Origin: an uncultured Acidobacteriia bacterium
GTDB lineage: Bacteria > Acidobacteriota > Terriglobia > Bryobacterales > Bryobacteraceae
Direction of reading: 5' to 3'
DNA length: 39,592 bases
NCBI GenBank assembly: GCA_903929755.1
Contig: CAIYVZ010000083.1
Location: 1-39,592, forward strand
The notes beneath the pieces were generated by a model that had not been told where the DNA came from, did not search any database, and saw only the letters and a list, made by a program, of their open reading frames with translations. Both the position numbers and the translations under genes were made by a program. Each line of letters opens with the position of its first letter. Within the stretch, counting starts at the first letter, position 1. Below, piece by piece: positions 1-39,592 of this stretch.

Positions 1-4
1 ATTA

Positions 5-38
5 GTGACTGGAGTTCAGACGTGTGCTCTTCCGATCT
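5..38 (+). other. Illumina TruSeq read-2 adapter sequence (artefact)
   Basis: These 34 bases match, from memory, the standard Illumina TruSeq read-2 adapter, ending in the typical CTCTTCCGATCT. This is untrimmed library sequence at the contig end, not genome. Translating it gives the well-known artefact peptides MTGVQTCALPI on the plus strand and RKSTRLNSSH on the minus strand, so any open reading frame starting here is spurious. Native sequence begins at about position 39. Confidence 0.97.
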
Positions 39-206
39 TGGGCCCCCGACCCGGCCCACCCCCTCCCCCACTTCACGCCCCCGCGCCGCGTCCCCCACGG
101 CATCACCCTCATCGGCAGGCTCTTCGACGAAGGCACCCTCCGAACGGCCGGCATAGCTCTCGAGAAAGCCTTCAACGTCGTTTCGGAGAATCCCAAAGGT
201 TTCTAA
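39..206 (+). CDS. Amidase-like protein, C-terminal end only (5' truncated)
   Basis: In the frame ending at the TAA at 204-206, the native sequence after the adapter reads as the tail of an amidase-signature enzyme: VPHGITLIGRLFDEGTLRTA followed by an ALEKAF segment. The G-ITL-GR-FDE-TL pattern is typical of the last ~40 residues of GatA-type amidases and related hydrolases. The catalytic Ser-Ser-Lys region lies off the contig, so neither substrate nor specificity can be stated. The N-terminal part is replaced by adapter sequence. Family assignment rests on one short motif. Confidence 0.5.
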   Translation, partial: WAPDPAHPLPHFTPPRRVPHGITLIGRLFDEGTLRTAGIALEKAFNVVSENPKGF

Positions 207-560
207 AAGCGAATCCCGGCCTTTCCTTTCTGAGTTCCAGCCGGACCTGCCCGCTGTGGGCCGGCACCGGGCCCAAACACACCGCGTCGCGCGTTCCAGT
301 GAACATCCGACCGGATCGCCGACACTTCCACAACCGGACTTCCGGCCAGAATGCCGTATCTCGGGACAGCCTGCACAGGCTCGCCGCGTCGTGCTCTGCA
401 CGTCGCTGATGCAGTGCGGCGAACGCATCGCTACTTACCTGTGCCGGAAGCGAAGCTAGCAGGAGTCTATATTGAGAATCACATCCGCAAGTGAGCGCAC
501 CGCGTCAGGTTCCAGGTTGCTAAGAAAGAGACAATTGGGGGAGCGGGCGTTAATCAAGCG
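207..560. other. Intergenic stretch, no gene supported
   Basis: Between the amidase tail and the FRG gene I see no reading frame with family motifs or a convincing ribosome binding site. The short frames here run through the adapter or lack a start signal. A purine-rich GGGGGAG at about 536-542 lies some 18 bases before the GTG used for the next gene and is the only candidate translation signal. Confidence 0.5.
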
Positions 561-1502
561 GTGGCTAACAATCCGATGCACGAGAGCGAAAACGCATTTA
601 GAGACGAACTGCGGCTATTAGGTGGCCTCGATGACTATGCGGAACAGCCATCCCAGCCTCTTGGAGCGCTTGAGTTACTTGACCGCCTCCACGGCTCGCC
701 GTTCAACAGCCCTGATTGGGTGTTCCGTGGACAGAGCCACCCGTGGCCCTTGAAGCCGTCCCTCGATAGAATCGCCGACCCGGTGGCGGTGAGGCGGTTC
801 AGCACTATACAGAACCCTCTCGTCAGAGAATTCATGAGCCGTGCATACCAGTACATGAAGGACCCCCCAAGTGAAGATGACGAGCTTGAATGCCTCGCAC
901 TGATGCAGCACCACGGCGCACCAACGCGGCTGCTGGATTGGAGCATCTCGCCCTTTGTCGCGGCCTTTTTCGCGGTAGAGCAGAGGCCCCATGGGGACCC
1001 GATAGAAGCGCCCGTGATTTGGGCCGTCAACCGGCGAGAATTGGTAGAAGACATTCAGCGAGAAGTACGCTTCGGAGACCAATCGGTGGTGCCTGACCAG
1101 ATCGCTAAGGCGGAGGAATTTCTACGTACTGTACCTCCGCCGTCAGATCCGTACCGCCCCCTCGAAATAACATTCCTCCGTCGGCGCGCCCCATTTCAAC
1201 GTCCCTTGGTGGTTCCTGCCCAGCCGTCTAGGATGAACGAAAGGCTGAGTGTCCAGCAAGGGGTCTTCTTGCGCGTCAATCCGCCCAACTGGCCATTCGA
1301 GGACGCTCTGAGATACGTACTCGCCAAGGGGGTGCAGGGGCGTGGCCGCGCGCTTCACAAGTTGCGGATCGACCCAGGTGGACGAATGACCCTGCTCAAG
1401 GAACTTCACCGAATGAATATCGGTGCCGAGAGCCTCTTTCCTGGACTGGATGGTTTCGCTCGCTCGCTGATGGTCAAGGCGGAGATTCTCGCGGAACCTT
1501 GA
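561..1502 (+). CDS. FRG domain-containing protein
   Basis: This 313-residue soluble protein carries the FRG domain, named for its conserved Phe-Arg-Gly. Residues 53-57 read WVFRG, followed by a Q-S-x-x-W-x-L-x-P-S-L motif, and the second block around residue 115 reads MQHHGAPTRLLDWSISPFVA, the family's most diagnostic stretch. The domain's reaction is not established; FRG proteins often sit in accessory or defence-like regions. The start is a GTG; an ATG at 576 is an alternative. No membrane segment or signal peptide is visible. It is followed by a 660-bp gap and then a DUF4238 gene on the same strand, too far apart to call an operon. Identification as FRG is firm; the role is unknown. Confidence 0.85.
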   Translation: MANNPMHESENAFRDELRLLGGLDDYAEQPSQPLGALELLDRLHGSPFNSPDWVFRGQSHPWPLKPSLDRIADPVAVRRFSTIQNPLVREFMSRAYQYMKDPPSEDDELECLALMQHHGAPTRLLDWSISPFVAAFFAVEQRPHGDPIEAPVIWAVNRRELVEDIQREVRFGDQSVVPDQIAKAEEFLRTVPPPSDPYRPLEITFLRRRAPFQRPLVVPAQPSRMNERLSVQQGVFLRVNPPNWPFEDALRYVLAKGVQGRGRALHKLRIDPGGRMTLLKELHRMNIGAESLFPGLDGFARSLMVKAEILAEP

Positions 1503-2165
1503 CGCGGTTAGCGCAGGGCAACCTCGCGGTGTTGCATCCCTGCGGTATTTGGCGAGTACGTCCGGCGCGCATTTTGCCTCGAACAAGGCCGGGCAATACG
1601 TCGCCGCTGGAAGTCACGTTGACGGGTTGTCGGCATCTCAGTGAAGTGCCCGCCTCCACAGTCTTGTGCCCGCAAAGCGCAACGCGAAATTGGTGACGTT
1701 TGTGAAACCAGTTCTGAAAATTCACCCTGGATAACCCGGAGTCGGCGGTGCCAGCAAGGAAACCGCTCCGGTGGGGGCTCCGGTGAGTCCCATCAAGGAG
1801 AAATCCCAATCCGAAACTTCCCGGAATGCGGTTTGCGTGACCGATCCTTCGAACCGCATGAAATCGGGTGCATTCTCCGAATGGGCGTGATCCGACGGGA
1901 TCGGCTACAACCCGTTCCGAGCGCGAGAGTGCGATCTCCCCTCATTTTTTGCTCCGTTTACAGCGGACCCCACAACGTTCGTTTGCGGAATAGTTTTGTT
2001 GCGTCTTTCATTCGCAATTGAATCATGGCGAATCGAAGGAATTAGTAGACCGTTTTGGGGACCCTGTCGAAGGCTCGGGCGTCACAATATGCCTCTCGGC
2101 ACAGACCGTCCTGAAACGCTCCAGTCGATTTGAGTTGTATCCTGAAATGATGAAAGGAGGGGCGG
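1503..2165. other. Intergenic stretch, no gene supported
   Basis: About 660 bases with several short open frames on both strands, none with a family motif. They may be remnants of decayed accessory genes. The only clear signal is the ribosome binding site of the next gene at the right end. Confidence 0.5.
2153..2160 (+). promoter_or_regulatory. Strong Shine-Dalgarno AAAGGAGG for the DUF4238 gene
   Basis: AAAGGAGG lies five bases before the ATG at 2166. It fixes the start of the DUF4238 protein and is much stronger than most ribosome binding sites in this window. Confidence 0.8.
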
Positions 2166-3032
2166 ATGGCCAGCCAACACTACGTCCCGCAACTCCTGCT
2201 GAAGCACTTCGTATCTGGTAGTACCAAGCACGTCTTCGTATTTGACAAGCAAACTGAGCGATCTTTCCCGAAACCGATCAGAAAGATCGCGTGCGGACCG
2301 GGTTTTGACGATTGCGAGGTTGGCGGTGAGCCGTTCTCTATCGACCCACTGCTAAAGATAATTGAGAACCGCGCCAGCAAGGTAATCGACGATCTGGTGG
2401 TTAGACGCAGCGTTTGTGGGCTGAGCCGTCCTGACAAGGAGACGCTCGCGCTGTTTGCGACGGTCCAGATGCTTCGAACAGATGGCCGTCGAAAAGAGCT
2501 AAAGGGCCTCATTGACAGCGTTCATGAAGCTGTCAAACGTGCCGGAATAGACCCCAGCAAGGTTCAGGGCTTCGAGTTTCTCGATATGGAACAAACCCGC
2601 GTCGCCGCAATCACATCACTTCCCAAACTGACACGAGACCTCTTGCCTGAATTTCTGAACAAGTCTTTGATCTTGTATAGCACGACCGAAAATCGCCGGT
2701 TTTATATTTCGGACAATCCGGTTGTTTTTTTTAATCTCAATCAGGACCCCATCCGGAGCACGCTGGGCCTCCGGACCCGAGGTATCCAGATTTACTTGCC
2801 GATCAGCAGCACACTGTGCCTAGGCTTCCTGTGCCCATCCATCAACCTACCCATCGGAGTTCGGCTATTAGGCAGACCCCTCAGCCTCAGCCCTGCTAAC
2901 GTCGAGCACTTCAACTCTCTTCAGGTGCTTAATGCTGAGCAGTTCATCTATTCGCAGCGCGACGATTTTGCTCTGGTTTGCACCATGCTTTCACAGGTTC
3001 CAGAAGCGAGACGCGGCCCGCGCTGGGTATAG
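2166..3032 (+). CDS. DUF4238 domain-containing protein
   Basis: This 288-residue protein opens with ASQHYVPQLLLKHF, the HYVPQ-x-L-x-x-F signature of DUF4238 near the N-terminus, followed by a VFVFDK segment. A second typical block, FYISDNPVVFFN (around residues 178-189), follows. DUF4238 has no established reaction; members are common in accessory regions. There is no signal peptide or membrane helix. The AAAGGAGG ribosome binding site supports the start. Its neighbours are an FRG protein and a Sel1-repeat lipoprotein, consistent with a mobile or defence-type island, but no partner function is evident. Confidence 0.85.
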   Translation: MASQHYVPQLLLKHFVSGSTKHVFVFDKQTERSFPKPIRKIACGPGFDDCEVGGEPFSIDPLLKIIENRASKVIDDLVVRRSVCGLSRPDKETLALFATVQMLRTDGRRKELKGLIDSVHEAVKRAGIDPSKVQGFEFLDMEQTRVAAITSLPKLTRDLLPEFLNKSLILYSTTENRRFYISDNPVVFFNLNQDPIRSTLGLRTRGIQIYLPISSTLCLGFLCPSINLPIGVRLLGRPLSLSPANVEHFNSLQVLNAEQFIYSQRDDFALVCTMLSQVPEARRGPRWV

Positions 3033-3280
3033 AATAGTGTGAACGTCAACGGACACGACGCCGAGAAATCAGACCCGATGAAAAGCTTGGGACGGCAATA
3101 CTCGCGGAAACGGACGAAGTGCTATTCCCATTCTACGCTGAGACAGTCAAACGAGCCGCGAGAAAGTGAACACATTGCGGGCAGGAACTCGTCGGGCAGC
3201 GAGCCACCCCAGTCTCAGACGATGCCGCGCTCGACGCCCTGCTTTTCGGAAATCGCCCCGAAGATAAGGTACATGCAGAC

Positions 3281-4072
3281 ATGACCAGAATCCGAAATTG
3301 CGAACTGCTGCTAGTGTTGACGCTTCTTTCTGGCTGCGAAACCCGTGATACAAATCAGCTAGTCAAGTCTATCAAAAAGGGCGATGAAACGGCCCTCGAA
3401 GCATTGAAGAGTCGCGCTGAGGGCGGCGATGTATATGCGGAGTCCATGTTGGGTTTTGTGTACTCAATCGGTGAGGGTATAAAAAAGGATCCCGTAGAGG
3501 CTGCGCAATGGTTTCGTAAGGCCGCAGTGCGGGGTGATCCCGCTGCGCAGGATATGCTGGGAACCATGTATGAGGCTGGAAACGGCGTACCAAAGGACGC
3601 GACACAGGCGGCGGAGTGGTTTCGCAAAGCTGCGGAAAAAGGTAATGCTCAAGCCCGCATAAGCTTGGGCAAGTTGTACTACAGGGGGCAAGGCGTGCCA
3701 CGAGATCCGGCACAGGCGGTGGCATGGTATCAGAAGGCCGCTGAAGATGGCGATGACTGGACGCAATACGACATTGGAAAAATGTATGTCACTGGCGATA
3801 GCGTTCAAAAAAACTCAGCAGTGGGATCGATGTGGTTTAAGAAGGCGGCTGAAAAAGGGAACAGTGCTGCGCAGGCCAAATTGGGCCTGTTGTATGAGAA
3901 GGGCGACGGCGTGCCAATGAGTTTGGTGAGCGCTTACATGTGGTTGAATGCGGCAGCAGCACAAGGCGACGAGGGCGCAAGAAATAGCAGGGATAACTTA
4001 GAACGCAAAATGTCCGCAGACCAAATCGCTCAGGCTCAAAAGCTGAGCAGCGATTGGAAGCCCACGAAATGA
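3281..4072 (+). CDS. Sel1-like repeat (SLR) lipoprotein
   Basis: 263 residues with a lipoprotein signal: a hydrophobic stretch ending LLSGC, with the lipidated Cys at residue 19. The rest is about five Sel1-like repeats of ~36 residues, each with the pattern A-LG-xY-x-G-x-GV-x-D-x-x-A-x-WF-x-KAA-x-G (for example GVPKDATQAAEWFRKAAEKG). These form alpha-alpha solenoids that bind proteins. The last repeat ends AYMWLNAAAAQGDEGAR, and the C-terminal ~30 residues look like a capping helix. It probably works as a membrane-anchored adaptor in the periplasm. An AAGG about ten bases upstream can serve as ribosome binding site. No binding partner can be inferred. Confidence 0.88.
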   Translation: MTRIRNCELLLVLTLLSGCETRDTNQLVKSIKKGDETALEALKSRAEGGDVYAESMLGFVYSIGEGIKKDPVEAAQWFRKAAVRGDPAAQDMLGTMYEAGNGVPKDATQAAEWFRKAAEKGNAQARISLGKLYYRGQGVPRDPAQAVAWYQKAAEDGDDWTQYDIGKMYVTGDSVQKNSAVGSMWFKKAAEKGNSAAQAKLGLLYEKGDGVPMSLVSAYMWLNAAAAQGDEGARNSRDNLERKMSADQIAQAQKLSSDWKPTK

Positions 4073-4237
4073 CTTGCCGGAAAATCTTATGCTGAAGTTC
4101 GCGGTGCAGTGCAGGCGAAACTAGATTGCCTTGTCTGAGGATTTCTCGCTGTCGGGTACGTTTCCCGAGCGCGAAGACGCGATTCTTCGAGGACGGCTGG
4201 CACGGCGCTGACTTTAGCGCGGATTCAGGGATCAACG

Positions 4238-4480
4238 CTAACAACTTCCGGCCAGGGTTGTTTCGATCACGAAGTTATCCTGGCGGCGGGAGTACTCTGC
4301 CGTCCGGCGAAGTACATCCCGTCCGGCCGCGATCCCTGCTTCTCGCGGTAATTCAGGGTTGATTCTTCCGGCGACCGCGTCCGGTTCCAGCAGATTCTCT
4401 CGACCTTCGAAATCGACTTGCCTGATCAGGCTGCTCTTTCCCGAACCGTTCGGTCCGGCAAAAACAGTCAGAAGAGGCAT
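4238..4480 (-). pseudogene. Zeta-toxin/AAA-type kinase, truncated after ~80 residues
   Basis: The frame begins MPLLTVFAGPNGSGKSSLI, with a perfect Walker A P-loop at residues 9-17, followed by a PDAVAGRINPE segment and then NFVIETTLAGS. This order (P-loop, N/D-P-D, E-T-T-L-x-G) is the N-terminal half of zeta-toxin-like kinases, a family of about 190-200 residues. Here a TAG stop comes one codon after the ETTLAGS motif, and no other frame downstream resumes recognisable zeta sequence. It lies three bases after the upstream partner's stop, as in an operon. I call it a truncated and probably inactive copy; a functional mini-protein cannot be excluded. Confidence 0.7.
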
Positions 4481-4483
4481 GGA

Positions 4484-4720
4484 TCAGGCTGCCGTCTCTT
4501 CTAACTGGCGGATCACGCGGTAATTACTTTCACGCGTCGCACCGGCGATGAAACACACCTCGAATTTGCGCCCGTCCGGCTGTTCCATGACATCGAGACT
4601 CCGGTCCCAGTCCCGATAGAAAACAGCAACGCCGGCTTTCAGCGTTTCCAGCCTCGCGCGAGCACCCGCAAGGATGATCGCGGAGGTGAATTCCTCTTTT
4701 AGGAACGGACTGGTCTCCAT
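4484..4720 (-). CDS. Small partner of the zeta-like gene, candidate antitoxin
   Basis: From the ATG at 4720 the product is 78 residues, starting METSPFLKEEFTSAIILAGA and ending in a charged helix, RVIRQLEETAA. The open frame extends upstream to 4840, but that would run into the palindrome and gives an unlikely N-terminus. It sits immediately upstream of the zeta-like kinase with a three-base gap, the arrangement seen for antitoxin or accessory partners of such kinases. I do not recognise a named family. The antitoxin role is inferred from position and size only. Confidence 0.5.
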   Translation of the reverse strand: METSPFLKEEFTSAIILAGARARLETLKAGVAVFYRDWDRSLDVMEQPDGRKFEVCFIAGATRESNYRVIRQLEETAA

Positions 4721-4813
4721 GTCCCAATTGTAAGTCGACCAGTAGTTCCGCCCGGTGCCGGTCGTCTTATACCGGAGCCGGAACGATAAACGGCGATCTG
4801 CGGAATTTACGGC

Positions 4814-4844
4814 CCGCGTGTATTGCAAATTGCAATACACGCGG
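4814..4844. promoter_or_regulatory. 31-bp perfect palindrome, likely operator of the zeta module
   Basis: Positions 4814-4828 (CCGCGTGTATTGCAA) are the exact reverse complement of 4830-4844, around a single central A. A 15-bp perfect inverted repeat with a one-base spacer is a strong candidate for a dimeric repressor site. It lies about 95 bases upstream of the candidate antitoxin start and between that gene and the divergent gene at 4970. Autorepression of the toxin-antitoxin-like module is the simplest reading. Confidence 0.6.
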
Positions 4845-4969
4845 AACCAAAAAATATATTCCCCGCCTTTTCAACAACATCCCCCAAAAAACTGCCAATC
4901 CTGCAATCCACAACTGCTAAATCTCAATCAGGCTCCCCGCACCACACCGAGCTCGGAAGAGAGTAAACC

Positions 4970-5770
4970 ATGTCCGATCAAAACGCCGAAAACCAAAACC
5001 AAAACGAAAACACCACCAACAAACCGCCCCTCTCCGAGGCCCAGCTCCACGCCAACTTCCTAAACGCCCAAAAATCCACAGGCCCCCGAACCGAATCCGG
5101 CAAAGCCCGTTCCGCCATGAACGCCCGCCGCCACGGTCTCACCGGCCAGTTCTACGTCATGAACGAAGCCGACCGCATCGCCTACGAAGCCTTCGAAAAA
5201 TCCCTCCTCGCCGCTCTAAAACCCGTCGAAGCCTACGAACGCCAGCTCGCCGTCTCCATCTCGCAGGACCATTGGCGCATCAATCGCTCCCGCGCCATCG
5301 AATTCAACACCCTCGGCCTCGGTCACGAAGAACTCAAAGACGACGCCATCGGCGACTCCCCCGAAGTCGAAGCCGCCATCACGCAAGCCCGCACCTGGCA
5401 CCTCGAGCACCCGGGTTTGACAAATATCGTCCTCTACGAGACCCGCGTCAACCGCATGATCACCAAGAACGAGAAGCGCCTCTCGGAAATCCAGGCAGAA
5501 CGTAAAGCCGCCGAAGCCGCCGCCCTCGAAGAAGCCGAACTTCTCCACTGCCACTCCGTCATGAACGGCGAAAAGGTCCCCGCCGACGCCACTCTCGAGG
5601 TCAATGGCTTTGTTTTTTCCCGCGCCACCCTCATCGCCCGCATCCAGCGCAAAGCCGACCTCGCCGCCGCCCGTTTCTACAAATCCGTCGCCTGGAACCG
5701 CGCCGCCCAGCTCCCCGACCACTACCGGTTCCCCCGTCCAGCCGCCCACCAGCTCAAAAAAGCGGCCTAA
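4970..5770 (+). CDS. STGPRT-motif hypothetical protein, multicopy-type family
   Basis: 266 residues. After an Asn/Gln-rich N-terminus (residues 4-17) comes LNAQKSTGPRTESGKARSAM and then NARRHGLTG, a signature I associate with a hypothetical family common and often multicopy in Acidobacteriota. The rest is mostly charged alpha-helix with possible coiled coil around residues 165-190 (KRLSEIQAERKAAEAAALEE) and a proline-containing tail. No enzyme motif is seen. The coding strand is strikingly C-rich and G-poor, with heavy use of C-ending codons, unlike its neighbours. GGAAGAGAG a few bases upstream is the likely ribosome binding site. Function unknown. Confidence 0.75.
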   Translation: MSDQNAENQNQNENTTNKPPLSEAQLHANFLNAQKSTGPRTESGKARSAMNARRHGLTGQFYVMNEADRIAYEAFEKSLLAALKPVEAYERQLAVSISQDHWRINRSRAIEFNTLGLGHEELKDDAIGDSPEVEAAITQARTWHLEHPGLTNIVLYETRVNRMITKNEKRLSEIQAERKAAEAAALEEAELLHCHSVMNGEKVPADATLEVNGFVFSRATLIARIQRKADLAAARFYKSVAWNRAAQLPDHYRFPRPAAHQLKKAA

Positions 5771-5814
5771 ACCCTCCACCTCATCCTCGGCCTATGCGAC
5801 TCCTCCGCCTAAAC

Positions 5815-5850
5815 GAAAAAAAGGGGCGTATCCCCAACGGGACACACCCC
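5815..5850 (-). terminator. Rho-independent terminator for the EF-P gene
   Basis: On the minus strand GGGGTGTGTCCC and GGGATACGCCCC form a 12-position stem with two mismatches around GTTG, followed directly by seven Ts (the A run at 5815-5822 on the plus strand). It lies 19 bases beyond the EF-P stop codon. Confidence 0.75.
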
Positions 5851-5868
5851 CAATTGCCCGAATGCCAA

Positions 5869-6444
5869 CTAAACGCGGCCGGCGAAGCTCCGATTTTCGG
5901 TGGACACCTTCACTTTTTCGCCTTCTTTGATGAACAGCGGAACTTTAATCTCCATGCCGGTTTCCACACGAGCCAGCTTGGTCACGCTGCCGCTCGACGT
6001 ATCGCCCCGCGCGCCCGGTTCCGTATAAACAATCGTCAACTCCACGTTGGCCGGCAATTCCAGCCCGATCGGATTCCCGTTGAACTTGTGCAGGTCGATA
6101 ATCGCGCCCTCCACCAGGAAATCCAGCGCCGTGCCCAGCATCTCTTTGGCCAGCGTCAGAGTCTCAAACGTGTCCTGGTCCAGGAAATGCGAACCGTCGC
6201 CATCGCTGTAAAGATACGATGCCGGAACCTTCTGCAGATCCGGTTCCTTAAACTTATCGCCCGCTTTGAACGTTTTCTCAAAAACCGAGCTGTTGAGCAG
6301 GTTTCTCATCTTCAGCCGCACCAGCGTCTGCCCGCCCCGCGCGGTCGGCGAACTCACGTCCGCTTCCAGACACGTATACGGGATATTCTCGTACTCAAAC
6401 AAAGTTCTGCGTTTGACGCTAATTGCGTCGATCAGGACAGCCAT
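5869..6444 (-). CDS. efpL: Elongation factor P, EfpL/YeiP-type
   Basis: 191 residues, the full length of EF-P. The protein binds next to the ribosomal P-site tRNA and rescues ribosomes stalled on polyproline and similar stretches. The loop that reaches the peptidyl-transferase centre reads SSPTARGGQT, with Arg36 at the tip. This matches the SPTARG loop of E. coli YeiP (EfpL) rather than the PGKG loop whose Lys is beta-lysylated. Other EF-P blocks are present: LKMRNL at 45-50, a LELPANVELTIVYTEPGARG segment in domain II, and GMEIKVPLFIKEGEKVKV in domain III. No dedicated modifying enzyme is nearby. A hairpin with T-tract follows the gene. Symbol efpL is given for the loop type; the genome may or may not carry another efp. 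Confidence 0.85.
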   Translation of the reverse strand: MAVLIDAISVKRRTLFEYENIPYTCLEADVSSPTARGGQTLVRLKMRNLLNSSVFEKTFKAGDKFKEPDLQKVPASYLYSDGDGSHFLDQDTFETLTLAKEMLGTALDFLVEGAIIDLHKFNGNPIGLELPANVELTIVYTEPGARGDTSSGSVTKLARVETGMEIKVPLFIKEGEKVKVSTENRSFAGRV

Positions 6445-6498
6445 CTACTTCAGTATAAAGTTCCGCCCCCGCCCGGGGTCCGGAACCCGGCAATTGCG

Positions 6499-7761
6499 TC
6501 AGCTTCTGGCGTACTGCGACGTCTTCGGAGCCCTGTAGCGCACGTCCAGCAGCGGCGTCGGCAGCGGCTTGCCACCCTGTACTTTGGAAGTCAGGCACGC
6601 TTCCAGAATGCCGCTCACCAGCATCGTCCGTTCCACAGGGTACGGCGCTTTTCCGGTCACAATCATCTCTTCGATCTTGCTCACCAGACACGCCGAGTAA
6701 GTCACGTTCGGGACCGGCGTCAGGAAAAACTGCGTGGACACCGGCTCTTTCACGCCCTTCAGGCGGGCGGCGAACATGTAGTCCTTCACCGCGCCGTCCA
6801 CCATCAGCAGCGTTGCCTTCAAGCCGTCCCGATACTCGATGAAGTAGGCTGCCGGTTTCGTGGCCAGCTTGCGGATCTCCCCGTTGGCCACCATGTCCTG
6901 CGTCCTGCCGTCAGTAACCGTCGCGCCCATCGGGGAATCGCTGCGGGAGAGCGCGCAGGTGAGCAACTCTTTCGACCACCGGCCCTCGTCGCCCGCTTTC
7001 CAGACCGCATCGCCTGCAATAAGCTGCACGGACTTCACACCCGTCTCGCCGCCCTTGCGCCGCTCCACCATGCACTGCATCGCTTCCAGAGCGTGGTAGT
7101 CCATCGGATCCGAGCCACCGCAGCCCACCATCAGCGCATCGGCGATCTCACAGTTCAGCGGCAGTTCCAAATCCGGCAGCCGCCACGTCACCGGCAGCGA
7201 CGAGCCCGCCAGGAACGGGAACTTCATCCGGTGCGACGCAGCCACCATCTTCTGCGCTTTCTCAAAGCTGTACGAGAGGTGCTTGTCGTTGTAGACCGGC
7301 ACCACGCGCCCATCCTCCTCGAAGACCTTCGTGCACTGCTCGAAGAATTCGTAGCGGGGATACAGGATCTGCCCCTTTTCATTCTTCGGGTAGTCGCCAT
7401 GCTCGCCGATGATGATCACGGCGTCCACCGAGATCTTCGCTTGTCCGGCGCGCAGGGCTTCCGCGATGGTCGGGTAAACTGCAAACCCGAACTCTTTCGC
7501 GCGTTCCTGACTCAGATCGCCGTCCGGGTGCTGGTCCACATAAAGCGACACCACCTGCACGTTCGGCTTATGCCACGCGCCGTTGATCGGGTATCCCACC
7601 AGCAACCGGTCGCCCATATGCTGCGCGTGCGACAGATAGCGGTAGATAGTGGTCACGATGGCGATCCGCTTCGGAGGCGCTTGCGCCATCAGTTCCGGAA
7701 AGAGAAGCGGAGTGGCAGCCGTCGCAGCGGCTGCTTCAATGAAATTTCGGCGCGTGATCAT
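6499..7761 (-). CDS. Exported protein of unknown function, paralogue 1
   Basis: 420 residues with a Tat-type N-terminus (TRRNFIEAAAATAATPLLF). The mature part has conserved-looking blocks shared with the gene immediately upstream: GEHGDYP-x-x-EKGQ, YPRYEFF, VPVYNDKHLSYSF, MKFPFLAGSSLPVTWR and a CMVERRKGGE-GVK block. The two proteins clearly descend from a duplication. I do not recognise a named enzyme family; several invariant His, Asp and Glu residues would suit a metal site, but this is conjecture. Its ATG overlaps the upstream paralogue's stop (TGATG at 7759-7763), so the pair is translationally coupled and may work together, one exported and one without an evident signal. Confidence 0.75.
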   Translation of the reverse strand: MITRRNFIEAAAATAATPLLFPELMAQAPPKRIAIVTTIYRYLSHAQHMGDRLLVGYPINGAWHKPNVQVVSLYVDQHPDGDLSQERAKEFGFAVYPTIAEALRAGQAKISVDAVIIIGEHGDYPKNEKGQILYPRYEFFEQCTKVFEEDGRVVPVYNDKHLSYSFEKAQKMVAASHRMKFPFLAGSSLPVTWRLPDLELPLNCEIADALMVGCGGSDPMDYHALEAMQCMVERRKGGETGVKSVQLIAGDAVWKAGDEGRWSKELLTCALSRSDSPMGATVTDGRTQDMVANGEIRKLATKPAAYFIEYRDGLKATLLMVDGAVKDYMFAARLKGVKEPVSTQFFLTPVPNVTYSACLVSKIEEMIVTGKAPYPVERTMLVSGILEACLTSKVQGGKPLPTPLLDVRYRAPKTSQYARS

Positions 7762-8984
7762 CAGCTTCTCCAGAAGGTGGATTCTTTCGTGGGCTGGTAC
7801 TTAACTGCGGAGAGATGCGGCGTCTCAATGCGGGCCTGCTTTTGGAACAGGCTGTCGACCCCGGCCGCGGTCAGGCCCGTCGTCAGCAGCGTTCGTTCCA
7901 GCGGATACGTTTCCTTGCCCGTCAGGTACATCTGCTCGAAGTTGTTCACCAGCGGACTGAAGAAATTGGCCAGCGTCGTCCGGCCATCGGGCATTGGCAG
8001 ATACATCTGCGTGGAGAGCGGTTCGCGCATGCCCTCCACGCGGGCCGCAAAGTTGAAGTCCGAAACCAGACCGCTCATCAGCAGCATCGTGGAAAAGAGG
8101 CCGTCATTATGCTCGTAGCGATAAGCCACGGGGTTCTTCACCAGACGCCGCATGTCGTCGTCCGTGGGAAACACATCGTTAAAACCAGGGCGCGTCGGTG
8201 TGATCGTGTGGCTTCTGCAAAGCGCGGCGTTGAAAAGATCCCGCGGCCAGACACCGTCCTTCATCGCCTTCCAGAAGTTCTCGCCCTGATACGCCTGCAC
8301 CCACTTCACGCCCGATTCGCCGCCTTTACGCCGTTCCACCATGCACTGCAGCGTTTCCAGACCGTGATAGTCGTAGCTGTCCACGCCGCCGTAGCAAATG
8401 CAGAGCGCCTCGCTGATCTTCGCGCCGAGCGGCATTTCAACCGACGGAATCCGCCACGTCACCGCCAGGCTGGAGCCGGCCATGAACGGGAACTTCATGG
8501 CGCGGGAGGTGTCGTACATCTCCTTCGCCCAGTCCCACCGGTACGAGAGGTGCTTGTCGTTGAAGACCGGAACCACCCGCCCGCTTGCCTGGAAGACCTT
8601 CACGATTTCGTTGAAGAACTGGTAGCGCGGGTACGTCACCTGCCCCTTTTCCGTGCGGGGATAATCGCCGTGTTCGCCCACCAGCACCACGCCGTCCACC
8701 GCCAGCTTCGATCCACCCTGGGTCAGAGCTTCCGCAATGGTCTGGTAGACCTTCATTTGAGGAAAGCGCTGCGCCCGGTCCGGCGTCAAGTCGTCTTTGG
8801 GGTGCTGGTCTACGTAGATCGAAACCAGGTCCATCGCCGGATGGTGGTGACGCCCATTCCAGCCGTAGCCTTCCAGGAACCGGTCAACAATATGCTGGGT
8901 GTGCGAGTATTTGCGGTATACCGTACAGATAGCGGCAAGTTTGGGTCGGAAAGCCGCTTTAGGATTTGAGGAAGGCTCTGCCAT
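7761..8984 (-). CDS. Protein of unknown function, paralogue 2
   Basis: 407 residues, paralogous over its whole length to the downstream gene: YSHTQHIVDRFLEGYGWNG, GEHGDYPRTEKGQ, YPRYQFF, VPVFNDKHLSYRW, MKFPFMAGSSLAVTWR and MVERRKGGESGVKW. Unlike its partner it lacks a twin-arginine or hydrophobic leader, its N-terminus being MAEPSSNPKAAFRPK. Its ATG (8982-8984) interlocks with the ATG of the divergent dipeptidase in the tetramer CATG, so its promoter must lie inside the dipeptidase gene. No Shine-Dalgarno of note is seen upstream. First gene of a two-gene operon; function unknown. Confidence 0.75.
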   Translation of the reverse strand: MAEPSSNPKAAFRPKLAAICTVYRKYSHTQHIVDRFLEGYGWNGRHHHPAMDLVSIYVDQHPKDDLTPDRAQRFPQMKVYQTIAEALTQGGSKLAVDGVVLVGEHGDYPRTEKGQVTYPRYQFFNEIVKVFQASGRVVPVFNDKHLSYRWDWAKEMYDTSRAMKFPFMAGSSLAVTWRIPSVEMPLGAKISEALCICYGGVDSYDYHGLETLQCMVERRKGGESGVKWVQAYQGENFWKAMKDGVWPRDLFNAALCRSHTITPTRPGFNDVFPTDDDMRRLVKNPVAYRYEHNDGLFSTMLLMSGLVSDFNFAARVEGMREPLSTQMYLPMPDGRTTLANFFSPLVNNFEQMYLTGKETYPLERTLLTTGLTAAGVDSLFQKQARIETPHLSAVKYQPTKESTFWRS

Positions 8985-10176
8985 GTGGTCTCGTTTGATT
9001 CAGATTAGCGCGTTGGTGAGTGCGATAGTACTGCTCGCCCAGACAAATGATCGCGCAAAGCAGTTACACGCTTCGGCGCTTGTATTTGACGGGCATGTTC
9101 ATGCCATCGACCGTGAACTGTATCACGGCGGGGACATCGGCGAGCGCAAGGCCGATGGCCAGTGGGATCTGTCTCGCGCCAAAGAGGGCGGCTTGAAGGC
9201 CCTGTTCTTCTCCACCTATGTGCCGGACGATTACTATCCCGGCCGCCTCGAAACCAGGCAGGCCCTCCGGCAAATGGACCTGGCGCTTTCGCAGATCGCG
9301 AAGAATAAGGACAAGCTCGAAGTCGCGCTGAAGGCGTCGGATGTCGAGCGCATCAATCGGGCCGGCAAGATAGCGGCAGTGCTCGATCTGGAGGGCAGTT
9401 TCGATCTGGATGGCGACCTGGGGCTGCTGCGGATGTTCTATCGTCTGGGGCTCCGCAGCTACCAGCTTTCCGCCCACAACTGGGACAACAACTATGCCGA
9501 TGCCTGTTGTGCGAAGCATCCGTGGAAAGGCCTGACGCCCCACGGGCGCGAGCTGATCCGCGAAATGAACCGCCTCGGGATGGTGATCAATGTCTCCCAT
9601 GCTTCTGATGAAGCAATGCTGCAGGCCATCGAAGAATCGAAGCAACCGGTAATTGCCACGCACCACGGCATGAGGGCGTTCAACGATATCCCCCGCAACA
9701 TCTCCGACGAACTGCTGAAGAAGCTCGCCGCAAAGGGAGGCGTGATGGGGTTTCAGATCGGCAACGATTTTCACAATCGCCGCATGTTCGACTGGAAGAC
9801 CGAGCACGCCGGGAAGCCATTCTGGGATACGGGCGACATCGCTAAGCGCCCCGCGAACATGCCGCTCGCTGAGTTGGACAAGCTGATCGCCCCGCAGTTT
9901 CCCATGCCGGGAGTTGACGCCCCGGATGACGTACGCTTCTCGGTTGATGACTGGGTAGCCGTGGTGGATCGGGCGATTCAGCTGGTGGGTGAAGACCACG
10001 TAGCACTAGGTTCCGATTTCGATGGAGGCCCCACGCTCCCCCGCAACTTCCGAGACGTCCGGGATCTGCCCATGATCACCGAAGCCATGGTCCGCCGAGG
10101 CTATTCCGACGCCCGCATCCGCAAGTTCCTGGGCGGCAACCTGCTCCGTGTATTTCGGCAGGTCACCGAGCCGTAG
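8983..10176 (+). CDS. Exported membrane dipeptidase family enzyme (peptidase M19)
   Basis: 397 residues from the ATG at 8983, which is preceded by GAGGAAGG with good spacing; an in-frame start at 8899 would add an unlikely extension. A Sec signal peptide (residues 1-20, ISALVSAIVLLAQ) precedes the zinc-dependent M19 (renal dipeptidase-like) barrel. Binuclear metal ligands are visible: DGHVH (38-40), LDLEGSFDLDGD with the bridging Glu, NVSHAS, IATHHG, and the catalytic-site GSDFDG near the end, followed by the GGNLLRVF tail typical of the family. It should cleave dipeptides, possibly with D-residues, in the periplasm. It is divergent from the unknown paralogue pair and shares no intergenic space with it. 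Confidence 0.9.
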   Translation: MWSRLIQISALVSAIVLLAQTNDRAKQLHASALVFDGHVHAIDRELYHGGDIGERKADGQWDLSRAKEGGLKALFFSTYVPDDYYPGRLETRQALRQMDLALSQIAKNKDKLEVALKASDVERINRAGKIAAVLDLEGSFDLDGDLGLLRMFYRLGLRSYQLSAHNWDNNYADACCAKHPWKGLTPHGRELIREMNRLGMVINVSHASDEAMLQAIEESKQPVIATHHGMRAFNDIPRNISDELLKKLAAKGGVMGFQIGNDFHNRRMFDWKTEHAGKPFWDTGDIAKRPANMPLAELDKLIAPQFPMPGVDAPDDVRFSVDDWVAVVDRAIQLVGEDHVALGSDFDGGPTLPRNFRDVRDLPMITEAMVRRGYSDARIRKFLGGNLLRVFRQVTEP

Positions 10177-10256
10177 TAGCGGAACGCAGGGTGGGCTCGA
10201 TTCTGGCATCCCGCGTGCATGGAAACGGACTGGAACTTGACGAGGGAGAGCAACCA

Positions 10257-10532
10257 ATGACCGTAGAATTGACCAGGATTACCGATGGGGCTGAGTGTCC
10301 GCTCCCGCCGCTTCTGCGTGTGGGCTTCGTTGTGGTCGCAAGTTGCTGCATCGCTTACTTAATCCTCTTCATGTTCGGGGAAATGGGCCAGGCGGGGTAC
10401 GCTGCGAACCAGGCTGCCCTGTATTTCATTGGCTCGCTCGCGGCAGCATTCTTCGTCGGGGTCTCGGTTTTTGCGGCCCAGGGCCCCCAGGACGAATCGT
10501 TAGTGACGCGTTACACCCGGCCTTCTGAGTGA
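10257..10532 (+). CDS. Small membrane protein of unknown function
   Basis: From the ATG at 10257 (ribosome binding site GAGGGAGAG about 8 bases upstream) the product has 91 residues and two predicted membrane helices: VGFVVVASCCIAYLILFMF and ALYFIGSLAAAFFVGVSVF, joined by a short polar loop, with a charged C-terminal tail. A start at 10191 is open but poorly supported. No family is recognised. It follows the dipeptidase by 80 bases and may be co-transcribed with it. Confidence 0.6.
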   Translation: MTVELTRITDGAECPLPPLLRVGFVVVASCCIAYLILFMFGEMGQAGYAANQAALYFIGSLAAAFFVGVSVFAAQGPQDESLVTRYTRPSE

Positions 10533-10587
10533 AACCACTCAGTGTCGCTCCTGGATGGAACGCGTTGCAGCCCGATGAAGGCTGCCT

Positions 10588-10610
10588 GCTGTGCCTGGGG
10601 CACAGCTCTT
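10588..10610. terminator. Hairpin between convergent genes, possible terminator
   Basis: GCTGTGCC and GGCACAGC form a perfect 8-bp stem around a three-base loop, followed by TCTT on the plus strand. It separates the rightward small membrane gene from the leftward gene ending at 10625. The T tract is weak, so termination is only likely. Confidence 0.45.
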
Positions 10611-10624
10611 AAGCGCCGTGCATA

Positions 10625-11416
10625 TCAGCGCGTGAGATCGATTACGGCGTATTCGTTCAGCGACTGAACGGTGAATTCCGTCGCCTCGCCCGTGGCGCTG
10701 AAATCCGCCAACGCTGCGCCGGGAAGTCCGAAAGCCTGAAAAGCCGATTTCGGGAAGTTGCCCAGAAGTCGAACCCTGAGGCCATTCACCGGGCGGTTGG
10801 AATAGTTCAACAGGTGCAGGCGGACGTGACTTCCGTCGCCCGTGAGCCTGCCCACCACCACTTCGCTGCCGTAAAGTCGCAGCAGGCGCCGGGAATCCCC
10901 CAGCTTTTGCCGGATTTCGTAAGCCTCTGCGCTGGGGTCTGCCGCATGTGGACCGGTAACGTTGATGTCGAGGTGGGAGTCCGGGGCCGCCACCACCCGG
11001 TAGAGCAGATTTCGGCGGCTCAGAAGATTCATCAGTTCCACTGTGGCCGCTGAACCATCATCCACCACCCCAATATTGGCCACCGGACCCTGTTCCCCTG
11101 GGTTCGGCAAGGCCTTCAGGAAGTCGAGCATCTCACCGAACGGCGCCGCGCCATCCGCTGCTTTGATCCGCGCCTGAATTCCAAACGCAAAAGCTTCTGC
11201 CGCTGCCAGCGCGGCGGACTTGCCCGGTGCCTCCACGCAGTAAGTGGCTTCCGGCTTCCGGGTATATCGGGCGGCGTTCGATTCCACCCAGGGGCTGGTG
11301 GTCGCACGTGCCACATTGGCCCGCAGGTTGACCCTCGGCGTCGGCGCGGTTACGCAGCCGTTCGGCGGCGCACCGTTCAGCAAGGAGGGTAGGGAAGCGG
11401 CCAGCAGCAGGAACAT
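10625..11416 (-). CDS. Secreted protein of unknown function
   Basis: 263 residues with a hydrophobic leader (MFLLLAASLPSLLNG) indicating export. The mature protein contains a middle segment with alternating hydrophobic residues (NLLYRVVAAPDSHLDINVTG) and a C-terminal beta-rich domain, HVRLHLLNYSNRPVNGLRVRLLG, resembling the carbohydrate-binding or jelly-roll-like end domains of exported hydrolases. I cannot assign a family. Its ATG overlaps the stop of the DUF362 gene (TAATG, 11414-11418), so it is translationally coupled to it and is the last gene of the amidohydrolase-RidA-DUF362 operon. Confidence 0.7.
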   Translation of the reverse strand: MFLLLAASLPSLLNGAPPNGCVTAPTPRVNLRANVARATTSPWVESNAARYTRKPEATYCVEAPGKSAALAAAEAFAFGIQARIKAADGAAPFGEMLDFLKALPNPGEQGPVANIGVVDDGSAATVELMNLLSRRNLLYRVVAAPDSHLDINVTGPHAADPSAEAYEIRQKLGDSRRLLRLYGSEVVVGRLTGDGSHVRLHLLNYSNRPVNGLRVRLLGNFPKSAFQAFGLPGAALADFSATGEATEFTVQSLNEYAVIDLTR

Positions 11417-12552
11417 TAGAGGGTAAACGCCCTTTCGCGGATCTGTTTGATGTCGTACACGCCCAGACCTTTGCCACCTGCAAACTCAATGTGGCCGGGT
11501 TCCCGGATGAAGTTGTTCGCATTCGGGTCGTTCGTGAAGCCCTGTTTTACGGATTTCTGCGAGCGATCCCACACGGAAATTGCGCCTTCCCGTTTGCGGC
11601 GTTCTTCCACTACGTCCATCATCAGCCGGTCCATGGCGACGGGGTCGGTGCCGAACATCATCTGCTTGGGGTAGAAACGGAAGCGCTTGTCATGCAGGAA
11701 TGGTCCGCCGTGCCATACGCCCCGCATACCGTCCATGATGTTGAGGACCGTCTTCGTCCGGAGCGGTTCTACCGACGCCAGGGTTCCGATGAATGACAGC
11801 GTGTTGGTCTTCGAAAACTGGTGCGAGCGCGCAACGTTGGAGAAGTTTCCATAGGCGATGTTCTTCAGGCATCCGGTGACGCCCGAGGCTCCATGGTCCT
11901 TCATGTTGGGCACGTTGATGATTTTGGTGAACCGTTCTGACACATGGCGTACCAGCATGGAACGCGTGTCGTCTTCGCCAAAGAAATCGACTTCCACGTA
12001 GGTGGCCGGATCGTAGCCAAGAATCGACTGGCGTGATTTCTCAATCCCCTCCACATGGACGCCTTGCGGCAGATATTTTTCGTACCCGACGGTCGCCATC
12101 TGATCCGGGAAACGCTCGTAGACCCAGATGTTGCTTGCCTTTACGCCAACTGCCATCAGGTTGGCGACGATATTCGCCACAACTTCCGGGCTCGACATCA
12201 CCAGCGGCGCGCCCGAACAGTTGGTCTTGATACCGACCACGTCATTGGGCTCAAAGAAGGACCGCCAGGCATCGCGAGCGTCTTTCATGCCGGCGAGTTC
12301 CCGCATGCCGCGCGAGATCATCTCCTCCACTACCGGGACATTGAGCTTCTCGGTCATGGTGTCCACAGAGTTTTCGGCGCGAACCCGCACCACCTGGCCT
12401 GGATACCGGCCGGGCATGCCCAGACTGGCAGCACCGTGCGGGTACTTTGTTACCACGCGGTACTCCGGCATCTCAGACTTCGGCGCTCCCGGTAACGGGA
12501 GATTCAGCATAGGCGATATGGCAGCTGTGGTCAGGAAAGTACGGCGATGCAT
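11416..12552 (-). CDS. DUF362 domain-containing exported protein
   Basis: 378 residues. The N-terminus MHRRTFLTTAAISPML is a Tat-type signal. The body has DUF362 features: NDVVGIKTNCSGAPL (~103-117), a VVANIVANLMAVGVKASNIW helix region, INVPNMKDHGASGVTGCLKN (~210-229), and an FGTDPVAMDRLMMDVVEERR block. DUF362 proteins are metal- or iron-sulphur-associated proteins of unsettled function; no CxxCxxC cluster motif is visible here. It lies between the exported RidA and a secreted protein in a tightly spaced leftward operon, so all four products appear to act outside the cytoplasm. Confidence 0.85.
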   Translation of the reverse strand: MHRRTFLTTAAISPMLNLPLPGAPKSEMPEYRVVTKYPHGAASLGMPGRYPGQVVRVRAENSVDTMTEKLNVPVVEEMISRGMRELAGMKDARDAWRSFFEPNDVVGIKTNCSGAPLVMSSPEVVANIVANLMAVGVKASNIWVYERFPDQMATVGYEKYLPQGVHVEGIEKSRQSILGYDPATYVEVDFFGEDDTRSMLVRHVSERFTKIINVPNMKDHGASGVTGCLKNIAYGNFSNVARSHQFSKTNTLSFIGTLASVEPLRTKTVLNIMDGMRGVWHGGPFLHDKRFRFYPKQMMFGTDPVAMDRLMMDVVEERRKREGAISVWDRSQKSVKQGFTNDPNANNFIREPGHIEFAGGKGLGVYDIKQIRERAFTL

Positions 12553-12571
12553 GGTGGCTCCTGTTTACTGG

Positions 12572-13033
12572 TTAAATGTAAGCGATGCAGTCCATCTCGA
12601 CGAGCGAATCGCCGGGAACCCAGGCGGCCGCGATGGTGGTGCGAACCGGTGGTTCGTCTCCGAACTTGCCCTGGAAGACTGCACTCATCCCTGCGAAGTC
12701 ATCCTTATTCGCGAGATAAACGGTGACCTTCAGAACCTTCTCCATGGAGGATCCTGCGATCTCAAGCTGACGCTTCATCTCGGCCAGAACTCCTTCCGTA
12801 TGGACCGCGATGGTGTTGGGTTCTTTGTGATAGCCGATGCCGGCAATATAAAGCGTGTTGCCGTAACTGACAGCGGAATTGAAGAGAGGCGTCTTCGCGG
12901 GTTTGGGCCCGGCGCGATGGACCTTCTTCTGAGGTGCTGTCTGGGCGGAGGCGGTTCCGGCTGCGGCAACGGCGGCGACCGCTGCTACTGCTCCCGAGAT
13001 CAGCTTGCGGCGATTGTTCTTTTCTTCAGGCAT
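12572..13033 (-). CDS. Exported RidA/YjgF-family protein
   Basis: From the second of two adjacent ATGs (13033), spaced six bases after GAGGAG, the product is 153 residues; a GTG at 13054 is an alternative. RidA proteins hydrolyse reactive enamines and imines such as 2-aminoacrylate. The signature is present at the end: PPVRTTIAAAWVPGDSLVEM, including the Arg that binds the substrate carboxylate. What is odd is the N-terminus: NRRKLISGAVAAVAAVAAAG followed by TASA, a twin-arginine-like signal peptide, so this copy is exported while ordinary RidA is cytosolic. It sits between an exported amidohydrolase and an exported DUF362 protein, two bases from the former's stop. Confidence 0.88.
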   Translation of the reverse strand: MPEEKNNRRKLISGAVAAVAAVAAAGTASAQTAPQKKVHRAGPKPAKTPLFNSAVSYGNTLYIAGIGYHKEPNTIAVHTEGVLAEMKRQLEIAGSSMEKVLKVTVYLANKDDFAGMSAVFQGKFGDEPPVRTTIAAAWVPGDSLVEMDCIAYI

Positions 13034-13055
13034 CATCTTCTCCTCAGTTTTCACG

Positions 13056-14354
13056 TTACTTGCGGCTGCGAACCGCAGCGTTCAGCGTTCCGTCCCAGTC
13101 ATTCGTTCCCTGGGCCTTGTAGTCCTTGTCCAGCTTCGTCCAGTCTTCGCGAGACATACCATTCAAATCCCAGACTACGCGACCATCTTTCACGGTCAGT
13201 TCGCATTCCAGTTTCTTCGTTCCGTTCATTTTGGCACCGTACGAGTCAACGAAGCCAAATGCACCGGTACGGAGGCTCAGGATCGCCAGATCGGCGGGGG
13301 CCCCGACGGAAAGGGTTCCCAGCGGCTCCAGGCGCAATTCCTTTACCGGATTCCACGTGGATTGTGCGATTACAGCAGCTATGGACTCACCCATGTTCAG
13401 GAACTTGGACATTACGTTCAGCATGTCCTTCATGCCGCCCGTTGAGCTGGAGACGTGCAGGTCGGTGGAGATGGAGTCTGGTGTCCAGCCCTGACGCATG
13501 GCAGGCACTACCTGACGGAACAGCAGGCTGCCGCCGCCGTGGCCCACGTCAAAAATCACTCCCCGTTTGCGCGCCTCCTGCAGGTAGGGGAGAAGTTTCT
13601 GTTGCTCGTCGAGCATCGGCACCATGTCGAGGTACATGTGCGTCGAGATATCGCCCGGGCGAAGTTTCTTCAGCACCAGATCCTGGTAGGGCCGCTCCGG
13701 GCGAAAAACGCCAAAATCCACCATCAGTGGCAGGCCTGCCTGTTTAGCGGCTTCCAGTGCGCGATCCACCGCAGTCCATTCCGGACCCTCAAAGTGGGCG
13801 GTCTTGATACCGACGATCAGCCCCGGGAATTCCTTCGCCCGTTCGGCTGTCGCTTTGGCTTCCATGTCGGCGGTGTTCTGCTCGATCACGCCCTGTCCCA
13901 TGCCGCTCCCGACAATGTTCAGCAGGGCCAGCACGCGCGTTTTCGACCGCGAGAGGATGCGGTCTTTGAAATCCGGGAAGTTGCGCCAGCCGGAACTGCC
14001 GGCATCGACGGCTGTCGTAACGCCGTTGCGCAGCGTGAAGCCGTCGGGGTATACGGACAGATCGCCTGCGTAGGAACCGCGGGCTCCGGTGCCCGCGTAG
14101 ACATGGACATGGATGTCCACTAATCCCGGGGTGACATAGAGCCCCTTCACGTCGATCACTTTCGCGGCCTGTGCCACCGGGAGATTGGTGGCGACGGCGA
14201 CGATCTTGTGATCTTTTATGCCGACGTCGCGGATGGCGTCGATCTTGTTTTTGGCATCGATCACGTGCCCGTTCTTCAGCAGGAGATCGTACTGAGTTTG
14301 GGCGGGCAAATGAATTGCCAGCGGGATTGCCAAAAGGAAGAGTGCGGCGCGCAT
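13056..14354 (-). CDS. Exported amidohydrolase/deacetylase-family metallohydrolase
   Basis: 432 residues with a Sec signal (AALFLLAIPLAIHLPAQ). The amidohydrolase barrel shows the expected metal ligands: HVHV (His82, His84), a likely carboxylated Lys184 in VGIKTAH, His239 in STHM, His272 in DVGHGG and the catalytic Asp298 in STDLH. The composite beta-sandwich flanks (LLLKNGHVIDAKN at the start, GTLSVGAPADLAILSL near the end) are typical of dihydroorotase/D-aminoacylase-like enzymes. It probably hydrolyses an N-acyl or cyclic amide bond in the periplasm; the exact substrate is unknown. It is the first gene of the leftward operon with exported RidA, DUF362 and a secreted protein. Confidence 0.85.
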   Translation of the reverse strand: MRAALFLLAIPLAIHLPAQTQYDLLLKNGHVIDAKNKIDAIRDVGIKDHKIVAVATNLPVAQAAKVIDVKGLYVTPGLVDIHVHVYAGTGARGSYAGDLSVYPDGFTLRNGVTTAVDAGSSGWRNFPDFKDRILSRSKTRVLALLNIVGSGMGQGVIEQNTADMEAKATAERAKEFPGLIVGIKTAHFEGPEWTAVDRALEAAKQAGLPLMVDFGVFRPERPYQDLVLKKLRPGDISTHMYLDMVPMLDEQQKLLPYLQEARKRGVIFDVGHGGGSLLFRQVVPAMRQGWTPDSISTDLHVSSSTGGMKDMLNVMSKFLNMGESIAAVIAQSTWNPVKELRLEPLGTLSVGAPADLAILSLRTGAFGFVDSYGAKMNGTKKLECELTVKDGRVVWDLNGMSREDWTKLDKDYKAQGTNDWDGTLNAAVRSRK

Positions 14355-14404
14355 CGCCTACAGTTTACTCCCCTGGATGTGGCATTTTCTGGCAGGTTAA
14401 GCTG

Positions 14405-14890
14405 GTGAGCGTGAAGACGAACGCGGTGCGCCTTCTGGAAGATCTGAAGGTGCGGTTTGAACTACGAGAATATGAGGTGGATCCTGAGGACCTGAGCGCC
14501 GAAACGGTGGCCAAAAAAGTCGGTTTGCCCGCCGAGCAGGTCTTCAAAACGCTTGTTGTTCGGGGTGACCGCAACGGTGTCTGCCTCGCGGTAGTCCCTG
14601 GAAACGCGGAACTTAACCTGAAAGCCCTGGCAAAGCTCGCCGGGGACCGCAAAGCGGAAATGGTCTCGCTGAAGGAGGTTTTGCCACTGACCGGGTACAT
14701 ACGCGGAGGCGTAACGGCGCTCGCCTGCCGCAAGGAGTACCCGGTCTATGTGGACGAGACGGCAATCCTGTTCGACGTAATTACTGTTTCGGCCGGAGTT
14801 CGGGGAACTCAGATCTTGCTGGCCCCCTCAGACTACATCCGGGTTGTGCAGGCTACCGAAGGTGACATCTCCACGACGAAAGCCGAATAG
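14405..14890 (+). CDS. YbaK/EbsC-family aminoacyl-tRNA deacylase
   Basis: About 161 residues. Family members hydrolyse mischarged tRNA, classically Cys-tRNA(Pro) in E. coli YbaK. Diagnostic elements are KTNAVRLLEDLKV at the start, AKKVGLPAEQVFKTLVV with the catalytic Lys, AVVPGNAELNLKALAKLAG, the TGYIRGGVTAL glycine motif, and VSAGVRGTQILLAPSDYI. Comparison with YbaK places the start at a GTG, either 14405 or 14411; the open frame reaching to 14171 overlaps the divergent amidohydrolase and is unlikely. It stands alone, ending 14 bases before the convergent regulator gene. Confidence 0.87.
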   Translation: MSVKTNAVRLLEDLKVRFELREYEVDPEDLSAETVAKKVGLPAEQVFKTLVVRGDRNGVCLAVVPGNAELNLKALAKLAGDRKAEMVSLKEVLPLTGYIRGGVTALACRKEYPVYVDETAILFDVITVSAGVRGTQILLAPSDYIRVVQATEGDISTTKAE

Positions 14891-14903
14891 TTCGGCCAAC
14901 AAA

Positions 14904-15590
14904 CTACATGCTCGGCAGAACTGGAATCGCGTGGGGGTGCATGTCGGGCAAATCTATGGCACCCTTGCGGCGCAGGCTGGTGAGCGCCAGACCGTAACGG
15001 CCCCGAACGCCCGTCTTTTCAAAGATATGCTTCAAGTGGATTTTGACTGTTCCCGTTTGAATACCCAGCGATCGGGCGATATCGCGATTTCGCAGGCCCT
15101 GTTCCACCAGCGCGGCAACTTCCTGCTCCCGCGCGGTGAGATCAGACCGGCGCGGCGCCAGTTTCTCTGAAGACCCGAAGATCCCGTCTTCCATCCAGCT
15201 GGTTCCGGACGTAACTGTGTTCAGGCAGGTGATTAAAGTTGTAGGTTCTGCGGTCCGGCGCATAATGCCCCTTGCGCCCGCCTGGAGTAACCGGAGTGCC
15301 TCGGATTCGGTGAGGCCGGAGCCCCACACCACCGGAGCAGACCTGTTGCCCGACGTAGCCAACTGGTGCAGCCAGTCAACCAGATCGTGCATACCGAAGC
15401 CTTTGTCCAGAATGATCGCGTCGGGCTTCATGCTCCGTACGAGTTCGAACGCGGCTTCCAGCGAGTAAACTGCCCCTGAAAACTCCAGCTCGGGAGCCGC
15501 CCGCAGTAGCCAGCGAACTCCTTCTACAGCGACGGGCTGCGTGTCGCAGACCAATATTGATTTCTTAATGGTAGATTGCATCGTATCCAT
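14904..15590 (-). CDS. NarL/FixJ-type response regulator with atypical receiver
   Basis: 228 residues. Residues 10-120 are a receiver domain (SILVCDTQPVAVEGVRWLLR; phospho-acceptor candidate Asp62 in AIILDKG). The usual LLKD lysine is replaced, the site reading GIMRRT at 108-113, and the typical MPxxxG after the Asp is missing, so phosphorylation may be altered or absent. Residues ~150-205 form a LuxR-type helix-turn-helix: LTAREQEVAALVEQGL, RNRDIARSLGIQTGTVKIHL. No histidine kinase is adjacent. A 49-codon frame with a strong ribosome binding site overlaps its 5' end in another frame. Confidence 0.88.
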   Translation of the reverse strand: MDTMQSTIKKSILVCDTQPVAVEGVRWLLRAAPELEFSGAVYSLEAAFELVRSMKPDAIILDKGFGMHDLVDWLHQLATSGNRSAPVVWGSGLTESEALRLLQAGARGIMRRTAEPTTLITCLNTVTSGTSWMEDGIFGSSEKLAPRRSDLTAREQEVAALVEQGLRNRDIARSLGIQTGTVKIHLKHIFEKTGVRGRYGLALTSLRRKGAIDLPDMHPHAIPVLPSM

Positions 15591-15673
15591 CGACCTGGTT
15601 GTCTATCGGCTGTTTCGCGGAAGATCTTAGAGGGCTTAAGTAAATAGTGTCGATATCTCAAAATAAATCTCAT
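15524..15673 (-). CDS. Possible 49-codon ORF overlapping the regulator's start
   Basis: On the minus strand an ATG at 15673 follows AAGGAGGTCAG (15674-15684), a near-ideal Shine-Dalgarno spaced four bases. The frame encodes 49 residues starting MRFILRYRHYLLKPSKIF, rich in Arg and Tyr, and ends inside the response regulator in another frame. The signal is stronger than the regulator's own. It could be a leader peptide coupled to regulator translation. No family is recognised, so this may be chance. Confidence 0.22.
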   Translation of the reverse strand: MRFILRYRHYLLKPSKIFRETADRQPGRWIRCNLPLRNQYWSATRSPSL

Positions 15674-15733
15674 CTGACCTCCTTCGTGGTTCAATTCGGT
15701 ACGCGTTGAGTGCTTCACGCGGTCGTATAGGCG

Positions 15734-16717
15734 ATGATGCATTTGATGGAGCTTTCGGCAGAGAACGCCAGTGGCTGGCTGGCTCGCCACGGCCTTAATG
15801 GTGAGGGGGGGCGCTTCACCAGTCTTGGTGGAGGAGTGTCGAATCACGTCATTTTGGCCGAATTGCCTGGCCGCAGGCTTGTGATCAAGCAATCCCTTGC
15901 CCGGTTGCGAGTACATGAAGAGTGGTTGGCGGAACGCGACCGCATTTTTCGCGAGGCCGCTGCGATGCGATGGCTCGGCTCGCGCATGGAGGGCGGGCGG
16001 GTACCTGAAGTCCTGATTGACGATCGCGAAAACTATACGATAGCCATGGAAGCCGCGCCTGAAGCTGCGGTTATGTGGAAGACGCGCCTTTTTGAGGGCC
16101 TTCTGGAGCCAGCAGCGGCGCGCGCTGCGGGCACGCTGCTCGGGTCCATGGTGGCGGTGAGTCACGGGAGTAGCGAAGCGGAAGCGCTGTTCGGTGACCA
16201 GACAGTTTTCTGCCAGCTGCGAATCGATCCCTACTACAGGACGACGGCGTCACGCCACCCGGCACATGCGGCGTATTTTGCCGAACTGATGGCCGAGTCA
16301 GCCTCGCGGCGGTTCAGTCTGACCCATGGCGACTGGAGTCCGAAAAATCTGCTCACCGATGGCCAGGAGATGTGGGTGATCGATTGGGAAGTGATCCATT
16401 ATGGCGACCCGTCGTTTGATGTCGGCTTCCTGGTGAATCACCTTTATCTGAAGAGCCTGGTAATGCCGGAGCGCCGTGCAGAGTTGCGTGGCCTCGCGGC
16501 TATCTTTCTGGCTGCGTTCGAGGCCAGCCGCCCTCCCGCCGCAGCCTGGGTGGCGGAAGCCGCGGCGGGACATCTGCCGGCCTTGCTGCTGGCTCGCGTG
16601 GATGGTAAATCGCCCGCCGAGTACCTGGACGACGCGGGGAAAGCGGAAGCCAGACGCGTGGCGCTGCGTTCCATAGAACGGCGCTTGCGGCATCCTTTGG
16701 AAATCTTTGAACTATGA
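15734..16717 (+). CDS. APH-fold small-molecule kinase
   Basis: 327 residues with the aminoglycoside phosphotransferase/choline kinase/methylthioribose kinase fold. Visible elements are a Gly-rich N-lobe loop (SLGGGVSNHV, ~29-38), VIKQSLA with the ATP-binding Lys (~52), the catalytic loop LTHGDWSPKNLL (~196-207) with its Asp and Asn, and the metal-binding VIDWEVIHYGDPSFDVGF. The HGDWSPKN form is reminiscent of methylthioribose kinase, but the protein is shorter than that family (~400), so the substrate is open. The stop overlaps the next gene's start as ATGA (16714-16717): translation of the enolase paralogue is coupled, suggesting consecutive steps. It may phosphorylate a hydroxy-acid-type substrate, which is inference. 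Confidence 0.8.
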   Translation: MMHLMELSAENASGWLARHGLNGEGGRFTSLGGGVSNHVILAELPGRRLVIKQSLARLRVHEEWLAERDRIFREAAAMRWLGSRMEGGRVPEVLIDDRENYTIAMEAAPEAAVMWKTRLFEGLLEPAAARAAGTLLGSMVAVSHGSSEAEALFGDQTVFCQLRIDPYYRTTASRHPAHAAYFAELMAESASRRFSLTHGDWSPKNLLTDGQEMWVIDWEVIHYGDPSFDVGFLVNHLYLKSLVMPERRAELRGLAAIFLAAFEASRPPAAAWVAEAAAGHLPALLLARVDGKSPAEYLDDAGKAEARRVALRSIERRLRHPLEIFEL

Positions 16718-17949
16718 AAATTCAACAAGTGCGCGCCCTGGAGATTCTTGATTCGCGTGGCACCCCCACCGTTCAGGCCGAAGTCCGTTTGAGCGATGGC
16801 ACCTGTGCGACCGCTCAGGCCCCGTCGGGAGCTTCCACCGGGCGGCATGAGGCGGTGGAACTGCGCGACGGCGACCCGGAACGCCACGCAGGCAAAGGCG
16901 TCCTGCAGGCTGTCCGCAATATCGAAGCCGAACTGGGCCCCGCAGTCCTGGGTCTGAACCCGGAGGATCAGGCCGGGGTGGACGCCAGGCTCATGGACAC
17001 CGATGGCAGTCCCAACAAGAGCTGTTTAGGCGCCAACGCCATTCTGGCTGTCTCGTGCGCGGTTGCGCGGGCTGCCGCGAAGGCCTTGAAAATTCCGCTC
17101 TGGCGGCATCTGGCAGGCTCGCGCAAGGCCAGCCTGCCGGTACCGATGGTGAATATCATTTCCGGAGGTCTTCACGCGGGCCGCAACCTGGAGTTTCAGG
17201 ATTTTCTGGTTCGGCCAAAGGGGTACCCGGATCTTGCGTCGGCGCTTGAAGCCGTCGTCGCGGTTCATCGGACCACGGGGCGGTTGCTGGCCGCGCAGGG
17301 ATGCGTTCTGACCGGTGTTGCCGACGAAGGGGGTTGGGGGCCCCGCTTACAAAGTAACGAGCAGGCGATTCAGGTTCTGCACGAAGCGATCTGCCAGACC
17401 AGGGCCTCCATGGATATCGTGCTGGACGTTGCTTCCAGCCATTTTTTTGAAGGAGGAACCTATCGGCTGGAGGGCGGGGAACTGACTGCTGCCGGTATGT
17501 GCGACCTGCTGGAACCCTGGGTGGCGAAGTATGGCGTGCGTTCCATTGAGGATCCCCTTGCCGAAGATGACTGGGACGGCTGGCGGCTGATGACAAAGCG
17601 CCTCGGCAAGCAGGTCCGCCTGGTCGGCGACGATCTGTTCGTTACCAACCTGGCTCGCCTCGAAAGGGGAATTCACGAAGGCGCTGCGAACGCGGTTCTG
17701 GTGAAGATGAACCAGATCGGCACGCTAACCGAAACTTTTGGAGTCATCGACCGGGCGCGTGAAGCAGGCTTCGGAGCGGTCATTTCCGCCCGCTCGGGAG
17801 AAACGGAAGACTCGTTTCTGGCCGACCTCGCCGTGGCCTCGGGAGCGGGTGAAATCAAGATCGGGTCTGTTACACGGTCAGAACGTCTGGCGAAGTACAA
17901 CCGGTTGCTGGAGATTGAGAAGTGGGAATTTCCTACTTCAGAAGATTGA
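16714..17949 (+). CDS. Enolase paralogue with altered active site
   Basis: 411 residues, slightly shorter than canonical enolase (~430), which converts 2-phosphoglycerate to phosphoenolpyruvate. Conserved: the mobile loop PSGASTGRHEAVELRDGD (37-54), His154, Glu205 (ADEGGWGP), metal ligands Asp238 (LDVASS), Glu279 (SIEDPLAEDDW) and Asp306 (VGDDLF), the base Lys331 (VKMNQIGTLTET) and Lys382 (EIKIGS). Altered relative to yeast numbering: Glu168 is Asp163 (FQDFL) and His373 is Ala359 (ISARSGETED). These positions line the substrate pocket, so activity on a different 2-phospho-acid is plausible, though a weak ordinary enolase is possible. It is translationally coupled to an APH-fold kinase, and overlaps the convergent SET gene by 17 bases. 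Confidence 0.85.
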   Translation: MKIQQVRALEILDSRGTPTVQAEVRLSDGTCATAQAPSGASTGRHEAVELRDGDPERHAGKGVLQAVRNIEAELGPAVLGLNPEDQAGVDARLMDTDGSPNKSCLGANAILAVSCAVARAAAKALKIPLWRHLAGSRKASLPVPMVNIISGGLHAGRNLEFQDFLVRPKGYPDLASALEAVVAVHRTTGRLLAAQGCVLTGVADEGGWGPRLQSNEQAIQVLHEAICQTRASMDIVLDVASSHFFEGGTYRLEGGELTAAGMCDLLEPWVAKYGVRSIEDPLAEDDWDGWRLMTKRLGKQVRLVGDDLFVTNLARLERGIHEGAANAVLVKMNQIGTLTETFGVIDRAREAGFGAVISARSGETEDSFLADLAVASGAGEIKIGSVTRSERLAKYNRLLEIEKWEFPTSED

Positions 17950-18451
17950 TGGTCCCGCGACAGGTGGCCGCGCCGCAAGCACAAGGGATCCGTTCCACAT
18001 CCTTCGCAAAGTGATAATCCACTGTCAGCTCCTCGCCCTTCTTAATGAGCCGATTGCTGATGTACAAAATGTGCCCTGAGCGGATCTCGGTCACAATATT
18101 CGGAGCACAGCAGTGGTTGATAAACTCAGCTCCGCTGCCGCCCACCGAGCCATCCAGGGTCCAGTATTTGTCCAGGGTAAAGAGATAGATGAGCCCCGGG
18201 TTGGCATCAGCCCGGCGTCGGGTCTCCCGGCGGGAGATTCTCTCACCTGCGTACTCGATCACCTTGCGCCGGCGGGGGATGTCCTCGCCAGCATAAATAC
18301 CCCACCGGTGGATAACGGACGGGCGGATATCCAGCTGAAAACAGGCGTACTCGGGGTTGATCTTTGGGGCAGTTGCGTCCGGCTCGGTATTCGGGGCGAC
18401 TTTCGGGGGAGAACTGACTACGGATTTTGGACGCTTGGGCACTTTCCGCAA
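17933..18451 (-). CDS. SET-domain protein with post-SET cysteines
   Basis: 172 residues. After a basic, Pro-rich N-terminal tail (1-30) comes a compact SET domain, the S-adenosylmethionine-dependent lysine methyltransferase fold: RWGIYAGEDIPR (49-60), FINHCCAPN (110-118, canonical FINHSCxPN pseudoknot), GEELTVDY (139-146) with the catalytic Tyr. A post-SET-like CACGAATC follows (Cys157, 159, 164), with the FINHC Cys probably completing a zinc site. Bacterial SET proteins methylate proteins such as ribosomal or chromatin-like targets; the target here is unknown. Its 3' end overlaps the convergent enolase paralogue by 17 bases. Confidence 0.87.
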   Translation of the reverse strand: MRKVPKRPKSVVSSPPKVAPNTEPDATAPKINPEYACFQLDIRPSVIHRWGIYAGEDIPRRRKVIEYAGERISRRETRRRADANPGLIYLFTLDKYWTLDGSVGGSGAEFINHCCAPNIVTEIRSGHILYISNRLIKKGEELTVDYHFAKDVERIPCACGAATCRGTINLLK

Positions 18452-18485
18452 TTGTAGCGTTAGCGGCTGAAGCCAGGCTTTGTAT

Positions 18486-18501
18486 GTTAATGCAAATTAA
18501 C
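18486..18501. promoter_or_regulatory. Inverted repeat between divergent genes, candidate operator
   Basis: GTTAAT and ATTAAC form a perfect 6-bp inverted repeat around GCAA in the ~95-bp gap between the SET gene (left) and the cytochrome gene (right). Position between divergent starts and the AT-rich setting suit a regulator site; no regulator can be named. Confidence 0.35.
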
Positions 18502-18547
18502 GAGGGTGGGTCTTTCAACACAGCCGGGAACGCGATATGCTATGCCC

Positions 18548-18931
18548 ATGCGTCGAGTTTCTATTCTATTTTCAGTTTTCGCTCTTTGCGCCGTCGGCCT
18601 TGTGGCCCAGAACGCGGACCTTGCTCAGTATCAGACCTGGATGAAGGCCGGTGCCGCCGCTAACGGCGCCCTCCGTGCCGCCGTCACTGCGAAGGACGCA
18701 GCGGCGATTAAAGAAAATTCAGTCAAGGCAGCCGATGCCTTCGATGCCATCGCCAAGTATTGGGCTGACAAGGGTAAGGCTGATGCCCAGAAGTTCTCCG
18801 AAGATGCCCGCGATGCTGCCAAGGCCGTTGCTTCGGCTGACGAAGCTGGCCAGACTGCCGCTCTCGGCAAACTCGCCGGCACCTGCCGCGGTTGCCACAC
18901 CCCCTATCGCAACGGCAGCGACTTCAAATAA
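18548..18931 (+). CDS. Exported cytochrome c (class II/c'-like), C-terminal haem
   Basis: 127 residues from the ATG at 18548 (18542 is an alternative). A signal peptide (RRVSILFSVFALCAVGLVAQ) directs export to the periplasm, where haem c is attached. The single CxxCH motif, CRGCHTPYR, lies at the extreme C-terminus, as in cytochrome c' and c556 four-helix proteins; the preceding region is Ala/Lys-rich helix (AAAIKENSVKAADAFDAIAK). It would act as a small electron carrier or gas-binding protein. It is followed by a strong terminator, so it is a single-gene unit. Confidence 0.85.
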   Translation: MRRVSILFSVFALCAVGLVAQNADLAQYQTWMKAGAAANGALRAAVTAKDAAAIKENSVKAADAFDAIAKYWADKGKADAQKFSEDARDAAKAVASADEAGQTAALGKLAGTCRGCHTPYRNGSDFK

Positions 18932-18975
18932 ATCTCTCCTGATTCCGCTCAACAGAGGGTGGATTCGTTTTTTCA

Positions 18976-19022
18976 AAGCCGGGCATACAGCCGTTTGCGC
19001 TGTACGCCCGGCTTCTGTTTTT
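18976..19022 (+). terminator. Strong Rho-independent terminator of the cytochrome gene
   Basis: A 16-position stem (18976-18991 with 18999-19014, one A-C mismatch; it begins AAGCCGGGC) closes a 7-base loop and is followed by CTGTTTTT. It lies 45 bases after the cytochrome stop codon. Confidence 0.9.
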
Positions 19023-19095
19023 GGTTTCACTCCGCTCGTCCGATTTGTCCCAGGGACGGTCCGGACTGGACTTTCCTTTCCTCTTTTCCCTCCCG

Positions 19096-19124
19096 TTGAC
19101 AACTCGCGGGAGCAGGCGTAAGTT
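19096..19124 (+). promoter_or_regulatory. Sigma-70-type promoter upstream of the rpmE leader
   Basis: TTGACA (19096-19101) is a perfect -35 box, with an exact 17-bp spacer to TAAGTT (19119-19124), which keeps the TA and final T of a -10 box. Transcription would start near 19131. It is the clearest promoter in the window and drives the structured leader before rpmE. Confidence 0.6.
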
Positions 19125-19155
19125 GTAGTTATCACTGACGTAGGTATCACTGAAG

Positions 19156-19167
19156 AAGGAGGTGGTC
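19156..19167 (+). promoter_or_regulatory. Near-perfect Shine-Dalgarno of the leader mini-ORF
   Basis: AAGGAGGTGGTC differs by one base from the full complement of the 16S rRNA 3' end (AAGGAGGTGATC). The ATG follows at 19175. Such extended pairing is exceptional and could serve ribosome recruitment or a regulatory pairing. Confidence 0.65.
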
Positions 19168-19174
19168 CAAAAGA

Positions 19175-19216
19175 ATGAATCCTGGAAGTAGACCGTACGA
19201 GGTGGCCGACTACTGA
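19175..19216 (+). CDS. 13-codon mini-ORF in the rpmE leader
   Basis: ATG to TGA encodes MNPGSRPYEVADY. It is preceded by an almost full-length Shine-Dalgarno. The stop codon lies within a hairpin (19204-19223). If the reading frame shifts +1 at the TGA, it stays open for 35 more codons to a TGA at 19320-19322, just before the terminator-like stem, giving residues such as FPSFWRTRKFLWTGHF. So this is either a leader peptide, a 48-residue protein made by +1 frameshifting, or a small gene with an indel. No family is recognised. Confidence 0.4.
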   Translation: MNPGSRPYEVADY

Positions 19217-19331
19217 GTCGGTCGTTCTAAAAGCTGACGCGTTTCCGTCTTTTTGGCGGACTCGAAAGTTCCTGTGGACCGGTCACTTCGTGCGCAACGT
19301 AAGTAGCTGTCTCAGGCAGTGAGAAGTAAAA

Positions 19332-19380
19332 ACAAAGCCCTCGGACGCCACTATCGGCGTTTCCGGGGGCTTTGTGTGTT
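19332..19380 (+). terminator. Terminator-like hairpin just before rpmE
   Basis: ACAAAGCCCTCGG (19332-19344) pairs with 19363-19375 and, across a TT bulge, ACGCC pairs with GGCGT around a 6-base loop. It is very stable but followed only by GTGTT, a weak T tract. Since rpmE starts 28 bases later with no room for a promoter, the hairpin must be read through, making it a candidate attenuator. Confidence 0.6.
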
Positions 19381-19403
19381 AAGATAGAGTTTCTGAGGAC
19401 CTA

Positions 19404-19646
19404 ATGAAAGCTGGAATTCACCCCGCATACAACGAGGTAAACGTGATTTGTGCTTGCACAAACGTGTTTAAGACTCGTTCCACCCACAAAGGCGACATCC
19501 GTGTCGAAATTTGCTCAAACTGCCATCCCTTCTTTACCGGGAAGCAGAAGCTGATTGATACCGCTGGCCGCGTCGATCGGTTTGAGAAGAAATATGCCAG
19601 CCAGCGCGCTGAGAAAGCTACGCGACTCGCTGGCGTCAGCAACTAA
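19404..19646 (+). CDS. rpmE: 50S ribosomal protein L31
   Basis: 80 residues, full length. L31 bridges the large and small ribosomal subunits. The start [20 protein letters not shown] and the zinc-binding [14 protein letters not shown] block identify the C+ (zinc-containing) form, with Cys pairs intact, followed by [15 protein letters not shown] at 19394-19397 is the ribosome binding site. The gene is preceded by a structured leader with a terminator-like hairpin and followed by its own strong terminator, so it is probably regulated by transcript attenuation or L31 feedback. Confidence 0.97.
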
Positions 19647-19651
19647 CTTTT

Positions 19652-19669
19652 TGGTCAGCCTGGCCTGAC
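19652..19669. repeat. Short inverted repeat after rpmE
   Basis: GGTCAG and CTGACC form a 6-bp stem around CCTGGC, six bases after the rpmE stop. It lacks a T tract; it may add to 3'-end stability before the terminator at 19702. Confidence 0.3.
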
Positions 19670-19701
19670 CACCAGAGCTTCACAAAGTAATAACGTTCTA
19701 C

Positions 19702-19767
19702 CTGTCCCGTGAAGTCATCGGTCGCGACGAAAGTCGCCTCGTTGATTTCACGGGCAGTTTTATTTTT
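19702..19767 (+). terminator. Rho-independent terminator of rpmE
   Basis: An outer stem (CTG plus CCCGTGAAGTCA pairing with TGATTTCACGGG plus CAG, one bulged T) carries an inner perfect hairpin GCGAC-GAAA-GTCGC, and is followed by TTTTATTTTT. A textbook terminator structure. Confidence 0.9.
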
Positions 19768-19840
19768 GCCCCTGTGCGGCTGCCGTGAACGGGCTCGGCG
19801 GGGTCCCGGGTTATTGAGCGCTATATTGAGAGTTCCCTCT

Positions 19841-20935
19841 ATGCCATTTGCCACCATTCCGGAAGCTATTGAAGAGACGCGCGCGGGGCGAATGCTGGTC
19901 GTTGTGGACGACGAGGACCGCGAGAATGAAGGTGACCTGACCCTTGCCGCCGAATGCGTTACGCCGGAAAGCATTAACTTTATGGCCACGCACGGGCGCG
20001 GCCTGATCTGCCTTACGCTGACGGCCGACCGGTGCGATGAACTTCGGTTGCCGCTGATGTCGCCGCAGAATACGTCCGTGTTTGGTACGGCGTTTTGTGA
20101 GGCCATTGATGCCGTTGAAGGTGTCACCACCGGGATTTCCGCTGCCGACAGAACCCGAACAATCCTTGCGGCGATTCATCCCGACACCCGGCCTTCTGAT
20201 CTTGCCCGCCCGGGGCATATGTTCCCCTTGCGTGCGAGGGAAGGTGGCGTGCTGGTTCGCGCGGGCCAAACGGAAGCGTCTGTGGATCTGTCGCGGCTGG
20301 CCGGTCTTCATCCCTCAGGCGTGATCTGCGAGATCATGAATGACGACGGCACCATGGCTCGGGTGCCTCAGTTGCATGAGTTCTGCGCCCGCCACGGCCT
20401 GAAAATGATCTCGGTGGCCGATCTGATCCGCTACCGCCTGAGCAACGAACATTGCGTACACCGCCGTGGCGAAGGCACTATCCAGACCGAGTACGGCGAA
20501 TTTCGCACCATTTTATACACCAGCGACTTGAGCCCGTATTCCCACATGGCTCTGGTGCGGGGGAATATTTCGGGCCACAAGAATGTTCTGGTCCGAATGC
20601 ACTCGCATTGCGCTTATGGGAATCTGTTCGGCTCCTCAACCTGTGAGTGCCGGAATTTGGTGAACGGGGCACTGGCTCGGATCGCCGAGGCAGGTGCCGG
20701 AGCTCTGGTGTATTTACACGCCTCCGGCCCTGGGCTGCATACCCGTGACGGGAAGATCGTCCAGCATGACCGCAATGTGGCGCAGCCTCCCCTGCAGCAC
20801 GAAGTCGGGCTCGGGGCGCAGATTCTTTCCGACCTGGGGCTCCACACCATCCGCCTGCTGACGAACAATCCCCGCCGCATTGTTGCGCTCGAAGGCTTTG
20901 GGATTGAAATCGTCGAAAAAGTGCCGATCGGTTAG
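19841..20935 (+). CDS. ribB: 3,4-Dihydroxy-2-butanone-4-phosphate synthase fused to degenerate GTP cyclohydrolase II (RibBX-like)
   Basis: 364 residues from the ATG at 19841. The N-terminal half (1-200) is an intact RibB, making the four-carbon riboflavin precursor from ribulose 5-phosphate: DDEDRENEGDL (23-33), THGRGLIC, GISAADRTRTI, LARPGHMFPLRA. The C-terminal half resembles RibA and keeps three zinc cysteines (257, 268, 270) and RLLTNNPRRIVALEGFGI, but HSEC is HSHC and the ~25-residue block holding Tyr105, Asp126 and Arg128 of E. coli RibA is missing, replaced by HTRDGKIVQHDRNVAQ. GTP cyclohydrolase activity is therefore unlikely. No FMN riboswitch is visible upstream. Its 3' end overlaps the convergent mtaD-like gene by four bases. 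Confidence 0.88.
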   Translation: MPFATIPEAIEETRAGRMLVVVDDEDRENEGDLTLAAECVTPESINFMATHGRGLICLTLTADRCDELRLPLMSPQNTSVFGTAFCEAIDAVEGVTTGISAADRTRTILAAIHPDTRPSDLARPGHMFPLRAREGGVLVRAGQTEASVDLSRLAGLHPSGVICEIMNDDGTMARVPQLHEFCARHGLKMISVADLIRYRLSNEHCVHRRGEGTIQTEYGEFRTILYTSDLSPYSHMALVRGNISGHKNVLVRMHSHCAYGNLFGSSTCECRNLVNGALARIAEAGAGALVYLHASGPGLHTRDGKIVQHDRNVAQPPLQHEVGLGAQILSDLGLHTIRLLTNNPRRIVALEGFGIEIVEKVPIG

Positions 20936-22317
20936 TGTTTTTGCTTCACTGACTGGGCGACCGAGAGGCCGTATTCGCGAGCTTTCGCGAGGATGGCCGC
21001 CTGATCCAGCGTCACTGCGCGGTGGTCGCGGACCACTTCTCTGCCGTTCACCACCACATCCAGGACGTTAGAACCTTTCAGCGCGTAGACGATCTGCGAG
21101 TAAGGGTCAAAGAGCGGGACTGCGTTGGCGACGTCGAGGTTGATGACGATCAGGTCGGCGCGTTTGCCGGTTTCGAGGGAGCCGATTTCTTTGTCGAGGC
21201 CCAGCGCTCTGGCTCCACCGAGGGTGGCCATTTCAAACGCCTGTTTCGCCGGTAAGGCCTCGGGATCGCTGCGGATCAGCTTCTGGAGCTTGGCGGCCAG
21301 ATCGGCCTCTTCCAGCATGTCGAAGTCGTTGTTGCTGCCCGCCGGGCCATCCGATCCGAGGCCCACGTTGATGCCGCGCTTCAGCATATCGACAACTGGC
21401 GCGGCTCCACTGGCGAGCTTCATATTGCTGGATGGGCAGTGGGCGACACCGGTATTGGTGGTCTTGAGGATCGCCTGATCGGCGGCATCTACCCAGACGC
21501 AATGGGCGGCCAGGGTTCGGCCGTTGAGCAGGCCCAGCGCATGCAGGGTCTGCGTAGGGCTTTGCCTGCGCTTCGCCTGGTTGTCATCGTTCTCTTTCTT
21601 CGTCTCCGAAAGGTGGATGAGCAGTGGCGCATTGTACTTATTGGCCAGAGCGCGGGCGGCCTTCAGCGTTTCGTCCGAGTTGGTATAGAGCGCATGGGGT
21701 GCGATGGCCGGCACTACCAGCGCGTCGCCTTTGAAGCGTTCCAGGAACTTCTCGGCGGCCTGCAGGGCGGCTGCGGGAGTCTTCGCGTCGGCTACCGGGA
21801 ACCCAATAATGGTTTCGCCCAGCACGCCACGGATACCAGCCTCTTTTGCCACTTCGGCGACAACATCCTCGAAGTAGTACATGTCGGTGAAGGTTGTGGT
21901 GCCGGACAGCAGCATCTCCAGCGCGGCGAGGCGGGTGCCCCAGCGGACAAACTCCGGCGTCACGTTCTTCGCTTCGGCCGGGAAGATGAAGTTATTCAGC
22001 CAGTCCTGCAGCTTCCTGTCATCGGCAAGGCCGCGGAAGAGCGACATGGCGGCGTGGGTGTGGGTGTTCACCAGCCCCGGTGTGATGAGGCCGTTGGGAC
22101 GGTCGATGCGGCGCTTCGGTTGCCAGTCGCGGTCGACAGCCGCTTTGGTACCGACGGCGACGATACGGCTGTCGCGCACGGCGACAGCGCCATTCTCAAT
22201 CACCTGGTGGCGCCCGTCCATGGTGACGACGTAGCGGGCACTGAGGATCAGATCGCACGGGGCGGCGGCCAGAGTGGTAGTGAGCATGAGGAAAACGCTA
22301 AAGGAACGAAGCATCAA
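20932..22317 (-). CDS. Exported MtaD/TRZ-ATZ-type amidohydrolase (adenosine-type deaminase)
   Basis: 461 residues. Cyclic amidohydrolases of this group deaminate 5'-methylthioadenosine, S-adenosylhomocysteine or adenosine-like compounds. Metal ligands: NTHTH (His86, His88), LIHLSE, LAAHCVWV and GLGSDG followed by PAGSNNDFD. The front and rear beta-sandwich strands (LILSARYVVTMD, GSLETGKRADLIVINLD) are typical. Unusual for the family is a Sec signal (SFSVFLMLTTTLAAAPC; a lipobox-like AAPC is possible), predicting periplasmic location. It is the last gene of the nucleoside cluster, overlapping the cytidine deaminase by 20 bases, so it probably deaminates nucleosides outside the membrane. Substrate is inferred. 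Confidence 0.85.
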   Translation of the reverse strand: MMLRSFSVFLMLTTTLAAAPCDLILSARYVVTMDGRHQVIENGAVAVRDSRIVAVGTKAAVDRDWQPKRRIDRPNGLITPGLVNTHTHAAMSLFRGLADDRKLQDWLNNFIFPAEAKNVTPEFVRWGTRLAALEMLLSGTTTFTDMYYFEDVVAEVAKEAGIRGVLGETIIGFPVADAKTPAAALQAAEKFLERFKGDALVVPAIAPHALYTNSDETLKAARALANKYNAPLLIHLSETKKENDDNQAKRRQSPTQTLHALGLLNGRTLAAHCVWVDAADQAILKTTNTGVAHCPSSNMKLASGAAPVVDMLKRGINVGLGSDGPAGSNNDFDMLEEADLAAKLQKLIRSDPEALPAKQAFEMATLGGARALGLDKEIGSLETGKRADLIVINLDVANAVPLFDPYSQIVYALKGSNVLDVVVNGREVVRDHRAVTLDQAAILAKAREYGLSVAQSVKQKH

Positions 22318-22684
22318 AAGCCCTTGGAAAGAGAGTGGCGAGGCGCAGGGTTTCCGTCTGGGCCTGCAGGTTGACGAGAGTGATCTCGATATCGCCAGCG
22401 AATTCCCACAGAATCTGGCGGCAGGCTCCGCAGGGAGGCGTCAACGTGTCGGTATCGGCTGCGATGGCGATGCGGGTGAAGCGTCGGTGGCCCTCAGACA
22501 TCGCCTTAAAAATCGCGATACGTTCGGCGCAGACGGTCAGGCCGTAGGTAGCATTCTCAATGTTGCAGCCGGTGTGGATATTGCCCGCTTCATCCTCAAT
22601 GGCCGCGCCCACCAGGAACTTCGAGTAGGGGGCGTGCGCGTGCAGGCGGGCACGAAGGGCGGCTTCTGTCAGAGCTTGCGGCAT
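22298..22684 (-). CDS. cdd: Cytidine deaminase
   Basis: 128 residues, the size of the small tetrameric cytidine deaminase. It converts cytidine and deoxycytidine to uridine and deoxyuridine. The zinc site is complete: TVCAERIAIFKA (Cys-Ala-Glu with the proton-shuttling Glu) and PPCGACRQ with two more Cys. Substrate motif GCNIENATYG is present, as is YSKFLVGAA near the start. It overlaps purine nucleoside phosphorylase by 16 bases and the mtaD-like gene by 20, indicating coupled translation in the nucleoside operon. Its product feeds the pyrimidine nucleoside phosphorylase. Confidence 0.96.
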   Translation of the reverse strand: MPQALTEAALRARLHAHAPYSKFLVGAAIEDEAGNIHTGCNIENATYGLTVCAERIAIFKAMSEGHRRFTRIAIAADTDTLTPPCGACRQILWEFAGDIEITLVNLQAQTETLRLATLFPRAFDASFL

Positions 22685-23469
22685 AGTTCGCGCAGCAGGC
22701 CGATGAGCGTGCTCTTCATCCTCTCGCCCACTTCCAGAACTTCCGAGTGGTTGAGCTTCTGGTCAATAACGCCGGCTGCATGGTTGGTGACGCAGGAGAT
22801 GCCGAGGACCTTCATGCCCATATGATTGGCGGCAAGGGTCTCAGGGACGGTGGACATGCCGACGAGGTCGGCGCCGATGGTCCGCATGTAGCGGATTTCA
22901 GCCGGAGTTTCGTAGCTGGGCCCGGGGACGGCTACGTAGACCCCTTCCGCAAGCGTAAGGCCCATCTGTGCGCCGGCGGTCCGGGCAATCACGCGGAAAC
23001 TTTTGTCGTAGGCCTCGCTCATATCCGGGAAACGCGGTCCCAGGGAAACGTCGTTGGGGCCGGATAACGGATTCTGGCCGAGGAGATTGATGTGGTCGGA
23101 AATCAGCACCAGGTCACCTGGTTTGTAGTTGCGATTGATGCCACCGGCGGCGTTGGTCAGGATAATCGCTTCGACGCCTAACTCGCGTAAAGTGCGGATG
23201 CCATAAACGGCCTGGTGCGCCGTATAGCCTTCATAGAGATGCGCACGGCCAGCCAGCGCCGCCACGGGTATACCGTCCACTGAGCCGACGACCAGTTTTC
23301 CCGCATGTCCAACGGCGGTTGATTGCGGCCAGCCGGGGATATCGCCATAGGGGATGGTCTGCGCGTCATCCAGAGAGTCTGCGAAAGCTCCCAGGCCGCT
23401 GCCAAGGACGACGGCGATCTTCGGAGTAACGGAGAGCAACGGGCGGAGGTATTCAGCGGCAGGTGACAT
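22669..23469 (-). CDS. punA: Purine nucleoside phosphorylase
   Basis: 266 residues from the ATG at 23469, which overlaps the transporter stop (TAATG); an upstream ATG at 23493 is less likely. It is of the low-molecular-mass trimeric class, splitting inosine and guanosine to base and ribose 1-phosphate. Motifs: VVLGSGLG (phosphate loop), GRAHLYEGY, TNAAGGIN, VPGPSYETPAEIRY, GADLVGMSTVPE and SCVTNHAAG with the Asn that favours 6-oxopurines. It sits between NupC and cytidine deaminase in the nucleoside cluster. Confidence 0.95.
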   Translation of the reverse strand: MSPAAEYLRPLLSVTPKIAVVLGSGLGAFADSLDDAQTIPYGDIPGWPQSTAVGHAGKLVVGSVDGIPVAALAGRAHLYEGYTAHQAVYGIRTLRELGVEAIILTNAAGGINRNYKPGDLVLISDHINLLGQNPLSGPNDVSLGPRFPDMSEAYDKSFRVIARTAGAQMGLTLAEGVYVAVPGPSYETPAEIRYMRTIGADLVGMSTVPETLAANHMGMKVLGISCVTNHAAGVIDQKLNHSEVLEVGERMKSTLIGLLRELCRKL

Positions 23470-24677
23470 TAGAGCAGGATTCCGGCAATGCACGCCGACA
23501 TGAAGTTTGCCATAGTTCCGGCAGCCACAGCGCGCAGGCCCAGGCGGGCAAGATCGGATTTACGGCTGGGGGCAAGGGCTCCAATGCCGCCAATCTGGAT
23601 GGCGATGGAACTGAAATTGGCGAAGCCACAGAGGGCGTAGGTGGCGATTGTGAAGGACTTATTGTCCAGATGGGCGCGTACCTTGCCCAGATCAATAAAA
23701 GCGATGAATTCGTTGGTGACGAGCCGTTCGCCCAGCAAACGGCCGATGGTGGAGCAGTCTTCCCACTTCACGCCCATCAGCCAGGCAATGGGGGAGAAGA
23801 CCATACCGAACAGGTCTTCCATGGAGGCTGGAATGAAGGCGACGACGCCATGGCCCCACTTGAAGATGCCATTTACCATCGCGATCAGCGCGAGGAACGC
23901 GATCAGCATGGCGGCAATATTGAGAACCAGGTGGAGGCCGTCGGCAGCGCCCTGGGCAGCCGCGTCGATGACGTTGACGGCCGTATTTGGCAGCTTCACT
24001 TCCACTTTGCCCGCTGTGACGGGTGTCCCGATTTCCGGCTGGAAGATTTTGGACAGCATGATGGTGGCGGGCGCGGTCATAATGACGGCGGTCAACAGGT
24101 GTCGGATCTCAACATGCGCCATCAAAACGTAAGCGGCCATCACGGCGCCCGAAACGTGGGCCATGCCGCTCACCATAATGGTGAATAACTCGGATTCCGT
24201 CATACCGGCAAGGAAGGGCTTAATGGTGAGGGGAGCTTCGGTCTGGCCCATGAAGATGCTGGCGGCCACGTTGAGGGATTCCGCGCCGCTGGCTCCCATA
24301 ATCCGCTGCATCCCGATGGCGAAAACCTTCACGATCCACTGCATGATGCCCAGGTAATAGAGGATGGAGAAAAACGAGGCGATGAAGATGATGATGGGCA
24401 GAACCTGGAAGGCAAAAATCACCGGTCCGGCCCCCAGTTCCTGGCCAAAGACAAAGGTGCTGCCCGCCTTGGTGTAATCCAGCATGGCGGCGACGCCGGT
24501 ACTGGCGGCCTGGAAGATATTTCCGAAAGAGGTCTTTAAAACCAAAAGGGCAAAGGCAAACTGCAAGCCCATGCCCCATAAAACGATTGATAATTTAATT
24601 TGACGCTTGTGTTTTGAAAAAAGCCAGGCGACACCCAAAATGGCGACGAGGCCGAGTAGTCCGGTAAAACGGCTCAT
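23469..24677 (-). CDS. nupC: NupC-type concentrative nucleoside transporter
   Basis: 402 residues with about eight to ten membrane helices. Members of the CNT family import nucleosides with H+ or Na+. Diagnostic motifs are MGQTEAPLTIKPFL (re-entrant loop 1 region), ISGMAHVSGAVMAAYV-like helix (here VSGMAHVSGAVMAAYV), LVTNEFIAF, and the family hallmark CGFANFSSIAIQIGGIGAL. The ribosome binding site CCGGAAACAGCT is close to the start. It lies between pyrimidine and purine nucleoside phosphorylases and would supply both with substrate. Confidence 0.95.
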   Translation of the reverse strand: MSRFTGLLGLVAILGVAWLFSKHKRQIKLSIVLWGMGLQFAFALLVLKTSFGNIFQAASTGVAAMLDYTKAGSTFVFGQELGAGPVIFAFQVLPIIIFIASFFSILYYLGIMQWIVKVFAIGMQRIMGASGAESLNVAASIFMGQTEAPLTIKPFLAGMTESELFTIMVSGMAHVSGAVMAAYVLMAHVEIRHLLTAVIMTAPATIMLSKIFQPEIGTPVTAGKVEVKLPNTAVNVIDAAAQGAADGLHLVLNIAAMLIAFLALIAMVNGIFKWGHGVVAFIPASMEDLFGMVFSPIAWLMGVKWEDCSTIGRLLGERLVTNEFIAFIDLGKVRAHLDNKSFTIATYALCGFANFSSIAIQIGGIGALAPSRKSDLARLGLRAVAAGTMANFMSACIAGILL

Positions 24678-24718
24678 AGCTGTTTCCGGGAATACATCGG
24701 CCTCGCCTTCATGTTTTT

Positions 24719-26044
24719 TTAGCCGACGACTTCCAGAATGAGCTCGCGCTCTTCCGGACGCGCGTTGGAGACGCGGAAGGCGTCTTCCACAAGGTCAGCC
24801 GCTTCGTCCAGGTGCTCTTCGCCCGTGTAGTACAGGCGGCAGAGAACGGAGCCAGCTTCGACTTTTTCGCCAACTTTGACTTCAAGGATTACGCCGACGG
24901 CGTGATCGATAACGTCTTCCTTCACCATGCGGCCAGCACCCATCATCTGGGAAGCGCGGCCAATGTCTTCGGCCTTGATGGCGCTCACGAAACCAGCGCG
25001 CGGCGAGAGTACTTCGCGCATGCCAGTTGCGTTCGGCAGCAGGTCGAAGCGGTCCAGGGCCTGCGGATTGCCGCCCTGTGCCTGCACAACCTGGCGGAAT
25101 TTCTTGTACGCGGAACCATCCATCAGCTTGTCTTCGGCCAGTTTGCGGGCTTCGTCCAGCGTGGGGGTGATCTTGCCGAGGAAAATCATACGCGCAGCCA
25201 GTTCCAGGCTGAGGCGCGTCAGGTCGGCCGGGCCAGCCTTCTGCAGAGTCTGCGAGACTTCCATCACTTCCAGAGCGTTGCCAACGGCATAGCCGAGAGG
25301 CTGGTTCATGTCGGTGATGAGCGCCTGGACCTTCTTGTCCATGCGGCGGCCAATGCCAACCATGGCTTGCGCCAGGCGTCGGGCTTCCACCTGCGTCTTC
25401 ATGAAGGCACCATTGCCAACCTTCACGTCGAGCACGAGGGCGTCTATGCCTTCCGCCATCTTCTTCGACATGATGGACGAAGCGATGAGCGGTACGGATT
25501 CCACGGTGCCAGTGACATCGCGGAGCGCGTAGATGCGGTTATCGGCAGGCGACACTTCGTCGTTCTGGCCAATAAAACAGAGCCCGAGTTCAGCGAGCTG
25601 AGCACGGAACTGCTCCACGGTCAGATCGGTTCGGAAGCCGGGGATGGACTCCAGCTTGTCCAGGGTGCCGCCGGTGTGGCCCAGGCCACGTCCGGAAATC
25701 ATCGGCACCACCACGCCAGCAGCGGCCGCGATCGGAGCACAGATCAGACTGGTTTTATCGCCAACCCCACCCGTGGAGTGTTTATCTACTTTCACTCCCG
25801 GGATCTCGGTCAGCGAAATCACTTCGCCGGACTGCATCATGCTCTCGGTCAGGGCACTTATTTCTCTGTCCGTCATACCGCCAAAATAGGTCGCCATGAG
25901 GAAGGCGGCCATCTGGTAATCCGGAATTTCACCCGTGGTGTATCCGTTCACAAGGAACTGGATCTCTTCCACACTTAGCTCATCAGCCCCACGTTTCCGC
26001 AGGATCAGGTCGACAGTACGCATGATAAGTAAAGATGGTACCAC
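24719..26044 (-). CDS. pdp: Pyrimidine-nucleoside/thymidine phosphorylase
   Basis: 441 residues from 26044 (AAAGGG eight bases upstream); the ATG at 26023, giving MRTVDLILRKRG, fits the family's usual start and is an alternative. It phosphorolyses uridine, thymidine and deoxyuridine. The signature KHSTGGVGDKTSLI, followed by MISGRGLGHTGGTLDKLES, is intact, as is the DMNQPLGYAVGNALEV block. The C-terminal beta domain (VGVILEVKVGEKVEAGSVLC, TGEEHLDEAADL) is complete. It is the first nucleoside gene of the cluster, 41 bases before nupC. Specificity between thymidine and general pyrimidine types is not fixed by eye. Confidence 0.93.
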   Translation of the reverse strand: MVPSLLIMRTVDLILRKRGADELSVEEIQFLVNGYTTGEIPDYQMAAFLMATYFGGMTDREISALTESMMQSGEVISLTEIPGVKVDKHSTGGVGDKTSLICAPIAAAAGVVVPMISGRGLGHTGGTLDKLESIPGFRTDLTVEQFRAQLAELGLCFIGQNDEVSPADNRIYALRDVTGTVESVPLIASSIMSKKMAEGIDALVLDVKVGNGAFMKTQVEARRLAQAMVGIGRRMDKKVQALITDMNQPLGYAVGNALEVMEVSQTLQKAGPADLTRLSLELAARMIFLGKITPTLDEARKLAEDKLMDGSAYKKFRQVVQAQGGNPQALDRFDLLPNATGMREVLSPRAGFVSAIKAEDIGRASQMMGAGRMVKEDVIDHAVGVILEVKVGEKVEAGSVLCRLYYTGEEHLDEAADLVEDAFRVSNARPEERELILEVVG

Positions 26045-26105
26045 GTTAACCCTTTGAAAGGATTAGGTTATTTATCGAAGGGGCGCTGAAACCCCGGATT
26101 GTGGG

Positions 26106-26825
26106 TTATTCCGACGCCAACAGGTCATCGGGCGCCGCGGCCAGGTCTTCCGGGCGGCCCACATCGAGCCAGGCCCCCTGCATTTCGAACATCCTCACAA
26201 GTTGGCGCTTCGCGATGAGTTGCTCAATGGCTGCGGTAATCTCGTACTCGCCGCGGCTGGAGCGGGGGATTGTTTCAATCTCGCGAAAGATCCGGGGGCG
26301 CATGGAGTACAGTCCGGCCGAGTTCCAGTTGGTTGTGGAAGTGCCAGGGGGCGGCTTCTCGATGATGCGGGTGACGCGGCCATCGGGCGAGGCATAGACG
26401 GCGGCGCCACGCCAGGGATCGGCTGCCCACTTGACTCCGAGAACGGTGGCTGCGCCGGAGTTCTCAAGCTCAGTCCCAATTCCGGCGTAGTTTTCGGCCG
26501 GGGTAATGATGTCGCCAAACGTCAGCAAAAAGGGCTCGTCTCCGATGAAAGTGCGGCCCAGTTTGACGGCTGACGCGGTACCATCCACCACTTCCTGCGC
26601 GACGAACGAGATCCCGGGGAAATTTCGGAAATGTGCCTGTAGCAGATCCCGCCGGTAGCCCACCACCAGCAGAATCTCTTCGATCCCGACGCTTTGCAGG
26701 CGGCGGACAATGTGTTCCAGCATGGGGGCATCGCCCACCCGGAGCATCGGCTTTGGAGTTTCCTCAGTCAGTTCCCCCATGCGGGTACCGCGGCCCGCAG
26801 CCAGGACAATGGCTTTGCGAATCAT
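26106..26825 (-). CDS. Sugar-phosphate nucleotidyltransferase
   Basis: 239 residues, a single catalytic Rossmann-like domain. The signature AIVLAAGRGTRMGELTEETP, with KPML after it, binds nucleotide and phosphate. Other blocks are VDGTASAVKLGRTFIGDEPF, the metal-binding FGD in LLTFGD, IIEKPPPG, and SAGLYSMRPRIF. It activates a sugar 1-phosphate to an NDP-sugar; the absence of a left-handed helix domain fits RmlA- or mannose-1-phosphate guanylyltransferase-like short forms. It is 61 bases upstream of pdp and six bases downstream of the cytochrome gene, on the same strand. Confidence 0.87.
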   Translation of the reverse strand: MIRKAIVLAAGRGTRMGELTEETPKPMLRVGDAPMLEHIVRRLQSVGIEEILLVVGYRRDLLQAHFRNFPGISFVAQEVVDGTASAVKLGRTFIGDEPFLLTFGDIITPAENYAGIGTELENSGAATVLGVKWAADPWRGAAVYASPDGRVTRIIEKPPPGTSTTNWNSAGLYSMRPRIFREIETIPRSSRGEYEITAAIEQLIAKRQLVRMFEMQGAWLDVGRPEDLAAAPDDLLASE

Positions 26826-26831
26826 CCTGTT

Positions 26832-27365
26832 TTAATATGCCTTCAGGTATTCAAACAGGGCTTTGCGGCCAGTCTCGTCGAGCCAGTCTTTGAGCGGCGG
26901 CGCTGTGAGTGGTGGCTGCCCACCGTGTCCGTTTTCGATGAGCGGGATCCACTCGGGCTGGAACTTGCCACGGAGATCGGGGCCGGGCGCGGTCCGCGCC
27001 GCCGGGTCGTGGCAGCTCATGCAATGGGCTCGAAAAAGTGTTTCGCCGTGCGCCTCGGTTTTCGGCGCTGGACGACCTCGCAGGGTCTGCAAATAAGAGA
27101 TCAGGTCGTCGATCTCCTGCGGCCGGAAGGAGTACTGGAAGGATGGCATCCCGTTGTAGCCTTCCTCAATGATCGTCCGGACATTCTCCGCATCAACGCG
27201 CTTACCGTTGCGGAGTGTCACCTTGCCGAAGAGGGTTCGGAGAGACGGTCCCATTTTTCTGTCATCCGTATCCGTGTTGTGGCAGCCGGCGCAGGACCGG
27301 AATAACTCGCGACCCTTTACCGGATCACCCGCCAGCAGGAACATCATGAGCGCGACGGGCAACAT
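26832..27365 (-). CDS. Exported dihaem cytochrome c
   Basis: 177 residues with a short hydrophobic leader (LPVALMMFLLAG). Two haem-attachment motifs are visible: CAGCH at 25-29 and CMSCH at 115-119. Met73 in GMPSF is the likely axial ligand of the first haem. Two mono-haem cytochrome c domains of ~85 residues are linked by a Pro-rich segment (RGRPAPKTEA). It would carry electrons in the periplasm. It is six bases downstream of the cyclophilin gene. Confidence 0.88.
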   Translation of the reverse strand: MLPVALMMFLLAGDPVKGRELFRSCAGCHNTDTDDRKMGPSLRTLFGKVTLRNGKRVDAENVRTIIEEGYNGMPSFQYSFRPQEIDDLISYLQTLRGRPAPKTEAHGETLFRAHCMSCHDPAARTAPGPDLRGKFQPEWIPLIENGHGGQPPLTAPPLKDWLDETGRKALFEYLKAY

Positions 27366-27371
27366 GGCAAT

Positions 27372-27986
27372 TTACTGGGCGACTCGGGCGGTTTTGATGT
27401 AATCGAGGTTGGGGAACTCGCGCTCCAGGTACTTGTTCCCCTCATCTTTAATTCGCATCTGGTCGGGGCGCTCGCCGTCGCCAGAATAAAGCTGGTCCAC
27501 AATGTCCATCCCGCTCACCACCTTACCGATGGGGGCAAAACCCATCGGATCGAGGCGGCTGTTCTCGCCGTAGTTGATGAACATGTGGGTGCTGCGGCTG
27601 TTAGGCGCGCTGGTGGCGGCGAAGCTGAGGGTGCCGCGCTCGTTCGTCGCCTTGATCGGGTCGTCAGGAATGCGGACGTCCCAGGCGGCGGAAACTGCCG
27701 GATCGGCGGCGGCGCCCCACTGGACCATGAAGCCCGGAACCACACGGTAATAGCGGGCTCCGTCGAAATACTTCGTTTTCACGAGGTTGTAAAAACGGTC
27801 TGCGCCGTTCGGGGCCTGTTCGCGTGTCACTTCAACGACGAAGGGGCCTTTTGAAGTCTCGAAATTCACGCGGAAAACGGCGGGAGCGGTCTCCTCGGCG
27901 GGAGCTTTCTGCGCGGTAGCGGTCTTCTGGCTGGAGCAGGCCGCCAGTACAAGCGCCAGCGGCAGGGCAAAAGTGGTCTTCTTCAT
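27372..27986 (-). CDS. Cyclophilin-type peptidyl-prolyl isomerase lipoprotein
   Basis: 204 residues from the ATG at 27986 (a GGGA lies nine bases upstream; 27995 is an alternative). The leader ends LAACSS, a lipobox, so the enzyme is a membrane-anchored lipoprotein. The cyclophilin core is clear: FETSKGPFVVEV, TKYFDGARYYRVVPGFMVQW, RGTLSFAATSAPNSRSTHMF and FAPIGKVVSGMDIVDQLY. The usual Ser-Gln-Phe-Phe of the active site reads STHMF here, which may change activity. It catalyses proline isomerisation during folding of exported proteins. First gene of the leftward cluster. Confidence 0.92.
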   Translation of the reverse strand: MKKTTFALPLALVLAACSSQKTATAQKAPAEETAPAVFRVNFETSKGPFVVEVTREQAPNGADRFYNLVKTKYFDGARYYRVVPGFMVQWGAAADPAVSAAWDVRIPDDPIKATNERGTLSFAATSAPNSRSTHMFINYGENSRLDPMGFAPIGKVVSGMDIVDQLYSGDGERPDQMRIKDEGNKYLEREFPNLDYIKTARVAQ

Positions 27987-28036
27987 AGTTCTCATCCCAT
28001 AATACCGGCGAGCGTGATTGCGATATGATTGCCTTG

Positions 28037-28876
28037 ATGAACCGCAGGAATTTCTTCTTCAGCTCAGCCGCGCTCGCGGCCCCGTTTGCCCTGTCTCCCG
28101 CTCAGGCGGCTGCGCCGGACGACCTCAAGTTGTCGGTGGCAACCTACTCGTTCCGCCAGTTCCAGCGCGACCTTTGCATTAAATATGTGAAGCAACTGGG
28201 GATTGAGTATGTGGACATCAAGGAATTTCACCTGCCCCAGACCGACTCCCTGAAGGCGATCGAAGCGGGCCGGAAGGCTTTCGATAAGGCGGGCCTCAAG
28301 GTTGTGGGCGGCGGGAACGTGTCGCTGCAGGAACCGGACGAAGCGGGTCTGCGGAAGCATTTTGAATATGCGAAGGCGGCTGGTTTCCCGATGATGATCT
28401 GTGCGCCGAATCACGATAACCTCGGCGCCATTGAAAAGCTGGCCAAAGAGTTCAATATCAAGATCGCGATTCATAATCACGGTCCGGAAGATAAGCATTT
28501 CCCGTCGCCGCAGAGCGTTCTGGATGCGGTGAAGGGGCTGGACGCGCGGATGGGCCTTTGCCTCGATATCGGCCACACGGCCCGTGCAGGCAAGGATCCG
28601 GTGGAAGCCATCGCGCTGGCCGGCCCGCGGCTCTTTGAACTCCACATGAAGGATTTGAAGGATGCCTCCGGTAACGGTGGTGGTTCCAACTTTGGCCAGG
28701 TACCGGTGGGCGATGGCGTTCTTCCGATTCCCGCGATCTTCAAGCAGTTGAAGAAGGTTGGGTACCAGGGTGTCTGCTCGCTTGAGTATGAGATCGATGC
28801 CGACGATCCGTTGCCTGGTATGCAGAAGTCCTTTGCGTACATGCGCGGTGTGATGGCCGGTCTTCGCGGCGCGTAA
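28037..28876 (+). CDS. Exported sugar-phosphate isomerase/epimerase-like TIM barrel
   Basis: 279 residues from the ATG at 28037, giving MNRRNFFFSSAALAAPFALS, a Tat signal. The mature part is an AP-endonuclease-2/xylose-isomerase-like barrel: EYVDIKEFHL, IAIHNHGPED, LCLDIGHTARAG, LFELHMKDLKD and a final CSLEYEID, the Glu, Asp and His positions expected to bind divalent metal. Such exported members in this phylum are annotated as sugar isomerase/epimerase but rarely tested. It is divergent from the cyclophilin and ten bases upstream of a thioesterase. Confidence 0.87.
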   Translation: MNRRNFFFSSAALAAPFALSPAQAAAPDDLKLSVATYSFRQFQRDLCIKYVKQLGIEYVDIKEFHLPQTDSLKAIEAGRKAFDKAGLKVVGGGNVSLQEPDEAGLRKHFEYAKAAGFPMMICAPNHDNLGAIEKLAKEFNIKIAIHNHGPEDKHFPSPQSVLDAVKGLDARMGLCLDIGHTARAGKDPVEAIALAGPRLFELHMKDLKDASGNGGGSNFGQVPVGDGVLPIPAIFKQLKKVGYQGVCSLEYEIDADDPLPGMQKSFAYMRGVMAGLRGA

Positions 28877-28885
28877 CGAGCCCGC

Positions 28886-29275
28886 ATGCCGAACATGGAA
28901 ATTGGGGCCACGCTCGAACAGGACGTGGTGGTACAGGATGAATTCGCCATCACGTTTCTGGGCCCGGGAGGGTCGCGCGTTCTGGCGACTCCCCGCATGA
29001 TCGGGTTAATGGAACGGACTTGCCGGGACCTGGTGCTGCCCATGCTGGATGAGGGGCAGGACACGGTGGGGACGCATGTGAATGTGTACCACCGCAAGGC
29101 TGCGCTGATGGGCTCCACCGTGAAGTTTTGGGCGGAGATGACGTCCGTGAGTCGGCGGCGGGTGCAGTTCAATGTGAAGGCCACGTTGCTGGACCCGGTG
29201 CGGGGTGAGATCGTCGTGGGTGACGGGACTCACGAACGGGCCATTATTGAGGTTCAGCACTTCGCTAAGGCGTAG
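28886..29275 (+). CDS. FlK-like hotdog-fold thioesterase
   Basis: 129 residues, single hotdog domain. The sequence ATPRMIGLMERTC, then DTVGTHVNVYHRKAALMGST, resembles the fluoroacetyl-CoA thioesterase FlK family. Thr35, Glu43 and His69 have the same spacing as the FlK triad Thr42, Glu50 and His76. The C-terminal GDGTHERAIIEV block is typical. It hydrolyses a small acyl-CoA; specificity for fluoroacetyl-CoA is not implied. It follows the isomerase by ten bases and is probably co-transcribed. Confidence 0.83.
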   Translation: MPNMEIGATLEQDVVVQDEFAITFLGPGGSRVLATPRMIGLMERTCRDLVLPMLDEGQDTVGTHVNVYHRKAALMGSTVKFWAEMTSVSRRRVQFNVKATLLDPVRGEIVVGDGTHERAIIEVQHFAKA

Positions 29276-29374
29276 CAGCTTGTCCAGGAATGACTGGTGA
29301 GTCTGTCGTATTCAGCATCGGCTCCAACCCAGAGCCATGTAATGGCGTCATCTGCGCGGAGGCCCAGCGCCCGA

Positions 29375-29521
29375 TATGAGCACCTGCGCGGACGCTGCAT
29401 CATGGCCGATTTCTACCGTGGGCGGGACGCGCTGCCGGCGCCGGACGCAGACCTCGATCTGCCCGACAAGATCCAGCGGATCGCGCTGGATCTTCCCTGC
29501 TACGGTTGGCCGCGACAATAG
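29375..29521 (+). pseudogene. IS3-family transposase OrfB fragment
   Basis: The frame reads RCIMADFYRGRDALPAPDAD and then DKIQRIALDLPCYGWPR before a TAG at 29519. The sequence E/D-x-IQ-x-IAL-x-x-PCYGWPR is the N-terminal region of IS3-family OrfB transposases just before the helix-turn-helix (usually followed by R/K-IT-x-EL-x-RRG). Everything after, including the DDE catalytic core, is missing, as is OrfA. A dead remnant showing past IS insertion here. Confidence 0.65.
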
Positions 29522-29569
29522 TCACTGCGAAGTAATAAGTGGGCGCACCTGGAAGTTAGTTAGTCACCG

Positions 29570-29754
29570 TGGCGGAAGCACATGCGTTCGGTTCAAAAGA
29601 GTTGAAGCGCTGCCCTGAGTGTCACGGCAAGGTGCGAATTGCTGCGGGCGGCAGGGAAGACACCTGCACACTACGAGCACCCGACAGGATAGGACGGCTG
29701 TTTTCATAGCTGCAGATATTGCGGCGAACGCAGCCCGCATCGTGAGCCATTGGA
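29570..29754 (+). pseudogene. Frameshifted zinc-ribbon protein remnant
   Basis: One frame gives AHAFGSKELKRCPECHGKVR with a CPEC zinc-ribbon start; another frame, from about 29670, gives HYEH, then a TAG, then FHSCRYCGERSPHREPLE. Together they look like a small zinc-ribbon protein of the KRCPEC-GKVR ... HFEH ... C-x-x-C type, broken by a frameshift and a stop. No intact version exists here. Confidence 0.4.
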
Positions 29755-29758
29755 GTAA

Positions 29759-29780
29759 GTCAGTTTCGTTTCAAACTGAC
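29759..29780. repeat. Inverted repeat, possible IS end
   Basis: GTCAGTTT and AAACTGAC form a perfect 8-bp inverted repeat around six bases. On the minus strand it reads GTGGGTCAGTTTGAAACG, resembling terminal sequences of some IS families. It sits in the remnant-rich stretch, so a leftover IS end is plausible but unproven. Confidence 0.35.
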
Positions 29781-29783
29781 CCA

Positions 29784-30072
29784 CTACGTCCCAATGACCT
29801 TCAGCGCCGCTGCCGGGCTCTCGAACGCAAGATAGTCGGCGATGGCTTCAAGGTCTGCCGCCGCTTCCGGAGTCCAGCAGATTCCCTCGATCAGCCGACC
29901 CGATACCTTTTCGTATAGCCGCTTCAAACCGGGCGTCGGCGTCCAGCGCTGCCGGCACCGGCTGCAGGACAAAGGGTAGGCCTGGCTTGCCGGCCAGCGC
30001 CCTGACTTCGGAAAGACAACGTGCCCCCGTAGTCAGTTTATCCAGATTCTCCGCTGAGCCCGAAGCCGTCAC
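29784..30072 (-). pseudogene. Degenerate type II toxin-antitoxin remnant (ParE-like plus antitoxin tail)
   Basis: At 29784-29894 the minus strand encodes GICWTPEAAADLEAIADYLA followed by FESPAAALKVI, the conserved N-terminal part of RelE/ParE-type toxins (W-x-PEA-x-x-DL-x-x-I-x-DY), ending prematurely after about 35 residues. In another frame just upstream (to 30072) ARFEAAIRKGIGSADRGNLL resembles the tail of a short antitoxin of the ParD/CopG type. No clean start codon precedes the toxin part. Both genes appear truncated and inactive. Confidence 0.45.
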
Positions 30073-30389
30073 ATCCGCTCAATATCCGCCAAAATCGTCG
30101 CCAGCGCCTTCCGGAACTGCTCCGGACTAATAATCGGGAACACCTTCGCATCCAGCAACTTCAGGGTATGCTCCAGATCATCCGACAGTAACGCAACCGC
30201 CGCCGGCATTGGGTCCTTTGGGGAACTCGCCGGCTCCACCTTATACTGGCGCGCCAGAAACACCGGGCGCGACAGCACAATCACCACCCGCAGCGGCTCA
30301 TCCCCCTTCCGTTCCTCCGGCTTTACCCCATCCAGCACCGAATGGCAGAAGAACTGCTGCATCGCAGCCTTCCCTGCCAGCGACTGCAC
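30069..30389 (-). pseudogene. C-terminal fragment of a VWA-type secreted protein
   Basis: 106 codons from a GTG directly after an in-frame TAG. The text has LRVVIVLSRPVFL and, at the end, SPEQFRKALATILADI, which I associate with the C-terminal part of VWFA-like secreted proteins common in Solibacter-type genomes. No signal peptide or MIDAS motif is present, so it seems a 5'-truncated remnant. Family call is tentative. Confidence 0.35.
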
Positions 30390-30683
30390 GTCCTATGGGT
30401 CCCGCGGCGCAAAGGCCTTATGGCCCTGCATAGTTTCTCTTGCCTGTTCCGCAGCCTCGGCGTAGCCCGATGACAACTTTCGCCCGCTCCCTGGGCACCA
30501 GCCACATCATCCCTGCCGCCACCACCAGCATCCACCTGCGAGGCTACGTCGTCCCCCGCCTTGCTGCACAAGTGACAGCCCGTAAGCGATTCCACCTTTG
30601 CCGTTCGCCGCAATCTGCCCTGGGCGCTCCTGTCTCTCGCGAACCCCCTCGGCCTTGCCGGTGTCCAATCACGCGCTGCGGGG

Positions 30684-33380
30684 TTACTGCGGGATCGCCT
30701 GATACAAGCCGTACTGCGGCTTGCCGCCTCGCCATGCCGAAGCAACGAAGTTCACTGTGCCGGCATCGGAAATACTCACGTTGTAAATACCCGTGAACCA
30801 ATCGCCTTCCTGCGCCTGCTCCGAAGACATGGCCACAATCACGTCTCCGCCACCTGCTTTCCGGACAGCCGCAAACATATAGCCAGCCGTGTCCACACCC
30901 AGGAACGCCAGATCCCCCGCCAAATTGACCGAGGCGTCCGAGTTCGGAAAGTAGTTGATGGTAGCTCCGAACGACAACACTGTTCCCGAACTGATAATGG
31001 ATCTCCACGCAGTACCGTCGTAGCTCAACCACTGCGAACCATTTTGGAATTGAGCCATTACAAAAAATCGCTTGCCTGCCGCAATGACGTTCGAGAAATC
31101 TGTTACCTTCGGCCCGCCAGGGACAACGGAATCGCCCGTTTGCAGGACTTTGGTCACCGTCCGCCCATCGTTAATTGCCAGCATGCGTCCGGCCGCTGAC
31201 GGTCCGTAGAACAGAACCCGTCCCTGGTCGTCTATTGCGGACTTCCAAACATCCGTCATTTGACCCGCTCCGATGAGGGTGCCCGGCGCATAGACCAGGG
31301 TGGCACTGGATGAACCCTCGCGGAAGAGCGCTAGTCGAGAGCCCTTGTCTGTCCAGCCGTACCCAACCACTTGCCCGTTTCGATTCATCGACAAGTGCGT
31401 CCAGGCCGGGAAGTCATAGAACCGGGTTCCGTCAGGAAGTGTATACTTGCCGTCGGCCTCTGCCAGGACCGATACTGTCTGGTTGCGTATGAAGTACAGG
31501 GCTGGATTTCCACCGCGCGTTCCGTAAAATGCCGCGCTTCCGTCCGGTGCTGCGGTGCTGGCCCACATATTTCCTATGCTCTTGCCAGCCAGGAGTGATC
31601 CCGTTGTCACCACTGCCTGAAGGCTCTGGCCGGCTGCGCGCAAAATAGACTCACCGGCTCCCCGAACCATCAGGTTTCCTGCGTCGAAGCCCTTGAACAT
31701 CGCATCCCACGCCACCGCCGGCGCGGCGGGAGTTTCCAGCAAAGCCCCCGGAGTGACCAGTGGTTTTCGCTCCGTTCCAGAATACTCCTGAAGCACTATG
31801 AAACCGCCGGCATCCGGCCCAAGACCTGCCAGCGTCTTCTGTTGAGTGAGAAAGGCGGTTGTCACTTGCTGCGGAGACGCCGCCGGTATCGAAATTCCTG
31901 CGGTTCCGGGGGTGATTGTGGCGATCGCAGACCCCTGATTCACCTGCACGGAAACCACAAGCCCACCCGCCCCGGCGTCCAGAATCCGGTCGATCCAGTT
32001 CAGCCTTGGAATCGTTCCCAAACCTTCGCCTACCCGAGCCCACACCTCCAGCGTTCCGGCACTCGCCTTCAGAACCGAAGCGGAATATGCGCCAGTGCGA
32101 AAGTAATACTCACCGGCAGCTCCCTCAAAGGGAAGATCCAGCCAGTTGATGAGCTGTCCCTGAATCCTGTCCGCAGTCGATACGAGTTTCTGAAATGTCT
32201 TCCCGTTATATGTAAAACAGCCGGAGGCATCTGCCGTCCTTGCGGATACAAGAATATCCCCATTGGAAGCGGCTGTCGGTCCATCCACCCAGGTGACCTT
32301 ACCAAATCCCTGAATTGTGTCGCCTCCGCCCAGGATCTTTCTCGCCAGGCCCCCGTTCGCAGGGAGCAACATCAAATCCCCATATTTGGACCACGTCAGG
32401 TCTCCCCTGTCATTCAGTGCACGATCGCGTAAGGAAAAACTACAGGCGGTATCGACTACGCTGATATTTCCCCCGCGGTAGAGCACGATGGCCGAATCGC
32501 AATAATGCGCCGGCGACGTAATATAGGCGGCTACATCGCCGGACGCATTTATCGAAGTGCTCAGGATTCGTCCAACCAGTCGATTGCCGCTGCTCAGGTA
32601 TTGGCCACTGGAAAGGATTGTCTTCCCCACACCCCGGTCGTAAACTCGTAATGCCATTCCTCCCGTTGAAAGGTTGACGATCACAGAATACTTGTCGTTG
32701 CTCGAATGGCTCACGCCTGTGATTCCTCGAGTCGATGCGGCAACTGGGTCGCCTCCTGCAATCTGCATGATCCGGTAATTGGGCCGCCGCTTGATCGTTA
32801 ACTGAAGCTGAGTTCCGATGTTGTAGTCTGTTCCCGCGTCGATTGCGACACCGACCGTTACTCTGCCCGCCTGCCCTGCCGTGACAACACCGTCCTCGGA
32901 AACGCCCGCAACCGCGTGGACTGAAGAAGTCCATTTCCACCGAAGCTCCGTCAGTTCCACGCCTTTGGCATCCCACGCGGACGCCGAAAAGCGCTTCGTG
33001 GAACCGGCTTCCATGACAGCGACCGACGGGACAATGGATATGCGGGCGGGATAAACCCGGATGGACGCGCTGTCTGACATTCCCGACACCGGATCGGTCA
33101 CAGTGATCGTGGTTATTCCACAAGTCAGGCCTGTGACCAGCCCGGCGGCGTTAACAGCTGCAATCCCGGGGTTGGCGGTTTTCCACTCAAGGCCCTCTGC
33201 GGAAACCGTGCCGCCCCACTCGTCATACGCTGTGGCGCGAGCCTGCAGACTTGCGCCTGCGAACACGTAACTTCGCGCGCCGAGAACCACGATCGCGACC
33301 GCCTCGGGGGCCTGCGCACGTGCATTCGCAGCGGCCACCAGGGCCACTGTCAACATCATTACCGCCCGGCTCAGATTCAT
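30684..33380 (-). CDS. Secreted Ig-like/HAF-type repeat protein, 898 residues
   Basis: 898 residues with a Sec signal (VMMLTVALVAAANARA). Residues ~25-115 and ~115-200 are two bacterial Ig-like (Big_2) domains: WKTANPGIAAVNAAGLVTGL and WTSSVHAVAGVSEDGVVTAG. The rest (~210-898) is built of short repeats with the core N/D-x-x-G-x-V-x-F/Y, for example SIDDQGRVLFYG, SISDAGTVNFVAS and NLAGDLAFLG, suggesting a beta-propeller-like HAF-type extracellular module. No catalytic residues are apparent. Its start overlaps the stop of the preceding gene (ATGA, 33377-33380). Likely cell-surface or extracellular; partner of its paralogue upstream. Confidence 0.8.
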   Translation of the reverse strand: MNLSRAVMMLTVALVAAANARAQAPEAVAIVVLGARSYVFAGASLQARATAYDEWGGTVSAEGLEWKTANPGIAAVNAAGLVTGLTCGITTITVTDPVSGMSDSASIRVYPARISIVPSVAVMEAGSTKRFSASAWDAKGVELTELRWKWTSSVHAVAGVSEDGVVTAGQAGRVTVGVAIDAGTDYNIGTQLQLTIKRRPNYRIMQIAGGDPVAASTRGITGVSHSSNDKYSVIVNLSTGGMALRVYDRGVGKTILSSGQYLSSGNRLVGRILSTSINASGDVAAYITSPAHYCDSAIVLYRGGNISVVDTACSFSLRDRALNDRGDLTWSKYGDLMLLPANGGLARKILGGGDTIQGFGKVTWVDGPTAASNGDILVSARTADASGCFTYNGKTFQKLVSTADRIQGQLINWLDLPFEGAAGEYYFRTGAYSASVLKASAGTLEVWARVGEGLGTIPRLNWIDRILDAGAGGLVVSVQVNQGSAIATITPGTAGISIPAASPQQVTTAFLTQQKTLAGLGPDAGGFIVLQEYSGTERKPLVTPGALLETPAAPAVAWDAMFKGFDAGNLMVRGAGESILRAAGQSLQAVVTTGSLLAGKSIGNMWASTAAPDGSAAFYGTRGGNPALYFIRNQTVSVLAEADGKYTLPDGTRFYDFPAWTHLSMNRNGQVVGYGWTDKGSRLALFREGSSSATLVYAPGTLIGAGQMTDVWKSAIDDQGRVLFYGPSAAGRMLAINDGRTVTKVLQTGDSVVPGGPKVTDFSNVIAAGKRFFVMAQFQNGSQWLSYDGTAWRSIISSGTVLSFGATINYFPNSDASVNLAGDLAFLGVDTAGYMFAAVRKAGGGDVIVAMSSEQAQEGDWFTGIYNVSISDAGTVNFVASAWRGGKPQYGLYQAIPQ

Positions 33381-36142
33381 ATCCGATCCGCCCTGTAGAA
33401 GCTCAGATACTCGAAGTTGTCCATAATGCTGAAGTAAACCCGGCCGTCGTCGCGCAGGTCGACTGCGTCGTAACGCACGACGAATGTTCCCTCCGAATCG
33501 ATCGGGATGTTGGCCAAGTGGATCAGTCTCATTTCGCTCCCGCTCAGGACAAACAGAGCGTTCGTGCCGTTCAGCGAACTGACAATGGCCAGTTCACCCT
33601 TGCTGTTTACGTCAAACGTCTGAAAGGAAGAAATTGTGTTGCCATTCGGACCCGCATCGCCCCGTGAGATCAGGGGCTTCCATTGGTCTCCGTCGTAGGA
33701 CGCGATGCAGGACGTTCCATTGGCTAAGGAGAGCATCGCGTAAAAAGTTCCGCCGGACACACGAAGGGATCCGAATGATGTCACCACAGCCCCCCCGACC
33801 TCGGTGGTTCGGAGAATGAGCGCCGGCTTCCAGCCTCCGGCGGCATACAAGAAATAGCCGGAACCACCGTTGGACAGGTTGAGGTGCACCAGAACTCTCC
33901 CTGTGGCGTCAATCGCCATATCGCCACGGCCAGTCCACGTGCCGAAACCTGCAATATCGGTGACCCCGCTGATCGCCATCGTCTGCATGCGGCCGGCGTG
34001 CAGAATTGCCAGCGCCGATCCGGCCGGGTTGGCGAAGCTCGCTACCGCCAGTTGCCCGTCATCGTTGGCCGAGGCTACCGTTGGTGCAAAGTACGTCAGA
34101 GTTCCGTCCACAATTGGAAAAGCCGAAATCAGCGTTGGGACACCTTCCCGAATGCGGTGGAGGCTCGAGTCCGTGGTCACATACAGGTCCCCGCTGGGGC
34201 TCTTGACCGTTGCGTACTGCCCCACGTAGATTGCGCCCGGTGGCAATTGATCTCCAATGACCATCCGTGGATTGAGGCCCGCGTCCTCTGCGCCGATCAC
34301 GCTCTGGTATTGCCCCCCCATGGTGATATCCAGCCCTGTTGTACGGTCCCCGGGAATGATGCTTCTGGGATTGAGACTGGCAACGGAGTCCACCGGGCTG
34401 CCGCCGGTAAATAGTGTGGATCCCGACCGTCCCATTCGAATGTAGAGCATGGGGTTTCCCGGGGTAGTCACGTTTGCGATCACTTCGCCCGTTCCCAAAA
34501 CCACACCCGCCGTGAAATCGTTGATCGGTTCTCCGTTCGGCGCGAGTGCACCCCGCAGCAGAACGGGCTGCAGCGCATCAAAAAACCTGTAGAGGCCGTA
34601 CCCGGTTCCCGGGTCGAGCCGCAGCAAAGCCTCGTTGCTCTGAAAGGAGAACAGAGTAAAGCCGGGTAGTGTGGTTGTAATTGCCGGGGTCTTGAAGTTA
34701 CCGGGCAGATAGCGTGCGATAAATTGCGCGTTCGACGCCAGGCGTCCGGTAACAACCAGATCGCCCGCAGGTTGTACCCCGACTTGCGACAACGACGAGA
34801 CAGTAGACCCGGCGAGCAAGTCTCCCGTCTTCAGAATCAGCACCGGTCCCGCGAGCGGATCCTTGCGGAAAAGTCCCGCTACTGTGCCTTTGCTGGCGAG
34901 AAAATAGATCTGCCCGTTATTGTCGAGCCCGAATTCTGATCCGAGCGAAGCAGGGCCGTTGAGTCCAGGCCCGTCGAGGCCAGGCAGCGGGTCGGTCGAA
35001 GTTACCTCCAAACTGACACCAGAGGCGGAATATCGAAAAAATCCAACTACAAACGTGCCCGGGGCGGTGGGGTCGGGCACAAAATTCGCACGGTATACAA
35101 ATTCGTCGTTGTCGTTCAGCGAATACCGTGTGGTTTGAAAGTTATTGCTTCTGGTGACTCCGGCTCCCAGGCTGTGGCCGTCCACCACTACTGGCCGAAC
35201 GCCCTGCTGGTCACACAAAAAAAGTGATGAGCCCGCGCCGTAGGCGTCCGCTCGGGTCAGCACCGTTCCTTTTAGGTTGATCGCCGGGTCCGTGAAGTCC
35301 AACATCGGTCCCGATGGCACCGGCCCGGGCTGGCCACCGGAAATCAGCACGCTCAGCCGATTGCCGTCATGGAGCATCAAACCGTTCGTAATGCCGTCCA
35401 GATTGCCGGAAAAGGCTACCGTACCCGTCGCGTTCGCCGCGAACGAACCTCTTCGGGTGCGCAGATGCAGCCCCGTTCTCTGGTCCGCCGAAGAAACCAG
35501 CCGCGTGCTGGTGTAGTCAAGCTTTGGGTCAATCCCAAGCTGGGCCATGCCAAACACCTGCGTTACATACTCGCCGACATACCCGTTGTAGGCAATTGCG
35601 GCCCGAACCTGAAACGCTCCTGTGGCATAAGCGTAGAGCAAGCCGTTCTTATCAATCGAAGCCGAGACGGTATTGCCGCCGTCGAGGGCCGTCACGGCCC
35701 ACTGAAACGTAATGCCGGCCATCGCCGCGCCATTCGCATCGTAGGCAGTCGCCGAGTACTGTCGCGAGTCTCCAATGTGGAGGTTGACCGTGCCTGGGAG
35801 CACCACGATGCGCTGGGGCAGTACCTGGATCCGGGCGACGCCGGAGGCCCTGTTGGGCGCAGTAGCCGTGATGTCGGCGATGCCGAGCCCCTTCGAAGTA
35901 ACCATGCCATTGCTGTCCACAACGGCGACATTCGCATTGTTCGTTGCCCACGCAAAAGTGGCCGACTTAACGGGTGCGCCAGTGGCATCCAGACCCGCCG
36001 CCTGAAGTTGCACTTGCTCCCCCGCGATCAGCCGCGGCTTTGGAACCTCGACGTAAACCGCCGAGACCGTCTGTGCGAGGCCGACACCGCACCACGTCAG
36101 CAAGAGGAGCGGAAGTCTGAAGAATCTAGTTGAAGACTTCAT
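33377..36142 (-). CDS. Secreted Ig-like/HAF-type repeat protein, 921 residues
   Basis: 921 residues from the ATG at 36142, which is followed by a signal peptide (FFRLPLLLLTWCGVGLAQ); the open frame extends upstream into DUF1501 but that start is unlikely. Two Big_2-like domains follow (WATNNANVAVVDSNGMVTSK; second at ~100-195). The remaining ~700 residues contain the N/D-x-x-G-x-V/I-x-F/Y repeat, for example ANATGTVAFSG, LDNNGQIYFLA, VNSKGELAIVSS and LRDDGRVYFSI. It has the same architecture as the next gene, so the pair arose by duplication. It overlaps DUF1501 by 17 bases and the downstream paralogue by four, so all three are translationally coupled. Confidence 0.8.
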   Translation of the reverse strand: MKSSTRFFRLPLLLLTWCGVGLAQTVSAVYVEVPKPRLIAGEQVQLQAAGLDATGAPVKSATFAWATNNANVAVVDSNGMVTSKGLGIADITATAPNRASGVARIQVLPQRIVVLPGTVNLHIGDSRQYSATAYDANGAAMAGITFQWAVTALDGGNTVSASIDKNGLLYAYATGAFQVRAAIAYNGYVGEYVTQVFGMAQLGIDPKLDYTSTRLVSSADQRTGLHLRTRRGSFAANATGTVAFSGNLDGITNGLMLHDGNRLSVLISGGQPGPVPSGPMLDFTDPAINLKGTVLTRADAYGAGSSLFLCDQQGVRPVVVDGHSLGAGVTRSNNFQTTRYSLNDNDEFVYRANFVPDPTAPGTFVVGFFRYSASGVSLEVTSTDPLPGLDGPGLNGPASLGSEFGLDNNGQIYFLASKGTVAGLFRKDPLAGPVLILKTGDLLAGSTVSSLSQVGVQPAGDLVVTGRLASNAQFIARYLPGNFKTPAITTTLPGFTLFSFQSNEALLRLDPGTGYGLYRFFDALQPVLLRGALAPNGEPINDFTAGVVLGTGEVIANVTTPGNPMLYIRMGRSGSTLFTGGSPVDSVASLNPRSIIPGDRTTGLDITMGGQYQSVIGAEDAGLNPRMVIGDQLPPGAIYVGQYATVKSPSGDLYVTTDSSLHRIREGVPTLISAFPIVDGTLTYFAPTVASANDDGQLAVASFANPAGSALAILHAGRMQTMAISGVTDIAGFGTWTGRGDMAIDATGRVLVHLNLSNGGSGYFLYAAGGWKPALILRTTEVGGAVVTSFGSLRVSGGTFYAMLSLANGTSCIASYDGDQWKPLISRGDAGPNGNTISSFQTFDVNSKGELAIVSSLNGTNALFVLSGSEMRLIHLANIPIDSEGTFVVRYDAVDLRDDGRVYFSIMDNFEYLSFYRADRI

Positions 36143-37469
36143 TGATCGCCGTATATATACCTGCGGAGGCACGCGGGACGTATTCAAAACGACGTCCGGA
36201 AGGTGTATCGGTAAAACTCTTCGTCCAGTCGATTCCAAGGGCAGAGTAAATTGTCGCCGCTATATCTTCAGTAGTTATTGGCCGCTGTTCCGACCACCCT
36301 GGATCGGCAACATAGAAGCCAATCGAGTCGCTCGCACCAATCGCCTGACCGCCCCGAACCCCACCCCCCATCAGCAAAACACTCATCGCGTATTTATGGT
36401 GGTCGCGCCCTTGTTGTGAATTGAGCGCACCCGGTGTCCGTCCGAACTCACCCATAAGGACGATCAAGGTGGAGGCAAAATCCCCCGAGGCCTTCAGGTC
36501 TCCGACGAGTTCGCCGAGTGCCCGATCCATCACGTTGCACAGCTGATACATGTTGCCCCCGTACTGCCGGTCGAACATGTTCTGGTGCGTATCCCAGCCG
36601 CCGTATGTCAAGTTGATGAATGCCGTTCCGTTCCGGGCCTGGATTGCATTCCGGGCCACAATACACGAATTGCCAAATCCCGTGGTCCCGTATCGCGCAG
36701 CGTCTGCGGTGCTGAAGCTGAAAACGGACGCAACGGAGGGATCGTACATGAGCTTCCTGGCTGCGCCGTAGAATTCCGCGTGATCTGCCATTGATTTTGA
36801 AGGTGGATTCGCCCTCAGCGAGGCATCGAGATCCGCCAGAAGCTTAAATTTCTCCTCAAAGCGGGACTGGCTCTGGCTGTTGTAGTAGTTGTGCTGAATT
36901 GTGGTTAGCCCGCCGGGGTTGGCGGGGGCAATCATGGGTTCAGCAGAGCCGCTCAGAAATTTTGAACCACTGATGGGAGACGTGCCAAGAGCCAGAAAGG
37001 TCGGCAGTGCGCCTCCCGTGGCTTTTTCAACCGCAATCACCGACCCAATGTGCGGCGTCTCCGCGATGAAGGCTGGATTGGACGAATGAGCGGTCTGCAT
37101 GTAGAACTGGCCCCGGTCATGCGCCAGTTCCCAACTCGTGACCGAGCGTAGAACGCACAGATCGTTTGTGGTGGTGGAAAGCCTCGGAAACAGAGTCTGT
37201 GACAGGAGAAGTCCGCCCGAAAACTGGCGAATATCCGCATCGGGTGGATTCCAGGGGCCGTCCTTCGGGTCGAACGTGTCGAGATGGCTCGGCGCTCCCT
37301 GCATATTGACGAATATCACTGCCTTTGCCGTGCCGCGCGGGCGGGCTCCGCCGGTAAGGATCTGCGCGTCCCCTCGCCTTACCAAAGCCTGAAAAGCTGC
37401 AGAGCCGCCAGCGGCCGCGCCGAAAAAACGCCGCCGCGACATTCCATGATTTCCCGAACACCGGCTCAT
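36126..37469 (-). CDS. DUF1501 domain-containing exported protein
   Basis: 447 residues. A Tat motif (MSRRRFFGAAAGGSAAF, from Met10) directs export of the folded protein. The body shows DUF1501 blocks: AVIFVNMQGAPSHLDTFDPK (~50-69), LCVLRSVTSWELAHDRGQ, GGWDTHQNMFDRQYG (~288-302), VLMGEFGRTPGALNSQQGRDHH (split: VLMGEFGRTPG, then RDHHKYAMSVLLMGGGVRGG). DUF1501 is related to the alkaline phosphatase/sulfatase superfamily by fold; its substrate is unknown. It is routinely paired with DUF1549/DUF1553 proteins, as here (64 bases upstream), and here also coupled to two HAF-type proteins. Confidence 0.9.
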   Translation of the reverse strand: MSRCSGNHGMSRRRFFGAAAGGSAAFQALVRRGDAQILTGGARPRGTAKAVIFVNMQGAPSHLDTFDPKDGPWNPPDADIRQFSGGLLLSQTLFPRLSTTTNDLCVLRSVTSWELAHDRGQFYMQTAHSSNPAFIAETPHIGSVIAVEKATGGALPTFLALGTSPISGSKFLSGSAEPMIAPANPGGLTTIQHNYYNSQSQSRFEEKFKLLADLDASLRANPPSKSMADHAEFYGAARKLMYDPSVASVFSFSTADAARYGTTGFGNSCIVARNAIQARNGTAFINLTYGGWDTHQNMFDRQYGGNMYQLCNVMDRALGELVGDLKASGDFASTLIVLMGEFGRTPGALNSQQGRDHHKYAMSVLLMGGGVRGGQAIGASDSIGFYVADPGWSEQRPITTEDIAATIYSALGIDWTKSFTDTPSGRRFEYVPRASAGIYTAINEVFN

Positions 37470-37533
37470 CGCTTCCGCCTCTCAATGGTGTTAACCCGAA
37501 CAGACCTCTCCGCAGTGCGTGTCATGTCAGTAT

Positions 37534-39399
37534 TCAATAGTTAAATATGAAGTCCAGCTTGTTCAGCAGGGCCCATTGAAGGTCGCTGAGCCACGTCTCA
37601 CGGGAAGGCTTCTTGTAGGTGAGTGAGATTCTCATCTCATCGTCTGTCGGGTACCGGGACAAAGTGGCCAGAAACAACTGCCGAACCGTCTCGTCGTCGG
37701 GCATGGCTGTCTGCGCCAAGTGTGAAATAAGTGTAGCTCCGGGGGCATCACGTGTCGCAAATGTTCGGAACACCATCGAGTTGTCGTTCATGGTGAACAG
37801 GGTCTGGATAACTGTGCTCTTACTGTTGTGCTCCACAGTATTCCAGTCGCCACGCCCAAAGTTCGCCAGAAAGCTCCGTATCGTATTGTTCGAGGTGTAT
37901 GAGGCCGGAGTCGGGCTGTAGTAGTTTCCAGGCTCACTGACGTCGGGCAACTGCATCGCGTAGAGAATCGGTGTGGGGAAGCCCGCGATATACATTGGCG
38001 TTTCCGTGCGCGTCGCCGTAATCACTGAATCGTATACTTCCTCCGCACTCATGCGGCGGGGCTGATGCTTCGCGAAAAGCACCGCATACTCCGGTTTCCA
38101 TGTCCCTTCGTAGTTGCTCGACAACTGATATGCCGAGGATTGAGCGATCATCCGGACCAAGTGCTTAATGCTGTAGTTGCTGGCGATGAAGTCGCTGGCC
38201 AACGCCTCCATCAACTCCGGATGGCTGGGCTGCAATCCCAGGATTCCTGACGGCGGATTTGCCGGATCCTGCCTCGACAGGTCCCAGGCATCTGGAGGAT
38301 CCACGATTCCCGTGGTGAAAAAGTGAGCCCAAACATAGTTAACAGTAGCTCTGGCGAACTGTCGGTCCGATGTCAGAATCCGGGCGAACTCGTCACGCCA
38401 GTTCTCGTTTCGCGGCACTTCACCCGTGAACATGTAGGCCGGCGTGTAGGGCCCGCCGTACCGATACGGTCTCGGACCAGGATTTGAAGGGTTCACGGAA
38501 CTGGAATAACCCGTCGCCTTCCGGTCTGAAACCACAAACTTCTGCTGCCTGCTGAAAGCATCCACAGGCATCTGCGTCAGGGATATCTGTGACAGAAACG
38601 AAGACATCTGCCAGAATTCGGTTCTCTTACGTGCCGCCAGGTAGTAGTTGATTGATTCCAGGTGGCGGCTCCCGTTGTGGCACGACACGCATTGTGTCTT
38701 AATACCCAAAAACTTCGTCGTAATCCGGTCAGCCAGCGCGTCGTAGGTGTCTTGCACAGGGTCACCGTTCTGCCACATCCGGACCAGAAAGTTCACAAGC
38801 CCGTTCTGCTGCGAATCGCCCGACACCGTAATCAGTTCGGTGGCGACGTCTTTGTACGACCGGTCCCGGGATATGAAGTCGCGCAGGTAGAAGTAGAACT
38901 TGTTCCTGCCAACTTCGCCAATCACGTTGTAATAATTGCTGGTGACTTCGAAGTGATCCGCAAAAAAATGAGTCCAGTTGTCAACGAAGGAGGGCGAGGC
39001 AAGCAGCTTGTCCACATACGCCTCCCGCTTAGCGGGATTCAGATCCTCAAGGAACGCGTGGACTTCCTCTGGCCGGGGAATTCTTCCGATTATGTCGATG
39101 CTGACTCTACGCAGGAACTCCGCGTCGGACGAGGGCGGCGCGGGATTCACCTAGGCTGCAGCCAGTGTTCCAAAAATTCCGTCGTCGATCATGTTGAAAC
39201 GCGGCGGCGTCGTGGCCGAGAACGCAGTCGTGCTCCGGACCCCGGTCAATCGCAGGGCATCTGCGCGCAACGCGTGTCGCTGCTGCTCTTCCAGTCGCCG
39301 CTCCGCCGGATACGCCGGACAATAGCTGTCACTCGCCGCGCTGACCCGTGCGGTTCCCGCAGCGACCAACAAGATAATCATACGGGGAGTAGGCCGCAT
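37534..39399 (-). pseudogene. DUF1549/DUF1553 protein interrupted by one in-frame TAG
   Basis: Two frames in the same register are separated only by a TAG at 39151-39153. The upstream part (to 39399) has a signal peptide (MIILLVAAGTARVSA) and ends RFNMIDDGIFGTLAAA; the downstream part continues VNPAPPSSDAEFLRRVSIDI and GRIP, the DUF1549 start. In relatives this region (FID-x-x-IFG ... P-x-P-x-x-x-D-x-EFLRRV) is continuous, so one codon has become amber, possibly from CAG or AAG. The rest is intact: a CVSCHN haem-type motif, then a DUF1553 half (ARATVNYVWAHFF, RRMSAEEVYDSVI). A GTG at 39148-39150 could re-initiate without signal. Nonsense mutation, stop read-through or an assembly error are all possible. 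Confidence 0.82.
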
Positions 39400-39592
39400 G
39401 AGGAGACGCTAACACAATCGGCGGGCCAGTGCAATACTTTCAGTCCTGCTTCAGCGATTCCGCAACCAGCAGCGGTGGTGTATCGAAAAGCGATAGAGGG
39501 GGCGGGTTTGAGGTTCTGGGACGGTCCAGTCGGTATTGAGGGGAATCGCAGGGGTGTTGTTTGGGTGGAAAGCGGGGCGATGGAAGGGTTTG
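39400..39592. other. Right-hand end of window, no gene supported
   Basis: The last 193 bases precede the signal peptide of the leftward DUF1549/DUF1553 gene and presumably contain its promoter. I see no clear promoter boxes and no supported coding sequence. Confidence 0.4.

Follow-up and report, generated by a model that had tools for sequence, protein, structure and literature searches.

A conserved structured RNA gene with a micro-ORF next to rpmE in an acidobacterial genome and its probable kinship with Ms_IGR-5

SgrS is a dual-function small RNA (sRNA) that carries a small open reading frame (ORF). Ms_IGR-5 (RF02471) is an sRNA listed by Rfam for actinobacteria, and the passages that name it describe RNA-seq evidence from S. 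lividans (PMC8079986), a transcription unit for an sRNA of Ms_IGR-5 type from S. avermitilis (PMC8780764) and a transcript overlapping IGR-5 from M. smegmatis (PMC10454040). In sections of PMC4974804, ribosomes are described to leave footprints on the MS_IGR-5 RNA of two mycobacteria, M. abscessus and M. smegmatis, but also on tRNAs and many noncoding RNAs, and the MS_IGR-5 footprints are therefore weak proof of translation. Few papers name Ms_IGR-5, and the passages in which they do so make no mention of the micro-ORF tail considered below; the Ms_IGR RNA in the relevant section of PMC11129820 is a different one. For a second sRNA, CC2171 (RF01867) of Caulobacter, we found no paper, and the relevant sections of PMC4117421 (Caulobacter) contain nothing on this RNA. 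By title and abstract, no paper on an acidobacterial RNA of the kind described here was found.

Here we analyzed a stretch of 39,592 nt of acidobacterial DNA (the window), in which a conserved small RNA gene spans positions 19096-19376 and is laid out as follows.

19096-19101 and 19119-19124, + strand: promoter, TTGACA and TAAGTT separated by a 17-nt spacer (from sequence and conservation)
19130-19153, + strand: predicted 5' end of the RNA, with TATCACTGA twice, at 19130-19138 and 19145-19153 (from comparison)
19156-19168, + strand: SD1, an extended Shine-Dalgarno (SD) site, AAGGAGGTGGTCC (complement of the 16S 3' end with one G-U)
19175-19216, + strand: micro-ORF of 13 codons, MNPGSRPYEVADY-stop, with conserved tail EVxxx-stop (from comparison)
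19195-19208, + strand: 5' strand of helix P1, formed by the last micro-ORF codons (from an own-versus-swapped duplex test and pair counts)
19199-19207, + strand: SD2, GAGGTGGCC, inside the micro-ORF, its first base 15 nt before the stop codon
19206-19221, + strand: hairpin P2, whose loop contains the stop codon (read from the sequences by eye, with no statistics)
19241-19261, + strand: hairpin P4, with loop TTTTT here and a pseudoknot partner in the loop of relatives
19280-19293, + strand: 3' strand of helix P1 (same duplex test and pair counts)
19313-19322, + strand: CAGGCAGTGA, with which the 5' TCACTG could pair instead; L002, L003 and L007 have it too
19334-19373, + strand: terminator-like stem AAAGCCC...GGGCTTT, the 3' boundary of the RNA (from folding; similar stems in relatives by eye)
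19377-19385, + strand: extended -10 element of rpmE, TGTTAAGAT, which bounds the RNA (from conservation)
19404-19646, + strand: rpmE (ribosomal protein L31), a neighbor judged to lie outside the RNA unit

The -35 box, direct repeat, 16S complement, 13-codon ORF and terminator-like stem of the original prediction are thus all present at 19096-19373, and three of them need qualification. The perfect TTGACA box is there and conserved, but is not a rare motif (four occurrences on each strand of the window), and a promoter scan of the window listed none at this locus; the promoter is credible because it is conserved in relatives. The repeat is real but apparently specific to this genome, the best-matching relative (L002) having a single TATCACTGA. 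The stem likewise exists, but is followed by no clean T run and is missing from the terminator scan of the window. Neither TATCACTGA nor GAGGTGGTCC occurs elsewhere in the window, and a DNA search of the assembly (6.86 Mb) found this single copy of the RNA. Folding of the RNA gave z = -3.1, with one of 200 shuffled sequences equally stable. In this genome the conserved 5' end has undergone a 15-bp duplication at 19130-19153, and P4 (19241-19261) has no CAGTG loop of the kind common to most relatives; the duplication and the loss of the loop may be linked. The gene upstream (18548-18931) encodes a small protein that looks secreted and carries the heme-binding motif CRGCH, by which we take it to be cytochrome c'-like; a terminator-like site lies 3' of the gene at 18944-18963.

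A DNA match to positions 19090-19403 was found in 40 of 101 genomes, the window's own included, and the matched loci share one order of elements: TTGAC(A) and, about 17 nt further on, a -10-like box; then a start resembling TATCACTGA, the stretch AAGGAGGTG(G/A)TCC and a start codon, from which a short ORF runs to an ending such as EVADC; last come hairpins and a G+C-rich terminal stem. A pattern for the 5' part, CACTGRN{1,4}AGGAGGTGRTCCA, found at least 118 stretches in GTDB species genomes, many in records titled Bryobacterales or Bryobacteraceae, and a TTGAC/TTGCC/TTGAA box lay at about the window's distance in 112 of the 118 among the matches listed. A covariance model, R1 (149 positions and 19 pairs from 20 sequences), matched 89 of 299 genomes of the class, in families f1, f3, f4, f5, f8 and f11. 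Since R1 found no match in the same-genus genomes G010 and G018, which are 98-99% complete, the RNA seems dispensable there. The underlying alignments A1 and A2 cover 39 of 44 loci (L007, L020, L028, L029 and L051 were excluded as divergent), and 19 of the 39 aligned sequences were left out of the model alignment A3. A further set of 158 copies was gathered by the SD1 pattern GGAGGTG(A/G)nC, a GAGGTG-like six-mer and the stop distance, so that its counts and nucleotide table are partly true by construction, whereas tests on the 112 promoter-box loci and on 106 of these are unconditioned.

AAGGAGGTGRTCC near ATGAA occurs in 11 of 101 genomes, at least one of them (L038) unrelated by its letters; a strict two-part pattern hit 4 of 247 acidobacterial genomes, namely the window's own and three others, all three with the micro-ORF. 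In the phylum to which G344 belongs (a Hyphomicrobiales record), it hit 1 of 299 genomes, and this match reads like coding sequence. Pattern matches L069, L079, L094, L142, L149, L160 and L167 were rejected as unrelated, having no promoter box or fitting ORF. A Bryobacterales-like copy sits in a MAG titled Bordetella parapertussis (L133, CALQCC020000012.1), which is probably a mislabeled or mixed bin. Assembly G007, whose contamination is given as 6%, holds two different copies (L008 and L047), each followed by rpmE, possibly from two organisms.

The original prediction found no leader that it could name, and this holds for the window itself, which gave no match in a first Rfam scan and only weak ones in a permissive scan (best E 0.62); permissive searches of relatives, however, point to Ms_IGR-5. 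The covariance-model check proposed at the time returned no L31 or other Rfam leader above chance, and a tmRNA or tRNA-like identity was rejected with ARAGORN, which found no gene in seven loci, including that of the window (L001). RF02471 likewise did not match the window, and none of 61 genomes exceeded the Rfam gathering cut-off (45 bits), the best score being 39.2 bits (E 5.5e-7, in G081). At E<=1, RF02471 gave 18 matches in 16 of the 61 relatives, of which nine, including the two best (5.5e-7 and 1.8e-4), fall on the RNA locus (G081, G061:C961, G035, G001, G011:C32, G063, G029, G023 and G007) and nine elsewhere (best E 0.004). A permissive cmscan of L121, from a MAG titled acidobacterial gp4, aligned RF02471 from its first position (E 0.0035). 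In a Zixibacteria record (G345, E 0.0099) and a Sumerlaeia record (G346, E 0.09) the match falls on the locus that the pattern had found independently, but these E-values are close to noise: G350 has a match elsewhere at E 0.03, and two of 14 controls (Caulobacter vibrioides and Thermus composti) also reach E<=0.1.

In the phylum of G343 (L160, titled Propionibacteriales), RF02471 matched 27 of 100 genomes, 13 of them over the cut-off. An in-frame stop codon stands 15 nt from the first base of GAGGTG in 24 of 28 actinobacterial RF02471 loci (exceptions: L240, L243, L245 and L249), closing micro-ORFs with peptides such as MNSLRTREVAAR and LSDSSHGPREVTGS. The start codon is ATG, GTG or TTG in 20 of the 24; L232, L234, L235 and L241 have CTG (three) or only ACG (one) where it is expected, perhaps near-cognate starts behind a very strong SD site. 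The same combination of extended SD site, micro-ORF and stop distance is present in the window. Likeness to Ms_IGR-5 extends to the 5' end, the EVxxx-stop ending, a structured 3' part and a transcription unit of its own. The difference lies in the Bryobacterales-like copies, which have a long P1 and a 5' pseudoknot and no AATCC-n-CAG: this 3' motif occurs in 8 of 18 actinobacterial copies, in 11 of 21 other copies from outside Bryobacterales and in 5 of 117 Bryobacterales-like copies, where by eye none of the five stands in the motif's context. We suppose that AATCC-n-CAG before the terminator defines the Ms_IGR-5 family. As actinobacterial and other non-Bryobacterales copies share the motif and Bryobacterales-like copies lack it, the window RNA belongs to a derived branch. 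By cut-off and motif the window RNA is not a member of RF02471 as Rfam defines it; judged mainly by the common micro-ORF layout, it quite probably belongs with Ms_IGR-5 to a wider family. CC2171 shares a similar GAAAGGAGGUGAUCCA start (E 0.1 on L121), but this match rests on the SD stretch and makes for a putative kinship only.

Among the matches listed, the first start codon opens an ORF ending in E(V/G)xxx-stop in 106 of the 112 promoter-box loci; four of the six exceptions are cut by the end of the locus, one has K for E, and the sixth is L142 (titled Hyphomicrobiales), judged unrelated. These listed loci encode 93 distinct peptides in 12 length classes of 11-22 codons. A glutamate stands five codons before the stop in all 20 regions that were hand-chosen from 90 R1 matches, mostly low-scoring (18 EVxxx-stop and two EGAGS-stop). 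Its codon is GAG in 106 of 106 listed loci and the next is GTG in 94, in a set selected for neither, and in 105 of 106 the third base of the last sense codon is a pyrimidine. GAGGTG starts 15 nt before the stop codon and leaves 6 nt to the last sense codon, a gap that we take for the spacing of an initiation site. In the micro-ORF body, substitutions between copies at <=15% divergence fall almost equally on the three codon positions (83/74/104), in a table built on the 158-copy set and so partly true by construction. The body peptide appears little conserved while frame and stop position are kept, which points to the act of translation, rather than the peptide, as what matters. We consider it unlikely that the RNA serves as mRNA for a bioactive micropeptide with the conserved tail (REVADx) as its functional product: frame, start and stop are indeed kept in nearly all evaluable pattern-found copies among the matches listed and the EVxxx tail recurs in actinobacteria, but the body varies almost evenly over the codon positions, the tail is conserved as nucleotides, as fits an SD-like site, and where a start is expected four of the 24 actinobacterial copies offer no more than CTG or ACG. 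SgrS-type dual-function RNAs resemble this one in being small RNA genes with a translated short ORF, but in the present RNA the ORF is embedded in the structure, sits between two SD-like sites and encodes a body peptide with little conservation.

SD1 was compared with the 16S 3' end of a same-family genome (G019, ...GGCTGGATCACCTCCTTTCT), of which it is the complement with one G-U; the match is to a relative, as pattern searches did not recover this end from the window's own assembly (a first pattern, probably too strict, found nothing, and its replacement found 4 of 41). Predicted duplexes with the G019 16S reach -27.0 kcal/mol for the window SD1, -26.6 for the copy of G019 itself and -33.2 for an f3 copy, against -15.1 for the window SD2 and -8.2 for a typical AAGGAG. 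Across the 158-copy set SD1 reads GGAGGTGGTCC in 142 and GGAGGTGATCC in 16, a variation narrowed by the collecting pattern. Such constancy and the strength of the duplexes of the three copies favor a non-translated regulator whose long 16S complement acts by titration or chaperoning, either of the 16S 3' end or of free 30S subunits, and whose ORF is incidental; however, an incidental ORF would not be expected to keep its frame through 12 length classes among the matches listed, and the footprints on the actinobacterial relative, in the sections of PMC4974804 cited above, lean toward translation. We regard this alternative as improbable, to the same degree as the micropeptide.

P1 pairs the last ORF codons with a strand about 70 nt downstream. 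In an alignment-free duplex test on 151 of the 158 copies, the 5' strand paired more stably with its own downstream region than with swapped regions on average in 124; own duplexes had a mean of -25.4 kcal/mol and swapped ones of -22.3 kcal/mol. In alignment A2, 94.5% of the cells for the ten inner P1 pairs and the pseudoknot can pair, compared with 92.9% in shuffled and 20-54% in slid alignments; the covariation score is 0.201 versus 0.167. Because the inner pairs vary mainly on one side, mostly by G-U, we think that the own-versus-swapped signal comes from the outer part of P1, which is not in register in A2. The pseudoknot between the 5' end and a hairpin loop was tested in the 128 copies with ACTGA or ACTGG upstream: ACTGA goes with TCAGT at 84:1 and ACTGG with CCAGT at 15:1, while 22 copies have neither partner and five have both. 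An exact six-base complement exists in 88 of the 128 copies; swapping partners gave 69 on average (at most 78 in 500 trials) and shuffling 2.9, so that the five-base test is the more telling. The P1 and pseudoknot statistics treat related sequences as independent, which makes their printed P values too strong.

Comparison thus shows, for the RNA in general, an SD1 almost perfectly complementary to the 16S 3' end, an ORF of 11-22 codons that stays open and in frame while its body is under little constraint, an SD-like GAGGTG at a constant distance from the stop codon and a P1 that buries the last codons and, for the Bryobacterales-like group, a 5' pseudoknot. The pseudoknot was rejected as a universal feature, since distant copies such as L098, L099 and L152 have no six-base complement. 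The window's own TTTTT loop offers no partner; on folding, the 5' TCACTG could pair instead with CAGTGA further downstream. It is possible that the P1 3' strand alternatively pairs with SD1, giving a switch. RNAalifold on a MAFFT alignment gave no more than 11 pairs, three of which make up an invariant small hairpin at SD1 that we do not accept. Both the mini-ORF and the structure, on whose conservation in relatives the original prediction had hung, are present there, and comparison lends good support to its suggestion of a terminated mini-mRNA or small RNA of its own. The locus very probably encodes an independent conserved RNA with a translated-looking micro-ORF.

The other half of that prediction, an element controlling L31 by read-through because no space was left for another promoter, fared worse. 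The conserved extended -10 at 19377-19385 provides rpmE with a promoter element of its own, and 67 of 79 rpmE-linked copies have TGnTAnnnT in the 70 nt before rpmE, compared to 6.3% after shuffling. In the 142 copies of the 158-copy set with at least 500 nt downstream, the next gene is rpmE in 79 (in 77 of them 207-369 nt after SD1), tsaD in five and neither in 58, so that 63 have another neighbor. The five with tsaD directly after the RNA (L022, L024, L039, L040 and L145) come from other families. Among same-genus genomes, the rpmE comparison covered G010, G015 and G018 (G005 and G012 gave no rpmE match): in these three no SD motif of the kind seen in the RNA was found within 600 nt of rpmE, and they carry TGGTAACAT, TGCTACCAT and TGCTATGAT, respectively, 19-23 nt before its start codon. 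The position beside rpmE is a habit of this lineage. Rfam leaders of ribosomal proteins, L31 included, share with this RNA a place upstream of rpmE in many copies, but no downstream gene is constant here. A cis leader or attenuator, in which translation of the micro-ORF decides termination at 19334-19373 before L31, is the least likely reading and was rejected, for although translation genes are known to be preceded in some cases by leaders with a short ORF, and rpmE, where linked, mostly lies 207-369 nt after SD1, the association is not constant, rpmE has its own -10 even in the three genomes with no such RNA upstream, and no antiterminator is visible because P1 and the terminal stem do not overlap in the window.

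We read the RNA as a divergent Ms_IGR-5-like, ribosome-engaging RNA. The best explanation, to which we give an even chance, is an independent sigma-70-type unit whose product, a structured small RNA about 240 nt long, acts by way of the ribosome; comparison establishes its structure and reading frame, whereas its expression in this genome and its mechanism are what we infer. Ribosomes would enter at SD1 and translate the micro-ORF, opening P1 as they go; once they reach the stop codon, GAGGTG would lie 6 nt from the P-site codon, a spacing like that of initiation, and so hold the terminating 30S subunit; when ribosomes are scarce, P1 would reform. The RNA would so exist in two states, open while ribosomes occupy it and folded otherwise, and might serve in trans to sense or buffer the loading or recycling of ribosomes. 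We propose this ribosome-coupled mechanism tentatively, at somewhat less than an even chance. With more reserve still, the RNA may represent a deeply conserved class whose product is the act of translating the micro-ORF, with near-maximal SD entry, a second-SD catch at the stop codon and refolding that reads out ribosome availability or recycling; this class would reach across Acidobacteriota, Actinomycetota and single Zixibacteria and Sumerlaeia MAG records, with Ms_IGR-5 as its only named branch.

The finding cautions against taking this RNA for an L31 leader. It also gives an sRNA that Rfam lists for actinobacteria likely relatives in acidobacteria, sharing its micro-ORF, and provides an orphan RNA family with a testable hypothesis, along with a natural case in which two SD-like sites bracket a micro-ORF about as long as the stretch that two ribosomes cover.
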